Origin: Streptomyces sp. NRRL S-1022
GTDB lineage: Bacteria > Actinomycetota > Actinomycetes > Streptomycetales > Streptomycetaceae
Direction: 5' to 3'
Assembly (NCBI RefSeq): GCF_000720135.1
Contig: NZ_JOIU01000011.1
Span: forward strand, 186,001-250,000
Length of the DNA: 64,000 nucleotides
Part shown: one piece after another, positions 1 through 64,000 of the stretch
Position numbering within the stretch: position 1 is the stretch's first letter
Layout: the number at the start of each line of letters is the position of its first letter
The notes under the pieces: generated by a model
Databases searched by the model: none
The model's input: only the letters and a program-made list of their open reading frames with translations
Told to the model about the DNA's origin: nothing
Program-made: the position numbers and the translations under genes

Positions 1-338
1 CGCAGCGCGGGCTGGATGCCGCGGCCGACGGGGCACGTCTGGTTCGGTTCACCGCGATGCAGGGCAAACAGGGGTTCGTCGTGCACCGCCCGGTAGACGT
101 CGAGCAGGGCGAGGGACTCAGGCTCGCGTGCCAGCGTCCAGCCGGCCCCAGCGCCGTGCCGGACCGTCACCAGGCCCGCCTTCCGTAGATCGGCGAGGCT
201 GCGCCGGATCACTACCGGGTTGGTGGCCACGCTTGTGGCGATCTGGTCCGAGGTGACGACGTCACGCCCGCGCCCGTGCACCAGGGCCATCCAGGTCAGC
301 ACATGGACGGCGACCGTCATCCTGCTGTTCGCGCTCAC
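1..338 (-). CDS. Rrf2-family transcriptional regulator (C-terminus cut by window edge)
   Basis: Reading leftwards from a GTG at 338, the protein begins MSANSRMTVAVHVLTWMAL and carries a winged helix-turn-helix with the motif TNPVVIRRSLADLRKAGLV, as in Rrf2-family repressors of the YwnA type. The 112 visible residues end inside the family's C-terminal region, so the gene continues beyond the window. One cysteine is visible (NQTCPVG), so the cluster-binding three-cysteine set of IscR or NsrR is not seen; a YwnA-like redox or ligand sensor is more likely. ATG at 320 is an alternative start, but GTG at 338 restores the usual N-terminus. A palindrome lies just upstream at 354-380. The family is fairly sure; the ligand is unknown. 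Confidence 0.85.
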   Translation of the reverse strand, partial: MSANSRMTVAVHVLTWMALVHGRGRDVVTSDQIATSVATNPVVIRRSLADLRKAGLVTVRHGAGAGWTLAREPESLALLDVYRAVHDEPLFALHRGEPNQTCPVGRGIQPAL

Positions 339-353
339 GTCCTTCACACCCCC

Positions 354-380
354 TTGCTGCAACAGTAACAGTTACAGCAA
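354..380. promoter_or_regulatory. Palindromic operator upstream of the Rrf2 gene
   Basis: The 27 bases pair as two near-identical arms (TTGCTGCAACAGTAA on the left; TTGCTGTAACTGTTA read from the other strand) that overlap at the centre. It lies 16 bases upstream of the Rrf2 start codon. This is the usual place for an autoregulatory site, and Rrf2/YwnA proteins bind such A/T-containing dyads. Function is inferred from position and symmetry. Confidence 0.55.
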
Positions 381-678
381 CGGGGCCAGGTGTGCGGATA
401 CGTCGACCAGGGCCTGTCGTGAGTCATGATCACGTGCGGGGCGAGGCTGCGGAGCCAGATGACCGCATGGCACCACACGTGGGCCGATTTCCCACCCGAG
501 GCAACTCCCGGATGCCGGATGCTTCCGCGCCTCTGGCAGGCTGAGCGCGTGACGTCAGGTACCGCCGACCCGCTGTACCGCAGAGCGGTCCAGCGGGTGG
601 CTACGCCCGACGCATCCGCAGCGAGAAGGGCCAACGCTGGAAAGGCCGACCCCCGCTCGTTGCCTGATCAAGCAGGGC
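381..678. other. Stretch without a recognisable gene
   Basis: Open frames here have arginine- and proline-rich translations typical of out-of-frame reading in GC-rich DNA. I see no family motif, ribosome binding site or strong hairpin. No clear divergent partner for the Rrf2 regulator is present. Confidence 0.5.
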
Positions 679-1023
679 CTAGTGCGCGGCCTGCTCGAGT
701 CCACCGGCACGAAGGGCATCCTCGATCTCGCCGAGCTTCGCTGACGACAAGATTCCCACCTGCTCGGTCAGATCTTCCTTGGCCAGCGTGACCAGCCAAG
801 TGCACGGGACAAGACCGGGACGTGGCAGCGCCACTCGAAGGACGCCCTCGAGAGGCAGCCCCTCGGGCGCCCCCACTGCCACCTCGACGGCCACACCGCT
901 GATCTCGGTCCCCGCAGGAGCGACGACCTGCATCGCTCGGAACCCGGACGCTTCACCTCCTGACAGCAGTACTACCGGCCGCCGCTCGTCAAAGTCCGCC
1001 AACCAGACCTCGCCGCGCTCCAT
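679..1023 (-). CDS. PemK/MazF-family toxin-like protein
   Basis: The 114-residue product starts MERGEVWLADFDERRPVVLLS, the hallmark beginning of PemK/MazF endoribonucleases (R-G-E-V-W followed by the R-P-V-V-L-L-S strand). It continues with GVAVEVAVG and a C-terminal helix (SAKLGEIEDALRAG). MazF toxins cleave mRNA and are normally held inactive by a small antitoxin. The ATG at 1023 is preceded by a good ribosome binding site (GGGAGGG). A longer frame to 1176 exists, but its extra residues look non-coding. No antitoxin gene was found immediately up- or downstream, so this copy may be an orphan or may have been co-opted as a regulator. Confidence 0.75.
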   Translation of the reverse strand: MERGEVWLADFDERRPVVLLSGGEASGFRAMQVVAPAGTEISGVAVEVAVGAPEGLPLEGVLRVALPRPGLVPCTWLVTLAKEDLTEQVGILSSAKLGEIEDALRAGGLEQAAH

Positions 1024-1269
1024 GTGCCCTCCCGACGCAGGATCGCGGGGGAACCTTGCACGCCCCGGACCGAACACCTCATGGTCAGCCGTAATCCAAC
1101 CAGTCCAGCGGTCGCAGCGGCCAGCGAACCCGGTGAACCCGTAGATCCCGCTGCAGCCCCAACCGCATGTCGTCAATCGCCAAGGCCATCCTCACCCTGG
1201 AGCGGCAACGCTGAAGAAGCTCACTGAAGCCGTGACCTCCGCCCTACGAGTAACCGGTGATCGAAGAGT

Positions 1270-1803
1270 TCATGAGGTGAACGGCGTTTCGTCTCCAGGC
1301 ACAATATTTTTGCAAAAGCAGACTCGATCCTGTCCGGGGCCGTCGTAGTCGATACGCACGGGCCATCCGGCGACCTCGCGGTCACCCGGCTCTACAGTGA
1401 AACCCATGGCTTGATGAAAGGCAATGGAACCGATATTTCCTGGGGAGGTGATCGCACGCACCTGGCGGCGGCCCGCCTCTGCAGCGCGCCGGATAAATAC
1501 CGTGTAGAGCCGGCGGGCCAGGCCTTGCCCTCGCAGCGCGGGATCGACCCCGACGAAGTGGATATAGGCTTCATCGTCATTGTCCGCAGCGTGGAAGCCG
1601 ATGAGGAAAGCTTTGATCCCCTCATTGTCCTCCAGTACCAGACTGGTACTGGAAAAGAACTGCAGAAAGAGCTTAGGAAGCAGCAGAGAAAGTTCGCGAG
1701 CTTGATCAGGTGTGCGAGAGTCACTCCACCACCGCTGCACGCACTCGACGATCACACGATGATCGGAGACACGCGCTTGACGCAGTCCGAGCAAGGAGTT
1801 CAC
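1270..1803 (-). CDS. GNAT-family N-acetyltransferase
   Basis: The 177-residue protein has the GNAT core: an N-terminal acceptor half (MNSLLGLRQARVSDHRVIVECVQRWW), then strand beta-4 (AYIHFVGVDPALRGQGLARRLYTVFIRRA) holding the acetyl-CoA pyrophosphate loop R-G-Q-G-L-A. The NIGSIAFHQAMGF segment is typical of motif B. Such enzymes move an acetyl group from acetyl-CoA to an amine on a small molecule or protein; the acceptor cannot be told. Base composition is lower in GC than the neighbours, which suggests recent acquisition. The gene stands alone between the MazF-like gene and a gene-poor stretch. Confidence 0.85.
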   Translation of the reverse strand: MNSLLGLRQARVSDHRVIVECVQRWWSDSRTPDQARELSLLLPKLFLQFFSSTSLVLEDNEGIKAFLIGFHAADNDDEAYIHFVGVDPALRGQGLARRLYTVFIRRAAEAGRRQVRAITSPGNIGSIAFHQAMGFTVEPGDREVAGWPVRIDYDGPGQDRVCFCKNIVPGDETPFTS

Positions 1804-2403
1804 TCAGTTCTCCCCTTCTTCTCTCCTGCCGGTCGGAACGACCGCTGCGGGGCAGCCGAAGCCGACCGAGCCAAACCCGCGCCGCAAGCGGCATGCCACA
1901 ACGTACCCACGATCCCGCGCCGGGCGGCCAGGAACCGGGAGGTACATCAGCGTGGCAGTCGCGTTCCGGGTCATGGGAAGTCGATCCCGAACGGCGCCAC
2001 GCGCCCGGCGATCACGACGGGGAGGTCCGTGGGGGCGACGACGAGGATGCCGATGGTCGAGGCGAGCACCCCCGGCAGGACCAGCCCGGCGGGCCCCTGC
2101 TTGTCGATGGCGGACCGTGGCTACGACCACGACGAAACCGCCGCCTGGTATTCGAGGGCGACTTCGTCCAATACGGTGATCTCACCACCGGTGTGCAGTT
2201 CCACCGCCCAATGCCCCCCGACGGACAGAGTCGGCACTCCCCGGCCGCGTCGCTGCCCCCCGGCGCGGACGTCACTTCGTGAGACGGCCCGCCAGCGTGA
2301 GGGCGGCGGTCCGTCGAGGCGCGGCCTGCAAGGAGCCGGAGCCCGGCTTTGCGTCGAGTGCCTGACCTGGCCAGCCCTTCAGCCGGCCGAGGGGGCTCGT
2401 GCA
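1804..2403. other. Gene-poor stretch with possible minus-strand remnants
   Basis: No intact gene is recognisable. On the minus strand two short protein-like pieces can be read in different frames: one ending GHWAVELHTGGEITVLDEVALEY, and one containing hydrophobic STIGILVVAPTDLPVVIAG. Both stop quickly and I cannot assign a family. They may be remnants of one or two decayed genes. Confidence 0.3.
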
Positions 2404-3048
2404 TCACCTGCGCCAGAACAGGTGGTGCGTCACACCGCTCGGGCTGGGCACGACCTCCAGGTGGAACCGGTCGAGCAACTCATCGGGGGACTCCCAGAGC
2501 CGTAGTCCCGACCCGAGCTTCACCGGCGAGACAGCCACGTGCATGGTGTCGACGAGGCCGGCGTCAAGGAACTGCCGGATGGTGGTGACTCCGCCGCCGA
2601 GTCGGACGTCCTTGCCCTGTGCCGCTTCCCACGCCTGTTCGAGGACCGTGGCCGGGTCGCCGTCGACGAAGTGGAACGTGGTGTCGGAGAGCGTGAACGA
2701 CGGACGCGCGTGGTGGGTCATGACGAACACCGGGGTGCGGAAAGGAGGCTCCTCCCCCCACCAGCCGTGCCACTCATGGTCCTTCCAGGGCCCGCGTTCG
2801 GGCCCGAACTTGTTGCGGCCCATGATCTCGGCACCGATGTTGCGTGCGAAGTCTCGCGTGAAGTAGTCGTCGAGGCCCTGGCTCCCGCCAGGATCCGTGC
2901 GCATGGGCCAGCTCGCCGTGGCTCCGGCCCAGGCGAACAGCCTCTCGGGATAGTCGAGGCCGAACGGTCTCTCAAGGCTCTGGTGCTCGCCGGCACCGAT
3001 TCCGTCATTCGAGACGTTGAAGTTCATGACCCTCAGCAGTTGATCCAT
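2404..3048 (-). CDS. Dihydrofolate-reductase-like (RibD C-terminal domain) protein
   Basis: The 214-residue product belongs to the DHFR/RibD_C superfamily, seen in MNFNVSNDGIGA near the start, AEIMGRNKFGP, PVFVMTHHARPSF, and the NADPH-binding KDVRLGGGVTTIRQFLDAGLVDTMHVAVSPVKLGSGLRLW. Stand-alone actinobacterial members of this family are NADPH-dependent reductases of unknown substrate, not necessarily dihydrofolate. The ATG at 3048 has a ribosome binding site (GAGGGA) eight bases upstream and is preferred over the ATG ten codons earlier. The gene appears monocistronic. Confidence 0.85.
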   Translation of the reverse strand: MDQLLRVMNFNVSNDGIGAGEHQSLERPFGLDYPERLFAWAGATASWPMRTDPGGSQGLDDYFTRDFARNIGAEIMGRNKFGPERGPWKDHEWHGWWGEEPPFRTPVFVMTHHARPSFTLSDTTFHFVDGDPATVLEQAWEAAQGKDVRLGGGVTTIRQFLDAGLVDTMHVAVSPVKLGSGLRLWESPDELLDRFHLEVVPSPSGVTHHLFWRR

Positions 3049-3375
3049 GTGTTCCCTCGTCAGGTCCTGTTCCGTCACCGTGTGGCGAGGCGCCGCACAT
3101 CAGGACGTCGAACGGGACGCGGCCAGATCGACAGCTGCCCGCAGCTTTTTCCAAGGCGCGTCAGGAAGCAGCCTCGCTGACCGCGCGGCCGTGGCGCATG
3201 TGGACGGCGGAGCGGTTCGAGGATGGATCTTCAGGCCGCTTTGGCTGGTTCCTCGGCCCAGGCCCGGATGGAGGGGAACCGGTTGGAGTCGGTGCCGGTC
3301 ACGATGCTGCCGATGCTTCGAGTGGGAGACCGTGCTGCGCCGCCTGCCCGCGCCGAGTCTGGTTCCACCCCATCG

Positions 3376-3456
3376 ACCCGTGCTGGTCATGACCTCCATC
3401 ACGCGCGCAACCGAGCAGATCGGCCTGGTCGCCACAGCCTCCACCCCTGCAGCCGG
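3376..3456 (+). pseudogene. Possible fragment of a flavin-dependent luciferase-like monooxygenase, within a gene-poor stretch
   Basis: The segment VMTSITRATEQIGLVATASTP resembles the conserved strand and loop of NtaA/DszA-type monooxygenases (A-x-T-E-R-I-G-L-x-A-T-A-S-T). Nothing else of the roughly 400-residue family can be read around it. The rest of 3049-3982 holds only frames with arginine-rich, shadow-like translations. If real, it is a short fossil; chance similarity cannot be excluded. Confidence 0.3.
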
Positions 3457-3982
3457 CTTCTTCGCCGCGGTCTTCTTCCGGCTGCGGCAGCTCATGCACC
3501 TCGACCAGCCCCGTGGAATCGCCGCGGGCGGCCAGGGCCGGGGTCAGCAAGGTCCGCGCGCGGCCGGTGGCGCGGTTGGAGGCGGGACGCACCGGCACGC
3601 AGGCGCTGTGCACGGCCACGACGCCGCCGGCGTGGTGGTGCGCGCCGCATCCGACGGCTCGGGGCCGTCCGAAGGCACGCGCCTCGCACTGGGAATGGCC
3701 CCCTGTGCCGGGCGGAGCGGGTGGCGGTCAGCCCCGACTGGCTCGGCACCGTGCCCGAGGGTGTGGAACCGGCCGACTTCGCGGTCTGGAGGCTTTCCTC
3801 GACGGCCCATCGGCTGCCCGGTGTCGGATCGGCTCGTCCGGTGTGGTCGTTGACACGCGTTCACCCGCCCGACGAGCCGTGAGCTTCTCTGTTCGAGAAG
3901 ACCGTGAGCTGGAACGAGAGATGAATATCATGCGGGGACTGATCGGCCGTGCGGGTTGCTTAGCCGTCACTCCGAGGCCGGC

Positions 3983-4363
3983 CTATCCCTTGTCACTCGG
4001 GCTGCCGTCGATGGTGTCGGCAAGGATGTCGGCGGCGTTTTCCGCGGTGTCGTAGACGTCGAGAATCCTGTCGACGCCAGTGAGCTTCAGCAGCTGTCGC
4101 AGTTGCGGCTGTACGCTGACCAGGGCCAGCGTCACACCGGTCTCCAGCGCACGCCGGCGGGCCACCAGAAGTGCGTTGAGTCCTGCCGAATCGCAAAACG
4201 GAACCCCGGCCAGGTCCAGCACGATCCATTGCTCGCCTGAATCGATGCACCTCAGGAACTCGGTACGAAACATGGGCGCGGTCAGGTAATCCATCTCACC
4301 GCTGAAGGAGCCGACCAGGCAACGGTTCACGTGGGCCTTCGTGACCGACGGAACGCTGGTCAT
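3983..4363 (-). CDS. STAS-domain anti-sigma factor antagonist
   Basis: The 126-residue protein is a single STAS domain of the SpoIIAA/RsbV type. It has the strand WIVLDLAGVPFCDSAGLNALLVARRRALETG, with the phosphorylatable serine at about residue 59 (C-D-S-A-G-L). These proteins bind a kinase/anti-sigma factor when unphosphorylated and so free a sigma factor. ATG at 4363 is chosen because GGGAGG lies eight bases upstream; the longer frame to 4453 has shadow-like residues. No cognate anti-sigma ATPase lies beside it, although a partner-switching cluster occurs 28 kb away (32570-34828). Confidence 0.88.
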   Translation of the reverse strand: MTSVPSVTKAHVNRCLVGSFSGEMDYLTAPMFRTEFLRCIDSGEQWIVLDLAGVPFCDSAGLNALLVARRRALETGVTLALVSVQPQLRQLLKLTGVDRILDVYDTAENAADILADTIDGSPSDKG

Positions 4364-5025
4364 TTCGACAACCTCCCGCCCTTCTCCACGGCGCGCGGGT
4401 CGCACCTTTGACAACCGCCTGCCCTTGAATGCCTCTCCCAACCGCCGCAGCACCGGCGAGGTTCGCAGGAACGGTTTGACGGCGCAATGTCAAAGTCGAC
4501 CGGTGGTGGGAATTAGCAGCGCAGCTCGGCCCGAAGACGGGGTGGCGGCGGGCGACGCAACTGCCGCCTCTGACGCCGGGGTCCCGTCGCCTCGGCCGGA
4601 CGGGCGGGGACCAGCTGCCGGCCCTGCACCGGGCACGACGCGGTGCTGCTTCAGCCGCTCCTGCTCGCCCCCGCGCGCGGTCTCGACAGCCTTGTCCTCG
4701 CAGTCGCCGCGCAGCGTCGGGTGGCACCGCGGCTCCGGCCACCGATACGCCGCCGTCGCCTCTCACCGGTGGCCGGTGAAGTGAGGGCACAGCCAGTCAT
4801 GCCCGGTCGCCGATTCGGGGATGGCGTCGGGCAGCAGCCATGGTCCGGTCGCCGCGGCAGCAAGAAGGAGTGCGCTGGGCGCCGCGCGGTGTCACCGGCT
4901 CGCGGGCGCGTCCTGCTGCCCGAGCGGCCGCAGGGAGGGCAGGGTCAGTTGCCATCAGTCGGACAGGCGGTCGATGACCGTGGCGGTGCCGTCGAGTGCC
5001 TCGGTGAGGGAGCAGAGGCCGTAGA

Positions 5026-5285
5026 AGGCGCACACCAGGGTTCTGGCCGCGCGAGCGGGAGGCAGTCTGGAACGGGCGGGACTGCGCCGCTACTTCCAGC
5101 ACATCGTCGTCCCGGACCGCGGGGACCACGTCCGCCCCGAACCGCACCCGGACGTCTACGCCTTGGCGGCCCGGCTCTGTGGTGTCGACCCGTGCAGCGC
5201 GCTGGTCGTCGAGGAGTCCCTGACCGGCGTGCAAGCGGCTCGCCGCGCAGGATTGCGCGTGAAGGCGTTGCGCTTGGCGGGGCGG
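5026..5285 (+). pseudogene. Fragment of a HAD-superfamily hydrolase (C-terminal half)
   Basis: In one frame the sequence reads LERAGLRRYFQHIVVP, then RPEPHPDVYALAARL and ALVVEESLTGVQAARRAGLRV. These match HAD motif III (K/R-P-x-P-D-x-Y) and motif IV (E-D-S-x-x-G-V-x-A-A-x-A-A-G) of beta-phosphoglucomutase-like phosphatases. In this copy the usual D-S of motif IV is E-S and the motif III lysine is R-P-E-P. The N-terminal nucleophile motif DxDGT is not found. It is a dead fragment within the otherwise gene-less interval 4364-5382. Confidence 0.65.
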
Positions 5286-5382
5286 TTCAGCCCCATCAGC
5301 CGTCGGACCGGTCACCTGGTGGGCCCGAGCGCCGCGAGGCCGGGGCATCGAGCCCTTTCCTCGCGGCGCCGGGGGCCGGGAC

Positions 5383-6144
5383 TCAGTGAGCCAGTACCGC
5401 GGCGACCGATGCCACGTCGTCACGGAAATAGAAGTGACCACCGGGGAAGGTGTGCCGGCGCAGGGGCTCGGTGCTGTGCCGGCCCCACGCGTCGAGTTGG
5501 TCCGGGGTTCCGCTGTCGGCCTCGCCGCCGAGGACGACGAGCGGAACCCGAAGGGGCCCGGAGTCCCGGTGCCGGCAATTCTCCAGCAGAGCGAAGTCGG
5601 CGCGGAACGCCGGCAGCAGCAGCGCCAGCGGATCGGGATCGGCGGCGATCTGGGGCGGGATGCCGCCGTAGCGCTCGTCCAGGATCGCGATCAGCTCCTC
5701 GTCCGGCAGGCCGGACAGCCGGGCCCCGTGGCGCGGCAGGTGGGGGGCCGGGAAGGCCGAGACGACGAGCCGTTCGGGCAACGGCAGTCCCCGGGCGGCC
5801 AGTTCGCGCGTCACCTCGTAGGCGACCAGTGCGCCGAGGCTGTGTCCGAACAGGTCGTAGGGGGCGACCAGTTCCGTTTCCGCCAGCAGGGCGTGTACCA
5901 CGTCGTCGAGCTCGGTCAGAGCCGGTTCGGCGGCGCGGCCGCCGCGTCCCGGCATGCAGACGCCGTAGACCTGGGTGCCATTCAGGTGCCGGCCCCAGCG
6001 GACGTACTCGCCCTGGAGCCCGCCTGAGTGCGGGAAGCAGTACAGATGGCGCTCGGGGGTCGCCGTGGGAGGGCGGCCGTTCAGCCAGGGATTGCGCCGG
6101 GCGGGGGTGCCGCCGCGCAGCGGGGCAGGAGGGGACGTGGTCAT
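5383..6144 (-). CDS. Type II thioesterase (alpha/beta hydrolase)
   Basis: The 253-residue protein is a stand-alone thioesterase of the kind that edits polyketide or non-ribosomal peptide assembly lines by removing mis-primed acyl groups from carrier proteins. It shows LYCFPHSGG near residue 35, the nucleophile elbow LFGHSLGALVAYE (serine about 102), the acid strand VVLGGEADSGTPDQ, and the catalytic histidine in FPGGHFYF. Its ATG overlaps the stop of the upstream carrier-protein reading frame by four bases (ATGA), so the two were translationally coupled. Because that synthase is now a remnant, this enzyme may have lost its partner, although it looks intact. Confidence 0.9.
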   Translation of the reverse strand: MTTSPPAPLRGGTPARRNPWLNGRPPTATPERHLYCFPHSGGLQGEYVRWGRHLNGTQVYGVCMPGRGGRAAEPALTELDDVVHALLAETELVAPYDLFGHSLGALVAYEVTRELAARGLPLPERLVVSAFPAPHLPRHGARLSGLPDEELIAILDERYGGIPPQIAADPDPLALLLPAFRADFALLENCRHRDSGPLRVPLVVLGGEADSGTPDQLDAWGRHSTEPLRRHTFPGGHFYFRDDVASVAAVLAH

Positions 6145-7200
6145 GAGGCGGCGTTCTCCTTGGCCTCGGCGGGATCGCCGGCCCCACGCTCCTCGATGAG
6201 CGCGGCGAACGACGACGGGGTCTGGAAGCGCAGGACGTCCGAGGCCTTCACGCTGACGTGGAAGGTGGATCCGGCCCAGGCGGCGAGCTTCGTGGCGGTC
6301 AGCGAGTCTCCCCCGAGGTCGAACAGGCCGTGCTGCGGGTCGATGTCCGGGTAGCCGAGAGCCTGTCCGAAGGCCGTGAGCACGGCCTGGAGGACGGGGG
6401 GTGCTCCGGCGCGCGGACGCCGGGCGACACGTCGGCGACAGCCTCCCGCGGAGCGGTGGCTGCCCCCGCCGGCGCGGCCGGAAGCCCGGCGGCCATCGGT
6501 GCGATCACGGAGGTCGATGAGGCCATGGGTGCGGGCGTGCGTGGCGTCGGAACGGCCGGCGTGAGCGCGACCGGCGGCGGCACGAGGTGGTGGCGGCGTT
6601 CGAACGGGTACGTCGGCAGGGCGATCCGGCGCCCGGGCCCGTCGCCCCGCAGGGCGGCGAAGTCGGGGTGCGCCCCCCGGGCCCACATCTCGCCGACGCC
6701 GGCGAGCAGGACCGCCTTCTCGGACGCCTCCTCCGCCGGGTGCGGGGCGAGGCGCACGACGGCCTGCTTGTCGTCGTAGGCGGCGTGCTGGCGGGTCAGC
6801 GTGGCCAGGGTGCGGCCCGGACCCATGTCCACGAGGACGCTGTCCGGGGTGCCGAACAGGGTGTCCAGCGCCTCTCCGAAGCGGACGGGTTCGCGCATGT
6901 GCCGCACCCGGTACCGCGACGTGCGCACCGCCTCCGCGTCGGCCCACGCTCCGGTGGTGTCCGACAGCACCGGCAGCGCCGGCCGCTCGCGCGGCAGTGC
7001 TTCGATCGCCTCGGCGAAGCGCTGGGTGATCGGGTCGACCAGGGGTGAGTGGCCGGCGGTGGCGATGCGCAGGACCCGTGCCTCCAGCCCGCGGTCGGTC
7101 AGCTCCTGCGCGAAGCGCGCCACGGAGGCGGCGGGACCGGTGACCGTGCACTGGCCGGGGCCGTTGACAGCGAGGCGGGTGATGGCGTACTGCAAGGTGG
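6141..7200 (-). pseudogene. Truncated, frameshifted polyketide synthase end: acyltransferase remnant plus acyl carrier protein
   Basis: Reading leftwards from about 7200, the sequence enters midway through an AT domain: LAVNGPGQCTVTGPAASV, then AGHSPLVDPI, HMREPVRFGEALDTLF, and the post-AT linker RIALPTYPFERRHHL. The AT active-site GHSxG and all upstream ketosynthase sequence are missing; beyond about 7200 the homology stops abruptly. Near 6400, at a run of six Cs on the coding strand, the frame changes. It then continues as a carrier protein with LFDLGGDSLTATKLAAW, whose serine would carry phosphopantetheine. The stop overlaps the thioesterase start. A single sequencing indel could explain the frameshift, but not the missing front. 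Confidence 0.8.
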
Positions 7201-7444
7201 TGCGGCCGCAGTACGACCCCGGACGGCACCCGCCGGCCGAGCGGGAGCGGGGGCGGAAGCGGGCGAATCGAGATCGACTCCTCGCGCATGGTCGTGCTCA
7301 CCCAGCCGGCGAGGTCGTGACCGTCATCCTCCAAGCGGTCGGAGCATCCAAGTGAAACCGAGCGCGACTCGGGCGGCATGACGGCCGGGAGCTCTCTGAC
7401 CGCGACAAGGTTCTCGTACGAGGGCAGCAGTCGTTCGGCGTACC

Positions 7445-7476
7445 GCCGTACCCCCCGGTTCACCGGGGGGTACGGC
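7445..7476. promoter_or_regulatory. Perfect 14-bp inverted repeat upstream of the chloroperoxidase
   Basis: GCCGTACCCCCCGG (7445-7458) is followed by the four bases TTCA and then its exact reverse complement (7463-7476). It sits 50 bases before the chloroperoxidase start codon. It could be an operator dyad for an unlinked regulator, or a terminator-like hairpin for transcription arriving from either side. No U-rich tract follows it on either strand. Confidence 0.6.
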
Positions 7477-7526
7477 TCGACTCGCAGAACGCACAGCAGG
7501 ACATCCGACACAGCAGGGAGTCAGTG

Positions 7527-8357
7527 ATGAGTACAGTCACCACGCCGGACGGCACCGTCATCTTCTACAAGGACTGGGGCCCGCGGGACGCCCAGCCGAT
7601 CGTCTTCCACCACGGCTGGCCGCTCAGCTCGGACGACTGGGACGCCCAGTTGCTGTTCTTCCTCTCCAAGGGGTACCGCGTCATCGCCCACGACCGCCGC
7701 GGGCACGGACGTTCCAGCCAGCCCGCGACCGGCCACGACATGGACACCTACGTCGCCGACGTCAACGCGCTGACCGACGCCCTGGACCTCCAGGGAGCAG
7801 TGCACGTCGGGCACTCCACCGGCGGCGGCGAGGCCACGCGCTACGTGGCACAGGCCAAGCCCGGCCGCGTCTCCAAGGCGGTACTCGTCGCGGCCGTCCC
7901 GCCGGTCATGGTGAAGAAGGACAGCAACCCCGAGGGCACCCCGATCGAGGTCTTCGACCAGTTCCGTGCTGCCCTCGCCGCCAACCGGGCCCAGTACTAC
8001 ATCGACGTTGCCACCGGGCCCTTCTACGGCTTCAACCGGCCCGGGGCCCAGGTGTCCCAGGGGCTGATCGACCGGTGGTGGCTGCAGGGCATGATGGGCG
8101 CGGCGAACGCCCACTACGAGTGCATCAAGGCATTCTCGGAAACCGACTTCACCGAGGATCTCAAGAAGATCGAGGTCGCGGTCCTCGTGCTGCACGGCAC
8201 GGACGACCAAATCGTACCCTACGCAGACTCCGGCCCGAAGTCCGCCGAGCTGCTCAAGAACGGCACGCTCAAGAGCTACGAGGGCTACCCCCACGGGATG
8301 CTGTCGACGCACCCCGAGGTGCTCAACGCCGACATCCTCACCTTCTTGGAGAGCTGA
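7527..8357 (+). CDS. Cofactor-free (non-heme) chloroperoxidase, alpha/beta hydrolase
   Basis: The 276-residue protein matches the cofactor-free haloperoxidase group (bromoperoxidase A2, chloroperoxidase L). It shows FHHGWPLSSDDWD forming the oxyanion hole, HDRRGHGRS, the nucleophile VGHSTGGGE (serine about 97), the acid in VLHGTDDQIVP (about 226-227) and the histidine in YPHGM (about 256). Such enzymes form peracids and hence hypohalous acid with peroxide, but many members are simply esterases. ATG at 7527 has AGGGAG seven bases upstream; a GTG directly before it is less well spaced. The gene is alone, downstream of the long inverted repeat. Confidence 0.92.
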   Translation: MSTVTTPDGTVIFYKDWGPRDAQPIVFHHGWPLSSDDWDAQLLFFLSKGYRVIAHDRRGHGRSSQPATGHDMDTYVADVNALTDALDLQGAVHVGHSTGGGEATRYVAQAKPGRVSKAVLVAAVPPVMVKKDSNPEGTPIEVFDQFRAALAANRAQYYIDVATGPFYGFNRPGAQVSQGLIDRWWLQGMMGAANAHYECIKAFSETDFTEDLKKIEVAVLVLHGTDDQIVPYADSGPKSAELLKNGTLKSYEGYPHGMLSTHPEVLNADILTFLES

Positions 8358-8828
8358 GCGGTCTGCGTGATGGGCGCAGTGGTCATCTCCTCCCTTCTCG
8401 CTCCCACACCGGCGCCGGTCGTTGCGCAGGGTCGCGGTGCCGGAGCGGTCGTCCCACACGTACGCCCGCCGGGGCTGGTACAGGTCCGTCCTCGTGTCGT
8501 GGCTGGACGGTAAAGCGGAGACGAGTCATCACTCGAAGTCAGCCCCCGGCGGCTGGCGACGTCAGCTCGGCCAACGAACCGGAGACCACCGCTCCAACCC
8601 CTTGCCTGACGAGCATCCCTGAGCCGTGCAGGCCCAGAGCCTGCCCACTCGACTCGTCGGGGGTCTGGGTGACGCATCGTCAGCTCCTGGCCGTGGGCGC
8701 GATCGTACGGCGTTTCGCGTCAGGGAGCGGCCGCCGTGCTCGCCCGCCGAGGCCGCGGCTCGGACGGCGGTGGGAGGAACGATCGAGTGGGTCGACCGAA
8801 GGGTGGCCATGACCGGCTGGCGCACCGC

Positions 8829-8957
8829 TCACGGCGGACCGATGGTGCGGCTGGTCTTCTCGTCGACGGAGCCGTAGCGATGCGCGGCGTAGTCGGCGGC
8901 CGCGGTGATGTCCGCGACCGGGTCGGTGAGGCCGTCGGCGGTTCGGTGACGTGGTAG
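8829..8957 (-). pseudogene. Possible C-terminal fragment of a lytic transglycosylase-like protein, within a gene-poor stretch
   Basis: One minus-strand frame reads GLTDPVADITAAADYAAHRYGSVDEK and then stops. It resembles the C-terminal end of SLT-type transglycosylase domains (D-P-x-A-N-I-x-A-A-x-x-Y-A-x-x-R-Y-G-S). The upstream catalytic part is absent or scattered over other frames. The remaining interval 8358-9525 shows only shadow frames with no recognisable motif. Confidence 0.4.
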
Positions 8958-9525
8958 GCGTTGCCCGCGGACTGACCGGGTCGGTCGGGTCGGTCGCCGG
9001 CATCCGCGCCGCGTTCACCGTGGACACCGTCGACCAGCGGCGGCACCGGTGGGCGTGGCGCGTCCGGCTGGGCCCCGTCGCCCTCCGCCGCACCTCGAAG
9101 TGCATGTATACGCCCGCGGCAGCAGGACGACCCTCCGCCTGGATGGTTCGGTGCTCACGGCAGCCCTTCACGCCCCGTGCGCACGCCTCACCCTCCGCCG
9201 CCTCGTACGGTGTCGATCACGTCCGTGCCCCACGCCCGTGCCGTACGACCAGCTCGGCGGTCCCCCCTCCCCCGGCCGCTGATGGCGCCGCGGCACCGAA
9301 AGTGCTTCGCTTCTGCTTCCGCTCCAGCCCGCCGCCCCTGGTGGCTCGGTCCAGCGCGGGCGGTGAACGCCCGTCCCGCCGAGCTCACCACTGCCTGCCC
9401 GCGTACGGGCCACGGCAGTGGGTTTGGGAGGATGTCCGGCGGCCATCCGTACCGGGGTCCGCCGCATCGCGCGGGTCCGGGAATCCGCGGGCGGCGAGAG
9501 GTGAGACGCGGAAGACAGGAGCGGA

Positions 9526-10533
9526 GTGCGATTCGTGCCGGAGTACCCGGAGTACGTGGCCGCGGCAGTGTTCGCCGTGGGCGGGATCATCAGCGCTCTG
9601 CCGGCACCGCACAGGTTCTCCACTGCCGTGCTGTTCTGCCTCGCGGTGACCTCCACCGGGCTCGGCGTGGCCGCCCGGGGTACGGAAGGCCACGGCATCC
9701 TCGACGTGGTGCTCGCCGTCGCCGCCCTGCTCGTGGCGCTGGTGCTGGGCCTGCTGCTGGTGGCCGACGGCGTCCTCCTGGTCCGGCGGTACGGGCCGCA
9801 GCCGGTCCCGCTGGCCAGTGGGACCGCCGGCTGCGCGGTGCTGGCGGTGCTCGGCCTCGACGCGGTCTTCCACGCGGTCGGTGGTGAGGTGCTGCGTGCC
9901 CTCGTGGTGGCGGTGAACGCGACCGCGGGATACCTGACCCTGCTCTTCCTCGTCTTCACGGGCTACGTGATCGTCCGGGGCCGCAGAGCCCCGCTACCGG
10001 GGACCACCCATGTCGTCGTCCTGGGAGCCGGGCTCGACAGGGACCGGCCCGGCCCGCTGTTGGCCCGCAGGCTGGAGAGTGCCCTGACAGTCGACGCCCC
10101 GGGCGCACCGGGCACCCAAGGGGTGGTGTTCGTCGTCTCGGGCGGCCAGGGCGAGGACGAGGTCCGCTCCGAAGCGGACGCCATGGCCGACTACCTGCGC
10201 GCACGCGGCGTGGCCGCCGACCGGATCGTGCGCGAGAACCGCTCCGTCAACACCGGGCAGAACCTCCGCTTCAGCGTGGCCCTGATGGACCACAGCGATC
10301 CCGGCCACCGTGCCACGGTGGTCACCAGCAACTTCCACGTCTACCGCACGACCCTGCTCGCCTCACGTCTTGGCGTCCCCGTGCGCGTGGTGGGCGCGCC
10401 GACCTCCCCGGCCTACTGGCTTGCCGCGACCCTGCGCGAGTTCGCCGCCGTCCTGTGGCTGGACCGGCTTCCCCTGATCGGACTCAGCCTGCTGCTGGCC
10501 GTGCCCGTGGCCACGGCGATCTTCTGGCGCTGA
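9526..10533 (+). CDS. YdcF/DUF218-family membrane protein
   Basis: The 335-residue protein has an N-terminal half of four or five hydrophobic segments. A DUF218 domain follows, seen in VVVLGAGLDRDRPGPLLARRLESAL, VFVVSGGQGEDEVRSEADAMADYLRARGV, ENRSVNTGQNL and VVTSNFHVYRTTLLASRLGV. A last hydrophobic segment closes the chain. E. coli relatives (YdcF, SanA, ElyC) bind nucleotides or affect the cell envelope; the biochemical role here is not known. GTG at 9526 has AGGAG four bases before it. The gene is not in an obvious operon. Confidence 0.85.
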   Translation: MRFVPEYPEYVAAAVFAVGGIISALPAPHRFSTAVLFCLAVTSTGLGVAARGTEGHGILDVVLAVAALLVALVLGLLLVADGVLLVRRYGPQPVPLASGTAGCAVLAVLGLDAVFHAVGGEVLRALVVAVNATAGYLTLLFLVFTGYVIVRGRRAPLPGTTHVVVLGAGLDRDRPGPLLARRLESALTVDAPGAPGTQGVVFVVSGGQGEDEVRSEADAMADYLRARGVAADRIVRENRSVNTGQNLRFSVALMDHSDPGHRATVVTSNFHVYRTTLLASRLGVPVRVVGAPTSPAYWLAATLREFAAVLWLDRLPLIGLSLLLAVPVATAIFWR

Positions 10534-10925
10534 GGCGCCCCGGAGGGCCGGAGGGCGTTGCGGACGGCTCGGTGGCGGGCATTTCCGGCCGTGGTGTCTT
10601 CCGCCGGCCGAGCGGGTGCTGCTGGTGGCCGTCCACCAGCGAACGAACCTCACGGCGTCCCGCGCCGCAGAGGAGCCGGACGTCCCCTCCTGCGAGGCCG
10701 GAGGGAAGACAAAGCCGAACACCGGCGCGTGCCGGCCCGCGTCGAGCACACTTGCGCCCGGATGGAGAAACTGGACGATCCTTCTCGACTGCCGCCAAAG
10801 GGGCGACGGCCTCCTCCACGCCGTCCAGGCCGTAGCCACCATGCGCAACCTCGCCATGGTGGGGTGAAACAGCAGGCCGGCCATCACCCGGACATGCCCG
10901 CCACCAAGCCCTCCGCATCCCCCCT

Positions 10926-11130
10926 TCAGTGCATGAGGACGATCCCGGCCAGCGTCACCGCCCCGGCCACCAGCCGCGGACGTCCGAAGGGTTCGCGGAA
11001 GAACACCGTGGCGATGACCGCGGCGACGAGGATGCCGGTCTCGCGCGGCGCGGCGACGGTGGCGACGTTGCAGTGGGCCTGCGCCCAGATCACCAGGACA
11101 TCACCGCCGACCACGCCTACTGAGACCGTC
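10926..11130 (-). pseudogene. C-terminal fragment of an EamA/DMT-family transporter, within a gene-poor stretch
   Basis: The last residues of the frame, DVLVIWAQAHCNVATVAAPRETGILVAAVIATVFFREPFGRPRLVAGAVTLAGIVLMH in sense, match the final two transmembrane helices of drug/metabolite transporters, including the R-E-T(S)-I-L and G-E-x-F-G-R-P-R turns. The preceding eight helices are missing: upstream the frame turns into proline/arginine shadow sequence. The intervals 10534-10925 and 11131-11405 hold no gene I can support. Confidence 0.7.
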
Positions 11131-11405
11131 GTACGGCCCGGTGCACCGGGGGCACCCGGGGGTCCGGGCGGGGGCGGTCCGGTGCCGCGCAGGGTGATCG
11201 CATCACGCCGCCGGTGCGGGACTCCCGCAGTGCCCGCAGCGCGCCGCCTCCTGTCGGCCGGGCCCTGCTCCTGGTCGTCGCGCCCGGGGGCGGCTGCCTC
11301 AGGCGCAGCAGACGCTCGGGCATCGCCGGCTGCTGGAGCCGAACGACGCCGCACGCGCGGGCCCGCCCGCTCTGGGAGACTGCGGCTCGGGCACAATCAG
11401 CAGAC

Positions 11406-12164
11406 ATGTCCACTCCTCCCGATCCTGCTGTCGTGTACCCCGGCGTCGCAGCCTTCGGCGGCCTCGCCGCAGCGCTCCGGGCCGAGGTGGAAGGCCACCT
11501 CGGCGTCGCCGCTGTCGAGTCTTCGGACTCCGCCCCGCTGCTCCACGCGACCGTCGCCAGCGTCCTGCCGTACCGCGAGCCACTGCGGATCAGCGCATGG
11601 CAGTACGAGCGGCGGTGGTCCATCAGCGGCACCGAGCCGTCCGTGGGTGCGCCCCTCATCGACGGTACGACGGACGACTTGGCGGAGGTCGCGAAAGCCG
11701 CCTGGGCGTGGCACGACGGGGAGCCCCTGCGTGGCATCCGCCAGACGGCACCGTTCGTGCACCTGACCGGCAGGTTCGAGGTGCCAGATCATGACCCCGC
11801 GCGCCTGGCTGAATCCGAATGGCAGTGCATGCGCCAGGAGGCGGCCGAACTGGAGGTCGACTGGCAGGAGGCGTACCAGGCGCTGATCGAGGCGGCGTAC
11901 GCCGAGCCGTTGTTGCGCGCCCTCTTCCCGTTCAGGAGCCACTGGGGACTGCGCTTCTCGACTACCACCCGCCCGGCCGTGACCATCGTCGGACCATGCC
12001 TGACCGCGAACGATGACGGCACGTACGGGGTGGGCAGAGGCTTCATCACCCCCGACCTCGGTCTGTTCGACAGCCTGCATGACGCCGTGGCAGTGGCCGT
12101 GCGGGAGCTGCCGTCCGGCCTCGGCCCAGTCACGCTCGGCTCCTTTCCTCAACCGGCCAACTAG
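11406..12164 (+). CDS. Conserved hypothetical protein, DUF6193-like
   Basis: The 252-residue protein starts MSTPPDPAVVYPGVAAFGGLAAAL. It has conserved-looking blocks: ERRWSISGTEPSVGAPLIDGTTDDLAEVAKAAWAWHDGEPL, IRQTAPFVHLTGRFEVPDHDPARLAESEWQ, and PFRSHWGLRFSTTTRP. From memory this resembles the DUF6193 family of streptomycete proteins, some near natural-product genes; its function is unknown. ATG at 11406 gives the family-like N-terminus, while the longer frame to 11214 is arginine-rich and likely non-coding. There is no signal peptide or membrane segment. Confidence 0.75.
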   Translation: MSTPPDPAVVYPGVAAFGGLAAALRAEVEGHLGVAAVESSDSAPLLHATVASVLPYREPLRISAWQYERRWSISGTEPSVGAPLIDGTTDDLAEVAKAAWAWHDGEPLRGIRQTAPFVHLTGRFEVPDHDPARLAESEWQCMRQEAAELEVDWQEAYQALIEAAYAEPLLRALFPFRSHWGLRFSTTTRPAVTIVGPCLTANDDGTYGVGRGFITPDLGLFDSLHDAVAVAVRELPSGLGPVTLGSFPQPAN

Positions 12165-12166
12165 GG

Positions 12167-12765
<599 letters not shown>

Positions 12766-13066
12766 GGTTCCACGAACACCAAGTCGATCGTGTCCGGGCT
12801 TCCTCGATCTTGCAACGGCGGCCACCAGAACCGAGATCGGCGTTTCGGACGGCCATCTTGTAGGCCGTTGTCACGTGCTTCATTTCACCTCACGAGGCGG
12901 CTCGATCACAGATTTCCCGAGTCGCTTTCCCGCGGCCGTCCCACCAAGCGCGCAAACGAGGGGCCGCGGTCTCGCGCGCCGCCACCTGCCAAGGGCATCC
13001 GGCCCCGCCCCGATGGGCCGGCGTGGCTTGCCCGGTACCGTCGAGGCGGGCCGCGGCTGTTCCTCA

Positions 13067-13537
13067 TCAGTGACCGTCTCGGCACCGGCGTACGCGGCAC
13101 ATGACCACCGCCGTGAGCCGCTCGAAGGGGACGGGACCGGTGTGCCGCGAGTCGTAGCTGGTCTCGCGGTGGTCGCCGAGGACGTAGACGTGACCGGGTG
13201 GTACGGCGTCCCTTCCGTCACCCGAGTCCGGTAACGCGTCGCCCGGGAGACCCACGACCCGCTTGATCATGCAGGTGGGTGTGGCGGACTCGGCGGGGCG
13301 CGGGCCGTGCGCGGGCCGGAGCCGGATCGCGACCACCGTACCGCGGCGCACGAGTCGTGCCGGGCACCTCAGGTGCCCGGGCAGTCTGGCGGCCAGCAGC
13401 CGGTCCCCGTCCTGGTAGGCCGGCCGCATGCTGCCACCGCTGACCTCGAGCAGTAAGCAGGCCTTGCGCAGGACGAGGGTGAGCGCCCCGGCCGCCGCGA
13501 CCACGGCGGCCGGGGCCGCCCATGTCATCGGTGTCAC
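13067..13537 (-). CDS. S26-family signal peptidase, probable leader peptidase of the peptide cassette
   Basis: The 156-residue enzyme has one N-terminal membrane segment (AAPAAVVAAAGALTLVL). The catalytic serine is in VSGGSMRPAY (about residue 36), the catalytic lysine in MIKRVVGLPGD (about 92), and the conserved GDHRETSYDSRHTGPV is present. It is about half the size of housekeeping actinobacterial SipX enzymes and is the last gene of the leftward peptide operon. Its GTG start overlaps the ABC transporter stop (GTGA). I infer that it trims the exported precursor after the A-G-A motif at residues 21-23, since the exporter has no peptidase domain of its own. Confidence 0.88.
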   Translation of the reverse strand: MTPMTWAAPAAVVAAAGALTLVLRKACLLLEVSGGSMRPAYQDGDRLLAARLPGHLRCPARLVRRGTVVAIRLRPAHGPRPAESATPTCMIKRVVGLPGDALPDSGDGRDAVPPGHVYVLGDHRETSYDSRHTGPVPFERLTAVVMCRVRRCRDGH

Positions 13538-15423
13538 GGACGAGCCCCCTCCGGCTCGGCCGGCTCGTCCCGGTAGCCGCTGGACTGGAGCGTGAACAGC
13601 CGTTGGTACGTGCCTCCTTGGGCGATGAGTCGTCGGTGGTCGCCGAGTTCACGGACGCGCCCGTCCTCCAGGACCGCGATGACGTCGGCGTCCTTGACCG
13701 CGCCGAGCCGGTGGGAGATCAGCACACTGGTGCGTCCGGCGCGACGTTCCCGCAGCCGCGCGTGGATCTCGTACTCGGCCGCAGGGTCGAGTCCCGAACT
13801 GGGCTCGTCCAGGATCAGCAGATCCGCGCCCGTACGCAGGAACGACCGGGCGAGCCCCATCCGTTGCCACTGCCCGCCTGACAACTGGACCCCCATCTCG
13901 GTCCCGTCCCCCTCACTTGAGCGGAAGGTCCGGCTCAGCAGGGTGGCGTAACCACGCGGAAGCCGGGCGATTTCCTCGTGCATGCCGGCGAGCCGCGCCG
14001 CCTCCTCGCAGCGCCGGAGATCCGACAGCGCGCTCAACTCGCCGATGCACACGTTCTCCTGGGCGGTGAGGTCGTAGCGCATGGGGTCCTGGAAGGTGGC
14101 GGCGATGCGCGCCCGCAACTCGGCCGGAGCGATGTCTCGCAGGTCGGTGCCGTCCCACAGGATGCGCCCGCGCGTGGGGTCGTAGAACCGGCACAAGAGC
14201 TTGACCAGGGTCGACTTGCCGGATCCGTTGACGCCCGCCAGCGCCAGCGCCGTGCCACGCTCGATCCGCAGGTTCACCCCCCGTAGCACCCAGGGCAGTT
14301 CCTCCTCGTAGCGGAACCACAGGTCCTGGATCTCGATCCCCTCACGCAGCGGGCCCGCCGGGCGAGGGCGGTGCGGAGCGGGCAGGTCGGGGCCGAGCCG
14401 GAGGACGGTGACGTAGTGGTCGAACATCACCAGCGAGTGGTGCGTCTGGCCCAGTTCACCGGCCAGTCCGCCGATACCGCTCTGCACGGCGGGGATCGCG
14501 GCCAGCAGCATGGAGACATCGCCGACGGTCATCGCCCCGCGCGAGGCGGCCCCGACCGCCCACAGCAGACTTGCCCCGGCGAGGACCGCGGCGGCCGTCT
14601 GGAGCGCCGACTGGATCCGCAGTTCGCTGCGGTCCTGTCGCTCTCTCAGGGCGTCGGCGGCACGGCGCTCGCTGAGCATGCGGCCGCGCAGGAATCCCCC
14701 GGCACCATAGAGGCGGATCTCCTTGGCGGCCTCCACACTGGTGAGGAGGGTCGCGTAGAAGATCTCCCGGCGCTCGGAGGGGCTGATGTCCCAGAAGGTC
14801 CGCGCCCGCCTGCGGCTGAGGGTGATCTCCGCCCACAGCACCGGAATGCCGGACAGCGACACCGCCACCGCCAGGAACGGGTCGAGGATCGCGAGGGAAC
14901 CGACGAACCCGGTCAGCAGGACCGTGCTGCGGATCAGACCCGCCGCGCCTTCGACCACTTGGGACGGTGCGAGCCCGCCGGCCTGTTGGGCCAGTCGCAG
15001 CTGGTCCAGAAACTCCGGGTGTTCGAACCGGCGCAGCCCGGTGAAGGTGTCGACCCGGGCGTGCAGGCGCTCATGGGCGCGCAGGCTGGTCACGCGCATC
15101 ATCCTGGCGCGCAGATAGCCGGTGAACTGCGGGGCGACGGCTGCGATCGTACTGACGGCGGCCAGCGTGCTCGCGGGTGCGGCGATATCGGCCGCGGACG
15201 CTCCCGAGGTGAGCGTGTCGAGGATGTCCTTGACCAGCCAGGTGACCACGACCGGAGCGGTGGCCGACAGCAGGGTCACGGCGAGGTGGCACGCCAGCAC
15301 CCAGGGGGACGAGCGGAAGGCGAGCCCCAGGGCCAGGCGCAGGGCACGGACCAGGTCCTGGGGGCCGGGAACGGATGGCGCGGGGACGGGCTTGCCGGCG
15401 TCCTCGCCGAGTGTGCGGCTCAT
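13534..15423 (-). CDS. ABC exporter, fused permease and ATPase, probable peptide export
   Basis: The 629-residue half-transporter has a six-helix exporter domain over roughly residues 30-330 and a nucleotide-binding domain. In the latter are Walker A GVNGSGKST (about 397-405), the Q-loop TFQDPMRY, signature LSGGQ (about 514), Walker B LLILDEP (about 535) and the switch histidine in LISHRLG. There is no N-terminal C39 peptidase domain, so leader removal needs another enzyme, here the next gene. ATG at 15423 overlaps the redoxin stop (ATGA). The operon position, between a thiol-redox pair and a signal peptidase and downstream of a six-cysteine precursor, suggests peptide export. The substrate is inferred. 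Confidence 0.92.
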   Translation of the reverse strand: MSRTLGEDAGKPVPAPSVPGPQDLVRALRLALGLAFRSSPWVLACHLAVTLLSATAPVVVTWLVKDILDTLTSGASAADIAAPASTLAAVSTIAAVAPQFTGYLRARMMRVTSLRAHERLHARVDTFTGLRRFEHPEFLDQLRLAQQAGGLAPSQVVEGAAGLIRSTVLLTGFVGSLAILDPFLAVAVSLSGIPVLWAEITLSRRRARTFWDISPSERREIFYATLLTSVEAAKEIRLYGAGGFLRGRMLSERRAADALRERQDRSELRIQSALQTAAAVLAGASLLWAVGAASRGAMTVGDVSMLLAAIPAVQSGIGGLAGELGQTHHSLVMFDHYVTVLRLGPDLPAPHRPRPAGPLREGIEIQDLWFRYEEELPWVLRGVNLRIERGTALALAGVNGSGKSTLVKLLCRFYDPTRGRILWDGTDLRDIAPAELRARIAATFQDPMRYDLTAQENVCIGELSALSDLRRCEEAARLAGMHEEIARLPRGYATLLSRTFRSSEGDGTEMGVQLSGGQWQRMGLARSFLRTGADLLILDEPSSGLDPAAEYEIHARLRERRAGRTSVLISHRLGAVKDADVIAVLEDGRVRELGDHRRLIAQGGTYQRLFTLQSSGYRDEPAEPEGARP

Positions 15424-15974
15424 GTCGACCCGGCCGGGGAGGTGGTGAGCGCGGCGTTCCCCACGGCCAGGACGGTGGGTGCCGTTCCGCTCCTCGCCGA
15501 GACGGCGAACTGGCAGGGGTAGGCGGTGACACCGAAGGCCGAGGTGCAGGGACCTTCCGGATCTTCGGACAACACCGTGGCGACAGGCTTGAGTTGGCTC
15601 ACCATGAACTCGGCCTCCGCCTTGTCGTCCGGCGTGGCGTTCGGCGACACGACGACGGCGACGACCTGGCGGTGGCCGCTCATCGCCTTCGCCTCCTCGA
15701 CGAAGCGGGGTAGTTTGCTGCGGCACGGCAGGCAGCCGGTGGTGAAGAACGCCACCAAGGCCCCGTCCGTGAGGTCCCGCTCGGTGATCGGGGGCCCTGC
15801 CACACAGTGCGTGGCGAAGGTGCCCACGGTCGCCCCGACGGGCAGACCACCCGTGTCGTCCGCCAAGGTGCCGTCCGGGCGGTCGCGGAGCCGGCGGAGT
15901 ACGGCGAGGGTCAGCATCAGATCCCAGGTGCACAGGGCGGCGACGGCCACGAGGGCAGCAGCCAGGTAGACCAT
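15420..15974 (-). CDS. MauD/TlpA-like membrane-anchored thioredoxin-fold protein
   Basis: The 184-residue protein starts with an anchor (MVYLAAALVAVAALCTWDLMLTLAVL) and carries a thioredoxin-like domain with ALVAFFTTGCLPCRSKLPRFVEEA, the C-L-P-C redox pair at about 81 and 84. A cis-proline-like AFGVTAYPCQFAV lies near 155. MauD proteins work with MauE to form the disulfides of the methylamine dehydrogenase light chain. Here no dehydrogenase is present; the neighbour is a six-cysteine peptide. I infer that this protein oxidises or shuffles the disulfides of that peptide outside the membrane. It follows MauE by 47 bases and overlaps the ABC gene. Confidence 0.85.
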   Translation of the reverse strand: MVYLAAALVAVAALCTWDLMLTLAVLRRLRDRPDGTLADDTGGLPVGATVGTFATHCVAGPPITERDLTDGALVAFFTTGCLPCRSKLPRFVEEAKAMSGHRQVVAVVVSPNATPDDKAEAEFMVSQLKPVATVLSEDPEGPCTSAFGVTAYPCQFAVSARSGTAPTVLAVGNAALTTSPAGST

Positions 15975-16021
15975 GGCGGGCCTCTCCGGTTGGTAGTTCA
16001 GAAGTTCGGGAGTGTCGTTCG

Positions 16022-16594
16022 TCAGTTCGGAGGCGTCGTTCGGAAGGCGCCGTAGGGAAGGGGCGGACGGCCATGACGCACGAGCGAGACGATCTCCTCT
16101 CCCGTCGCCACCACAACGGCGCACACCGCACCGATGAGCCAGGCCGAGAACACGCCTTGCCAGGACAGGGAGTGGCCGCCCTGCGTTCCCGGCACGGCCG
16201 CCGCGACGGCGGTGAGCAGCAGGCTGTTGCGGACGATCTGGGGCCATCCCGCCGGGCGGTCGCCGGACGTCCCGAAGCAGTGGCACGTGACCCTGTTGCC
16301 GTCCCGTAGCGCACGGGCGATGGCGTAGGTGAAACCGGTCAGCAGCACGGCTGCCGCCGCGAGCCCCACTCCGTGCAGCGCCGGAACGGCGAGGCACAGT
16401 GCGGTCAGGGCTTCCAGGGAGACGATCCCCGCCGCCAAGCCGCCCGCCAGGCGCCGCGGCACCCTCCCGAGTGTCACGACGGTGTCCGAGAAAGCCGCGA
16501 ACGAGGCAGCGGTGCGCACCTTGCTCACACAGGCGCCGGTGAAGACGAGCGCCAGCAGTCCTTGGCATGTCGAGGAAAGGAAGTCCACGAGCAC
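16022..16594 (-). CDS. MauE/DoxX-like membrane protein, probable thiol-redox partner
   Basis: The 190-residue protein has four to five hydrophobic helices: GLLALVFTGACVSKV, LAAGIVSLEALTALCLAV, GLAAAAVLLTGFTYAIA, GVFSAWLIGAVCAVVVA. It has the family motif G-N-x-V-T-C-H-C-F-G, with the cysteine pair at about 104 and 106. MauE is an integral membrane protein needed with MauD for disulfide formation in methylamine dehydrogenase. The pairing here with a MauD-like redoxin, an exporter and a six-cysteine precursor suggests that it passes electrons from the oxidised peptide into the membrane. That step is an inference. Confidence 0.85.
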   Translation of the reverse strand: MLVDFLSSTCQGLLALVFTGACVSKVRTAASFAAFSDTVVTLGRVPRRLAGGLAAGIVSLEALTALCLAVPALHGVGLAAAAVLLTGFTYAIARALRDGNRVTCHCFGTSGDRPAGWPQIVRNSLLLTAVAAAVPGTQGGHSLSWQGVFSAWLIGAVCAVVVATGEEIVSLVRHGRPPLPYGAFRTTPPN

Positions 16595-16682
16595 TCCTCA
16601 CGGCGGTCCACGGAAGGTTTCGCGGGAGGGGGTACGCGGCCGGTGGTCCGGCCGGCGCGTCGTGCACCTCCCGTGCGTCCGA

Positions 16683-16714
16683 CGGCCGGGCCCCGTCTCC
16701 TTGAGGCCCGGCCG
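16683..16714 (-). terminator. Stem-loop between the precursor gene and the rest of the operon
   Basis: CGGCCGGGCC (16683-16692) and GGCCCGGCCG (16705-16714) form a perfect 10-bp stem with a 12-base loop, about 20 bases beyond the stop codon of the 63-residue precursor. No T tract follows. A partial terminator or RNA-stabilising hairpin here would give more precursor than processing enzymes, as in many peptide operons. The effect is inferred. Confidence 0.6.
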
Positions 16715-16733
16715 CGGTGGGCTGCTACCGGCC

Positions 16734-16925
16734 TTACGACGTGCAGCCGCACCGTACGAACTCGCGCCTGTTCAGGTCGCACGACCAGACGCGCTGCGTG
16801 TACTGGTTGTAGGAGGAACAGGGCTGGTTGCGGATGCAGCGGTACCACCACTCGCATGCCCCGGCCGTCTCCCGGGGCACCAGGTGGTCCAGCATCCGGT
16901 CGGCGAGGGTGCGGATCGTCTTCAT
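16734..16925 (-). CDS. Six-cysteine precursor peptide of a probable disulfide-rich exported peptide
   Basis: The 63-residue product has a charged leader (MKTIRTLADRMLDHLVPRE) without a Sec-type hydrophobic core, then T-A-G-A at 20-23. A core rich in aromatic residues follows, with cysteines at 24, 30, 36, 49, 59 and 61, ending C-G-C-T-S. The A-G-A before Cys24 fits the small-x-small rule of signal peptidases, and an S26 enzyme closes the operon. The ribosome binding site AAAGGA is eight bases before the ATG. No lanthionine, cyclodehydratase or radical-SAM gene is nearby, so three disulfides, made by the MauE/MauD-like pair, are the likely modification. Activity (bacteriocin, signal or other) is unknown. 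I do not recognise the sequence. Confidence 0.8.
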   Translation of the reverse strand: MKTIRTLADRMLDHLVPRETAGACEWWYRCIRNQPCSSYNQYTQRVWSCDLNRREFVRCGCTS

Positions 16926-17056
16926 CGGCTATGTCCTTTCGTCGGGTGATCCCCCGGTGGCTCGCGGGGGGAGCGGCCGTCAGGCCTCGGACCGTGCTCG
17001 ACCGGCCGGGCATCCAGTCTGTGCGGACCAACTCCCCCCGGAGGAGGGGCTTCGGC

Positions 17057-17117
17057 TGTCCCGGACACGGCGGGGCTGTCCGGGCTGGTCACGGATCTGT
17101 CCGGGTCGTGTCCGGGA
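17057..17117. promoter_or_regulatory. Cluster of TGTCCGG-type half-sites in the divergent promoter
   Basis: A dyad TGTCCCGGACA (17057-17067) is followed by three direct copies of TGTCCGGG starting at 17077, 17098 and 17109. The spacings of 20, 21 and 11 bases are close to one or two helical turns. The same core occurs as a palindrome at the start codon of the divergent XRE gene. This looks like cooperative binding of that regulator between the peptide operon and its own gene. Confidence 0.6.
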
Positions 17118-17182
17118 CGGTCGAGTGGTGGGACGGCGATTGGCAGAATCCCGGATTGTCCACCGCGAGGGACCGGACGAAG

Positions 17183-17194
17183 ATGTCCGGACAT
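17183..17194. promoter_or_regulatory. Perfect palindrome overlapping the XRE regulator start codon
   Basis: ATGTCCGGACAT is a perfect 12-bp palindrome whose last two bases are the first two of the regulator's ATG. It shares the TGTCCGG core with the upstream cluster. A repressor bound here would block transcription or initiation of its own gene, and a leaderless or very short leader is possible because no good ribosome binding site precedes this ATG. Confidence 0.6.
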
Positions 17195-18308
17195 GGGGAG
17201 ACAGCGTCCGCTACCGCAGGAGGCGCGCAACGTCGCGGAGTTCGTGGCCTGCATGCGGCAGCTCAAGGAACGGTCCGGGCTGACCTACCGCCAGTTGGAG
17301 GCCAACGCGCAGCGGCGCGGGGACGTGCTCGCTCGGAGCACGGTCGCCGACGCGCTGCGCCGGGACTCGCTGCCGCGTGCGGAGGTCGTCGCCGCGTTCG
17401 TCCGAGCCTGCGGGAGAGACGAGGACCCCACCGCCTGGCTGGAGGCCAGAGACCGGCTGGCCACCGACGAGCCCTCGTACGCGGACGACGGGGTGCCGCC
17501 CCAGGACAGCGGATTGCCGCCCGGAGGAGAAGGGCCGACGCTCGGGCACGACCGGTCGAAGCTCGCAGAGGGAGGGCCGGCCCACTCGGACGACGATCCG
17601 CCGTTCGACGCGACGCGCGAACAGTCCACGACGCAGAAGGCGTTGACACGCATCAGAAGCCGGCCCGTCCTCGCGTTCTGCGTCGGCACCGTGCTCCTGC
17701 TCGCCGCTGCGGGAGCCTGGGCGCTGCTGCCGGGAGGAACGGGCGACCGGGACCCGGCGGCGCACGAGGCCGGTGCGACACCAGGCCTCGCCTCCTCCTC
17801 GGCCCCCGTCTCGACCACCGGCTCCGACGGCCCGGCAGCGGGGCCCACCCGGATCCGGCCGGCTCTGGCCGCCGGGCTGTGCATCACCGAGGGCCACGAC
17901 CGCAAGGGGCGTTACCGCAGCCAGGTCGCCGTCCAGCACCCGTGTGCCGACGCCACACCACCTGACGTCTCCCTTGTCCCTGTCGGCAAGACAGGCTCGT
18001 ACTACATCCAGTGGCGCCATCCGGTGTACGGCGACGGGTGCCTCACGGCCCTGGGCAGCGGTCATGTCGTCGAGGGACTGCTCGAACCCTGGCCTTGGGA
18101 GAGCTGTTCGGCGGACCGCACCAGCCAACACTTCTTCTTCGACCCCGTCGACAGCTCCGGCGACAACGCCTTCCGGATCCACGTCGTGCAGAACGGAATG
18201 TGCCTCGGCATCAACGGCGCCGACGACCGGGCGGTGGGCGCCGAGATCGCTCAGCAGCGCTGCACGGGAGCCCGGGACCAGGAGTTCCTGGTGGATGCCG
18301 CCGGCTGA
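17193..18308 (+). CDS. Membrane-anchored XRE regulator with extracellular ricin-like domain
   Basis: The 371-residue protein has a helix-turn-helix domain at about 12-75 (SGLTYRQLEANAQRRG, STVADALRRDSLPRAEVVAAFVRACG) and an acidic linker. A single transmembrane segment follows at about 158-178 (PVLAFCVGTVLLLAAAGAWALL). The exported part at about 218-368 has cysteine pairs and the Q-x-W-like blocks of a ricin-type beta-trefoil (GMCLGING, AEIAQQRC). The design suggests a one-protein sensor: the outer lectin-like part reads a ligand and the inner part binds DNA. It is divergent from the peptide operon, with shared repeat sites between, so it probably controls that operon and itself. The ligand is unknown; the peptide or cell-wall sugar are candidates. 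Confidence 0.8.
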   Translation: MGRQRPLPQEARNVAEFVACMRQLKERSGLTYRQLEANAQRRGDVLARSTVADALRRDSLPRAEVVAAFVRACGRDEDPTAWLEARDRLATDEPSYADDGVPPQDSGLPPGGEGPTLGHDRSKLAEGGPAHSDDDPPFDATREQSTTQKALTRIRSRPVLAFCVGTVLLLAAAGAWALLPGGTGDRDPAAHEAGATPGLASSSAPVSTTGSDGPAAGPTRIRPALAAGLCITEGHDRKGRYRSQVAVQHPCADATPPDVSLVPVGKTGSYYIQWRHPVYGDGCLTALGSGHVVEGLLEPWPWESCSADRTSQHFFFDPVDSSGDNAFRIHVVQNGMCLGINGADDRAVGAEIAQQRCTGARDQEFLVDAAG

Positions 18309-18792
18309 CATGCCGCCGGCTGGCATGCAGTCGCCCGACAGACCAGACCCCTTACGCACGGGGACGGTGCGCGGTGCGCCGGGAGGGAGAGGTTTCCCCG
18401 CGAGCCCGATGCGGGCCGCCGCGGGCGGGTGCGTCGTGTGCCCTCGCCGTGACCGTGGCGTTCCAGCCACTCCAGTACAGCCGCCGCACGGCGCGGAAAG
18501 ATCCCCCGCGCGCGGGGAGTGCCCCCCCCGGCCTGGGGAGAGGGAACGTCGTCGACGGCGGGACCGCACGCCTGCCCGGACGGGATCGTCTTCGCGGTGC
18601 TCGTTTCCGTAGGCGAGGCCGACGCGAGCGACATCGGCGAGAGCCCACGGCCTGTAGGTGTGGCCCGGGCTCTTCCCCCAGGTGCCGTTGTGCCAGCGAG
18701 CCTACGGCCGGTTGCCGGCAGCACGTGTGCGCCGGTTCCGGCAACGCCCGCCCGGCACGGGGAAGTCGATGGGGACCGCCGCGCCGGGTGCC
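18309..18792. other. Stretch without a recognisable gene
   Basis: Frames on both strands give shadow-like translations. A minus-strand piece reads SPGHTYRPWALADVARVGLAYGNEHREDD, which looks protein-like, but I cannot place it in a family and it is not part of an intact gene. The single CCCCGCGCGCGGGG hairpin near 18505 is not repeated, so it is not a CRISPR array. Confidence 0.4.
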
Positions 18793-19413
18793 TCACAGAC
18801 CGAAGGCGCCGCCCTCGACGAGGATGACCAGGCCGATGGCGATCAGGACGAGGGGCAGCAGAATGTGGCCCCATCGAGCGAGGGCTTCGGCGATGACGGA
18901 GCGGGTGGCGAAGAACCGGCCGGCGAAGCACCACACCGCCACCAGCGCGAGGAACACCACGGCGTACGCGCTCATCCCGCCGATGCCGGCGGTGGCGAAC
19001 ACCGGCACGTAGACGCCGATGTTGTCGCCGCCGTTGGCGAACGTGACCGCGGCGACCTCCAGCGGGCTGGGGCCGCCGTCCTTGGCCTGCTCCCCCTCTT
19101 CGTCCGTGCCACCGTCGTCCGTGCCTCCGTCACGGCGGTGGCTCCACGCCTGCCAAGCGGCCTTCAGACCAAGGGCGAGAGGCAGCAGGCCGAGGTAGGG
19201 GATGACCGACTCAGGCAGGAAGGTCGCTCCGAAGGCGGCGGCCACCGCCACGGCGAGGATCGCGGCGAAGCCCAGATACTGCCCGAGCACGATGCGGCGG
19301 GTGGAGGCTCGGTAACCGGCACCCTGGGCGAAGAACAGCGCCAGGACCACGATGTCGTCGATGTTGGTGACGGCGAACAGCCCGGCGGCCTGCCCGATGA
19401 TTCCCAGGTCCAC
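18793..19413 (-). CDS. CadD-family cadmium resistance-type transporter
   Basis: The 206-residue membrane protein begins VDLGIIGQAAGLFAVTNIDDIVVLALFFAQ. The N-I-D-D motif in the first helix is characteristic of CadD/cadmium-resistance transporters of the LysE superfamily. A second, symmetric half has AVTFANGGDNIGVYVPVFA. Between the halves is an acidic, glycine-rich cytoplasmic loop. Such proteins export cadmium or other cations; the substrate here is inferred. GTG codons at 19416 and 19413 both follow a strong GGAGGGGG, and either may be used. The gene is transcribed alone, leftwards. Confidence 0.85.
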   Translation of the reverse strand: MDLGIIGQAAGLFAVTNIDDIVVLALFFAQGAGYRASTRRIVLGQYLGFAAILAVAVAAAFGATFLPESVIPYLGLLPLALGLKAAWQAWSHRRDGGTDDGGTDEEGEQAKDGGPSPLEVAAVTFANGGDNIGVYVPVFATAGIGGMSAYAVVFLALVAVWCFAGRFFATRSVIAEALARWGHILLPLVLIAIGLVILVEGGAFGL

Positions 19414-19543
19414 CACTGGTCCCCCTCCTCGATGCGACTGCGGTGACGCTACCGGGCACCGCCGCGGCGGGTGGCGCGGGGCCCTGCTGCGGAACGACCC
19501 GCCCTGGGTGCGGCTGCGCCGTACCGGTGGCACAGGGCCTGGG

Positions 19544-20113
19544 TCAGGAGAGGTCCGTCAGGGCGTGGACCAGCCGCTCCACCCGATCCTGCGGGCGCGG
19601 CGCACCCGGGCGCCCTGTCATCAGCAGATGATGCAGTGTGCCCACCAGCGCGAGCGCGACCGATCCGACATCCAACCCGTCAGCGACACGCTTCAGCCGC
19701 TGTTCGGCACCCAGGTAGGTCTCGATGGAAGCCTGAATCGCGTCGAAGCCGGGCGCGCCCGCGGCCCATGCCTCCCGTACGCGCAGGGCCGCCGCCGGCC
19801 GGGTCACTGCCAGTCCGACGACTCCGGGATCCAGGCTCAGCATCGCCGTGGCCAGGTCCACCAGGTTGCCGGTGACGGAGCCGCTGCCCGCCTTTTCGGG
19901 AAGGGCGGTGGCCAGCGCGGCGGTACGGGTGAAGCGGTCCAACACCAGCTCGGCAACGAACTCGTCCAGTCCCTCGAAGTGCGTGTGCAGCACCCCCTTG
20001 GCGCACCCGGCTTCGGCCGTGACTGCCCGACTGGTCAGAGCAGCGGCCCCGTCCCGGGCCACGACCCGTTCGGCCGCCTCGAAAAGGCGCTCCCGTAGAT
20101 CGGGGATGGCCAC
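19544..20113 (-). CDS. TetR-family repressor divergent from a methyltransferase
   Basis: The 189-residue protein has a TetR helix-turn-helix in its first 60 residues (RERLFEAAERVVARDGAAALTSRAVTAEAGCAKGVLHTHFEGLDEFVAEL) and an all-helical ligand domain. The start is uncertain. GTG at 20113 gives the normal family N-terminus, but TTG at 20128 has a better spaced GGGAGG. Two dyads at 20161-20196, between this gene and the divergent methyltransferase, are probable binding sites for it. It likely represses both, released by a small molecule that the methyltransferase may modify. Confidence 0.85.
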   Translation of the reverse strand: MAIPDLRERLFEAAERVVARDGAAALTSRAVTAEAGCAKGVLHTHFEGLDEFVAELVLDRFTRTAALATALPEKAGSGSVTGNLVDLATAMLSLDPGVVGLAVTRPAAALRVREAWAAGAPGFDAIQASIETYLGAEQRLKRVADGLDVGSVALALVGTLHHLLMTGRPGAPRPQDRVERLVHALTDLS

Positions 20114-20160
20114 TCCGCGTGGTGACAACAAGTCCTCCCAGGGACAAGGGCATTGCAGGT

Positions 20161-20196
20161 ATGGGCAAGTGCCCATACTGTTTGGGCACGCGCCCA
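20161..20196. promoter_or_regulatory. Two TGGGC-type operators between TetR and methyltransferase
   Basis: ATGGGCAAGTGCCCAT (20161-20176) is a perfect dyad with a two-base centre. TGGGCACGCGCCCA (20183-20196) is a second, near-perfect copy with centres 21 bases apart, which is two helical turns. They lie between divergent start codons and fit binding of two TetR dimers on one face of the DNA. Confidence 0.65.
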
Positions 20197-20248
20197 TTTT
20201 AGGAGCGGTTCATCGCTTGGCAACGCCCGTCCACGGGAGGTTTCCTTC

Positions 20249-21097
20249 ATGCACCCCATCGCCAGTACCGCCCAGGCGCAGGCCTGGAACGGCTACGAGG
20301 GCACCCACTGGGCAGTCCACCACGACCGCTGGAACGCCGTGAACGCAGGCTTCGACCAGCCCCTGTTCCACGCCTCAGCCATCGCGCCCGGTGACCGCGT
20401 CCTCGACATCGGCTGCGGTGCCGGAGCCACGACCCGGCTCGCCGCTCGCGCCGCCGCCCCGCACGGCAGCGCCCTGGGCCTGGACCTCTCCGGCCCCATG
20501 CTCCAGCGCGCCCGGGCCAGCGCCGACAGTGCAGGCCTCGACAACATCCGCTTCGAACAGGGCGACGCCCAGGTCCACCCACTCCCCCGCGGCAGCTTCG
20601 ACCTCGCCATCAGCCGCTTCGGCATCATGTTCTTCACCGACCCCGCCGCCGCCTTCGCCAACATCGCAGCCGCCCTGCGCCCAGGCGGCCGCGCCGCACT
20701 GCTGTGCGCCGCCGAACCCGACGGCAACCAGTGGCTGACCACCCTGGCCGCCCTCGCCGACCTGCTGCCACTGGGCGACTTCGGCAAGCCCGGCCCCGGC
20801 ATGTTCTCACTGGCCGCGCCCGGCGCGGCGGAAGCACTGCTGGAGGAGGCGGGATGGCGAAACGTGCGGGCCGAACACGTCACGGCCCTCGGCACCTGGG
20901 GGCACGACGCGGCAGAGGCCGCCGATTTCCTCCTGAACACCGGGCCCGGCCGCCACCTCCTCAGGCACACCGCGCCCAGCACCGCCGCCCGTGCCCTGGA
21001 CCGACTGACCGACGCTCTTCGCCCCTACGAAGGCGACGCCGGCCTGCAACTGCGCAGCACCGGCTGGCTGCTCACCGCCACCACACCCGACGCCTGA
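20249..21097 (+). CDS. Class I SAM-dependent methyltransferase
   Basis: The 282-residue protein has the Rossmann methyltransferase motifs in order: WNGYEGTHWAVHHDRWN, motif I RVLDIGCGAGATTRLAA, acidic motif II LGLDLSGPMLQRAR, NIRFEQGDAQVHPL, and FDLAISRFGIMFFTDPAAAFANIAAALRPGGRAAL. It resembles UbiE/Methyltransf_25 enzymes that methylate small molecules. ATG at 20249 is preferred to the longer frame starting in the operator. The acceptor is unknown. The divergent TetR gene and its paired operators suggest induction by a toxic substrate. Confidence 0.9.
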   Translation: MHPIASTAQAQAWNGYEGTHWAVHHDRWNAVNAGFDQPLFHASAIAPGDRVLDIGCGAGATTRLAARAAAPHGSALGLDLSGPMLQRARASADSAGLDNIRFEQGDAQVHPLPRGSFDLAISRFGIMFFTDPAAAFANIAAALRPGGRAALLCAAEPDGNQWLTTLAALADLLPLGDFGKPGPGMFSLAAPGAAEALLEEAGWRNVRAEHVTALGTWGHDAAEAADFLLNTGPGRHLLRHTAPSTAARALDRLTDALRPYEGDAGLQLRSTGWLLTATTPDA

Positions 21098-21394
21098 CCT
21101 CGAAGGCGTCTCCCGCTGCCGACCGACGCCGGTCAGCCGTGCGCAGGCGCAGGCCTCGCTCAAGCGCCTGCCGTGCTCACGGCGCTCGCAAGTCTCCCGT
21201 CGAGTGGATCAGCGGCCGGATCGATGCCGACCATGACGGCTGCGACACCCAGCCGAGGTCATCTCCTCCATGACGCGGGCGAGGTCGCCGCGCAGGGCAG
21301 TGGTGGCGGGCATGTTCAGTGCCTCCAACTGGTCGCTGGCCGAGTGGTGTGCCGCCTGAAAGGCGATCACCTCTGGAAGGAAGGCGTGCAGGGA

Positions 21395-21584
21395 CCGGCC
21401 GGGCGTCGTCCCGGTCGAGGCAGCTCAGCGCGACGGCACCGTGCGCACCGACATCGATCCCGCTGTCACGACCAGCCTGATCGGCCGAACCGCCCTCGCG
21501 GTCGCCCGTGCCCAGCCCTCCTCCCCGGAACTCGTCGACGCCTACCTCTGCGTCCTGCTGCGAGGTCTTCGCCCGTCCCCCTGA
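21395..21584 (+). pseudogene. C-terminal fragment of a TetR-family regulator, within a gene-poor stretch
   Basis: The frame reads VRTDIDPAVTTSLIGRTALAVARAQPSSPELVDAYLCVLLRGLRPSP and stops. It matches the last two helices of a TetR ligand-binding domain. The DNA-binding part is absent: upstream, from 21098, the frames are shadow-like. The stop codon lies in the first copy of the tandem duplication at 21576-21625. No gene can be supported in 21626-21800. Confidence 0.6.
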
Positions 21585-21625
21585 CGAGGCGCTGGTGCGA
21601 TCCCCCTGACGAGGCGCTGGTGCGA
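21576..21625. repeat. Exact 25-bp tandem duplication
   Basis: The 25 bases beginning TCCCCCTGACGAGG occur twice without any change, at 21576-21600 and 21601-21625. They start at the end of a dead TetR fragment. The lack of divergence suggests a recent slippage or repair event. Confidence 0.9.
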
Positions 21626-21800
21626 TCCCTCGGCCGAGGCCAGCAGTTCCCTCTTGGGCTCCACCGCACGGATCAGCGGTGGCTCCATGCAGTAAGAAGT
21701 CGATCTGGCCCCGCTCGGAGTTCAGGGAGTCGTGAACCGAGCGTTCTGCTGTCGGCCAACACTGTCGCGGCTCCGATGGCGTGGGCGACAGGATCGTCGC

Positions 21801-22496
21801 ATGCAGCCGATCTTCGTCCTCGTGCACAGTCCGTCCGTAGGCCCCTCGACCTGGCGCCCCGTGGCCGAACACCTGACGGCGGCGGGATACCAGGTAAAGG
21901 TGCCGTCCCTGCTGCACATCGGCGCCGGTGCTCCGCCGTTCTGGCCCCGCATCGTCAGTGCCGTCCGCGACGACCTCCGGCACGTGCCGGCTGGCAGCCC
22001 CGTCACATTGGTGGCACACAGCAATGCAGGCTTGTTTCTCCCGGTGATCCGTTCGGGCCTCGACCATCCGGTGACCAGCTCGATCTTCGTCGATGCCGCG
22101 CTGCCGGCCCTGACCGGACCGACCCCAGTCGCCTCACCCGAGATGCTGGAGTTCCTCAGTCCGATGGGCGCAATGGGCAGGCTTCCACGTTGGACCGACT
22201 GGTGGGACGAGGCAGACGTCGCCCCCATGTTCACCGATCCGACGATGCGACACACCGTCATCGAGGAACAGCCCACCCTGCCGCTGTCCTACTACGAGCA
22301 GCACATCCCGGTCCCCGACGGCTGGGACGACCATCCCTGCTCCTACTTGCTGTTCGGCCCTCCGTATGACGACCTTGCCGCCGAGGCACGCGAACGCGGC
22401 TGGCGTGTGGCACACCTGCCCGGCGCGCACCTCCACCAGATCATTGATCCTGTCGGCACAGCCCGGCACCTCGTCGAACTCGCCACCACGACGTGA
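21801..22496 (+). CDS. Alpha/beta hydrolase
   Basis: The 231-residue protein starts MQPIFVLVHSPSVGPSTWRPVAEHLTAAGY. The nucleophile region is VTLVAHSNAGLFLPVI (A-H-S-N-A in place of the common G-x-S-x-G). Later come CSYLLFGPPYDDLAAEA in the acid position and the histidine in LPGAHLHQIIDP. It belongs to the broad alpha/beta hydrolase fold (esterase-like); the substrate is unknown. ATG at 21801 has AGGA upstream and fits the family start better than the frame beginning at 21732. It appears to be a single-gene unit. Confidence 0.82.
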   Translation: MQPIFVLVHSPSVGPSTWRPVAEHLTAAGYQVKVPSLLHIGAGAPPFWPRIVSAVRDDLRHVPAGSPVTLVAHSNAGLFLPVIRSGLDHPVTSSIFVDAALPALTGPTPVASPEMLEFLSPMGAMGRLPRWTDWWDEADVAPMFTDPTMRHTVIEEQPTLPLSYYEQHIPVPDGWDDHPCSYLLFGPPYDDLAAEARERGWRVAHLPGAHLHQIIDPVGTARHLVELATTT

Positions 22497-22613
22497 TCCG
22501 ATTCCGACGCACGCCCCTTCCCGGTCGGTGGAGCCGAAACAACTCCGTGCACTGGAGCCAAGACAAGTGCGTACAGACACCCGCCCGCTGGCCGGGATTG
22601 GCGCCTCCGCACG

Positions 22614-24662
22614 TCAGGGGAGCGCGAGCACCGCGGCGATGGTGGAGCGGAGTTCCTGGTCGTCGAGGACGGCCCGGTAGTCCCGGTGATTGGAGAGCCT
22701 CAGGTCGCGGGCCCCGACGAGGCGCAGTGCCCGCCGGGCGGCCGGTGTGACCGTGCCGATGCGCAGGAAGGCGCGGAGTGCCTCGGCCAGTTCGCCGTAG
22801 CGGTCGTCGTCCCTGGTGAAGCGCACGACGACCTGCTCAAGCACCGACAAGGTGGCCCGCGGGTCGCCGGTGATCGCCCACAGGGCGACCGCTGCCGTCG
22901 CCCTCCCGTACTCGGCGTTCTCCATGACCTCACGCACTCGTCCGGCGTGCGCCGCGGCGGCCGGGCCGAAGTCGGACAGGAGGAGGACCGGTCCGTACGG
23001 CGACGCCTGCTCGTCGTGCACCGCCTCGCCCAGGCGCCGCAGCGCGGTACCGTCGTCACCCCCCGCGATGCGCCACGCGGCCCAGGCGATCTTGTCGTGG
23101 TTGCCCGGGTGGTCGAGGACGACCGCGTCGCGCACGGCGGACGCCGTCGAGGCGGCACCGGGACCCATCGCCAGCAGCACGTCGACCACGCGCAACGAGT
23201 ACCGCGTGTCCCTCAGGAGCGGCAGGACGACCGGGAGCACGGGCAGCGCGTCCGGCCCCCACTCCTCGGCGACGTGCAGCAAGGTGCCCATGATCTCGCC
23301 GTGGTCGCCGTGCCGCTCGTGGTCCTGGTGCACCTCCTCCAGCAGCGCGGGCAGCAGGACGTCCGCGTGCTCGCGCAGCGGCGCGAGGACTTCGTGCATC
23401 TCCGGCCGGCGCGGATCGCCCGCCACCCAGCTGCGCCCGTACTGCTCCCGGTAGGGCGCCCAGAGCGACTCGACCAGGCCGGGGAGGCCGCGGGGGTCGC
23501 CCAGCCGGACCAGGGCCCAGCGTGCGAAGTCGCCGACGGTCCCCTCGATCCAGGAGATTTCGTCGGTCCCGGGATCGTCGAGCAGTGCCGCCAGGCGGTC
23601 GGCGTACGGGCCGGAGTCAGGGGCGAGCATGGCGAGGAGGTGCACGGCCTTGAGCCGCACGCAGTCGTCGGCACAGTCCAGCAGCCGTGCCGCCAGGGGC
23701 AGCACCGTAGGCGCCGCGGAACGCCGCAGCACCAGGTGCCGCCACGCCTCGTCCAGGACGACCCGGCGCAGCCCGTCGTCCCCGGTGCGTTCCGCCGCCT
23801 CGGCCAGCCGGGTCACGAACGACAGAGCGGCCGGGGGGTCGTGGTCGAGGAGACCGGACACCCATGCGGCAACGTCGTCACGGGTGAAAGGCCTCTCGAC
23901 GTCCGGCAGCCACCAGATCCGCTCGAACCGGGGCCGTACGGCCGGATCCGCGAGGGCGTCCAGCAGCAGGTCGGCATGCCGGAGGGGGGCGTCGCGGTCG
24001 ATGGACGCCCGGGCGATCACGGCCGCCACCTTCATCACCGGCTCGTCGTCGCGCAGCACCCGGCTCAGCACCGCCTCCACCGCGCCGGCGAACCGGCGCC
24101 GGCCGCCGGAAAACCCGGTCTGTGGCGCGCCGGCGGCCGTCGCGGCGCAGGTGCCCAGCGCCAGCAGGAGGGGCAGGCGTACGGCCGGGTCCGTCTCGGA
24201 GTGCCACCGTTGCAGCAGCGCGTCGTCGTCCGCCAGGAGGAGAGCGGCCCGCCGGACGCTCGGCGCGGGGTCCGCGAGAAGCGCCGTGATCTTGTCGCCC
24301 TGACGCCGCCACTCCTCCCGCCACGCTTCGTGCGTGCCCTGTTCACCGGACTCGCGCGCCGCACCGTTGAGGGCGCCGAGCAGTTCGACGAGAGTGACCC
24401 GTGCGCCGTTGGCGGGGTCACAGGCGAGCGCCGTGAGGAACGGCAGGGCCGCGGCCGCGGCCGACGGCAGCCCGCCTCCCGGGGCCAACAGGCAGGAGTA
24501 CAGCGGGTGGCAGTCCTCCTCCGTCGCCGCCGGGCCTCGCCCGACCAGACGGCGCAGCACCCGCGGGACCTCCTCGACCGGATAGTGCTCGGGCATGCCC
24601 GTCCGCAACCGGCTCCAGTCCACCGCGTCCACCGCCCCGACCGAAGTCCCCGCCACTGCCAC
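22614..24662 (-). CDS. HEAT-repeat protein
   Basis: The roughly 682-residue protein is composed of repeated helical pairs of the HEAT type, for example VRRAALLLADDDALLQRW, VMKVAAVIARASIDRDAPL, VRLKAVHLLAMLAPDSGPYADRLAALLDD and YSLRVVDVLLAMGPGAASTASAVRDAV. Such alpha-solenoids bind other proteins; no catalytic motif, signal peptide or membrane helix is seen. The start is uncertain: GTG at 24662 is preferred, while an open frame reaches 24773. The gene is isolated. A scaffold or sensor role is possible, but there is no direct clue. Confidence 0.8.
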   Translation of the reverse strand: MAVAGTSVGAVDAVDWSRLRTGMPEHYPVEEVPRVLRRLVGRGPAATEEDCHPLYSCLLAPGGGLPSAAAAALPFLTALACDPANGARVTLVELLGALNGAARESGEQGTHEAWREEWRRQGDKITALLADPAPSVRRAALLLADDDALLQRWHSETDPAVRLPLLLALGTCAATAAGAPQTGFSGGRRRFAGAVEAVLSRVLRDDEPVMKVAAVIARASIDRDAPLRHADLLLDALADPAVRPRFERIWWLPDVERPFTRDDVAAWVSGLLDHDPPAALSFVTRLAEAAERTGDDGLRRVVLDEAWRHLVLRRSAAPTVLPLAARLLDCADDCVRLKAVHLLAMLAPDSGPYADRLAALLDDPGTDEISWIEGTVGDFARWALVRLGDPRGLPGLVESLWAPYREQYGRSWVAGDPRRPEMHEVLAPLREHADVLLPALLEEVHQDHERHGDHGEIMGTLLHVAEEWGPDALPVLPVVLPLLRDTRYSLRVVDVLLAMGPGAASTASAVRDAVVLDHPGNHDKIAWAAWRIAGGDDGTALRRLGEAVHDEQASPYGPVLLLSDFGPAAAAHAGRVREVMENAEYGRATAAVALWAITGDPRATLSVLEQVVVRFTRDDDRYGELAEALRAFLRIGTVTPAARRALRLVGARDLRLSNHRDYRAVLDDQELRSTIAAVLALP

Positions 24663-25338
24663 CCCGTAAGTCCGCCGCACGTCAACCGGCTGACATCCTG
24701 GCACCCACCCGACAGGGTGATCACCCCGGAATACTGGAAGATCCCCCACGGTCCACGTCCCTCCGCCGCGCATCCAGCCAGGACGCCGCTGCCGGAGGAC
24801 TTCGAGACCCTGAACGGGCCTTCTTCTCGCTCGGGTTGCGGGACACCTACGCCTTGGACAAGATCACTCCCTGACTGGGCGCTCTGACGAGTGAGGCCGC
24901 ATCTGTCATCGCCGCCGTTCTGCGCGACCCCCCGGACTCCGCCCGGCACTTCAGCCACTTCGCCGACGACCGCGCCGCCGACCCCCGCGTACGCCAAGCG
25001 CGATGCACGGCACCGCCGACTGAAGCGGTCGATGACGCGTATCGGCCTGCGCAGCATCTACTGCCCGTACGGGCGGGGCCCTGCCGAACACACCGATTAT
25101 GACCGCGCTGCGACAGGGCATCGACGATCTGGGTGTGCTGGTGAGGGGTGATAGCAGGGACCCCCTGATTCCTAAGCGTGGATGTGCACGGCGGATCGGG
25201 GTGAGCGGCCGCGGCACCGGATGGGGCGGCGCCGATGGCCGGAGCTGACGGGACGCTGCGTGTGACGGGCGTGAGGTACAGCGTGCCGACCGGCATGAAG
25301 GCGCCGGGCGGCCGAGCGAAGGGAGGGGCCGGCCGGCG
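24663..25338. other. Stretch without an intact gene
   Basis: Plus-strand pieces such as FSLGLRDTYALDKITP and LTSEAASVIAAVLRDPPDSARHFSHFADDRAADPR look protein-like, but lie in two frames and end quickly. They may be remnants of one decayed gene of unknown family. On the minus strand MPVGTLYLTPVTRSVPSAP is similarly isolated. No RNA gene or strong hairpin is visible. Confidence 0.35.
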
Positions 25339-26085
25339 TCAGCGCTCGGTGTCGGCCTGCGAGGCGGCCGCGTCCCGCTCCTGGCCGGCAGCCCAGCCGG
25401 CGAGGAGTTTCAGTGCGTCCGCGGCCGGGGTGCCGGAGTCGGCGCTGTAGACGGTGGCGGAGAGCCCCGGATCGCCGGGCACGCCCAGATTTTCGTGCAC
25501 CAACGCCATCTCGCCCACGGCCGGATGGTGGAGCCGCTGGGTGCCCTCGGCGAAGACGTGCACGTCGTGCGCACCCCACTGAGTGCGGAAGGCGTCGCTG
25601 CGGGTGGACAGCTCACCGATCATGTTCGACAGCTCACCGAAGGGATTCTTGGCGACCTCAACCCGCAGTGCCCCGACTCCGTTGCGGGCCACCCCTGCCC
25701 AGTCGGGGTAGAGCCGGGTGGCGCGGGGGTCGAGGAAGACGAACCGGCAGGTCTTGGCCGGCGTCTGCTCGAACACCTCGCAGGGCAGGGCGCGGGCCGG
25801 CGGATCGGCCGCCCGGATGTTCATGCGGTTGTTACGCACGTAGGCCGGCTGGTCGTGCAGGACGCTGTCGGAGACCCCGCTCAGATCGCCGCGCTCCAGG
25901 CGCGTGCAGTACTCCGCACTCACCCCGGCGAGCATCGCGACCCCACCCCGGCGCAGCCCCGGCACCCGACGGGGCCCGTACACCGGAAGCCCCGCCTGCT
26001 CCGGCGTGATCCTGGTCTCGGCGGGACTTGCGGAAGGTGGAGCCCTCAGTGGCGCGCGAGGAAATCGCTGATCAGCGTCAGCCAC
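25339..26085 (-). pseudogene. XRE/MmyB-type regulator with an internal deletion
   Basis: The sequence follows the helix-turn-helix regulators with a C-terminal MmyB-like ligand domain: RITPEQAGLPVYGPRRVPGLRRGGVAMLAGVSAEYCTRLERGDLSGVSDSVL, then directly PAYVRNNRMNIRAADPPARAL, FVFLDPRATRLYPDW, GELSTRSDAFRTQWGAHDV and LKLLAGWAAGQE. About 60 to 70 residues that normally join the two halves are missing, without a frameshift. The usual E-E-V-A-M also reads G-G-V-A-M. The N-terminal start is ill defined, because the only ATG (26085) lies inside the upstream hydrolase gene. It is probably non-functional, though an open frame of 248 codons remains. Confidence 0.7.
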
Positions 26086-26828
26086 TCCTGGGGGCGCTCG
26101 ACGAACGGCAGGTGGCCGGTCGGGAGTTCCGCGGCCTCGGCGCCGGGGATGGCAGCGGCGAGTTCCCTTTGCAGCGCCGGGGAAACGAGTGGGTCGGCGG
26201 TGGTGACGATGACGAGTGCCGGGACCGAGATGCCGGCGAGGTCGCCGCGGACATCGACCCTTCGGACCAGGTCCACCTGGTCGCCCGTGCCGGCGGGAAT
26301 GGCGGGGGCGAGCTGCTCGGCGGCGGCCTGGGCCTGAGCCGGGGCAAGGGCGTTCAAGGTCGCGTCGCTGAGCGTCATCAGGGTCAGATACTCGGCGAGG
26401 ACGGAGTGCCGACCGGATGCGAACAGCTGGTGCCAGACGGAAGCGGCGAGGCCCGTGCGGGTGTCGGTGTGCGCGAAGGTCGCGCTGAGGACGAGCGAGC
26501 TGACCCGTTCAGGGTGACGCGCGGCCACCCGGACAGCGACGGGCCCACCGAGTGAGTACCCGCTGACCGCGAAGGTCCTGAGATCCTCGGCGTCGGCTGC
26601 CGCGACGAGTTGATCCGCCAGCTCGTCGACCTCCAGGGGGCTCTGGGCCTTCGGGGTGGCGCCCGTGCCGGGGTAGTCGACTCCGACGACGGTGTGCCGT
26701 GCGGCGAGCCCCTCCATGATCGGCCCGTAGTTGGCCTCGATGCCGCCGCCCGCACCGTGGGCGAGAAGGAGGCCGGGGCCGGTGCCGCGAACCGTACGGG
26801 CGAAGGCGGCGGGTGTCGGCATGGTCAT
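26046..26828 (-). CDS. Alpha/beta hydrolase under TetR control
   Basis: The 260-residue protein has LLLAHGAGGGIEANY (oxyanion region), VVGVDYPGTGATP, the nucleophile elbow FAVSGYSLGGPVAVRVA, the acid strand ALVIVTTADPLVSPA and the histidine in LPTGHLPFVERPQEW. It is a small-molecule esterase or lactonase-like enzyme of unknown substrate. Start ATG is at 26828, with an AAAGGGA-type site upstream. It is divergent from a TetR gene, with two dyads between them, so induction by a substrate-like ligand is likely. Confidence 0.88.
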   Translation of the reverse strand: MTMPTPAAFARTVRGTGPGLLLAHGAGGGIEANYGPIMEGLAARHTVVGVDYPGTGATPKAQSPLEVDELADQLVAAADAEDLRTFAVSGYSLGGPVAVRVAARHPERVSSLVLSATFAHTDTRTGLAASVWHQLFASGRHSVLAEYLTLMTLSDATLNALAPAQAQAAAEQLAPAIPAGTGDQVDLVRRVDVRGDLAGISVPALVIVTTADPLVSPALQRELAAAIPGAEAAELPTGHLPFVERPQEWLTLISDFLARH

Positions 26829-26877
26829 CGGGTCCCTTTCGTGACGACGGCGGCCGGCTCGGCTCGGCCGACAGTCC

Positions 26878-26941
26878 AGCTTTAGCGAACGCTAAAGCTG
26901 TGCCGTTCAGGACGGTAGCAGAGAGTCTTTAGCGTTCGCTA
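26878..26941. promoter_or_regulatory. Two TTTAGCG-type operators between hydrolase and TetR
   Basis: AGCTTTAGCG (26878-26887), then AA, then CGCTAAAGCT (26890-26899) is a perfect 22-bp dyad. A second copy, TTTAGCGTTCGCTA, occupies 26928-26941. The two sites flank the promoter region between divergent genes and are the probable targets of the TetR protein encoded at 26964. Confidence 0.75.
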
Positions 26942-26963
26942 CAAATCGCGGTAGGCTGCGTTC

Positions 26964-27605
26964 ATGAGCAGCGGACGCACGACGGCCAAGGCCGCACCCA
27001 GGCGAAGCCGACGCGCCTTCGACCGCGACCAGGCCCTGGCCGCCGCCCTGCGCGAGTTCTGGACGCACGGTTACGAGACGACGTCGGTCGCCTCGCTCAC
27101 CGAGGCGATGGGGATCAACCCACCGAGCCTGTACGCCGCGTTCGGCGACAAGCGGCAGCTGTTCGACGAGGCCGTCCAGCTGTACACGCGCACCTACGGA
27201 GCTCGCCTGCCACAGGGACCGGACGCCCGCTCGGCCATCACCGCGCTGCTGCGACACCTTGCCGCCGACTACACGGACCCGAGCCATCCGCCCGGCTGCA
27301 TCATCATCACCGGAGCGACCAACTGCGCCCCCGGCTCGCAGGAGGTGAAGGACAAGCTGCGCATGATGCGCGAGGAGGCCAAGGCTTCGATCGCCGCCCG
27401 CATCCGCGCCGACATCGATGCGGGGCTGGTCCCCGCGGACGTGGACCCCGACGGGCTCGCAGCCTTCTACGCGGCGGTCATCCAGGGGATGAACCAGCAA
27501 GCGTGCGACGGGGCGACGCGGGAGACATTGGAGCGCGTGGCCGACGCGGCGATGACTGCCTGGCCGGACACACCACCCCGCTCAGGGTCGGCACCGCCGT
27601 CCTGA
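26964..27605 (+). CDS. TetR-family regulator
   Basis: The 213-residue protein has a lysine/arginine-rich start, then the TetR helix-turn-helix (FDRDQALAAALREFWTHGYETTSVASLTEAMGINPPSLYAAFGDKRQLFDEAV). The C-terminal domain includes PPGCIIITGATNC and FYAAVIQGMNQQA, as in AcrR-type repressors similar to the YcdC/ComR-like subgroup. It is divergent from the hydrolase at 26046-26828, and the dyads at 26878-26941 lie 23 bases from its ATG, so autoregulation is likely. Confidence 0.9.
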   Translation: MSSGRTTAKAAPRRSRRAFDRDQALAAALREFWTHGYETTSVASLTEAMGINPPSLYAAFGDKRQLFDEAVQLYTRTYGARLPQGPDARSAITALLRHLAADYTDPSHPPGCIIITGATNCAPGSQEVKDKLRMMREEAKASIAARIRADIDAGLVPADVDPDGLAAFYAAVIQGMNQQACDGATRETLERVADAAMTAWPDTPPRSGSAPPS

Positions 27606-28393
27606 CCCTTCCGGACAGCCACCCGCTTTTGCACTCCTTGGGCAGGCACCGCCACAGGGCAGGCAGCCCGGTGGCCGTCGACGGCAGCACACGCGCGCGG
27701 GAGAGGCGCAGGGGTGCGACCGGTTGCGCCTCCCGGTTGCATCGTCGGCCTCGCTCGACAGCGCCTTCAGTCGAGCGGCCCGGGAGTTGGTGCACTCAGC
27801 GGTGGCGCGGGTGCGGCCGGCATTCCACGTTCCAGTCGCCCCCGCCCCTCCAGGCGAGCCACCGGGGACGCGAACCATGCCCCGCGCCGGGAGACACTGC
27901 CCCTTGCGGGCCTGGACGGCCCACTCGACCTGTCTCAGCGCCCGATTCCTCCCGGCAACGGGCTCTGCATCGACACCTGGGAGATCCCGATCGTGGGAGT
28001 TGGTGACCGCGTCGGCGATGTCACGACCCAGCCGACCGGCTGGGCCAGGGCCCAGCCGGCACCGGGTCACCTTCGGCCCTCACGCCGGCTGCCTCACCCA
28101 CGCCGGCCCCGACCCGCCCGGCATCGTCGATCCGGGCGAGATCACAGTCACGCCCCGGCCTCCCGCTCCGGCATCCCGCGCACCGGCACCGTCCCCCTCA
28201 CATGTCCGACCGCCGGGTCGGACACGAGCGGGGTGCTGCATAACTCCTGCACACGTCACTGAGCCGGACCGTCTCCCACCGGCTGCGGACTTGACCGACG
28301 GCCGTGCCGCAGGCGGTCGGCGGCCGTATGCCGCTCATCGGAGTCATGGCCGAAAACCCGCGCGACATCTGCCACAGCGCAACGATTTTGTTT
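27606..28393. other. Stretch without a recognisable gene
   Basis: Several long frames cross this interval, but their translations are proline/arginine-rich and do not agree with any family I know. A plus-strand piece CIDTWEIPIVGVGDRVGDVTTQPTGW looks protein-like yet is isolated. No hairpin terminator follows the TetR gene. It may be decayed coding sequence. Confidence 0.4.
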
Positions 28394-28411
28394 GAGCGGA
28401 GCGCTCCGCTC
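28394..28411. promoter_or_regulatory. Perfect 18-bp palindrome upstream of the SDR-TetR pair
   Basis: GAGCGGAGCGCTCCGCTC is perfectly self-complementary and ends 47 bases before the SDR start codon. CGGAGCGCTCCG-type dyads are common TetR sites. The TetR gene at 29233, second in this transcription unit, is the likely ligand-responsive binder. Confidence 0.7.
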
Positions 28412-28457
28412 CGATAGGTTCGGGTGGAGCACACCGATCTGCCGACGCGGAGGACCC

Positions 28458-29216
28458 ATGAAGACGACGAGCAAGCCAACCGCCCTGGTCACCGGCGGCA
28501 GCCGGGGTATCGGCGCGGCCACCTCGCGTGAGCTGGCAGCCCGCGGCTACCGCGTGGCTGTCAACTACTTCTCTAATCGCGAGGCTGCCGACCAGGTGGT
28601 CAAGCAGATCGAGGCTGGCGGCGGCGAAGCCTTCGCCGTACAGGCCGACGTGTACGACCCCCGCCAGGCTGCGGAACTGCTGGAGCGCTCCGTGGTCGAC
28701 GGGCGCCTGGACGTCCTGGTCTGCAACGCCGGCGCCCGCTTCGTCCCGACCCCGCTCCCCAGCCTCTCCTGGGAGGACTTCCACGCGAAGGTCACGAACG
28801 AACTCGCGTCCGTCTACACCCTCACCCAGCAGGCGCTGGCCGTCATGGGCGCCCAGGGCGGGGGCCACATCGTGTACGTCTCCAGCGCCGTTGCCGACGG
28901 CCCGCCCGTCGTGGGCATGGCCGCGCACGGCACCGCCAAGGCCGCGCTCAACACCTTCGCCCGCTTCGTCGCCTTCGAGGCCGGTCCGCTCGGCGTCAAC
29001 GTGAACGTCGTCGCGCCCGGCTTCGTGCGTACCGAGGCCAGCGCCGGGCAGCCGGCGGAGTTCCAGCAGCGTCTGGCCGAGCACACCCCGCTCGGACGCG
29101 TCGCCGAACCGGAGGACGTGGCCCGGGCGATCGCCATGCTCGCCGGAGAGGACGCCGGGTTCGTCACCGGGTCTGTCGTCACCGTCGACGGCGGTCACGG
29201 CGTGGGACGCCGCTGA
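28458..29216 (+). CDS. Short-chain dehydrogenase/reductase with His in place of the catalytic Tyr
   Basis: The 252-residue protein has the classical SDR coenzyme motif VTGGSRGIGAATS (about 12-24), the VCNAGA motif, VYVSSAV (serine about 142-143) and the C-terminal PGFVRTEA and VTGSVVTVDGG. At the catalytic site the sequence is A-A-H157-G-T-A-K161, where a Y-x-x-x-K is expected: the lysine is kept, but the tyrosine is histidine. It may therefore be a variant enzyme with altered acid chemistry or a binding protein. ATG at 28458 follows GGAGG. It is the first gene of an operon with a TetR gene 17 bases downstream. Confidence 0.9.
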   Translation: MKTTSKPTALVTGGSRGIGAATSRELAARGYRVAVNYFSNREAADQVVKQIEAGGGEAFAVQADVYDPRQAAELLERSVVDGRLDVLVCNAGARFVPTPLPSLSWEDFHAKVTNELASVYTLTQQALAVMGAQGGGHIVYVSSAVADGPPVVGMAAHGTAKAALNTFARFVAFEAGPLGVNVNVVAPGFVRTEASAGQPAEFQQRLAEHTPLGRVAEPEDVARAIAMLAGEDAGFVTGSVVTVDGGHGVGRR

Positions 29217-29232
29217 GGGAGAATGCCGCGCC

Positions 29233-29898
29233 ATGGATGACACGTACGCAGGCAGACCCCGGGGCCGACAGCGGGAGGCGGACCGCAACGACGCCCGCCT
29301 CTTCCAGGCTGCGCGCGAGGTCTTCGCCGAGCGCGGCTGGGACGCCCCCGTCTCCGAGATCGCACGCCGCGCCGGCATCGGCATGGGCAGTCTGTACCGC
29401 CGCTACCCCAGCAAGGAACTGCTGGCCCAGCGCATGCGGATCGCGGGGATGGAACAACTCGTCACCCAGGCGCGCACGGCGCTCGCCGAGGAGCGCGATC
29501 CATGGGCCGCCCTCGTCCGATTCTTCCGTGACGCGTTGACCGACCAGGGGACGGGCGGTCCGCTCCTGCCCCTGGTCGGCGGTCGGCTGCCGGCCACCGA
29601 GGAGGTGCTGACCGCCGCCGAGCGGCTGCGCGCCGCCCTCGACGACCTCGTGGAAGGCGCCTACCGGGCGGGCGTGCTGCGCGCCGACTTCACGTCCGCC
29701 GACATCCCGTTGCTGCTCGAACACCTCACCCCTCGGATCCCCGTCCCCGGCGAGCGTGCCGCGGCGCTGCACCTGCGCTACCTCGACCTGGTCCTCGCCG
29801 GGCTGCGCACCCCGTACCCCGGTCGGCCCACGGACCTGCACGGCCCTGGGCCCCAATGGGAGGAGCTACGGAAGCTGTGGAACGCGCCGGAAAGCTGA
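29233..29898 (+). CDS. TetR-family regulator co-transcribed with the SDR
   Basis: The 221-residue protein has DARLFQAAREVFAERGWDAPVSEIARRAGIGMGSLYRRYPSKELLAQRM, a clear TetR helix-turn-helix, followed by the helical ligand domain with VGGRLPATEEVLTAAERLRAALDDLV. Its ATG is 17 bases after the SDR stop. The perfect palindrome upstream of the SDR is its probable operator, making an autoregulated two-gene unit. A strong hairpin follows at 29948. Confidence 0.9.
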   Translation: MDDTYAGRPRGRQREADRNDARLFQAAREVFAERGWDAPVSEIARRAGIGMGSLYRRYPSKELLAQRMRIAGMEQLVTQARTALAEERDPWAALVRFFRDALTDQGTGGPLLPLVGGRLPATEEVLTAAERLRAALDDLVEGAYRAGVLRADFTSADIPLLLEHLTPRIPVPGERAAALHLRYLDLVLAGLRTPYPGRPTDLHGPGPQWEELRKLWNAPES

Positions 29899-29947
29899 CA
29901 GCGACAGCGGCCCCGTATAAGTGCGACCGTCTTTGATTCTCGGGTGC

Positions 29948-29978
29948 GGCCCCTTTCTGCCACCGGCAGGAAGGGGCC
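29948..29978 (+). terminator. Hairpin terminator after the SDR-TetR unit
   Basis: GGCCCCTTTCTGCC (29948-29961) pairs with GGCAGGAAGGGGCC (29965-29978) over 14 bp with one G-T wobble, around the three-base loop ACC. It begins 50 bases after the TetR stop. A short C/T-rich stretch follows, but no true T tract, as is usual in Streptomyces. Confidence 0.75.
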
Positions 29979-30106
29979 TCTCCCTCGCGAGCGCGGCGAC
30001 AGTACGGGTACCGGCCGGGTACCGCATCGCCGAGAACGACGCCCGTCGCTCCGCGTCCGCCCTGCTGCGCCCCGCCACCGCAACGGCCGCCACAAAGGAG
30101 GACACG

Positions 30107-30225
30107 ATGCACCAGCACACCGAGGACGCCCTCGCACCCGGGAGCGTCGACGCCTCGCTCGATGAACTTAACCGGCTGGACATCGACCGGCTCGAAGGAC
30201 GCGACGCCACCGTGGAGGCCCTCGC

Positions 30226-30229
<4 letters not shown>
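30107..30229 (+). CDS. Small 40-residue open reading frame
   Basis: ATG at 30107 is preceded by AAGGAGG, a near-perfect ribosome binding site at good spacing. The product is acidic and helical-looking (SVDASLDELNRLDIDRLEGRD) and ends with TGA overlapping the GTG of the next, truncated frame (GTGA). It could be the start or the remains of a larger protein; I do not recognise a family. The strong ribosome site suggests it was, or is, translated. Confidence 0.5.
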
Positions 30230-31351
<1,122 letters not shown>

Positions 31352-31356
31352 GAAAG

Positions 31357-31775
31357 ACAGTAAGGGTCCCCCAGGTCGTCGAGGAGAGCCCTGCCGGTGT
31401 CGTCCAGGGCGCGGTCCGGGCGGCAGAAGATGGCGAGCGCATCGGTCAGCCGCCGAAGCCCGTCGCCGATGTCGTGCGTGCCCAGGTGGATCAGGCCGTC
31501 GGTGTAGAGCGCGAGGACGCTGCCCGGCTCCCGGCCGATCGTGGTCGTCTCGTGCGGCAGGCCGCAGACGGCGAGGGCGGTCCCGGGAGAAGGCCGACGG
31601 CTTCAGCTGTCCCGTCGGGCCGTACGAGCACGGGCGGCGGGTGGCCGGCACTGGCCATGGCGCAGCGTCGGGTGACCGGGGCGTCCTCGCGTACGCAGAG
31701 CAGTGCCCAGCCCGCTCCAGCCGGTCGCCGCAGGCGGTGACCGCGCCCGAGGTGAGGTCGAGAAGTGCATGCATC
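31357..31775 (-). pseudogene. Frameshifted C-terminal fragment of a SpoIIE/PP2C phosphatase
   Basis: Across three minus-strand frames the sequence gives LLDLTSGAVTACGDRLERAG, WALLCVREDAPVTRRCAMASAGHPPPVLVRPDGTAEAVGLLPG, and then REPGSVLALYTDGLIHLG. The A-S-A-G-H-P-P-P and L-Y-T-D-G-L motifs are those of SpoIIE-type serine phosphatases, which reactivate STAS proteins. At least two frameshifts, near 31700 and 31590, and the missing N-terminus make it inactive. It borders the partner-switching cluster at 32570-34828, which may have lost this phosphatase. Confidence 0.7.
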
Positions 31776-32569
31776 CTGGTAGGAGTCATCGGCTCTGGAC
31801 ATCCAGGATGGCGGCGAACGGCTGCACGTCCGTGGTCTGCAGGTTTTGACGGGCGGCGTACCGGCGAATCACCCGTCCGACTCACCATGCATGCGGCGCA
31901 GCGGCGCAGCGGCGCAGCTGCACCGCGGAGGCCGACAGATCGCCTGGAAAGGCGGGACGATCACCGGTGGAGGGACCTGCGTTCACGGATGTCCGGGGCG
32001 CCGCGAGGTGGGTCAGCGCCACCGTCGACACGTCCGCGTCGCCCACCGGGGCGCTCACGGGCCGAGGCCGGGGCGACCATCGCAGAGTGATCAACGAAAT
32101 CCTGTTCGAAGAACAAGGATGACGGGCCTCGCTGTGCTGCCGGAACGCCGCAGATCCAGGAGCGAAGGTGCCGGGCGGCTGCGTCAGCCTCGGGCACCGC
32201 TGCTTGTGCTGCAGGCCGTCCGCAGCAGGTCTCCGCCCCGCCCGAGCCGACGGGTCCGAGACCTCCGGCGAGCTGTCTGGCCGGATGAGCGGTGAACCGT
32301 CGAACGCCGACGTCGTGATCACCGTGGCCAAGTAGCCGTCTCCTCTGCAAGGAACCTCTTGTGGAGGTCTGATCCCAGAGGGCCGCACAGCGGATCCACA
32401 CGGAGGGGTACGCAGTCCTCAAGGCGCTGCGGGAGACCTTCCGAGGCCGGCGCCTGGTCGCCAGGTCGGTGGCAGCCGGACGGGGTGGCGAGCACCGCTC
32501 CACGCCTTGGGGAGTATGCGGGAGGAAATCACGAGAGCAGTAGAGTGAGGGAGAAGCGAGGGAGGAGTA
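31776..32569. other. Stretch without a recognisable gene
   Basis: Frames on both strands are shadow-like. Three tandem copies of a nine-base unit containing GGCGCAGC lie around 31897-31925. The region just before 32570 carries the GGGAGGAG ribosome site of the MEDS-STAS gene, so its promoter should lie in the right part of this interval. Confidence 0.4.
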
Positions 32570-33352
32570 GTGAGAGCGCCGCGCGTACTGCCAACCCTGG
32601 ACGAGGTGGACCTGGGCGATCATGTCTGCCACCTGTTGGACCGTGCCGATGACGTCATCGACCGCAGCCGGGCTTTCGTTGCGGACGGTGCGTTGCACGG
32701 CGACAAGGTCGTGATCGTCGGCCCTGCTCCGCGGGCGGAAAGCGAGTTCGCACCGCTTGTACTGGATCCTGCCCGGTTGCAGGGTTCTCTTCTCTCCGCG
32801 GTACGGCGGGAGGCGGCCGCTGCCGACCGGGAGGGATTCCGCTCCCTTCGCGTGCTGCACCATGTCGTGCCCGGACCTCGCGCGGACCGGAACGGGGAGT
32901 GGCTGCGCAGCGAGCTCGATCTCGATAAGTTCGCCGCCGACACCGGAGCCATGGTGGTCTGCGCCTACAGCGGTGCTGACTGGGACCTGCCGGCTCTGCA
33001 GCAGATCAGTTGTGTGCATCCTCATCATCTGGGCAGCCGCCCGGTCTCCCCCGCCTTCCGGGTGTACCGAACCGAGCAGGAAGGCTGGACGGTGACCGGG
33101 ACCGTCGACAGCGACGGCGCGGCGGCCTTCGGCACCATCCTGTGCACCCTCCTCGCTCACACGCCGACCGTGCGTCTGCTCTGCCAGACCCTGGAGTTCT
33201 TCGATGCCGCCGGGATGAGCGCACTGGCCGATGCCGCCAGGCACCTTCCGGATCGCAAGGTCATCCTGGAAGACACCAACGAGACCGTGCGGCTCGCCTG
33301 GAAGCTGTCCGGCTTCGCGATTCCCGACGTTCCGGTGGTGATCACGCCGTGA
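32570..33352 (+). CDS. MEDS-STAS two-domain signalling protein
   Basis: The 260-residue protein starts with a MEDS (DcmR-like sensory) domain (EVDLGDHVCHLLDRADDVIDRSRAFVADGALHGDKVVIVGPAP, LHHVVPGPRADRNGEWLRSEL, GAMVVCAYSGADWDLPALQQISCVHPHHLG) and ends with a STAS domain from about 165. In the STAS core the phosphorylatable serine is replaced: F-F-D-A-A-G-M-S-A-L where D-S-A-G or D-S-S-G is usual. It may be a constitutively active-state mimic. GTG at 32570 has GGAGG upstream. The stop overlaps the next gene's GTG, so the two are coupled. Confidence 0.85.
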   Translation: MRAPRVLPTLDEVDLGDHVCHLLDRADDVIDRSRAFVADGALHGDKVVIVGPAPRAESEFAPLVLDPARLQGSLLSAVRREAAAADREGFRSLRVLHHVVPGPRADRNGEWLRSELDLDKFAADTGAMVVCAYSGADWDLPALQQISCVHPHHLGSRPVSPAFRVYRTEQEGWTVTGTVDSDGAAAFGTILCTLLAHTPTVRLLCQTLEFFDAAGMSALADAARHLPDRKVILEDTNETVRLAWKLSGFAIPDVPVVITP

Positions 33353-34299
33353 CCTCCTCTTCGTCCACACTCCTCGAAGGCACTGGATACCGGCACGAGT
33401 TGTATCCGTACTCGGGCAGCGATGAGTTCGTCGCGGGCGCATTGGGTTTCATCCAGGAGGCGCTCGACGGCGACGAAGCCGTCGTCGTGGCCGTGCCGCA
33501 GGAAAAGGCGTCATTGCTGCGTGCGGAGATCCGTGAGAACGACACCGTGCGCTATGTCGACACCAGCCGGGTGGCGCGTCATCCGGGGCGGCTCATCGCT
33601 GCCTGGCAAGAATGGATCAAGGAACACGCCGCGGAGGGACGGCCCGTCCGCGGGATCGGCGAATCCCCCTGGGACCAGGTCCGCAGTGCTGCTGAGGCCG
33701 AGGAACTGCGCTACCACGAGTGGCTGCTCAACAGGGCGTTCGCCCACGGCCCGGCCTGGTGGCTGCTGTGCCCCTACGACGTCACACGCGACCAGGCCGC
33801 CCTGAGCCAGATGGCACGCTGCCACCCCCAGATCCGCAGAGACGGCCGAACGGTGCTGAGCGAGGACTACGACGCGCGGGCACCGTATGCGTTCGTTGCC
33901 CTCACCGACCCCTGCGACCCGTACGACGAGTTCCGCTACACCAGCGGCGACCTGCCCGCCCTCCGAGAGAAGATCGCTGCCTGCGCCGAACAGCACGGCC
34001 TGACCGGTCGACGCCTGCGCGAACTGCACCTGGCCGCGACAGAGGTGGCCACCAACAGCATCCGCCACGGTGGCGGACAGGGCGTGCTGCGCACCTGGAG
34101 CGAGGAACGACGCCTTGTCTGCGAGTTCCGCGACGCCGGCTACCTCGAAGACCCACTGGCCGGACGCACGATGCCGACCGCGAGGCAGGTGGGTGGACGC
34201 GGGCTGTGGCTCGTCCACCAGCTTTGCGATCTCGTCGAGATCCGGTCCACACCGGTGGAAGGGACCACGATCCGCCTGCACACCGAACTGCCCGGGTAA
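33349..34299 (+). CDS. MEDS-HATPase anti-sigma factor/serine kinase-like protein
   Basis: The 316-residue protein has an N-terminal MEDS domain (YRHELYPYSGSDEFVAGALGFIQEALDGDEAVVVAVP, IGESPWD, HEWLLNRAF, WWLLCPYDV). Its C-terminal RsbW-like ATPase domain has the N-box ELHLAATEVATNSIRHGGGQGVLR and the G1 box VGGRGLWLVHQLCD. Such ATPases bind sigma factors or phosphorylate STAS proteins. The GTG start overlaps the MEDS-STAS stop (GTGA). The two MEDS halves suggest that both proteins read the same signal, of unknown nature. Confidence 0.88.
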   Translation: MTSSSSTLLEGTGYRHELYPYSGSDEFVAGALGFIQEALDGDEAVVVAVPQEKASLLRAEIRENDTVRYVDTSRVARHPGRLIAAWQEWIKEHAAEGRPVRGIGESPWDQVRSAAEAEELRYHEWLLNRAFAHGPAWWLLCPYDVTRDQAALSQMARCHPQIRRDGRTVLSEDYDARAPYAFVALTDPCDPYDEFRYTSGDLPALREKIAACAEQHGLTGRRLRELHLAATEVATNSIRHGGGQGVLRTWSEERRLVCEFRDAGYLEDPLAGRTMPTARQVGGRGLWLVHQLCDLVEIRSTPVEGTTIRLHTELPG

Positions 34300-34450
34300 G
34301 CCCGCTAGCGTCGACAGTTCGCTCTCCGGCCCGGCGCTGGAAGGCACGCGTGACCGACGTCGCTTCAGGGTACGCGCGCTGGTGTCGCCGGACGGCGGCA
34401 AAAGCGCCGGTAGCACGGGCACGAACGATGGGGATGGGAGTCAGTTCTCG

Positions 34451-34828
34451 ATGCTGAGGGCGCATGTACGGCACGCGGACACGGCGGTTGTCCGGCTGCC
34501 GACCGAGGTGGACTACGGCAATGCTCCCGACATCGGCGCCCGGTGCGAAGACCTGATCAAGGAGGGCTGCGGCACCCTCGTACTCGACGCCTCCGAAGTG
34601 CAGTACCTCGACTCCTCGGGCGTCAGCATGATCATCACGCTGTCCCGCGCGCTCGACCACCATGCCGGCACCCTGCGCCTCGCCGCCCTCAGCGACCACT
34701 ACCAGCAGGTGTGGCGTCTCCTCGGTCTCGACACACTTCTCCCCGTCGTCCCCACAGTGCACGCTGCGCTCGACGGGCGCGTCACAGGCGCCTGTGCCGA
34801 TACCGCGGACTCACTCGACCACGCCTGA
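34451..34828 (+). CDS. STAS-domain anti-sigma factor antagonist
   Basis: The 125-residue protein is a single STAS domain (TAVVRLPTEVDYGNAPDIGARCEDLIKEGCGTLVLDASEVQYLDSSGVSMIITLSRAL) with the D-S-S-G phosphorylation site at about residue 55-56. The ATG at 34451 has GGGAG ten bases upstream. It lies 151 bases after the MEDS-ATPase gene and is its probable substrate/partner in a partner-switching module. No sigma factor gene is in the cluster. Confidence 0.88.
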   Translation: MLRAHVRHADTAVVRLPTEVDYGNAPDIGARCEDLIKEGCGTLVLDASEVQYLDSSGVSMIITLSRALDHHAGTLRLAALSDHYQQVWRLLGLDTLLPVVPTVHAALDGRVTGACADTADSLDHA

Positions 34829-35062
34829 GACCATGACCCGGACAAACGGCATGTGGACGAGCCGCCAACGTCGCTCATCCCGGCTGCGGGCCGCTCAGAT
34901 CTGCGCCGTCCGTGTCCTACCCGCTGCGCCGGCCACGATCACCAGATCTCCGTGCGCTGCCACCAGCACCAAGCCCGTTCCCGTCAGCTGGAGCATCCGC
35001 TTCACCTCGAAGTCCTTGGGCATGGCGGGAGCAGAGCTGCTCGCCGAGACCACCACCGGCCG

Positions 35063-35278
35063 ACCTCCACTCTCTACGTCGACGAGACGCCGCGCCGCCT
35101 GGTGTCCCTGGTCCTGCCTCGCCTGGCGGACTGGGCCGTCGTCAACCTGATCACCGTCACCCTCACCGTCTACACCGCCGAACCCGGCTCGTCTTCGGAA
35201 CAGGGCCTGCGCCTGCTCGCCTCATCGGCCGCGCCACGAGAAACCCTGACTCACTCCGGCCGAACGCAGGGCGCGTGA
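35063..35278 (+). pseudogene. Mosaic of signalling-protein fragments
   Basis: The frame reads STLYVDETPRRLVSLVLPRLADWAVVNLI, similar to the GAF/PAS-linker of Streptomyces SpoIIE phosphatases (V-x-P-R-x-A-D-W-x-x-V-D-L). It then passes straight into LTVYTAEPGSSSEQGLRLLAS, similar to the end of MmyB-type XRE regulators. The two pieces come from unrelated families, so this looks like a joint between two decayed genes. The preceding 34829-35062 shows nothing recognisable. Confidence 0.45.
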
Positions 35279-35913
35279 CCCCGCCACCTTGCTCGGCGCT
35301 CGTTGACGGGAAGACACCTGAACGACCATCGCCGTGGCCGGATCCCGTATCGCGTCCGCGTCCGCGTCATCGGGTCTGCCTCGCGTGGTCGCGGGCATCC
35401 ACGCTGAAAAGGTCGACGGCTGAGCGCCACCGAGGCCCCCTGGTCGAGCTGGTCCGTGGACTGTCCATGCGCGACGGGCATGTCTCCCGAGGGCGGGCCG
35501 CTACGCCCGTCGCCACCCGGACCGCTGCGTCTGGCCTCCTCCTGGGCCGCCGGCCGGAAGCCGCACGCGTCGTCACCGCTCGCCTGGGCCCTGTCGGCCG
35601 CGGCCACGCCCCGCGTCGTGACCGACCTGCCAGGTCGGCTCCTCTTTCATAGCCTGGATCCGCGTCCACTCCCCGTCGAGTGCCCTCTGTGGACCGTCAT
35701 CGTCCCGAATTGGACCACCTCGTAGTGGGGGTCGCCACGTCCCACCGTTCCAAGGTGTCGGCCTGCGGGGTGTCGTCGATTGCATCGGTGCAGGAGATGC
35801 ACACACGCAGCTCGGAGGGATCTCCACGGCAGCGCAGCGACGCGCCATGGCACCAGTCCAGCCGCCTGGATGGCCTCGCGCCCGGTCGATGTGCCCCCGC
35901 ACCGAGCCCTTGA
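35279..35913. other. Stretch without a recognisable gene
   Basis: Open frames on both strands are shadow-like in composition. A short minus-strand piece, PHYEVVQFGTMTVHRGHSTG near 35720, looks protein-like but is isolated and unassigned. No strong hairpin is visible downstream of the TetR gene. Confidence 0.4.
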
Positions 35914-36474
35914 TCAGCTTGTTTCGGTCAAGGCTCCGTGCGCGGCGGCGAGGATCTCCCCGGAGAGCGGGGAGCCCTTGGTGGCCCGGGACAGGACCAG
36001 CGCACCGAACAGGGTGCAGAGCCGGACAAGGCCGTCCTGGTCGTCACCGGAAAGGAAATCGGCGAAGTCGGCCACCCCCTCGGCGTAGACGCGACGGGCC
36101 TCGCGCCCCCCGCCCTCGCGCGCGATGTCGGTGGCGAGCGCGGCGACCGGGCAGCCGTCCGCCGGGTCGTCGCGGTGCTCGACGGAGAGGTAGCTGTCGA
36201 TCAGCGCCTGCTGGGCGGCGGCGCGCTGCCCGTCGTGCCGCTCGAGCCCGGTGCTGTGGCGTCGGGCGAGCTCGGCGAAGGCGTGGGCGGTGGCCTCGTC
36301 GACGAGCGCCTCCTTGGAGGCGAACTGCTTGTAGAAGGCTCCGTGAGTCAGACCGGCCGCCTTCATCAGGTCGGCGACGCTGACCTGCATGCCCTGCTCT
36401 CGGAACAGCCGGGACGCGGTGTCCACCACCCGCCTGCGATTTTCCTCCGCCTGCGCCTGCGATACGCGGCCCAT
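35914..36474 (-). CDS. TetR-family regulator divergent from an oxidoreductase operon
   Basis: The 186-residue protein has SQAQAEENRRRVVDTASRLFREQGMQVSVADLMKAAGLTHGAFYKQFASKEALVDEA, a TetR domain with the T-H-G-A-F-Y-K-Q/H-F turn of the AcrR-like subgroup. The ligand domain includes DPADGCPVAALATDIAREG. ATG at 36474 is preferred to the GTG two codons earlier because GGGAGG lies five bases before it. The dyad at 36523-36544 lies between it and the divergent SDR gene and should be its operator. Such regulators often respond to electrophiles or quinones, which fits the reductases beside it. Confidence 0.9.
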   Translation of the reverse strand: MGRVSQAQAEENRRRVVDTASRLFREQGMQVSVADLMKAAGLTHGAFYKQFASKEALVDEATAHAFAELARRHSTGLERHDGQRAAAQQALIDSYLSVEHRDDPADGCPVAALATDIAREGGGREARRVYAEGVADFADFLSGDDQDGLVRLCTLFGALVLSRATKGSPLSGEILAAAHGALTETS

Positions 36475-36522
36475 GACCACCTCCCGTTTGGATGTCGACT
36501 GGCATCTATCATAGACTCCTGC

Positions 36523-36544
36523 TTAGATTACAGCCGTAATCTAA
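36523..36544. promoter_or_regulatory. TetR operator dyad
   Basis: TTAGATTAC (36523-36531) and GTAATCTAA (36536-36544) are perfect inverted arms around AGCC. The AT-rich dyad stands out from the local GC content and lies between the divergent TetR and SDR start codons. It is the probable site controlling both. Confidence 0.75.
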
Positions 36545-36589
36545 TCTCCGGCGGGTGGCCGAAGGCGCCCGCCGCAGCAAGGAGCGAGC

Positions 36590-37282
36590 ATGGAACTGAA
36601 GAACGCGGTCGCGGTCGTCACCGGCGCCAACCGGGGCTTGGGGCGACACCTGGCCGCCCAGCTCGTCGAGCGCGGCGCGAAGGTGTACGGCGCGGCCCGA
36701 CGCCCCGAGACGGTGGACGTACCGGGTGTCATCCCGCTGCGGCTGGACGTCACGGACGAGGCGTCGATACGGGAGGCCGCGCGCGTGGCGTCCGACGCGA
36801 CACTGCTGATCAACAACGCGGGCATCTCCACCGGCGCGTCGCTGATCGAGGGCGAGGTGGCCGAGGTGCGCCGGGAGATGGAGACCAACTTCTTCGGCCC
36901 GCTCGCCGCGACCCGGTCCTTCGCCCCGGTCATCGAGGGCAACGGCGGCGGCGCCGTACTCAACGTCCTGTCCGTCCTGTCCTGGTTCCACCCGGCAGGA
37001 CTCGGCTCCTACGCCGCGTCCAAGGCCGCCGCCTGGGCGCTGACCGGTGCCACCCGCGACGAGCTGGCGCCCCGCGGCATCGCCGTCTCGGCGCTGCACG
37101 TCGGCTACATGGACACCGACATGGCCGCCGGTGTGCCCGCCGATCAGAAGGTCGCCGCCGCCGACGTCGCGGCCCAGGCCCTGCACGGCATCGAGACCGG
37201 CCTGCCCGAGATCCTCGCCGACGAGACCAGCCGGTACGTCAAGCAGAGCCTGTCCGCGGCACCTCAGCCGAACGCGGACTGA
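36590..37282 (+). CDS. Short-chain dehydrogenase/reductase
   Basis: The 230-residue protein has VVTGANRGLGRHLA (coenzyme motif), LRLDVTD, LINNAGIS, LNVLSVLSWFHPAGLGSYAASKAAAWAL (catalytic Ser, Tyr and Lys) and HVGYMDTDMA. It is a classical SDR of unknown substrate. An AGGAG site precedes the ATG. It is the first of three or four rightward genes for NAD(P)-dependent reductases under the divergent TetR gene. Confidence 0.92.
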   Translation: MELKNAVAVVTGANRGLGRHLAAQLVERGAKVYGAARRPETVDVPGVIPLRLDVTDEASIREAARVASDATLLINNAGISTGASLIEGEVAEVRREMETNFFGPLAATRSFAPVIEGNGGGAVLNVLSVLSWFHPAGLGSYAASKAAAWALTGATRDELAPRGIAVSALHVGYMDTDMAAGVPADQKVAAADVAAQALHGIETGLPEILADETSRYVKQSLSAAPQPNAD

Positions 37283-37340
37283 CACTCACCCCTCCACCCC
37301 GGCGCGACCACCTTCACACCCCTTCATGCGAGGACATCTC

Positions 37341-38396
37341 ATGCGCTACACGACCTTCGGCCACCGGACCGGACTACGCGTCTCCGAGTACGCGCTCGGC
37401 ACCGCGAACTTCGGCACCGGCTGGGGCGCGGGCGCCGAGCCGGACGAGGCACGCCGGATCTTCGACCGGTTCGCCGAGGCCGGCGGCACCTTTCTCGACA
37501 GCGCTGACGGCTACCAGTTCGGCGAGGCGGAGGTGCTGACCGGAAAGCTGATCTCCGCCGACCGTGACCACTTCGTCCTGGCCACGAAGTTCGCCCTCGG
37601 CGCCGCCCCGCAACCGGACATCTCCAGAACCGGCAACAGCCGCAAGAACATGGTCGCCTCGGTCGAGGCCAGCCTGAAACGCCTGAGCACCGACTACATC
37701 GACCTGCTGTGGGTGCACTTCCCCGACCAGCTCACTCCGATGGAAGAACTCCTGCGCGGACTCGACGACCTGGTGAGCGCCGGCAAGATCCACCACGCCG
37801 CGCTGTCCAACTTCCCGGCCTGGCGCGTCTCGCGCGCGGCAACTCTCGCGGACCTGAAGAACTGGGCCCCGATCGTGGGCATCCAACACGAGTACAGCCT
37901 CGTCGAGCGCACCGCCGACCGTGAGCTCCTACCCATGGCCGAGAGCCTCGGACTCGGCGCCGCCCTGTGGTCTCCGCTCGGCGGCGGACTGCTCACCGGC
38001 AAATACCGCAGCTCCTCCGAGGGGCGCCTGAGCGAGCTGGGCATGGTCATCCACACCGAGAGCACGGGCCAGAAGACCGCCGTCGTCGACACCGTTCTGG
38101 CGATCGCCGAGGAGACCGGCATGGCGCCCGCCCAGGTGGCGGTGGCCTGGGTGCGCGAGCGCGCCGCCCGTTCCGTGGCCACGCTCGTCCCGATCATCGG
38201 CCCGCGCAACCTGTCCCAGCTCGACAGCTACCTCGGCGCCCTCGACGTCCACCTGACCGATGATCAGTACACCCGCCTGACGGAGGTCAGCGCGGTGCCG
38301 CTCGGTACGCCCCACGAGGTGATCGCCGCCTCCCTCGACCGCCTCCAGGGAGGCGCCGCCGATCGCGTCACCGCCCCGGTCGTGCCGGTGGCCTGA
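37341..38396 (+). CDS. Aldo/keto reductase
   Basis: The 351-residue protein has YTTFGHRTGLRVSEYALGTANFGTGWG, FLDSADGYQFGEAE (Asp and Tyr), VLATKFAL (Lys), LLWVHFPDQ (His), HEYSLVERTADRE and the coenzyme end VPIIGPRNLSQLDSYLGAL. ATG at 37341 has AGGA eight bases upstream; an ATG at 37326 would add five residues. It lies 58 bases after the SDR gene, within the same probable operon. The substrate is unknown; a role with the neighbouring quinone oxidoreductase in carbonyl detoxification is plausible. Confidence 0.93.
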   Translation: MRYTTFGHRTGLRVSEYALGTANFGTGWGAGAEPDEARRIFDRFAEAGGTFLDSADGYQFGEAEVLTGKLISADRDHFVLATKFALGAAPQPDISRTGNSRKNMVASVEASLKRLSTDYIDLLWVHFPDQLTPMEELLRGLDDLVSAGKIHHAALSNFPAWRVSRAATLADLKNWAPIVGIQHEYSLVERTADRELLPMAESLGLGAALWSPLGGGLLTGKYRSSSEGRLSELGMVIHTESTGQKTAVVDTVLAIAEETGMAPAQVAVAWVRERAARSVATLVPIIGPRNLSQLDSYLGALDVHLTDDQYTRLTEVSAVPLGTPHEVIAASLDRLQGGAADRVTAPVVPVA

Positions 38397-38531
38397 TCGG
38401 TGAACGCGACCGAGGACGCCGCGCGCCCGCGGGCGGCCAGAACAACGACACATAGTGCCTCGCACCAGGAAGAACCGAGGACAGACGGAGACCCCGGCCT
38501 CTCACGGACGGGAAACGGAACGGAGACGACG

Positions 38532-39536
38532 ATGAAGGCTTTCATGGTCGAGAACTACGGCGACCAAGCCGGGATGCGCGCCGCCGAAATACCCGACCCG
38601 CAAGTAGGTGCCGACGACGTCCTGGTGAAGATCCACGCGGCGGGCATCAACCCGTTGGACCTCAGAATCCGCAACGGAGACTTCAAGGCGTTCATGCCCT
38701 ACCGTCTCCCGCTCGTGCTGGGCAACGACCTGGCAGGGACCGTCGTCCGGGTCGGCCCGTCCGTCACCCGCTTCGCGGTGGGCGACGAGGTCTACGCCCG
38801 GCCCGACAAGGACCGCATCGGCACCTTCGCCGAACTCATCGCCGTCCACCAGGACGACCTGGCACCCAAACCGGCCACCCTCACCATGGCCGAAGCCGCA
38901 TCCCTCCCCCTGGTCGCCCTGACCGCATGGCAAGCACTGGTCGAGCGGGCACGCGTGCAGCCGGGCCAGAAGGTCCTCATCCACGCGGGCGTCGGCGGCC
39001 TCGGCTCCATCGCCGTCCAGCTGGCCAAGGCGCTGGGCGCGCACGTGGCCACCACCGTGAGCACCGCCAAGGTCGACGTGGCCAAGGGCCTCGGCGCGGA
39101 CGTCGTCGTCGACTACCGCACCCAGGACTTCGAAGAGGTCCTCGACGGCTACGACGTCGTCCTCGACAGCCTTGGCGGCAAGAACCTCGCCAAGTCCCTG
39201 CGCGTTCTCAAGCCCGGCGGCACAGCCATCAGCGTCGCGGGCCCGCCCGACCCGGCCTTCGCCCGCGAACTGGGCGCGAACCCGATCCTCCGCCTGGCCA
39301 TGACAGCCCTCAGCTTCACAGCCCGGCGCAACGCCAAGCGCCACGGTGTGACGTACTCGTTCCTGTTCATGAAGGCCAGCGGCACCCAACTGCGCGAACT
39401 CACCCCACTCATCGACACCGGGAAGGTCCGTCCCGTCATCGATCGCGTCTTCCCGTTCGAGGAAACCCTCCAGGCCATGGAGTACGTGGAGAAGGGACGG
39501 GCGAAGGCCGGCAAAGTCGTCGTCGCAATGACGTAA
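38532..39536 (+). CDS. NADP-dependent quinone oxidoreductase (zinc-free MDR family)
   Basis: The 334-residue protein has KAFMVENYGDQAGMRAAEIPDPQVGADDVLVKIHAAGINPLDLRIRNG, LVLGNDLAGTVVRVG, and the coenzyme-binding VLIHAGVGGLGSIAVQLAKALGA, ending YVEKGRAKAGKVVV. No structural or catalytic zinc ligands are seen, so it belongs with quinone reductase/enoyl reductase-like MDR enzymes. ATG at 38532 follows GGAG and replaces a longer frame from 38400. A hairpin directly after the stop ends the operon. Confidence 0.92.
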   Translation: MKAFMVENYGDQAGMRAAEIPDPQVGADDVLVKIHAAGINPLDLRIRNGDFKAFMPYRLPLVLGNDLAGTVVRVGPSVTRFAVGDEVYARPDKDRIGTFAELIAVHQDDLAPKPATLTMAEAASLPLVALTAWQALVERARVQPGQKVLIHAGVGGLGSIAVQLAKALGAHVATTVSTAKVDVAKGLGADVVVDYRTQDFEEVLDGYDVVLDSLGGKNLAKSLRVLKPGGTAISVAGPPDPAFARELGANPILRLAMTALSFTARRNAKRHGVTYSFLFMKASGTQLRELTPLIDTGKVRPVIDRVFPFEETLQAMEYVEKGRAKAGKVVVAMT

Positions 39537-39537
39537 G

Positions 39538-39570
39538 GGAGGTGACGAGTCGCGGGCGTCCGTCACCTCC
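39538..39570 (+). terminator. Hairpin terminator after the quinone oxidoreductase
   Basis: GGAGGTGACG (39538-39547) and CGTCACCTCC (39561-39570) form a perfect 10-bp stem with a 13-base loop, beginning two bases after the TAA stop. It should separate the reductase operon from the truncated hydrolase gene downstream. Confidence 0.7.
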
Positions 39571-39624
39571 GCCGACAAGTCCCTGAACACCCCGCTCCCC
39601 GCCACACCACCTGAGTATCCGGCC

Positions 39625-40497
39625 ATGAGCACGCCGCCCAGCTCCCCCGCCCCGACGTCGTACAAGAACACCCCGAACCGCTCCGTTTCCGTGCGTGGCG
39701 TGATCTTCGTCTACCGCCGGCTCGGCCCGGACGACGGCGTACCACTGATCCTCCTCGACCACCTGTCCGCAGTCCTGGACGACTGGGATCCCCGCGTCGC
39801 CGGCGGACTCGCTGCCCGGCGCCCGGTGGTCACCTTCGACAACCGCGGTGTCGGCGCGGCCGGCGGCACCACCCCCGACATGACCGAGGCGATGGCCCGC
39901 GACACCGTGCTGTTCATCCGGGCGCTCGGGTACGACAGGGTCGACCTGCTCGGCCTGTCGATGGGCGGCTTCATCGCCCAGGTCATCGCGGCAGAAGAAC
40001 CCGATCTTGTACGCAAACTCATCCTCGCCGGCACGGGACCCGCCGGAGGCCCCGGCATCGACAAGGTCACCAGCCTCATTGTCAAGGACACCATCTGGCG
40101 ACCTATCCGGCAGCAACGCGTCCTCGCCCTCAGCGCCGGTCCCGGTCAGTCAGACGCGTCACAGGCCATCAACGTCCGTCAACCGGTCGACGACCGTGCG
40201 CAGGTCCTTTTCGTGGGCGGAGGATTCGGGCAGGCGCCGGGTCTTCTCCCCAGCGTGCCGCCGGCGAAGCGCAGGGTCGGAGTGATTGCCCGGGCGAACG
40301 TCCACCGGGTCAAGGGGCAGCGGCCGGCGTGCCCGGAGTGCCGGGCGCGGATCTTCGCACGACCCTCCCCGCACCGTGCCCGGCACGTCCACCACCCGGA
40401 ACGGCCGCCCGAGCGCGAGCCGGCGCACGAGTCCCCGAACACCACAGCAACGCCGGTGACATGCCGCCCGCGGGTTCCGCCGCCACTCGGCGGCTGA
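39625..40497 (+). pseudogene. Alpha/beta hydrolase with a lost C-terminal half
   Basis: The first 157 or so residues follow the family (VPLILLDHLSAVLDDWDPRVAGGLAARRPVVTFDNRGVG, DLLGLSMGGFIAQVIAAEEPDLVRKLILAGTGPAGGPGIDKVTSLIVKDTI). The nucleophile G-L-S-M-G is present, though the oxyanion H-L-S varies from the usual form. After about 40095 the translation becomes unrelated and arginine/proline-rich, and the acid and histidine of the triad are missing. The open frame of 290 codons is therefore a fusion of a real front with foreign sequence, and probably inactive. Confidence 0.7.
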
Positions 40498-40509
40498 GGA
40501 CTTCAGACG

Positions 40510-40705
40510 ATGCGTGAGTACGACCTGAGCGGCGCCCGCCGGCGCAGGAGCACCTACAGCAACGGTGACGGCGGCAACTGCGTCGAGGTCGCCGACGGGG
40601 TCCCCGGTGTCGTACCCGTCCGGGACGGCAAGGTGGCCGACGGGTCCCGTGGTCCTCGCCGGGGCCGCAGTCCGGGTGGAGTCCGTCAGGGGGATGGTGG
40701 GGTAA
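40510..40705 (+). pseudogene. DUF397-domain protein, frameshifted
   Basis: The frame begins YDLSGARRRRSTYSNGDGGNCVEVADGVPGVVPVRDGK, an unmistakable DUF397 domain. Near 40647 one extra base shifts the frame. Dropping it restores PVVLAGAAVRVESVRGMVG followed by TAA at 40703. DUF397 proteins usually accompany an XRE regulator in Streptomyces and act as its partner, but none is beside it here. A sequencing error could also explain the single indel. Confidence 0.75.
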
Positions 40706-40770
40706 ACCCCAAGGCGTTTCAGGTTGTTGCCCGGATGGGGCGGCCCCGTGAGATCCGCGAAGCTCGTCGT

Positions 40771-42261
40771 ATGACGCAGCCCAAGCGCACCATCCGCAAC
40801 GTCGCCATCGTCGGCGTCTCCACCGCCCTTCTGGCCGTCACCGCGCCCGTGACCGCCTCCGTGGCCGCGAGCCACTCCGAGGGCCTCGCCTGGACCGCCT
40901 GCGAGGGCTCCGGCATCGACCCCCGCCAGCAGTGTGCCACCCTCCGGGTCCCCATGGACTACGCCGACCCCGACAGTCCCCGCATCGACATCGCCGTCTC
41001 GCGCATCCCGAGCAAGAATCCCGAGGCCCGGCGCGGCACCCTGCTTCTGATCCCCGGCGGGCCGGGCGGCTCCAGCCTGAACGACCCCTCGGGGAGAGGG
41101 CAAAGACTCCCCCAGGACGTCCTGGACGCCTACGACCTGGTCGGCTTCGCCCCACGCGGGCTCGCCCCGTCCACGCCCGTCGACTGCGGGCTCGACCACG
41201 GCGACCTCGCCACCTCCAAGCTCCGCCCCTGGCCCGCCGCCGACGGCTCGGTGGACGAGAACATGGCCGCCGCCCGCCGCATGGCCGACGCCTGTGCCGC
41301 GAACGGCGGCGAACTGATCCGGCACCTCAGCACCGCCAACGAGGCCCGCGACATCGACCGCCTCCGCGCCGCGCTCGGCGAGCGCAAACTCTCCGCGTGG
41401 GGCGTGTCGTACGGGACGTACGTCGGAGCCGTGTACGCGCAGTTGTTCCCGCACCGCACCGACCGCATCGTGTTGGACAGCAACGACAACCCTGATCCCA
41501 CCCGCGTCGCCCGCGCCTGGCTGGCCGGGCACGAGCAGGGCGTGGAGGACACCTTCCCCGACTTCGCCGCGTGGGCGTCGAAGCCGGACAACCCGGACCG
41601 CGTCGCGAGCAGGGCCGCCGACGTCCGGCCGCTGTTCCTGCGGCTGGCGGCCCGCCTCGACCGGGAACCCCTCCCCTGGCCCGGCGCCAACCCGGAGGAG
41701 CTGAACGGCAACGTCCTGCGCCAGACCATGCTGGACAGCCTCTACTCCCCCAGCCGCTATCCCACGCTCGCCAAGCTGATGCGGGCCGCCCAGCAGGGCA
41801 CCGTGCCACCCGCGCCCGCGGCGCCGCCCGAGGCCGTCCTGCAGAACGTCGCCGCCGTCGGCGCCGGCACGCTGTGCAACGACGTCGCGTGGCCCACGTC
41901 GAAGGCCGTGTACGAGAAGGACGTCGCCGAGAGCCGCGCCAAGTATCCGCTCACCGCCGGCATGCCCCGCAACGCGATGACGTGCGCCGCCTGGCCGTAT
42001 CCGCCGCGTGAGGCGCCGGTGCGGATCACCGGCCGGGGGCCGTCCGACATCCTGCTCGTCCAGAACGAGCGGGACGTCGCGACCCCGCTCAGCGGCGCCC
42101 AAAAGCTCCGGGAGGCGTTCGGCCGACGCGCGGTCATGGTGACGGTGAACTCCGTCGGGCACGACGCCTTCCTCGCCAACGGCAACGCTTGCGGCGACCG
42201 TGTGGTCTCCCGCTTCCTGGCGACCGGGCAGCGGCCGGCCACGGACATCTACTGCGCCTGA
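40771..42261 (+). CDS. Secreted S33-family peptidase (tripeptidyl aminopeptidase-like)
   Basis: The 496-residue protein has a signal peptide (RTIRNVAIVGVSTALLAVTAPVTASVAA). The alpha/beta hydrolase core follows: LLLIPGGPGGSSLN, YDLVGFAPRGLAPSTPVDC, the nucleophile LSAWGVSYGTYVGAVYAQLFPHRTDRIVLDS. The C-terminal TAP-like domain has AWPYPPREAPVRITGRGPSDILLVQNERDVATPLSGAQKLREAF and the histidine in SVGHDAF. It resembles SlpD/SlpE and Tap peptidases of Streptomyces, which remove N-terminal peptides from secreted proteins. ATG at 40771 is chosen because the signal peptide starts there. No ribosome site is strong. Confidence 0.9.
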   Translation: MTQPKRTIRNVAIVGVSTALLAVTAPVTASVAASHSEGLAWTACEGSGIDPRQQCATLRVPMDYADPDSPRIDIAVSRIPSKNPEARRGTLLLIPGGPGGSSLNDPSGRGQRLPQDVLDAYDLVGFAPRGLAPSTPVDCGLDHGDLATSKLRPWPAADGSVDENMAAARRMADACAANGGELIRHLSTANEARDIDRLRAALGERKLSAWGVSYGTYVGAVYAQLFPHRTDRIVLDSNDNPDPTRVARAWLAGHEQGVEDTFPDFAAWASKPDNPDRVASRAADVRPLFLRLAARLDREPLPWPGANPEELNGNVLRQTMLDSLYSPSRYPTLAKLMRAAQQGTVPPAPAAPPEAVLQNVAAVGAGTLCNDVAWPTSKAVYEKDVAESRAKYPLTAGMPRNAMTCAAWPYPPREAPVRITGRGPSDILLVQNERDVATPLSGAQKLREAFGRRAVMVTVNSVGHDAFLANGNACGDRVVSRFLATGQRPATDIYCA

Positions 42262-42900
42262 CGGTCGCCCGGCGCCACCAGCCCCGTAGGCCACGATCGA
42301 CCAGGTGCACTCGGTCCCGCGCGCTCAGCTTGCCCATGGCGCGGCCCACGTGGGTCTTCGCGGTCAGCGGACTCAGCCCGAGGGAGTCGGCGATCTCCGT
42401 GTTGGTGAGGCAGCGGGTGACCAGGGCGAGGACCTGCCGCTCCCGCCCGGACAGGCAGCCGGGACCGCCGCCGCCCACCGCCGCGAGCGCGGGGCTGCGC
42501 AGGAACCGCTCGATCAAGCGGGCCGTCAGGCCGGGCAGGAGCAGGGCCTCCCCGGCCGCCACGGTGCGGATCACATCGAGGACTCCGCCGGGCCGGATGT
42601 CCATCACCAGGAACCGGAGGCGCCCCCTCGCAGGGTCTCCACGATGCTCTCGCCTGTGCCGTACGCGGTGAGGACCAGCACCTTCACGTCCGCCAGGTCC
42701 TCGTCGGCGGCGACCAGCCCGGTCGCCTCGATGCCGTCCAGGTCGGGCATGCGGACCTTCATGACGACGACGTTGGCCCGGCGGGCGCGCACCAGTTCCA
42801 CGGCCTCAAGGCCCGCGCCGGTCTCACCGACGACCTCCGCGCCGGGGGCCGAGGCGACAAGCAGGGCGAACGCGGCACGGATCAGTGGACGCCGTCTCCC
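42249..42900 (-). pseudogene. NarL/FixJ response regulator, frameshifted and without phosphoacceptor
   Basis: The receiver part reads PLIRAAFALLVASAPGAEVVGETGAGLEAVELVRARRANVVVMKVRMPDLDGIEATGLV. The phosphoacceptor aspartate of the M-D-x-R-M-P motif is lysine here. Near 42604 the frame breaks. The LuxR DNA-binding part follows in another frame (LSGRERQVLALVTRCLTNTEIADSLGLSPLTAKTHVGRAMGKL). Near 42300 it shifts again before a tail overlapping the 3' end of the S33 peptidase gene. It has no histidine kinase beside it. It is a dead gene. Confidence 0.8.
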
Positions 42901-43434
42901 CGGGGCGGGACGCCGGCCGATGTCCGGACGTAGTCGCCGGTGTCGCCCTCTGCACCACGGCAGCAGATTCCCGTCTCGCATCCCCCTCTTCTGCTGGCGG
43001 CCCAGCTCGCCCCGACGCCCCCAGCCCTCAAACAGCCCGCTCCATGGAGTAGGCGCCCTCGCCGGAAGAACGCAGCATCAAGGGGGTCAGGCGGGCCAGG
43101 AAGGCGGTCAGATCGTCCAGACTGGCGGCCGCATGCTCCCGCCTACTCTGCCGGCGCCGGGAACCGCAGGGCTCACGGCCCGACAGGCAGCGCAGTCCCT
43201 TACGGCTTCAATCGATAATTCGGGGGAAAGAACTGCACTGCCCATCGGCGGAAGTGGAAAATCTCGCTACCTCCGTGCGATCGGAGGATGTCGACCGTCC
43301 GTCTGGCCTCGTCCTTGCCTCGGACCGGAACGAAGATCAGCCATTTGTCCTGGCTCAGGGGTTCATTCGTGGCTGACCCACATGAACCCCTTCATGTCGC
43401 CTCTCGTCTAGCGTAACGAACGCTGATGGCGCGC
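42901..43434. other. Stretch without a recognisable gene
   Basis: No frame on either strand looks coding. The dyad-like AGCGTAACGAACGCT at 43410-43424 resembles the cores of TetR sites elsewhere in the window, but it lies at the 3' side of the FMN reductase remnant and has no obvious regulated gene. Confidence 0.4.
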
Positions 43435-43956
43435 TCAGGCTTCTCGCGGAAGTACGGTGAGAACCCGGACAACGTGATCCCGGAATTCTTTCATGAAGTC
43501 CCGGAGAAAATGCTCCGTTCGACTGTCGACGACTTCTCCATCGCTGGTGAAAGCATCGCTATTGAACCTGACGTACGCCTCCGGTGCGTTCATTTGCGGC
43601 GAATCGCAGAAGCTGAGCACGCCGCGCAGGCTCTGCTGGGCGAGGGCAGTGCCGAGGGCGCCGGGGGACGCTCCGATCACAGCGGAGGGTTTGCGTGCGA
43701 ATGAGTTGCTACCCCATGGACGACTGGCCCAGTCGATGGCGTTTTTGAGAGCGCCGGGAATGGACCGGTTGCACTCCGGGGTCACGAATAGGACGGCGTC
43801 GGCGGAGGCGATGGCATCCTTGAGCGCCTTGCCCTCGGCAGGGTAGTCGCTGTCGTAGTCGTAACTGCAGAGGGGTAGATCCTTGATCGGAATCTCAAAG
43901 AATTCCAAATCGGATGGCCTCGGGCGGACCGGGAGTTCCGCAAGGAATGAAACCAC
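43435..43956 (-). pseudogene. NADPH-dependent FMN reductase-like protein lacking its N-terminus
   Basis: The sequence from LEFFEIPIKDLPLCSYDYDSDYPAEGKALKDAIASADAVLFVTPECNRSIPGALKNAIDWASRPWGSNSFARKPSAVIGASPGALGTALAQQ in sense matches chromate/FMN reductases; the P-E-Y-N-R motif reads P-E-C-N-R. The N-terminal first strand and the G-S-x-R-x-x-S-x-N phosphate loop for FMN are absent: only VVSFLAELPVRPRP precedes, from a GTG at 43956. Without that loop it probably cannot bind FMN. A longer frame to 44076 does not restore it. Confidence 0.65.
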
Positions 43957-44120
43957 GGCCGGGAGCGGAGCGCGTGCTGGCAGAGCCCTCCAGGCGACCG
44001 AGTGCATCCACCACGGCCTGCCCGCACTCCTCGACGGAGGGCCCGCACAGCAGCAATCGACCGCCTCGCGGCCCACCGTGTCGGCACTTCAAGGCAACAC
44101 AGGCGAAACGGTCGGAAGGC

Positions 44121-45401
44121 TCATCGGCTTGTGCGGCCCGGTTTGGCGAGGTGGGTGAGCGCCGCTGTGACCAGTGCCTGGACGCCGCTGTCCAGTGTGG
44201 GCTGCAGCACGGGGGCGAAGCGGGGGCTGTGGTTGGCCGGGATGTCCCGGGCCAGGGTGCCGCCTTGCCGTGCGGCCTGGTAGGTATCCGGATCGACACA
44301 GCCCAGGGCCCAGTAGGTGTACGGGGTACCGAAGGCGTCCGGGATCCGGCTGAAGTCCTCACTGGCGCTCTGGAGCTCGGCAGTGACCGCGCGCTCTGCG
44401 AACATCGCGGCGAAAGCGGCGGAGACCTCGCGGGTGACCGCGTCGTCGTTGACGGTCGGCGGGAAACGGGTGCCCTCCTCGATCTGCGGCGCGCGAGTCG
44501 CCCCGGAGGCGTCGCACTCGGCATGGGCGATGCGCCGCACGGCGGACAGGACAGCGCGCCGGGTCTCGTCGTCGTAGGTGCGCACGTTCACCAGCAGATC
44601 GGCCGTCTCCGGAATCACGTTGCCGCTCGTGCCCGCCTGGACGGAGCCCACCGTGACCACGGCCGGCTGGGTGGCGGCCAACTCGCGCGAGACGATCGTC
44701 TGGAGACGGACGACGATCATCGAGGCGATCACCACGGGGTCGATGGCGGCCTGCGGTGCCGAGCCGTGAGCGCCCCGGCCATGAACAATGATCTTCACAT
44801 TGTCCGCCGCGGAGAGGAAGGACCCGGCGCGCGTGCCGACCTGCCCGGCCGGATAGGGAAGCACATGCTGGGCAAACGCGACGTCTGGGCGGGGAACCCG
44901 GTCGGTCAGCCCATCGGCGAGCATCCGGTCAGCACCGTCCCCCGGCTCTTCGGCAGGTTGGAACAAGGCCACCAGCGTGCCCTGCCACGCCCACGGCACG
45001 GCGGACATGAGCCGCGCCGCTCCCAGCAGGCAAGTCACGTGCATGTCGTGTCCGCAGGCATGCCCCACAGGCACCCGCCGGCCCGAAGCGTCCGTGGCTT
45101 CGGCCGTGCTGGCGTAGGTCAGACCGGTCTCCTCAAGAACCGGCAAGGCATCCATGTCGGCCCGCAGCAAAACGGTCGCACCCTCCCCGTTGGCCAGCAC
45201 ACCGACCACACCGGTGCCGCCGATCCCCTCCTGCACCCGGTAGCCGCAGTTCCTCAGGCGCTCCGCCACACCGGTCGCGGTGCGGTGCTCCTGGTGCCCC
45301 AGCTCGGGATGGGCGTGCACATCCTTGTACACCTCTTCGAGGTCGGACCGGATGTCATCGAGCCCGGCCAGAACAGCATCTGCGGAGCCTTTGGGTGTCA
45401 T
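44121..45401 (-). CDS. M20-family amidohydrolase
   Basis: The 426-residue enzyme has VHAHPELGHQEHRTA, VLLRADMDALPV, the metal-binding GHACGHDMHVTCLLGAA, LFQPAEEPGDGADRM (Glu), FAQHVLPYPAGQVGTRAG, GRGAHGSAPQAAIDPV, and a late ASEDFSRIPDAFGTPYTYWALG. These are the two-metal and dimerisation motifs of hippurate/N-acyl amino-acid hydrolases. It cleaves an N-acyl amide of unknown identity. ATG at 45401 has AGGAG nine bases upstream; the ATG at 45419 lacks one. Confidence 0.92.
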   Translation of the reverse strand: MTPKGSADAVLAGLDDIRSDLEEVYKDVHAHPELGHQEHRTATGVAERLRNCGYRVQEGIGGTGVVGVLANGEGATVLLRADMDALPVLEETGLTYASTAEATDASGRRVPVGHACGHDMHVTCLLGAARLMSAVPWAWQGTLVALFQPAEEPGDGADRMLADGLTDRVPRPDVAFAQHVLPYPAGQVGTRAGSFLSAADNVKIIVHGRGAHGSAPQAAIDPVVIASMIVVRLQTIVSRELAATQPAVVTVGSVQAGTSGNVIPETADLLVNVRTYDDETRRAVLSAVRRIAHAECDASGATRAPQIEEGTRFPPTVNDDAVTREVSAAFAAMFAERAVTAELQSASEDFSRIPDAFGTPYTYWALGCVDPDTYQAARQGGTLARDIPANHSPRFAPVLQPTLDSGVQALVTAALTHLAKPGRTSR

Positions 45402-45449
45402 GGCTGTGTACTCCTGCATCTCGGTGGGTGAGCGCAGCGGCCGTTCCCG

Positions 45450-46187
45450 TCAGGGGTCCCGGTCCTTGGCTGACCCCGGCCGCCAGTCGCGGCTGTTCGG
45501 CAGCTTCCAGCCCCAGTGGGACGCGGCCAGCCGCAGCGAGATACCTACCGTGACTCCGGCCAAGACACCTACGGTGGATGCACCGAGTCGGCTGCAGACC
45601 ACCATCACCGCGCTCACCACCATCGCGACGGTCGCGTACAACGGGGTGCCGCCGAGGATGGAAGGCGTCCGCGCGAGCAGCAGGTCCCGGATCGCCCCGC
45701 CGCCGACCGCTGTGATGGTGCCCAGCAACACGGCCGGCAACCAGCCCAGGCCGACCGCGAGCGTCTTCTGGGCGCCGGCGACCGCCCAGACGCTGAGCGC
45801 CGAGGCATCCAGGAGGTTGAAGACCCAACCGGAGGTGGGGCGGCTCAGATCGGCTAGGAAGGCCAGCAGGGTGCCGGCGGTGGCGACCGCGAGATAGGTG
45901 TAGTCGGTCAGGGCCACAGGTGTGCCGTGCTGCAGCAGGGTGTCGCGGAGGATCCCGCCGCCCAGGCCGGAGACGATGCCGATGACCAGGAAGCCGAACA
46001 GGTCCAGACGACGGGCCCGGGCCAGCACCCCGCCGAGCGTGCCGTTGGCGAACACCCCGCTCAGGTCCAGCGCCCGGGTCAGCTCGGTCACGCTCTCAGG
46101 CGACAACGACCGGACCACAGACACCAGCGTCTCCCTTCCCGCTTCTACCATCGAAGCAGTCAGAGGCGCCACGTGCCCGCCGGGCAT
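45450..46187 (-). CDS. Trimeric intracellular cation (TRIC)-type channel, UPF0126 family
   Basis: The 245-residue membrane protein has seven hydrophobic segments and the duplicated motif of bacterial TRIC channels: RRLDLFGFLVIGIVSGLGGGILRDTLLQ and WLPAVLLGTITAVGGGAIRDLLLARTPSIL (G-G-G-x-I/L-R-D). These form trimeric potassium-permeable channels. The N-terminus before the first helix is longer than usual and the start is uncertain. ATG at 46187 is chosen for its GGAGAGG site; 46151 and 46214 are alternatives. It is transcribed towards the M20 gene, 48 bases away, and may form an operon with it. Confidence 0.88.
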   Translation of the reverse strand: MPGGHVAPLTASMVEAGRETLVSVVRSLSPESVTELTRALDLSGVFANGTLGGVLARARRLDLFGFLVIGIVSGLGGGILRDTLLQHGTPVALTDYTYLAVATAGTLLAFLADLSRPTSGWVFNLLDASALSVWAVAGAQKTLAVGLGWLPAVLLGTITAVGGGAIRDLLLARTPSILGGTPLYATVAMVVSAVMVVCSRLGASTVGVLAGVTVGISLRLAASHWGWKLPNSRDWRPGSAKDRDP

Positions 46188-46491
46188 GGCATGCGAGGCA
46201 GCCTCTCCGGCCACCGGCCAGCCGGACAGCGACCGTGGCGTCCGTGCGCAGGGCAGGTGCCCTCTGGACGGGGAGATCGACTGAGCAGGTATGGAGTCGC
46301 CCCCGAGCAGGGGGTGGCCGGTGTCAACGAGCCGCCGTCATCCCCACACCAGGCACCCGGACGGCGTAACGGGCCGACCGGATTCCGGCGGGCTTCTGGA
46401 TCATCCTCACGGGCGGGCTGAGTCCAGCGGTCAGCGGCGGTGCCGGCTGGCCATCCGGAACGAAACAGCGCTCTGATCGATGGAGGCAGTG

Positions 46492-47151
46492 ATGGCTGAA
46501 CGTCTGCGCGAACGGCTGATCGGCGCGGCCAAGGGGCGCGGGGCCAGGGGCCGGGCGGCGAAGGCGGCCGGGCCAGCGGGGCAGGACGGCGGCGGCGCCG
46601 GACGCGGTGGTCCGGAGCGCGGGAGCGGCCAAGGGCCGGCGCCCGGCAGCGAACCGGCGGACCGGGGTGAGCAGCGGCGGCCGACCGGCGGCGTGGCCAA
46701 GGCCCGGCAGCGGGCGGCGTGGGCGCGGCCAGAGCCCGACCGGGACGCGACCATCCGGACAGCAACATCCGGGAGGGTGACAAGTGGAGCCCGAGTCGGT
46801 GCGCGCCGCGGCGGGACGGCGGTACCCGTCCCGATCAGACCCGGAACGGCGGTACCCGTCCCGGGGCGGCCCTGGAACGCGGACGGACGACCGGCGGGCG
46901 CCCCTGAGCCGGCGGACCAGCGGCTCATGACCGGCGGACCAGCGGCTCAGGACCAGCGCACCAGCAGCTCAGGGCCGGCTTCGAACGAGGCGGCACAGCA
47001 CGGTCGCGTAGCCGTCGGCGACGGCGTCCCCGGCCCTGGCCGCGGCCAGGGCGGCAACGGCCACGAACCGTGTTCCAGCGGTCAGTTCCACAAGAACCCG
47101 GACCCTGAGGCCTGGGCCGGCATTGATGGGCTGCCGCCGTCGGGGACGTGA
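46492..47151 (+). CDS. Hypothetical low-complexity protein, doubtful
   Basis: An ATG at 46492 follows GGAGG and opens a frame starting MAERLRERLIGAAKGRGARG, rich in Ala, Gly, Pro and Arg. The middle carries an 18-base repeat (GTAVPVP twice, 30 bases apart) and the end crosses a 22-bp minisatellite. No domain is recognised. The good ribosome site supports translation at least of the start; the low complexity and repeats argue against a conserved protein. Confidence 0.3.
   Translation: MAERLRERLIGAAKGRGARGRAAKAAGPAGQDGGGAGRGGPERGSGQGPAPGSEPADRGEQRRPTGGVAKARQRAAWARPEPDRDATIRTATSGRVTSGARVGARRGGTAVPVPIRPGTAVPVPGRPWNADGRPAGAPEPADQRLMTGGPAAQDQRTSSSGPASNEAAQHGRVAVGDGVPGPGRGQGGNGHEPCSSGQFHKNPDPEAWAGIDGLPPSGT
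46909..46974. repeat. 22-bp minisatellite, three copies
   Basis: Units starting CCGGCGGACCAGCGGCTCA begin at 46909 and 46931, and a more diverged copy begins at 46953. The period is 22 bases, so a translated frame changes from copy to copy. A separate 18-base repeat lies just upstream at 46816 and 46846. Confidence 0.8.
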
Positions 47152-47184
47152 CAAGCCCGGCCACGCCTTGCCGAGGCTGCGTGC

Positions 47185-47235
47185 CCAGGTGAGCTGTGGC
47201 CGATCTCCGGTCGGGACCGGCCGCAGCTCACCTGG
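47185..47235. terminator. Long hairpin between convergent frames
   Basis: CCAGGTGAGCTGTGGCCG (47185-47202) pairs with CGGCCGCAGCTCACCTGG (47218-47235) over 18 bp with a single T-G wobble and a 15-base loop. It lies 33 bases beyond the stop of the leftward secreted-protein gene and should terminate it; it could work in both directions. Confidence 0.8.
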
Positions 47236-47267
47236 TCGTCAGGGTCCCGTCCACCGCGTCAGCTGCG

Positions 47268-47690
47268 TCAGCTGACGTCCTTGCAGGGCAGTCCGACGGA
47301 GGTGTACGTGCCACCGGAGAGCTCCCACCCCTCGGCGCAGGTCTGACCGGTTCCCCTGCCGGACCCCACGACGCCGGGATAGGCGCTGTCCTGGCCGTTG
47401 ACCCTCATGTTGGGGCCCCACACGTTGATGTGGCCGTAGAACCGGTTGGTGCCGCTGTAACTGCCGCGGGTCGTGTAGCCGGAGGCGTTGCCGGTCACGC
47501 TGATGCACACCTTGTGGTTGCATCCGCGCGCATCCCTCATCTGGGCCTCGCTGCCCACGCGCAGACACACGTCCTTCGCGCATGCCCAGTTCGCCTCGGC
47601 CACACGAGCCGTCTCCGTGGCCCCGGCGGCCGCGCCGCTTCCTGCAACCAGGCCGAACACCGCTGCTGCTGCGACAAGTACCGAACGCAT
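47268..47690 (-). CDS. Small secreted six-cysteine protein
   Basis: The 140-residue product has a signal peptide (MRSVLVAAAAVFGLVAGSG, likely cut after A-A-A-G-A) and a mature part of about 116 residues. The mature part has six cysteines, in WACAKDVC, RGCNHKVC, GQTCAEGW and LPCKD. It is otherwise rich in Gly, Ser and Asn, with SGYTTRGSYSGTNRFYGHINVWGPNM. I recognise no family. Three disulfides are likely. It is divergent from the XRE-NTPase-WD40 gene with about 316 bases between start codons, so the large protein may control it. Confidence 0.82.
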   Translation of the reverse strand: MRSVLVAAAAVFGLVAGSGAAAGATETARVAEANWACAKDVCLRVGSEAQMRDARGCNHKVCISVTGNASGYTTRGSYSGTNRFYGHINVWGPNMRVNGQDSAYPGVVGSGRGTGQTCAEGWELSGGTYTSVGLPCKDVS

Positions 47691-48006
47691 CGAACCTCCA
47701 CTGTGAGGGGTAGTGGGCCCGGGGCCGTCCCCGTGCCTCGGCACAGGGATAGCCGGAATTCTCTGTTCGGTGTCCGGACGGCGGCGGTGAACAATCAACC
47801 GCCGAACATCACGTGGCCGTTCTGCCCTCCGAGCCCGTCCGGCCAAAGACGGCTCGCGGGTGGACGCGTTGAGGCGTCGCAGCCGAACGGGGGGCCGAAC
47901 CCCGCCACACCCGACGGTGACAATGGAGCCGAAAATCAGCGCCCCTCCACCGGTGACCTCGACGGGCGACGACACTTGTCGCAGACCAGCTCGGATCGGG
48001 GGAAAC

Positions 48007-50901
48007 ATGGCGCGTAGAGAGTCACCGCTTCCTGAGGGCGACGGCCCGGTGGTGCGGTTCGCCGCGGAACTGAGGGAACTTCGCCGGGCCGCGGGTAGTC
48101 CCTCCTACCGCGATCTCGCGGTCCGCGCGCACTATTCGGTGGCGACTCTGTCAAGCGCTGCCTCGGGCCGGAAGCTGCCGTCCCTCGAAGTGACCCGTGG
48201 CTATGTCAGTGCCTGTGGCGGCGACCCGGAGCGGTGGGAGGCCCTCTGGCACGAAACGGCCGCCGGCATCGCTTCCGAGAGCAGCGCGGCTGATGCCACC
48301 GCTCCCCGACCGATGCGGGACGACTCGCCCTACCCGGGGCTCGCCTCCTTCGGCTCACGGCACAGTCGGTTCTTCTTCGGGCGCGAACGCGTGGTCGAGC
48401 AGTTGCGCGGACGGATCGCGGAGCAGCGCTTCGTCGCCCTCTTCGGCGCTTCGGGAGCCGGGAAGTCCTCGGTGCTGCACGCGGGGCTGTTACCGTCCCT
48501 GCGATCCGGGGGTCAGGCGGTCGTCACCCTCACACCGGGCGCCCGGCCACTGGAGGAACTGGCGGTACGTCTGGCGGCTCATGTGGCCACCACGCCCGGC
48601 TGCCTGCTCCGGGAGGTGTGGGCAGACCCCGCAAATCTGCACCTCATCCTGCGTCAGATCGTCACCGGGGGGCCGGAGCGGGGCGAGGTGGTTCTGGTCA
48701 TCGACCAGTTCGAGGAACTCTTCACCCTCTGCTCCCGTGACGAGGAGCGTGACCGCTTCCTCGACGCTCTCCTCCTGGCGGCCCGGGCCGAGAACAGTGC
48801 GTGTCGCGTCGTCGTGGGAGTCCGGGCGGACTTCTACGCGCACTGCATCGGGCACGCCGGCCTCGCCAGCGCCCTCGACGCCGCGATGGTGACGCTCGGC
48901 CCGATGGACAGCGAGGAGCTCCACCGGGCCATCTGCCGCCCTGCGGAGGCGGTCGGCTGCCGAGTCGAGGGGCGGCTGCTGGCCTACCTGATCGCCCAGG
49001 CCCAGGGCAACGCAGGGATGCTTCCGCTGCTCTCCCACGCGCTCCTGGAGACCTGGAGGCATCGCCGGGGCACCTTGTTGACCATGGAGGCCTGCCGGAC
49101 CGCAGGCTCCATCGAGCACGCCCTGGCCCACACCGCCGAACGGTTCTACGAGGCGTTCAGCGCCCGGCAGAAGGAAGCGGCCCGGCACCTCTTCCTGCGG
49201 CTCGTCGCCGTCGGGGAGGGAGTCGAGGACACCAAGCGCCGTATCGACCGCTGCGAACTGTCCCCCGACTCCGACACCACGACGATCGTCGATCGCGCCG
49301 CCGCCGAGCGACTGATCACCATCGATGGTCAGCACGTGGAACTGACGCACGAAGCACTCATCCGCTGGTGGCCACGGCTCGGCGGATGGCTCGCGGAGGA
49401 CCGCGAGGTTCTGCGCGCCCGTCGGCAGCTGACGGAAGCGGCCACGACCTGGGCGCACCTGGAGCAGGACCCGGGCGCCCTGCTGCGAGGCGCACGACTG
49501 GAAGCGGCTCGCCCCCTGGCCGGGTCGAAGGACGTCGGGCTCACCGCGGACGAGAGGGCGTTCCTCGACGCGAGTCTGGCGGCCGAGGGCTCGGAACTGG
49601 CGGCAGCCGCCCGGCGCAGGCGCCGACGGCGTCTGATGATCGCCGCCTCGGCGGTGCTTCTCGTGGTGTCGACAACGACCTCCCTCCTCGCGGTGCACGC
49701 CGACCGGGAGGTCACGGCCCAGCGTGACGAAGCCGTCGCCTACAACGCGAGCACGACAGCGATCGGGCTGTCGCGCCGGTCACCGGACCTTGCCGCACAG
49801 ATCGCTCTGGCCGCCTACCGGCTGAGGCCCGGCCGGCACAGCCGCGACGCGCTCCTCAGCACTCTGATGTCCACTTGGACCGCGCACCGGGCGGAGATGT
49901 ACGCCGTCGACGTCAGCCACGACGGCACCGTCCTGGCGACGGGAGGCCGAGACCGCACCGTCCGCCTGTGGGACATGCGCGCTCCCCGTGCACCCCGCGA
50001 GACCGCTGTGCTGACCGCTCACAAGGACGCCGTCTACGCGCTTGCCATGCACCCCGGCCGCTCCGTACTGGCCAGCGCCGGCGCCGACGGAACGCTCGCT
50101 CTGTGGGACATCGCCGACCCGCGCCGGCCGCGCCGGCTTTCCACGCTGCGGACGCCTACGAAGACGGTACGCGCCCTGGCCTTCAGCCCGGACGGACAGA
50201 CCCTCGTGAGCGCCGGCAGCGACGGGGACGTGGTGCTGTGGAACACCCGCTCCGTCAGGAAACCTGTCCGCGGCGTCAGCTTGCGGGGCCATCGGGACGA
50301 GGTCAGGTCGGTGGCCTTCAGCCCGGACGGACGGCTGCTGGCGACCGCCGGAGGCGGTGACGAACGCGTCATCCTCTGGGACACGACGTCCCCGAAGCAC
50401 CCTGTGGAGCGCGCCGACTGGCAAGCGCACACCACGACCGCCCTCTCCGTCGCCTTCAACCCGCGCACCTCCGTCCTCGCCACGGCGGGCGGCGGAGACC
50501 GTCCCGTGAAACTGTGGCAGGTCACAGGAACCCGCCGTCCGGTGATGCTCGCCGCGCTGGACGGACCCACCGACGTGGTCGGCGATGTCGAGTTCAGCCC
50601 CGACGGCCGCATGCTGGCAGCAGGCAGCGACGACCGCACGGCCCGCATCTGGCGGGTCTCCTCACCGCGGCGGCCGCGGAAGGAGACCGTGCTCGCGGGC
50701 TTCACGACCGCGGTGCTGGGGCTCAGGTTCACTCCGGACGGAAGGCATATGGTCACCGGCGTGTTCGACGGGTCCGCCCACACGCTGCCGACCGATTTCG
50801 ACCGACTGGTCACCAACGCATGCGCGTACGCCGGTCAGTCCCTCACTCACGACCAGTGGCGGCAGTACCTCGGCAAACTGCCTTACCGCCGGCCGTGTTG
50901 A
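48007..50901 (+). CDS. XRE-NTPase-transmembrane-WD40 signalling protein
   Basis: The 964-residue protein has four parts. An XRE helix-turn-helix lies at about 14-72 (RFAAELRELRRAAGSPSYRDLAVRAHYSVATLSSAASGRKLPSL). A STAND/AAA NTPase has Walker A FGASGAGKSS (about 147-155) and Walker B VVLVIDQFEELF (about 228-239). One transmembrane segment sits at about 543-563 after a run of arginines. From about 610 it has seven or so WD40 repeats (VRLWDMRAP, LALWDIADP, VVLWNTRSV, VILWDTTSP, VKLWQVTGT, ARIWRVSSP). The positive arginine run suggests an inside N-terminus and an outside WD40 propeller. Such proteins are common and poorly understood in Streptomyces. DNA binding and signal sensing are inferred. 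Confidence 0.9.
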   Translation: MARRESPLPEGDGPVVRFAAELRELRRAAGSPSYRDLAVRAHYSVATLSSAASGRKLPSLEVTRGYVSACGGDPERWEALWHETAAGIASESSAADATAPRPMRDDSPYPGLASFGSRHSRFFFGRERVVEQLRGRIAEQRFVALFGASGAGKSSVLHAGLLPSLRSGGQAVVTLTPGARPLEELAVRLAAHVATTPGCLLREVWADPANLHLILRQIVTGGPERGEVVLVIDQFEELFTLCSRDEERDRFLDALLLAARAENSACRVVVGVRADFYAHCIGHAGLASALDAAMVTLGPMDSEELHRAICRPAEAVGCRVEGRLLAYLIAQAQGNAGMLPLLSHALLETWRHRRGTLLTMEACRTAGSIEHALAHTAERFYEAFSARQKEAARHLFLRLVAVGEGVEDTKRRIDRCELSPDSDTTTIVDRAAAERLITIDGQHVELTHEALIRWWPRLGGWLAEDREVLRARRQLTEAATTWAHLEQDPGALLRGARLEAARPLAGSKDVGLTADERAFLDASLAAEGSELAAAARRRRRRRLMIAASAVLLVVSTTTSLLAVHADREVTAQRDEAVAYNASTTAIGLSRRSPDLAAQIALAAYRLRPGRHSRDALLSTLMSTWTAHRAEMYAVDVSHDGTVLATGGRDRTVRLWDMRAPRAPRETAVLTAHKDAVYALAMHPGRSVLASAGADGTLALWDIADPRRPRRLSTLRTPTKTVRALAFSPDGQTLVSAGSDGDVVLWNTRSVRKPVRGVSLRGHRDEVRSVAFSPDGRLLATAGGGDERVILWDTTSPKHPVERADWQAHTTTALSVAFNPRTSVLATAGGGDRPVKLWQVTGTRRPVMLAALDGPTDVVGDVEFSPDGRMLAAGSDDRTARIWRVSSPRRPRKETVLAGFTTAVLGLRFTPDGRHMVTGVFDGSAHTLPTDFDRLVTNACAYAGQSLTHDQWRQYLGKLPYRRPC

Positions 50902-51220
50902 CGAGAGCGACTCCGCCCGCGCGGTCCATACATCCCCCAGTCGACTCAAACGGCCACTGTCACTTCGGGGCCGGATGGCTCCCGGGTCCGCCGCCCGGTC
51001 GTTCCAGCGGAGACATCCCTGTGGATGCACCAGCTGCTCGCCCTCGCAGGCTGGTGACGCTCGATTGCGCGTCGCGGGTACCGGGTCGGGACGCTGAGGG
51101 CCGTTGAGTGGCCGCGCGCGTACGTACCGGGGCCGGCCTCCCGAACCCTAGGTTCTGGCCGCGGCGACTCGGCGGGGCCATAGCCCGCGAGGAACACCGA
51201 AGCCCGGCGCAGGGCGACAG
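50902..51220. other. Stretch without a recognisable gene
   Basis: The interval between the WD40 gene and the leftward reductase gene holds no supported frame and no strong hairpin. It is the convergent end of two transcription units. Confidence 0.5.
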
Positions 51221-51817
51221 TCAGCGGGCGATGGAGATCGCGAAGGGTGTGAACCCGGAGGACCGGATGACGTGCGGTACGAACAGGATCGCGGCCTCGG
51301 TGGCGCGGGCGGTCTGGATGCCGCCCAGGTCGGTGATCCATTCCTTTTGCCAGCCGAGGTCGGTGAGCAGTTCGCGGACGGTCTGCTTGGCCTGCGGGTC
51401 CTCGCCCGAGAGGAACGCGGTCGGCGTCTTGCGGAGCGTGGCCGGCGAGGTCATCACCGGGAAAAGCATGGTGTTGAGTGTCTTGACGACGCGCGTTTCC
51501 GGGAGCGCTTCCTGGAGTTGTTCGGCAAGGCTCGAACCGGGGTAGATCAGATCGGCGGGCAGTCCGTCCGGTCCGTCGGTGGTGGCGTTGGAGACGTCGA
51601 CGAGGATTTTGCCCCGGAGTTCTTCGCGCAGAGCGGCCAGCCGGTCCAACGAGCCGGCACCCGGGGTGGCGTTGATGACGATCCGGGCAGTCCGGGCACC
51701 GTCGGCGGCGGCGCCCGGCGTACGGTCCGCCACGGTCACTTCGTGTCCTGCCCTGGTGAGGGCTTCCGCCAGGTTGCCGCCGACGCGGCCGTTTCCGAGA
51801 ACTGCGATCGTGGTCAT
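51221..51817 (-). CDS. NADP-binding F420-reductase-like oxidoreductase
   Basis: The 198-residue protein starts TTIAVLGNGRVGGNLAEALTRAGHEVTVADR, a Rossmann dinucleotide site. It continues with ARIVINATPGAGSLDRLAAL, KILVDVSNAT, RVVKTLNTM and FLSGEDPQAKQTVRELLTDLGW, the plan of F420-dependent NADP reductases and related small oxidoreductases. Whether it uses F420 cannot be told. It is 41 bases downstream of the inositol-monophosphatase-like gene and likely in one operon with it. Confidence 0.9.
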   Translation of the reverse strand: MTTIAVLGNGRVGGNLAEALTRAGHEVTVADRTPGAAADGARTARIVINATPGAGSLDRLAALREELRGKILVDVSNATTDGPDGLPADLIYPGSSLAEQLQEALPETRVVKTLNTMLFPVMTSPATLRKTPTAFLSGEDPQAKQTVRELLTDLGWQKEWITDLGGIQTARATEAAILFVPHVIRSSGFTPFAISIAR

Positions 51818-51858
51818 GATGATCTGGTCCTTCCGTGCGTGCGGGTTGCGGTGCGCGC

Positions 51859-52677
51859 TCAGCGCGAGAGCGTGGATACGGCCTCGGCGTGGACGCCGGG
51901 CGCGGCAGCCAGGAAGCTCTGGCTCTGTGGGGTCCAGGGGCGGCCCTCGGCGTCGGAGATCCGTCCGCCGGCCTCGGTGACGAGCAGCGCTCCGGGAAGC
52001 AGGTCCGCACGGGCGCCGGCGAACTGCCAGAAGGCGTCGATCCGGCCGGCGGCCACGTTCAGCAGGTGCAGGGTCGCGGGCACGGCGACGCGGACGACGA
52101 GCGCGTCGAAGAGCATCGCGGTGATCGAGGAGCCGACGCGCCGCACGACCTCTGCGTCCTCGTCCGGCCGGGCCTGGCTGGTGGCCACGATGCTCAGGCC
52201 GAGGCCCGCGGTCTGGGAGACGTGCAACGGCCGGCCGTCGAGCTGGGCGCCCGCGCCGTCGAGCGCGGTGTAGGTCTCGCCGGTCAACGGCAGGTGGACC
52301 GCGGTGAGCACCGGCTGGTTCTCCCGTACGAGGGTGGCGGTCACCGCCCACTCCGGCAGGGCGTGCAGGTGGTTGACGTTGCCTTCGGCCGGATCCACGA
52401 CCCACCATTCACCGGACGGCAGCGCCCCGCCGTCCAGTTCGTCCTCCACCCAGCCGGCGTTCGGGCGCAGGCGTGTGAGGCGGGGGCGCAGGATGGCGAG
52501 GGCCGTGTCGTCGTTGGCGGCGAGCGCGCGCATCAGCTCTTCGCGGGTCTCGTAGCGGGCCACCTCGCCAAAGCGCTCGCGCAGCGCCGAACCCGCCTCA
52601 CGCACGGCGATCGCGGTCTGGGCGAGCAGGTCGGCGTCGGAGGCGGCGACGTCAGTGGTCTCAAGCGTTTCGGACAT
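51859..52677 (-). CDS. Inositol-monophosphatase-family protein
   Basis: The 272-residue protein has the family's central region (EWWVVDPAEGNVNHLHALPEWAVTATLV) and the C-terminal GRIDAFWQFAGARADLLPGALLVTEAGGRISDAEGRPW. The usual metal motif D-P-I-D-G-T-x-N is D-P-A-E-G-N-V-N here, so one metal ligand is changed from Asp to Glu. The first motif G-E-E is E-D-E in GWVEDELDGG. It may still be a phosphatase with altered substrate choice. It is the first gene of a leftward pair, divergent from a LysR gene. Confidence 0.82.
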   Translation of the reverse strand: MSETLETTDVAASDADLLAQTAIAVREAGSALRERFGEVARYETREELMRALAANDDTALAILRPRLTRLRPNAGWVEDELDGGALPSGEWWVVDPAEGNVNHLHALPEWAVTATLVRENQPVLTAVHLPLTGETYTALDGAGAQLDGRPLHVSQTAGLGLSIVATSQARPDEDAEVVRRVGSSITAMLFDALVVRVAVPATLHLLNVAAGRIDAFWQFAGARADLLPGALLVTEAGGRISDAEGRPWTPQSQSFLAAAPGVHAEAVSTLSR

Positions 52678-52815
52678 GGTGTATTCCCGTCTGAGGAGGG
52701 GTGACGAGGCCGGTCGGGGGCCGAACTGCGCGTTGCTTCTTGCGCTTTCGCCTCAACGGTATGCAGCCCTGCAATTAACTTCAAATGCATGTAAGGCACG
52801 GCTAGGATTACTCAC

Positions 52816-53709
52816 ATGCAATTGGATTTGAACCTGCTCGCCGCGCTCGACGCGCTGCTGGAGGAGGGCAGTGTGGCCGGGGCGGCGGCGCGCCTGCATG
52901 TCACCGCCCCCGCGATGAGCCGGAGTCTGGGCCGGCTCCGGCGCACGACCGGGGATCAGATCCTGGTGCGCACCGGCCGCACGATGACCCCGACGCCGTA
53001 TGCGATCGCCGTCCGGGAACAGGTGCATGAACTGCTGCACCAGGTCCAGGGTGTGCTGGCACCGAGCCGTGAACTCGATCTGGCAACGTTGGAGCGCACT
53101 TTCACACTCCGCTGGCACGATTCCCTGGTCGCCTTGAGCGGCCCCGCGCTGCTCGCGGCCGTGCGCGGACAGGCGCCGGGCGTGCGATTGCGCTTCGTTG
53201 CGGAATCGAGCATCGACACCCCCGAGTTGCGGCGCGGCGAGGTCGACCTGGAGGCGAACGCGAACCGCCCGAGCGCACCGGACATCCGTTCCGAGAACGT
53301 GGGCGAGACCCGCCTCGTCATCGTCGTGCGGCAGGGGCACCCCCTCACGCGCGTCAAGATGGTCACAGCAAAGCGGTACGCCGCCGCTGAGCACGTCACC
53401 GTCTCGCGACGTGGAAACCTCGGCAATGCCATCGACGACGCCCTCGCGCGGCTCGGCCTCACCCGCCGCGTAGTGGCGACCGCGCCCACGGAAGCGGCCG
53501 CGCTGGAGTTCGCGCGCGGCTCCGACATTCTGATCAGCGTCCCCGAAGCCACCACACGGTCAGCGGTCGCCGACCTCGGCCTGGTCGTGCTACCCCTCCC
53601 GCTCGACCTGCCGTCGGCACCCATATACCTGTCGTGGCATCAGCGCTACGACACCGACCCCGCCCACGCCTGGCTGCGCGGGCTGGCGCGAAGCGCGCTG
53701 GCCATGTGA
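52816..53709 (+). CDS. LysR-family regulator
   Basis: The 297-residue protein begins with the LysR winged helix-turn-helix (LDLNLLAALDALLEEGSVAGAAARLHVTAPAMSRSLGRLRRTTGDQILVRTGRTM). The periplasmic-binding-protein-like effector domain follows (LRFVAESSIDTPELRRGEVDLEANAN, RLVIVVRQGHPL). It is divergent from the phosphatase-like and reductase genes, 138 bases apart. The AT-rich spacer around 52770-52810 should hold the LysR sites. It probably activates those two genes in response to an unknown ligand. Confidence 0.92.
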   Translation: MQLDLNLLAALDALLEEGSVAGAAARLHVTAPAMSRSLGRLRRTTGDQILVRTGRTMTPTPYAIAVREQVHELLHQVQGVLAPSRELDLATLERTFTLRWHDSLVALSGPALLAAVRGQAPGVRLRFVAESSIDTPELRRGEVDLEANANRPSAPDIRSENVGETRLVIVVRQGHPLTRVKMVTAKRYAAAEHVTVSRRGNLGNAIDDALARLGLTRRVVATAPTEAAALEFARGSDILISVPEATTRSAVADLGLVVLPLPLDLPSAPIYLSWHQRYDTDPAHAWLRGLARSALAM

Positions 53710-53965
53710 GCAGCGTCGTAGTCGGCGCCGTCCGGCCGCTTCACCCATACGCCCCGAGGTCCACGCGACCACAGCGGCGATGTGCTTGGACGTCAGGAGG
53801 GGCTGGTCCGTGCGGGTGCCGGCCGTGGAGGCGGCCAGACCGACGCCTGCGGCTCACCATCGCGGAGCGCCGTGTGCAGATCAATCTCACCGGGATTTCC
53901 GTTCGTGGCGAACCCGCACGCTTCACCTCGCTGCCTGTAGGGGCGTGGGGTCGTCCGGACTCGGT

Positions 53966-54286
53966 TCACGCTTCGTCGCGGTGGGTGAGGCGGCCGTCGG
54001 TGAGCCGCCAGTACTGCTGGTGCGGAGTCAGTTGCCAGGTCTTGTCGGCAGCGAGCGCCTGCGTGATCCATTCGTGGAGTTGTGGGAGGGCATTCGTTCG
54101 CAGAACAGCTCGGGTGGCGGCACGCTCAGTGGCGTCGACCGGGTGGACGTCCATGCGGAAGCCGACCGTGTCCGGGTGGATGCCGCGGCCGTAGTTGCGG
54201 GAGTTCGGAGCGATCCATTCCGCTGCCAGGACGATGGTCCCGCTGTCATGTCCAGTGAGGAACCGCAGGTCCGTGACCCGGCTCAT
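53966..54286 (-). CDS. Conserved hypothetical protein
   Basis: The 106-residue product reads SRVTDLRFLTGHDSGTIVLAAEWIAPNSRNYGRGIHPDTVGFRMDVHPVDATERAATRAVLRTNALPQLHEWITQALAADKTW in sense, a mixed alpha/beta composition typical of a small soluble protein. I do not recognise a family. ATG at 54286 is used; the open frame continues upstream with STDINECLGSY, and an earlier non-ATG start is possible. No signal peptide is seen. The 256 bases to its left (53710-53965) hold nothing clear. Confidence 0.6.
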   Translation of the reverse strand: MSRVTDLRFLTGHDSGTIVLAAEWIAPNSRNYGRGIHPDTVGFRMDVHPVDATERAATRAVLRTNALPQLHEWITQALAADKTWQLTPHQQYWRLTDGRLTHRDEA

Positions 54287-54609
54287 GTAAGAGCCAAGAC
54301 ACTCGTTGATGTCGGTGGAGGTCAGTGGCCAGGCACGGTGCCGGGGCAGTCTTCGATGTCGTGCGGACATGGCAAGCAGCATGGCAGAAGGACTCTGCCG
54401 GACCCCACGGCTTTGTCGGGCCGCCTGCTCCACGAGGTGCTCCCGGGATGCGGGCGAGCACCCGGTACGCCGGCTCGTCCGGGGCCGCAGCGGTCCACGT
54501 TCGCCGGCTTCGCCCTGCGCGTGTGCCACCACGGCCCGGCTCCGGCAGTCCTCGCACATTCGTATGAGATGCGCGCGCCTCCAGCTCCGCGCGGCGCCCA
54601 TTCCACTCG

Positions 54610-54803
54610 CGCGCGGCTTGACGGAGCAGGCCCATAGGATCACCGCGCAGGCCCGGCGTGAGGCCGATGCGATCCTCGCCGAGGCGCGGAAGCAGGCCGA
54701 GCGGATCGCAGCTGTCTGCGCGGAGATCGTGATGGAACCGAGCAGGATCGTGCGGAAGCTGCACAGTCGCTGGCCCAGGGCCGCCGGCAGGCTGAACGTG
54801 TGA
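54610..54803 (+). pseudogene. Coiled-coil fragment, within a gene-poor stretch
   Basis: One frame reads LTEQAHRITAQARREADAILAEARKQAERIAAVCAEIV, a heptad-like A/E/R-rich coiled coil of the sort found in DivIVA/FilP-like or ATP-synthase b-like proteins. Neither end is joined to a recognisable domain. The rest of 54287-55240 gives only shadow frames. It is a fragment at most. Confidence 0.35.
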
Positions 54804-55240
54804 GGGACGCCTCCGCGGAGATCATGCTGAGGACCGTGCAGAACCGCAGGAAGGTGGCGGAGGCGTCGATCGATCTGCCCGCAGGCTGCCCGTACCGACA
54901 CGGCCGGGAGGGAGGGTTCCCACAAGGCCGTCACTGGAGGGCGGTTGGCGTCTGTTGGGCGTCGGCACGACCAGGTGCACTGCAGCCTTTGAAAGGGCCG
55001 AACGTGCGTGTGGTGATGTCACGGGAGTCTTTCGCCAGGACACCGGTCCCGTGCTCGCCATCGGGTGTCCGACGGCTAGTTGCGGAATCGGGCACTCATG
55101 GGCTGGTCAGTTCCACGGCGGCGAGCTTGCGTACCTGGGGCATCCGCGGGCCTGACTGACGACAGAGAGACGGAACCGGCCGGTCACCATCCGCAGGGAG
55201 CCGCTGACTTGTGGCATCGGCTCCGGGTGAGGGTGGCGGG

Positions 55241-55432
55241 TCAGACACGGATGCGGGTGAGGATCTCGCTGTCGGGGGCGGGACGGACGCTGGAATCGTC
55301 GTGCCGACCGGGACGCGCCATGAGCACGGCGACGACTACGGCGGCCAGGGCTGCTGTCGCAGCCGCGCCCAGGAGGGCGATGTGCATGCATTCGATGAAG
55401 CCCCGCAGTCCGGTGCTGCCCTCATGAGCATG
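55241..55432 (-). pseudogene. C-terminal end of an MFS transporter
   Basis: The minus-strand frame GFIECMHIALLGAAATAALAAVVVAVLMARPGRH, ending at TGA 55241, matches the last transmembrane helix and tail of DHA2-type drug exporters (G-F-x-x-G-M-H-x-A-L-x-x-A-A). All earlier helices are absent, cut at about 55432 where a TetR fragment on the other strand begins. Confidence 0.6.
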
Positions 55433-55702
55433 TTCCAGGACGCCGTACCGGACGATGCCGTCGCGGCCCTGGTCAAGGAGGCGTGGGAGGGGGAGATAGT
55501 GAAGCGGCTCGCCGGTGGACGGTATGCGCGCAGGCGGGCAGCGGCCTTCTCCAGCGTGCTCGTGGGTCTGATCGGCACCCGCTGCCTGTTGCGGCTGGAG
55601 CCCGTGGGTTCGATGAGCCGCGAGGAAGTGAACCGCCTGTTTGAACGCCAGCTACGTCTGGCCTTGGGGATGCCGCCGCGCCGCCTGGCGCGTCCCGTCT
55701 GA
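55424..55702 (+). pseudogene. C-terminal domain of a TetR-family regulator
   Basis: The frame reads SMFQDAVPDDAVAALVKEAWEGEIVKRLAGGRYARRRAAAFSSVLVGLIGTRCLLRLEPVGSMSREEVNRLFERQLRLALG in sense, which matches the C-terminal helices of TetR regulators of MFS exporters (A-A-F-x-S-V-x-x-G-L-x-x-T-R-x-L-L-R-L-E-P). The DNA-binding half is missing. It abuts the MFS fragment head to head across a deletion joint near 55430. Confidence 0.65.
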
Positions 55703-55805
55703 CCGACGGCGCGGGTCTCGCCCAGGGCAGGAACCACGCAAGGCTGGCCTCTCGCTTCGTAGGAGGTGGCGGTCTTGTCGTACCTGGGGGACGCCCGAGA
55801 AGTGC

Positions 55806-55990
55806 TTCCTACCGCATCGTCGAGCCGGTCACCGAGGCCGTGGCCGCCGCCCCGGGCCGGACCAGCCTGGTCGTCACCGCCGACCGCGCCCTCCACGCCC
55901 AGGTCACCGCCCTGGGCGCGGAGGTCATCGGCCCGCGCACGGTCCGTCACCGACGCCGTGTCACCGACGCCGGCTCATCCCCTCGTGCGG
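55806..55990 (+). pseudogene. Fragment of an NYN/PIN-like nuclease-type protein
   Basis: The frame reads RIVEPVTEAVAAAPGRTSLVVTADRALHAQVTALGAEVIGPRTV, like the C-terminal half of small actinobacterial proteins with a D-x-x-L-V-V-T-A-D-R-x-L strand and G-A-x-V-x-G-P. The N-terminal half with the first acidic residues is missing. It is a relic between the TetR fragment and the metallo-beta-lactamase gene. Confidence 0.45.
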
Positions 55991-56000
55991 CACCACCCGG

Positions 56001-56831
56001 TCAGGAGCCGGCCTTCATCGGCGGGGCCTGCTCATGGCGCAGGTAGCGCTCCACCGAGCGGGTCAGCACCTCGTTGCCGTCGGCGGTGACCACGCGGTCC
56101 CACCAGGCGCCGTAGATGCGGTCGAAGCGGTAGCCGGCGAGCAGTTCGCCGGCGGCTCGGACGGCGTCGGGGCGCTCGGGGACGTGGTTGGCGTAGCTGT
56201 ACATGATGCTGACCCACCGGGGGTCGGGGCCGACGTTGACGATGTCGCCGGTGAAGAGCGCGCCCCGGCCGGCGTTCCAGTGCATGACCGCGCTGCCCGG
56301 GAAGTGGACGCCCGGGTTGATCAGCGTCAGTTCGTCGGTCAGCCGGTGAGTCCGCCCGCTCCAGAAGTGCAGGGCGGGGTCGGGGCGGCCGACCCACTGC
56401 CGGTCGGCCTCGTGCAGGTACACGGGCGCGTCGAAGGCGTGCGCCCAGTCGACCATGGCGGAGTAGAAGTGCGGGTGGCTGACGGCGATCGCGGTGATGC
56501 CGCCGAGTTGCGCCACTTCGCGGATCACGGCGTCGTCGAGGTAGGGCACGCAGTCCCACAGCACGTTGCCGGCGGCCGTGCGCAGCAGCAGCGCGCGCTG
56601 GCCGATGGCGAACTCGGGAACGCTCCCGACGCCGATGACGTCCGGGCCCTGTTCCTCGAAGCGGCCCCGGTGGCCGTCGGCGCGCAGCTCGGCCAGGCTG
56701 GTCCACTGCTGGCCGCCGCGTCCGACGTACTGGCGCTCGTCCAGGCAGACCGGGCAGTCGGCCCGCGGTACGGCGTACTGGGTGCCGCAGGTGCGGCAGA
56801 CGGGCAGCGTCGTGCCGGTGGGTTCAGCCAC
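56001..56831 (-). CDS. Metallo-beta-lactamase-fold hydrolase with N-terminal zinc ribbon
   Basis: The 276-residue protein begins with a small zinc ribbon (VCRTCGTQY and DCPVCLDE, two C-x-x-C pairs). An MBL-like domain follows: LLRTAAGNVLWDCVPYLDD, AIAVSHPHFYSAMVDWAHAFDAPVYLHEADRQW, INPGVHFPGSAVMHW and ALFTGDIVNVGPD. The usual H-x-H-x-D-H reads S-H-P-H-F-Y-S here, so metal binding differs from lactamases. Its ATG lies within the 3' end of the epimerase gene (8-base overlap), so it is the last gene of the leftward operon. The substrate is unknown. Confidence 0.85.
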   Translation of the reverse strand: MAEPTGTTLPVCRTCGTQYAVPRADCPVCLDERQYVGRGGQQWTSLAELRADGHRGRFEEQGPDVIGVGSVPEFAIGQRALLLRTAAGNVLWDCVPYLDDAVIREVAQLGGITAIAVSHPHFYSAMVDWAHAFDAPVYLHEADRQWVGRPDPALHFWSGRTHRLTDELTLINPGVHFPGSAVMHWNAGRGALFTGDIVNVGPDPRWVSIMYSYANHVPERPDAVRAAGELLAGYRFDRIYGAWWDRVVTADGNEVLTRSVERYLRHEQAPPMKAGS

Positions 56832-57696
56832 GGTCGCCTCCGGCGAGCTCGGTGAGTACGTACGGGCGGCTGGGCCGCCAGCCGAGTTCGGCGACGGCGC
56901 GCTGCCCGGACACCACCTGGTTCAGACCCAGGGCCTCGGCGAACGGGCCACCCAGGGCCTGGGCGGCCTGCTCCAGCGGCCAGGGCTCGGCGCGGCCGGT
57001 GCCGCCCGCAGCGAGGTCGGCGGCCGCGGCGAGCGCCGCGACCGGCACCGCTTCGTGCGCCACGCCGTGCAGCACGCTGCCCGCGTCAGCCTGGGTCACC
57101 GCCAGCACGAAGAGTTCGGCGAGGTCGTCCACGTGCACCATCGGCCAGCGGGTCGCCGCCGAGCCGACGTACCGGCCGGTGCCGTGCTCACGCGCCCAGT
57201 CGGTCATCAGGCCGGGAATACCGCCGCCGTGTCCGTACACGATGCCGGGCCGTACGACGACGGCGCGCACGTCGTCCCGGCCGGCGTCCAGCACGCGCTG
57301 CTCGATCCGCGGGCGGTAGCCGACGATGGCGATGGCGTCGGTCGGTGCGTCCTCGTCGAGGGCCGCGTCTCCAGTGGCGCCGAGCACCCAGACACCGCTG
57401 GTGTACACGAAGGCCCGTCCGGTGCCGCGCAGCGGCTCGGTCAGCGCGTCGACGGCCGCCGCGTCCACCGCCTCTTCGCCGGTCGGCGTGGCGAGGTTGA
57501 GCACGGCGTCGATGTCGTCGGTGACGGCCGCCCGCAACGCGGCCGGGTCGGCCAGGTCGCCCTTGAGTGCCGTCGCCCCGTCGGGCAGCCGGCTTGCGTC
57601 CTTCACGAGATGGACCACCTGGTGGCCCTCCGCCTCGATCCGGCGCACCACGGCCGATCCGATGTAGCCGGTCGAACCCAGTACGAGTGTCTTCAT
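56824..57696 (-). CDS. NAD-dependent epimerase/dehydratase-family protein
   Basis: The 290-residue protein is an extended SDR: MKTLVLGSTGYIGSAVVRRIEAEGH (G-x-x-G-x-x-G), LKGDLADPAAL, VLNLATPTG, FVYTSGVWVLG, GYRPRIEQRVLD in the Y-x-x-x-K region (where R replaces the usual K), VVVRPGIVYGHGG and WPMVHVDDLAELFVLA. Lacking the normal lysine, it may act as an NAD(P)-binding reductase variant. ATG at 57696 gives the canonical start. It overlaps the MBL gene by eight bases. Confidence 0.88.
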   Translation of the reverse strand: MKTLVLGSTGYIGSAVVRRIEAEGHQVVHLVKDASRLPDGATALKGDLADPAALRAAVTDDIDAVLNLATPTGEEAVDAAAVDALTEPLRGTGRAFVYTSGVWVLGATGDAALDEDAPTDAIAIVGYRPRIEQRVLDAGRDDVRAVVVRPGIVYGHGGGIPGLMTDWAREHGTGRYVGSAATRWPMVHVDDLAELFVLAVTQADAGSVLHGVAHEAVPVAALAAAADLAAGGTGRAEPWPLEQAAQALGGPFAEALGLNQVVSGQRAVAELGWRPSRPYVLTELAGGDRG

Positions 57697-57745
57697 ACCC
57701 GATCTCATTTCGTTGGTTGGCGAGTTGGGGCGGGTTGTGCCCGCC

Positions 57746-58141
57746 TCACGGGCGTGCACGGAATGCGGGCGACGTGGCGTCGCCGGTGGTCTTGCCGTAG
57801 CCGAGGGACTCGACGATGCGGCCGTCCCGCACCAGCACGAGGTTCACGCCGCGGACGGAGTCGGCCGGTCCGTCACCGAAGCGGTACCGCCAGCGGACCG
57901 TGGCCCGTTCACCGGTGACGACGACGGCCTCGGGTTCGAACCGGCCCGCGCGGTCCTCGACGAGGGACCGGCAGAACTCCAGGCATTCGGCGAGCCCTTC
58001 GTAGCGGGCCCCGTCGGGCGCCGGGCCCCTCGACTCCATCACGCAGTCCTCGGCGATCAGCTCGGCGAGCGATGACGTGTCACGTTCGAGGAAGGCCCGG
58101 TTGAAGCGGTGGACGACCTCGGACGTGGTACGGAACGACAT
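57746..58141 (-). CDS. SnoaL/NTF2-like protein
   Basis: The 131-residue protein is a cone-shaped NTF2-like fold: VVHRFNRAFLERDTSSLAELIAEDCVMESRGPAPDGARYEGLAECLEFCRSL, then VVVTGERATVRWRYRFGD and RGVNLVLVRDGRIVESLGYGKT. Such proteins are small isomerases, cyclases or binding proteins; the reaction is unknown. ATG at 58141 has GGGAGGG well placed. It lies between the SDR and epimerase genes, in the same leftward row. Confidence 0.88.
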   Translation of the reverse strand: MSFRTTSEVVHRFNRAFLERDTSSLAELIAEDCVMESRGPAPDGARYEGLAECLEFCRSLVEDRAGRFEPEAVVVTGERATVRWRYRFGDGPADSVRGVNLVLVRDGRIVESLGYGKTTGDATSPAFRARP

Positions 58142-58175
58142 GTCGCACCCTCCCAGAAGCACCCCGACAGGTCGG

Positions 58176-59075
58176 TCACTGGTTCCCCCGGCGAAGCTCG
58201 GCCGCGGCGTCTTCGACCGCGGTGGCGGGACCGGGGATCGCGTGTTCGGCGGCGCGGCTGACCTGCTCCCACGCCTCCCAGGTGGCCATGCGGGTGCGGG
58301 CGATGTCGAACGCGAGGTCGTAGACCATGCTGCCGAGGAGGAGGCGCAGTGGCGGCTCGTCGCTGTCGACCAGGGTGAGCAGCGCGGCCGCGGCGAGTTT
58401 CGGGTCGCTGTCGACCGAGCCTTCGGCGAACTGCTCGGCCAGCTTCTCCCGCAGCGGCGCGTACGCCTCCAGGGGGCTGGTGCTGTGCATGGCGGTGTAA
58501 AGGTCCGTCCAGTAGCCGCCGGGCTGGAGGATGCTCACCTTGGTTCCGAATGCGGCGGCTTCCGCGGCGAGGGCCTCGCTGAGGCCTTCCAAGGCGAACT
58601 TGCTGGCGCTGTAGAGGCCGGTGCTGGGGAAGCCGCCCAGGGCGGCGATGCTGGACACCTGCACGAGGTGGCCGGAGCCCTGTGAGCGCAGGACGGGCAT
58701 GACGGCCTGGCAGACCCACAGGGCGCCATAGAAGTTGACGTCCAGTTGGGCGCGGGCCTCGGCCTCGGTGAACTCCTCGACCATGCCCATCGACAGCATG
58801 CCCGCATTGTTGACGACGACGTCGAGCCGGCCGAAGCGGCCGACCGCCTCGGCGACGGCGGCGAACACCGCTTCGCGGTCGGTCACGTCCACCCCGAGGG
58901 GCAGCACCCGCCCGGGGTGGGCGGCCGCCAACTCCTCCAGCGGGGCCACGGTGCGGGCGGCGCAGGCGACCCGGTCGCCGGCGCCCAGCGCGGCCTCGGC
59001 GAAGGCGCGGCCGAGGCCCCGGCTGGCGCCGGTGATGAACCAGACGCGGCCGGTGGTATCGGCTGAGGTGTGCAT
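58176..59075 (-). CDS. Short-chain dehydrogenase/reductase
   Basis: The 299-residue protein is a classical SDR: VWFITGASRGLGRAFAEAAL, LGVDVTD, VVNNAGMLSMGMVEEFTEAEARAQLDVNFYGALWV, VQVSSIAALGGFPSTGLYSASKFALEGLSEALAAE (Ser, Tyr and Lys present) and LQPGGYWTDLY. It is of the oxidoreductase group acting on unknown small molecules. AGGAG precedes the ATG. It is the first intact gene of the leftward operon divergent from a LysR gene at 60213. Confidence 0.93.
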   Translation of the reverse strand: MHTSADTTGRVWFITGASRGLGRAFAEAALGAGDRVACAARTVAPLEELAAAHPGRVLPLGVDVTDREAVFAAVAEAVGRFGRLDVVVNNAGMLSMGMVEEFTEAEARAQLDVNFYGALWVCQAVMPVLRSQGSGHLVQVSSIAALGGFPSTGLYSASKFALEGLSEALAAEAAAFGTKVSILQPGGYWTDLYTAMHSTSPLEAYAPLREKLAEQFAEGSVDSDPKLAAAALLTLVDSDEPPLRLLLGSMVYDLAFDIARTRMATWEAWEQVSRAAEHAIPGPATAVEDAAAELRRGNQ

Positions 59076-59179
59076 GTGCGGTACTCCTGTCCGTGAAATG
59101 AGTGCCCGGGCTCGATCCGCCGGGGTGATGGGTCCGGATGTTGCGATGGGTGCGTGCGTGGGCGTGCCCGGGTCGCCGG

Positions 59180-59800
59180 TCAGCTCCGGCGCGCGCTCCG
59201 GACGGCCATGGAGCGGACGGCGACCGGCACGCCACCGAAGGCCGGCACCCAGCCCGTCAGCAGCAGGGACCCGCTGACCGGAGTGCGGCCGGCGAGGGGG
59301 TAGACCGCGAGAATCGCGGTCAGCAGGGCGCCGACGGTGAGGCTGGTGGCGCGGACGTTCCGCGCCGGGGCCACCCTGGCGAGGAAGTTGCCGAGGATGC
59401 CGGCGACACCGAAGCCGAGCACGAGGGGGCCGATCGCGCCTTCGTCGATCCCGGATGTGGACTGGAGGATCGGGCCGACGAAGGTGAAGGCGGCGAAGCG
59501 GCCGCCGACGAGGAGGAGCGTGGTGAGGACGCCGGCGCGTACCACGTGAAGGCGGAACTGCTGCGGCGGCGTTCGCAGTCGGGCCACCTGCTGGGCGGGC
59601 ACGGGCGGCAGCAGGAAGAGCAGGGCCGCCGGCATGAGGAGGCCCAACCCACCTGCGGCCGGGAACGCGATACGCCAGTCCGCGAGCCCGCCGATCAGCG
59701 TCCCGGCGGGTACGCCGCAGGCGTTGGCGGCCGTCGCGCCGCCGAAGACGACCGGAACGGCCCGGAGAATCGTTCCGGCACCAGTCGTACGGCGAGGCCC
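59180..59800 (-). pseudogene. MFS transporter remnant, both ends missing
   Basis: The frame contains VVFGGATAANACGVPAGTLIGGLADWRIAFPAAGGLGLLMPAALLFLLPPVP and later GVLTTLLLVGGRFAAFTFVGPILQSTSGIDEGAIGPLVLGFGVAGILGNFLARV in sense. These are helices five to nine of a chloramphenicol-resistance-type MFS exporter. Upstream (above 59800) the first helices are replaced by a 21-bp repeat array and unrelated sequence. Downstream the last helices break off. The open frame runs to 60028, but is a chimera. Confidence 0.75.
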
Positions 59801-59816
59801 GCGGCGAGCGCCCCCG

Positions 59817-59879
59817 TGTAGTCCATTCTGCTGGGCGTGTAGTCCGTGCTGCTGGGCATGTAGTCCGTGCTGCTGAGCG
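59817..59879. repeat. 21-bp tandem repeat, three copies
   Basis: Units TGTAGTCC-x-T-CTGCTGGGC-like begin at 59817, 59838 and 59859, with only a few base differences. Because 21 is a multiple of three, the minus-strand frame encodes three copies of the heptad HAQQHGL (one with N for the second H). The array sits at the broken front of the MFS remnant. Confidence 0.85.
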
Positions 59880-60179
59880 TGCTCGAGCTGGGGGACGAGC
59901 CCGACAACGGCGCCCGCGTCCTCCTGCGGAACGGTGACGCCGGCGACGAGCCGCATCATGAGAGGTCTCCTTCCTGGGTGCGTGGGCGTGCTGATGCCCT
60001 GGGCAACGGCTTGTCTCCCGTCCGGCACGTTCCGGCGGCCGCAGGTGGTCCGCTGGGCGGTGCGGTGTCACCGGTACGGGCGCCGCACCGCTCACAGATC
60101 GTCGAGCAGCGGTTCCGGCCTGCTGTCGATCTTTCAGCGTCCCGCCGCGCCCATCAACATCGAAGATCAGTAGGATCCG

Positions 60180-60194
60180 ATAACTCAGGCTTAT
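60180..60194. promoter_or_regulatory. LysR-type T-N11-A box
   Basis: ATAACTCAGGCTTAT has inverted ATAA/TTAT ends around a seven-base centre and lies 19 bases before the LysR start codon, in the divergent promoter. It fits a LysR recognition site for control of the leftward operon and of the regulator itself. Confidence 0.4.
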
Positions 60195-60212
60195 GACGGG
60201 GGTCGGCAGCAC

Positions 60213-61103
60213 GTGGAAGTACGCGAGATCGAAATCTTTCTGACGCTGGCCGAGGAACTGCACTTCGGCAGGGCCGCCGCCCGGCTGCACCTCACGCAGG
60301 CGCGCGTCAGCCAGGTGATCGGACGTCAGGAACGACAAGTCGGTGGCCTGTTATTCGACCGCTCGAACCGCCGCCAGATCCGCCTGACCCCGCTCGGCCG
60401 GCAGCTGTGTGCCGACCTGCGGCCGGTCTACACGAGCCTGCGCGAGAGCCTCGAACGTGCGCGGATGGCCACCCGCGGCAAGACCGCACGTCTGCGCGTC
60501 GGCATGATGCCGTTCAACGTGCCCGACCTCTACCGCTACTGGGAGACCTTCCGCTCCCGTCATCCCCAGTGGGAACTGCAGCTGCGCCGGGCGCCCTACG
60601 TCGACCCGTTCGCCAGACTGCGCGAGGGCGACATGGACGTCTTCCTCACCTGGCTGCCGGTGGACGAACCCGATCTCACCGTCGGCCCGGTCCTCTTCCG
60701 CGACCCCCGCGTCCTGGCCGTCGCCGCCGACCACGAACTCGCCGAACGACTCGTCGTCCCGTTCGAGGCGCTGGCAGACTTCGCCCATGCCATGGCGCCC
60801 GACATGCCCGACTACTGGGAGGACGGCTACCTGCCGTTCCACACGGCGCGGGGGAAGCCGATCGAACGCATCGAGCAGGTGACCAACGCCGACGAGCTGA
60901 TCCACCTGGTCGGCACCGGCGAGATAGTCCACCCCTTCCCGTCCCACGTCACCCGCTACTGGTCCATGTCCTCCGTCCGCTTCATCCCCATTCCCGAGAT
61001 GGGGACGATTCCCTACGCCCTGGTGTGGCGCAGGGACGCCGAGAACGACCTCATCCGGGCCCTCGCCCAGACCGTCCGCGACATCGGAGTCCTGCACTTC
61101 TGA
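60213..61103 (+). CDS. LysR-family regulator
   Basis: The 296-residue protein begins EVREIEIFLTLAEELHFGRAAARLHLTQARVSQVIGRQERQVGGLLFDRSNRRQIRLTPLG, a complete LysR DNA-binding domain. The effector domain has LRVGMMPFNVPDLYRYWETFRSRHPQWELQL and VLFRDPRVLAVAADHELAERLVVPFEAL. GTG at 60213 is the only sensible start. It is divergent from the MFS remnant and the SDR operon, and is the likely regulator of that operon. Confidence 0.92.
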   Translation: MEVREIEIFLTLAEELHFGRAAARLHLTQARVSQVIGRQERQVGGLLFDRSNRRQIRLTPLGRQLCADLRPVYTSLRESLERARMATRGKTARLRVGMMPFNVPDLYRYWETFRSRHPQWELQLRRAPYVDPFARLREGDMDVFLTWLPVDEPDLTVGPVLFRDPRVLAVAADHELAERLVVPFEALADFAHAMAPDMPDYWEDGYLPFHTARGKPIERIEQVTNADELIHLVGTGEIVHPFPSHVTRYWSMSSVRFIPIPEMGTIPYALVWRRDAENDLIRALAQTVRDIGVLHF

Positions 61104-61559
61104 CGATCCCGCGCGCATCCGTCGCCACCCGTGCCCGGTATCCAGGACCTGGGTCGGCGGTGGGCGAAGCGGTGCGGGAGATCGAGTGCCGAATCGGGCG
61201 GATGGAGACGACCATGCCCTCGGTGGAGGCCGCCTTCCTCTTTTCCTCGGCCCGGACCTGCGGCTGCCAGTGGTCGTCGTGGACATCGCGGCGGTCGACG
61301 ACGACACCGCTTTCGCCTTTGCCCCGGTGCCGGCCTCCATGTGGGTGACCCCCGCGGTGGAGTGCATGAGCCGGGCTCCCGCTCAGCCCGGGGTCCGGCT
61401 GCGCTGCGACCTCGGCATGCGCCGACAGCCCTTACCCGGCTCGCAGGCGCCTGGACGGCTGCGTTGACGCGCCCCAGGGGGCCTAGTCATTGCGCACACT
61501 AGGGAGCGGAGAGTGATGTGATTGGTACGGTTCGTCATTCTGCAAGGATCGGTGGAAGC
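61104..61559. other. Stretch without a recognisable gene, containing the cold-shock gene leader
   Basis: No family is recognisable in the open frames. The right part (about 61490-61559) should hold the promoter and untranslated leader of the cold-shock gene. The leaders of csp genes are often regulatory, but I see no convincing conserved element. Confidence 0.4.
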
Positions 61560-61772
61560 GTGAGCAATCGACAGGACGGCACGGTGAAGTGGTTCAACGA
61601 CGAGTTGGGGTATGGCTTTATCACCCCCGCCGGCGGCGGGGATGACCTGTATGTCCATTTCAAAGCCATCGAGTCGGATGGCTTCAAGACACTCAAGGAG
61701 GGGCAGGCGGTCTCCTTCGTCGCGGCGCCAGGAGAGAAGGGCATGCAGGCCTCTCAGGTCCGCCCCGAATAG
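61560..61772 (+). CDS. Cold-shock (CspA-family) protein
   Basis: The 70-residue protein reads [65 protein letters not shown] in sense. It has RNP1 (G-Y-G-F-I) and RNP2 (D-L-Y-V-H-F, where D-V-F-V-H is usual) of the single-stranded nucleic-acid-binding OB fold. It acts as an RNA chaperone in the cytoplasm. GTG at 61560 gives the family start; an ATG at 61518 would add an unusual 14-residue extension. It is a single gene, followed at 280 bases by a strong hairpin. Confidence 0.93.
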
Positions 61773-62051
61773 CTTCGCCGACTTTGTAGCCGCCTCCGGG
61801 AGGGATCCACTCTCGCTCCCGGACGCGATGAGCAGCTTCATCGGGTCCCGGCCCGCCAACGAGGCCGACGTTCGCTTCCACGGGATTCAACGCCCGTGCG
61901 TCTCCAGGCCGCGCGCCCGCTTCACTCCGGCCGGAGGCAGGCGGGTCCGGTCCGCTGCGCTCCTCCGCCTGACGGCCCTCCCGGTGGCGCCTCCTCTACC
62001 GTTGGGCTCGCTGACGCGGGCCAGGCCGGCGACGAAAGTATTGGGGCTCGG

Positions 62052-62098
62052 GCAGGCCTGGTGGCGGGCTGTCACCAGGCCTGCCTCACCAGGCCTGC
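62052..62098. terminator. Perfect 12-bp hairpin with a duplicated right arm
   Basis: GCAGGCCTGGTG (62052-62063) and CACCAGGCCTGC (62073-62084) form a perfect stem with a nine-base loop. The right arm is then repeated exactly at 62087-62098, so two alternative stems can form. It lies ten bases beyond the stop of the leftward small membrane protein and serves the convergent units as a terminator. 61773-62051 holds no gene. Confidence 0.75.
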
Positions 62099-62107
62099 CT
62101 CATGAGG

Positions 62108-62275
62108 TCAGCGTCTGCGGGCCCAGCCGGAGCCGATCCCTGCCACGTGCAGCGCCAGGGCAGTCAGCCCCAGCAGCATCACGTTCGTCGAAGAGAACAC
62201 ATCGTTGGTGCTGAGGTCTGCTGCGTTGATCAAAAAGGACACGAAGAACAGCACCGCTGCGACTATGCCGAGCAT
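62108..62275 (-). CDS. Small membrane protein (55 residues)
   Basis: The product reads MLGIVAAVLFFVSFLINA and then NVMLLGLTALALHVAGI, two hydrophobic helices joined by a short loop (DLSTNDVFSST), ending in W-A-R-R-R. GAGGAG lies seven bases before the ATG at 62275. Small two-helix proteins of this kind are common in Streptomyces and have no known function. Codon use is strongly actinobacterial, which supports expression. Confidence 0.8.
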   Translation of the reverse strand: MLGIVAAVLFFVSFLINAADLSTNDVFSSTNVMLLGLTALALHVAGIGSGWARRR

Positions 62276-62397
62276 GACGAGCTCCTCTCAAAGGGGGTGA
62301 AGCCCGTATGCCCGGCCACCGCCACCGTAGACGTAGGAACGGTCCGATGCCGGTGCCGCTCGGCGCGAGCTGGTCGGCTCACCCGGGGCGCGGAGCC

Positions 62398-62691
62398 TCA
62401 GGCGTGAGCGTGGCGAGGACTTGCTGTCTTGTTCGAGGCTGCGTGATGTGCGGGCCGATCCGTCTCGGCGACTTCCAGACGCCGCAGGGACAAGGCGGCG
62501 GTGGCGAGGAGCCCGGTGAAGACGGCCAGGAGGAGGACGGACACCCACATCTGCCGACTCCCCGGCGCCTGCCAGCTGGTCCAGGTGGCGCACGCCGCCC
62601 AAAGCAGGACGCCCCCGGCGTAGAAAGAGCGGACCCTGTGCAGCTGCCGCACGGCCCGTAGGAACATGATGCGTTCGGTCTTCGGTGCCAT
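62398..62691 (-). CDS. Small membrane protein (97 residues)
   Basis: The product starts MAPKTERIMFLRAVRQLHRVRSFYAGGVLLWAACATW and has a second helix MWVSVLLLAVFTGLLATAALSL, followed by a charged, histidine-containing tail (RPAHHAAS, RHAHA). It looks like a two-helix membrane protein of a conserved streptomycete type, but I know no function. ATG at 62691 is preferred for its context; a GTG at 62724 would add 11 residues. It is transcribed towards the 55-residue membrane protein. Confidence 0.7.
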   Translation of the reverse strand: MAPKTERIMFLRAVRQLHRVRSFYAGGVLLWAACATWTSWQAPGSRQMWVSVLLLAVFTGLLATAALSLRRLEVAETDRPAHHAASNKTASPRHAHA

Positions 62692-62878
62692 GCGCAGCCG
62701 TATACCCCAGGGCACGCTGTTCACCGGCCCGGGTGCTCTACTCCTGCCGTACCGCTCATCTCGCGCAATTCACGTCCTCGGCCGGCGTGCCGCACGCCTT
62801 GCAGAACCGGTTACCTCGCTGCCAGCGGACTTCTGTGCCATGACTCTCCCCAGCAGGTTGGGCTGTGTTTGGGCGGTG

Positions 62879-63130
62879 GTGAGCGCCGAGTATCCACGGG
62901 AGGTGAAGGAGACCGAGGCGCTCGCGGCCGGCCTCACAGCGGCCGTACCCCCACCCGTGTGGCTCGCCTGGCTGTGCAACGAGCTGCCGGTTGTCGCCGG
63001 AGCGCTGTGGTGGCTGTACGCCGCACCCCGGGCGAAGCTCCGCCCGGCGCTGCCCGGCGTCTTGCTCGTGAAAGGGGTGGTGCTGGGAGGGGGCGCGATG
63101 GCGCTGTACGGGGTCGGCCATCCGGTCGGG
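62879..63130 (+). pseudogene. Fragment of a membrane protein of unknown family
   Basis: One frame contains PPPVWLAWLCNELPVVAGALWWLYAAPRAKLRPALPGVLLVKGVVLGGGAMALYGVGHPVG in sense, with two probable membrane helices. Beyond it the frame turns into low-quality sequence, and upstream it has no clear start (GTG at 62879 or 62903 are possible). I do not recognise the family. The rest of 62725-63436 shows nothing else. Confidence 0.35.
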
Positions 63131-63436
63131 GCCGCAGGCCGACATCCTTCCGCATCTGCGTGCTGCGACTTCGGTGTGACTGCTCGATGGGACAGGCAGT
63201 CTCGGGGGCAGGGGCGGGCAGCGAGTCGGAGTCACGAGGAGCAGAACCCTCGCCGGCCATCGGTCACCTGCGCCTGGCGCTGCACTTTCGGGCGGCATTG
63301 GGCTCGGACCACGCCGAAGAGGCGCGCAGGACGCTGCTCGCCATGACACCGGCCACCTCGGTTCGGCCCGGGCCGGCCCGAATTGATAAGTACGGGCACT
63401 CATCACGCGCTGGTGGCCGTGGTGAAAGATCGAGGC

Positions 63437-64000
63437 ATGACGACATCAAGGAAGACGAAAGCCGGGCTCGGGTTGCTGTCGTGGGCGGCGGTGGCGTTGC
63501 TGGCCGCGGGATGCGGGACGCAGCGGGCGGAGAACCCTGCCGAGGCGTACCGGCGTACGCATCCGACACCGACCGGCATATCGACACCGAGTACTCCGAA
63601 GGACTACCGCTGCCCCGGAGAAAGCCCCCGGTCGACGCCTCCCACGGCCGCCACCACGTCCGGCTCGACCGTGCCGCCGACCGACCACTACGCCGAGAAC
63701 CACGGTTTCAGAAACCCCCTGCCGCTCCACGGCAAGAGCCGATGCGAGGGACTCGCAGCCGTCGGGCGCATCAAGACCGCGCTCGAACCACTGCGCCGGC
63801 GCGGCGACTTCGCCCCGGACAGGGTCCGGGGCGCACTCACCGGCCTCGGCTACTCGACTGACAAGGTGCGGGCGTATCAGGACGGTTCCGCCGGAGTGGG
63901 TTTCCTCATCGACATCGGCGCCTCTCCGTGGTGTGTGGAGGGCACGATGGGCAGGAACTTCACGAAGGCGGACGCCTTCGGCGGTTATCCCGACGGCACC
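63437..64000 (+). CDS. Secreted lipoprotein, C-terminus cut by window end
   Basis: The 188 visible residues begin TSRKTKAGLGLLSWAAVALLAAGCGTQ, a lipoprotein signal peptide with lipobox L-A-A-G-C (cysteine 26). A Pro/Thr/Ser-rich linker follows, then a folded part with HGKSRCEGLAAVGRIKTALEPLRRRGDFAPDRVRGALTGLGYSTDKVRAYQDGSAGVGFLIDIGASPWCVEGTMG. The two cysteines of the folded part may pair. I do not recognise a named family. ATG at 63437 is used; GTG at 63422 in the same frame is possible. The gene continues beyond the window. Confidence 0.82.
   Translation, partial: MTTSRKTKAGLGLLSWAAVALLAAGCGTQRAENPAEAYRRTHPTPTGISTPSTPKDYRCPGESPRSTPPTAATTSGSTVPPTDHYAENHGFRNPLPLHGKSRCEGLAAVGRIKTALEPLRRRGDFAPDRVRGALTGLGYSTDKVRAYQDGSAGVGFLIDIGASPWCVEGTMGRNFTKADAFGGYPDGT

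Follow-up and report, generated by a model that had tools for sequence, protein, structure and literature searches.

The window analyzed here, a stretch of 64,000 nucleotides from Streptomyces sp. NRRL S-1022, carries on its minus strand the five leftward genes that an earlier note on this DNA had picked out as a cassette for a disulfide-rich exported peptide (Table 1). The last three of them overlap as described there, redoxin and ABC by ATGA at 15420-15423, ABC and S26 by GTGA at 13534-13537.

Table 1. Genes and other features of the cassette and its flank in the window
Feature	Position	Strand	Description
Precursor peptide	16734..16925	-	63 aa; leader residues 1-23 and six-Cys core residues 24-63
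Precursor leader	16857-16925	-	Residues 1-23; ends AGA
Precursor core	16737-16856	-	Residues 24-63; six Cys; C-x5-C-x5-C-x12-C-x9-C-x-C
MauE-family membrane protein	16022..16594	-	190 aa; four TM-like segments; C-H-C-F-G motif
Membrane-anchored thioredoxin-like protein (redoxin)	15420..15974	-	184 aa; one N-terminal TM-like segment; CLPC
ABC exporter	13534..15423	-	629 aa; ATPase domain with Walker and signature motifs; without C39 peptidase domain
Short S26 signal peptidase	13067..13537	-	156 aa; one TM-like segment; Ser (GGSMRP) and Lys (IKRV) motifs
TGTCC(G)GGACA-like site cluster	17057..17193	.	Between precursor and divergent regulator; possible operators
Divergent helix-turn-helix / TM-like segment / ricin-B-type protein	17193..18308	+	Possible cluster regulator

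In Pfam searches, the MauE protein falls into its family (PF07291, 88.6 bits against a cut-off of 27), the ABC protein matches ABC_tran (96.3 bits) with no match for Peptidase_C39, and the S26 protein matches PF10502 (73.2 bits, cut-off 22.9). The latter also scores 73.5 bits against the equivalog model TIGR02227 (cut-off 47) and has both the Ser and the Lys motifs, which identifies it as a type I signal peptidase. The matches of the redoxin to AhpC-TSA (24.6 bits, cut-off 26) and of the ABC membrane domain (17.4 bits, cut-off 28) are below threshold; in NCBIfam, the redoxin finds only weak matches of the StoA, DsbE, TlpA, ResA, and thioredoxin types. The C-H-C motif of MauE, the C-L-P-C motif of the redoxin, the exporter lacking a peptidase domain of its own, and the small S26 enzyme, all noticed earlier from the letters alone, are borne out by these motifs and matches. 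Both the CxCFG motif of MauE and the CxxC motif of the redoxin are conserved at 41/41 homologous loci, and the Ser and Lys motifs of S26 at 38/40.

Methylamine dehydrogenase maturation likewise pairs a MauE-family protein with a membrane thioredoxin-like protein, and the MauE family match would fit a cassette that is merely left over from this pathway. We find such an origin hardly credible. The MauD model TIGR02661 matches neither the redoxin nor anything else in the whole genome at E 0.001 (the control matched 3 times out of 14, never above the cut-off), the partner is a small hypervariable peptide, and the neighbors recurring among 112 loci include no dehydrogenase gene. The dehydrogenase subunit models PF02975 and PF06433 also found no match in the genome, but both controls were equally without any match.

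The precursor has a GC3 of 0.95 and, compared with a relative at locus L035, a pN/pS of about 0.1 (0.028/0.275), four other pairs of family members giving about 0.13 to 0.4; the public relatives P0001 and P0002 are close to it, and its family has more than 100 members. On these grounds a chance ORF was ruled out. Membership in a known precursor family was rejected as well, since the window precursor has no match in Pfam or NCBIfam, and among 56 family members scanned against the family models only single members match, weakly. The family has in common a leader of 23-24 residues that ends in A-x-A, followed by a hypervariable Cys-rich core. Ala occupies position -1 in 70/70 and position -3 in 69/70 distinct precursors, a weak antisense match without Cys (L095) having been dropped ahead of the counts. 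Applied to later loci, a leader model without the A-x-A columns gave matches with Ala at -1 in 29/29, Ala at -3 in 28/29, and an even Cys count in 29/29. One compilation of the family contained 56 of 73 precursors; its row for the window precursor is one codon short and lacks the first Met.

Cleavage of the window precursor following AGA at residue 23 agrees with the 40-residue core proposed earlier. The window leader is without a signal-peptide-like hydrophobic stretch, and no TM-like stretch was found in the window precursor; across family leaders, the best 11-residue mean hydropathy has a median of 1.0 and a maximum of 2.27, some being more hydrophobic than the window leader. A double-glycine bacteriocin with a C39 exporter was rejected, because the exporter has no C39 domain and the cleavage motif is A-x-A, not GG. 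AlphaFold modeled the window precursor only poorly (pLDDT 49). For the precursor of locus L081 the predicted core reaches a pLDDT of about 75-84 and reads as beta-alpha-beta-beta, and a PDB search with this core found no match.

The cassette occurs in numerous members of Streptomyces and in bacteria related to them. MauE, redoxin, and ABC genes are each present at 41/41 loci (the ABC frame of L043 is broken) and S26 at 40/41; the corresponding numbers for 40 later loci are 40, 40, 40, and 37. A search of homologous gene sets for small Cys-rich frames, suggested in the earlier note, located one at 39/41 loci, at 40/46 named loci (partly the same loci), and at 32/40 later loci, a leader match being absent in 8/40 of the last set. 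Thus the frame is usually there and its Cys count is nearly always even (see below), whereas its consistent absence would have spoken against a peptide cassette. At one locus (L040) the cassette has no precursor nearby. A phylum-wide search returned mostly weak TlpA-like matches.

The MauE/redoxin pair might instead mature another extracytoplasmic protein, with the small ORF a bystander, and six of 392 congeneric genomes do carry the redoxin without a precursor match, one of them (G110) with a weak leader frame in L197. However, both genes occur together in 55 of these genomes (Fisher p about 4e-55, relatedness ignored), and 75 of 83 precursor matches have a redoxin match no more than 6 kb away. 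Four genomes have the precursor alone; two of these matches are without leader-model support (G264 and G355) and two look like remnants (G102 and G367). In addition, the precursor persists at L067, L070, and L073, where gene order or strand differs. We therefore hold a bystander ORF to be very improbable.

The Cys count is even in 116 of 119 distinct cores, compared with about half the time for other residues. The same parity was seen in 69/70 distinct precursors of an earlier set and in 36/36 precursors from later loci, three of which repeat earlier sequences. With one representative for each of 54 core clusters, Cys is even in 52/54, versus 23-33/54 for eleven other residues. Cores with six (53), eight (41), or ten (19) Cys make up 113 of the 119. 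Kept in this set were L181 (7 Cys), L184 (2 Cys, truncated, without Ala at -1), and L194 (3 Cys, a short frame). Left out were a five-Cys frame with the family leader at L118, where the nearby MauE and redoxin matches are only weak, and L183, which is not near a cassette gene. One apparently intact precursor (L038/L075) has seven Cys.

Conceivably, the cores are exported metal binders of the metallothionein or metallophore kind, with MauE and the redoxin holding their thiols reduced for metal. TlpA/ResA-like redoxins are often reductants, and CxC, CC, and CxxC occur in 60, 67, and 71 of the 119 cores, respectively. However, even parity is needed for pairing and not for metal binding, Cys spacings vary widely, and His makes up only 1.3% of core residues, so that we regard metal binding as unlikely.

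Besides the cassette genes, the recurring neighbors are mainly regulators, with SARP-type (BTAD) genes at 49 of 112 loci. By rough gene calling, no tailoring enzyme recurs in at least five of the 112, in line with the original remark that no class-defining RiPP enzyme is present; judged by their modification enzymes, these loci do not fall into the enzyme-defined RiPP classes (lanthipeptide, lasso, sactipeptide, azole). An Asn synthase-like gene lies at L118. Enzymes that are encoded at other sites, or that vary too much to form a cluster, might add further crosslinks of the thioether or another kind, and the weak cinnamycin- and duramycin-type matches (one member each of the 56 scanned) would fit this; type I signal peptidase cleavage at A-x-A has also been postulated for cinnamycin-type lantibiotics (PMC12837462). 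Since disulfides by themselves explain the parity and no tailoring enzyme recurs, such crosslinks seem improbable to us. No immunity gene recurs among the 112 loci, where genes under 80 codons were not called, and this weakens a bacteriocin reading.

Sublancin-type clusters resemble the cassette in dedicating an oxidoreductase pair and an ABC exporter to a disulfide-bonded peptide, but differ in their BdbA/BdbB-type thiol oxidases, C39-containing exporter, and glycosyltransferase. In 2020, decRiPPter (PMC7794033) listed three candidate families from Streptomyces that contain MauE and whose precursors have 8 or more Cys. As in the window, mauE there adjoins a Cys-rich precursor; mauE, and in one family also mauD, was found without other mau genes, and the authors propose a role for the MauE-family genes in precursor modification. 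The window core has only six Cys, while the wider family mostly has 6, 8, or 10. The strict filter of that study kept only clusters containing transporter, peptidase, and regulator genes, so exporter and protease genes probably accompany these families as well. Compared by description, these families probably overlap with the cassette system. The word 'new' in the earlier note therefore needs qualifying. The leader motif with its A-x-A end, the parity, and the S26 step, like a product, are not described for the MauE families in the available text ('S26' is absent from the main text).

Actifensin, a 37-aa peptide with three disulfides, and the defensin-like bacteriocins share with the cassette a leader, a variable disulfide-bonded core, an actinobacterial origin, and ABC genes nearby (PMC6989792). 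The actifensin locus, as far as described, names no MauE, redoxin, or S26, and its cleavage motif is GA-type. The C6 defensin spacing, C-x5-12-C-x3-C-x9-10-C-x4-5-C-x-C, is not that of the window core.

The gene set, the leader with A-x-A, the Cys parity, the core hypervariability, and the co-occurrence are read directly from the sequences. Taken together, they make it quite likely that the cassette is a ribosomal system for an exported peptide that is covalently modified only by the complete pairing of its cysteines into disulfides. The leader would direct the precursor to the cassette's own ABC exporter. Once it is outside the membrane, its cysteines would be paired by the anchored CxxC redoxin, which would pass electrons to the CxC of MauE and on to the membrane electron pool, and an S26 cut after A-x-A would free the core. 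We infer the order of these steps, the cleavage by the S26 enzyme of the cassette, and the direction of redox flow, the last with some reserve given the reductant role common among such redoxins. The earlier interpretation, with the redox pair oxidizing, the ABC protein exporting, and S26 removing the leader, gains support from the gene-set recurrence and the parity. Machinery that reads the leader would leave the core free to vary. The core would most likely act as a secreted antagonist or signal.

Overall, these peptides appear likely to represent a distinct actinomycete ribosomal class of 'disulfide-only' peptides, in which one conserved leader and a general ABC/redoxin/MauE/S26 machine tolerate almost any core with paired Cys. 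If true, this would be a bacterial counterpart to the hypervariable peptide libraries of venoms or defensins. The signature of leader plus MauE-redoxin-ABC-S26 would then uncover numerous secreted peptides rich in disulfides that current family models miss, and MauE would gain a directly testable role outside methylamine metabolism. Finally, the system would provide a leader-guided platform on which 54 core clusters are already found.

The five leftward genes and their ATGA and GTGA overlaps (joining the redoxin, ABC and S26 genes), reported in the earlier note, are present, and family matches (Pfam, NCBIfam) agree with the gene identities. The precursor itself has no Pfam or NCBIfam family match, and its matches to PDB sequences are no better than chance (lowest E 0.54). 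A GC3 of 0.95 and a pN/pS of about 0.1 (12 synonymous and 4 nonsynonymous differences) relative to the homologous locus L035 show it to be a real gene. The window genome contains a single precursor match and a single redoxin match above chance.

Genes of the candidate cassette in the window
Feature	Position	Strand	Basis
Precursor, 63 aa	16734-16925	minus	window
MauE protein	16022-16594	minus	family match
Redoxin with CLPC	15420-15974	minus	below Pfam cut-offs
ABC exporter	13534-15423	minus	family match; membrane domain below Pfam cut-off
S26 peptidase	13067-13537	minus	family match

Of 392 genomes from the window's genus, Streptomyces, 54 hold relatives of the window redoxin. In a set of 41 loci (the window and 40 fetched loci), the MauE, redoxin and ABC genes are each found in all 41 and S26 in 40, with the CxxC and CxCFG motifs conserved throughout (41/41); the ABC frame of L043 is broken. 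The small Cys-rich frames that the earlier note suggested seeking at homologous gene sets did turn up: a first leader model, built from 21 hand-trimmed precursors, detected a leader-plus-core ORF in 39 of the 41 loci, mostly 0.8-1.3 kb upstream of the redoxin gene. One exception, L045, is truncated by a contig end; at the other, L040, no precursor was found near the MauE-redoxin-ABC set, and the S26 frame lacks the Ser and Lys motifs. The L070 precursor scores E 0.52 with the first leader model and 0.022 with a second.

Loci in named genera add Embleya, Nonomuraea, Actinomadura, Amycolatopsis, Pseudonocardia, Rhizocola and Sphaerimonospora. A leader match is present in 40 of 46 named loci, in L115 and L118 by the second model only; two further named loci are truncated by contig ends, and several duplicate members of the first 41. 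Across the class, the redoxin model matches 29 of 394 genomes in 11 of 137 genera (E up to 1e-15). A single other family (f89, which includes Nonomuraea) accounts for 19 of these genomes, and 13 of the 19 have at least two redoxin matches. Only 2 of 396 genomes in a phylum sample score better than 1e-20. Two redoxin genes lie near MauE in the variant loci L189, L190 and L197, and the genome region of L268 has two redoxin matches. The cassette L080 is plasmid-borne (SNP1, Streptomyces nigrescens HEK616), a hint of mobility.

Precursor and redoxin co-occur. Among the 392 genomes, the precursor model matches 59 and the redoxin model 61 (E up to 1e-13), with both in 55, redoxin alone in 6 and precursor alone in 4 (Fisher p about 4e-55, relatedness ignored). 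A redoxin match lies within 6 kb of 75 of 83 precursor matches, and a precursor match within 6 kb of 69 of 83 redoxin matches. In the four precursor-only genomes, two matches are unsupported and two appear to be remnants; a closer look at the redoxin-only genomes other than G225 and G363 gave a weak leader frame in G110 (L197). Loci L181, L183 and L184 have leader matches with partial or absent ABC and S26 matches and no redoxin, and the cassette thus seems to decay as a unit.

Among 70 distinct precursors, Ala occupies position -1 in all and -3 in 69, and the leader is free of Cys. The core (median 42 residues, 19% Cys) carries a Cys within its last three residues in 68 of 70, and an even number of Cys in 69; pairwise identity has a median of 46% among leaders and 28% among cores. 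Forty later-fetched loci yielded 36 precursors from 32 loci, 8 loci being without a match; all 36, three of which duplicate earlier sequences, have even Cys counts, and 35 have A-x-A. With the last four columns of the leader model removed (later loci, at least 3 Cys, E up to 0.02), 29 matches were obtained, none being lost to the Cys filter, with Ala at -1 in 29, Ala at -3 in 28 and even Cys in 29. In the full set of 119 distinct cores, which counts a truncated L184 frame with 2 Cys and excludes a five-Cys L118 frame, parity is even in 116; the exceptions are L038/L075 and L181, the latter from a decayed locus, with 7 Cys each, and L194, a short frame with 3. After clustering at 50% identity, with the shortest member as representative, parity is even in 52 of 54 clusters for Cys versus 23-33 of 54 for eleven other residues. 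The precursor or its profile retrieved 35 public proteins; 33 have even Cys counts (four already counted), and the exceptions are P0035 and P0003, the latter a 105-aa ORF with a different end. Those that carry a name in their source are called 'hypothetical' or 'uncharacterized'. At L118 (2836-4958), a cassette leader precedes the five-Cys frame and a 600-aa Asn synthase-like gene follows, with weak MauE and redoxin matches; this is possibly a lasso-like variant or a decayed locus.

The cassette was earlier proposed as new. As to mauE with a Cys-rich precursor this does not hold, since decRiPPter (PMC7794033) describes, among 42 candidate families, three with mauE, one of them also with mauD. 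Its mauE-family precursors have at least 8 Cys, its strict filter required a transporter, a peptidase and a regulator, and a precursor-modification role was proposed there for mauE. Listings from searches of open-licence PMC papers showed no later description of the association. The nearest characterised actinobacterial peptide among those compared, actifensin, differs in genes, motif and Cys spacing as described in PMC6989792.

Neighbouring genes were surveyed at 112 loci (rough GC3-based gene calling, genes of at least 80 codons, groups in at least 5 loci), leaving aside eight variant loci (L181-L188) and redundant named loci. BTAD/SARP-type regulator groups occur at 33 and 14 loci, and SARP-like genes at 49, in 45 of them less than 3 kb from a cassette gene. 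Apart from the cassette genes, the other groups are AraC-like regulators, an HTH_31-type group, a response regulator, a second ABC ATPase group and an MFS transporter. Pfam searches with four group representatives gave BTAD in two, an AraC-type HTH in one and a sub-threshold HTH_31 in one; the remaining groups were named from sequence. This set of recurrent groups fits a secondary-metabolite cluster and argues against a fixed tailoring enzyme, within a survey that would miss smaller genes and less frequent ones. In the window, seven TGTCC(G)GGACA-type half-site matches (17057-17193) fall within 280 bp between the precursor and a divergent HTH gene, against 0.17 expected from window density; upstream of the precursor L035 has six and L036 none. 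The protein of 17193-18308, possibly a membrane-bound regulator, joins HTH_31 to a ricin-B-like C-terminal part and has a single TM-like segment; relatives with HTH_31 and ricin-B-like parts lie near cassettes at L035, L043, L057, L094, L100, L195 and L196.

Complete pairing of the cysteines in intramolecular disulfides predicts the even Cys parity of these otherwise little-conserved cores. The precursor would be exported by the ABC protein, which has no peptidase domain, oxidised by the membrane CxxC redoxin with the CxC MauE protein, and cleaved at A-x-A by the S26 enzyme, whose Ser and Lys motifs are found in 38 of 40 loci; given such genes beside an A-x-A site, this is the simplest route. 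No TM-like stretch was found in the window precursor, which favours ABC export over Sec. The mechanism, as put forward in the earlier note, remains the best explanation for the cassette; within it, we infer the redox direction, the order of steps, the S26 specificity and the biological role. The precursor family is real, widespread and hypervariable, and is accompanied by dedicated export, oxidation and cleavage genes.
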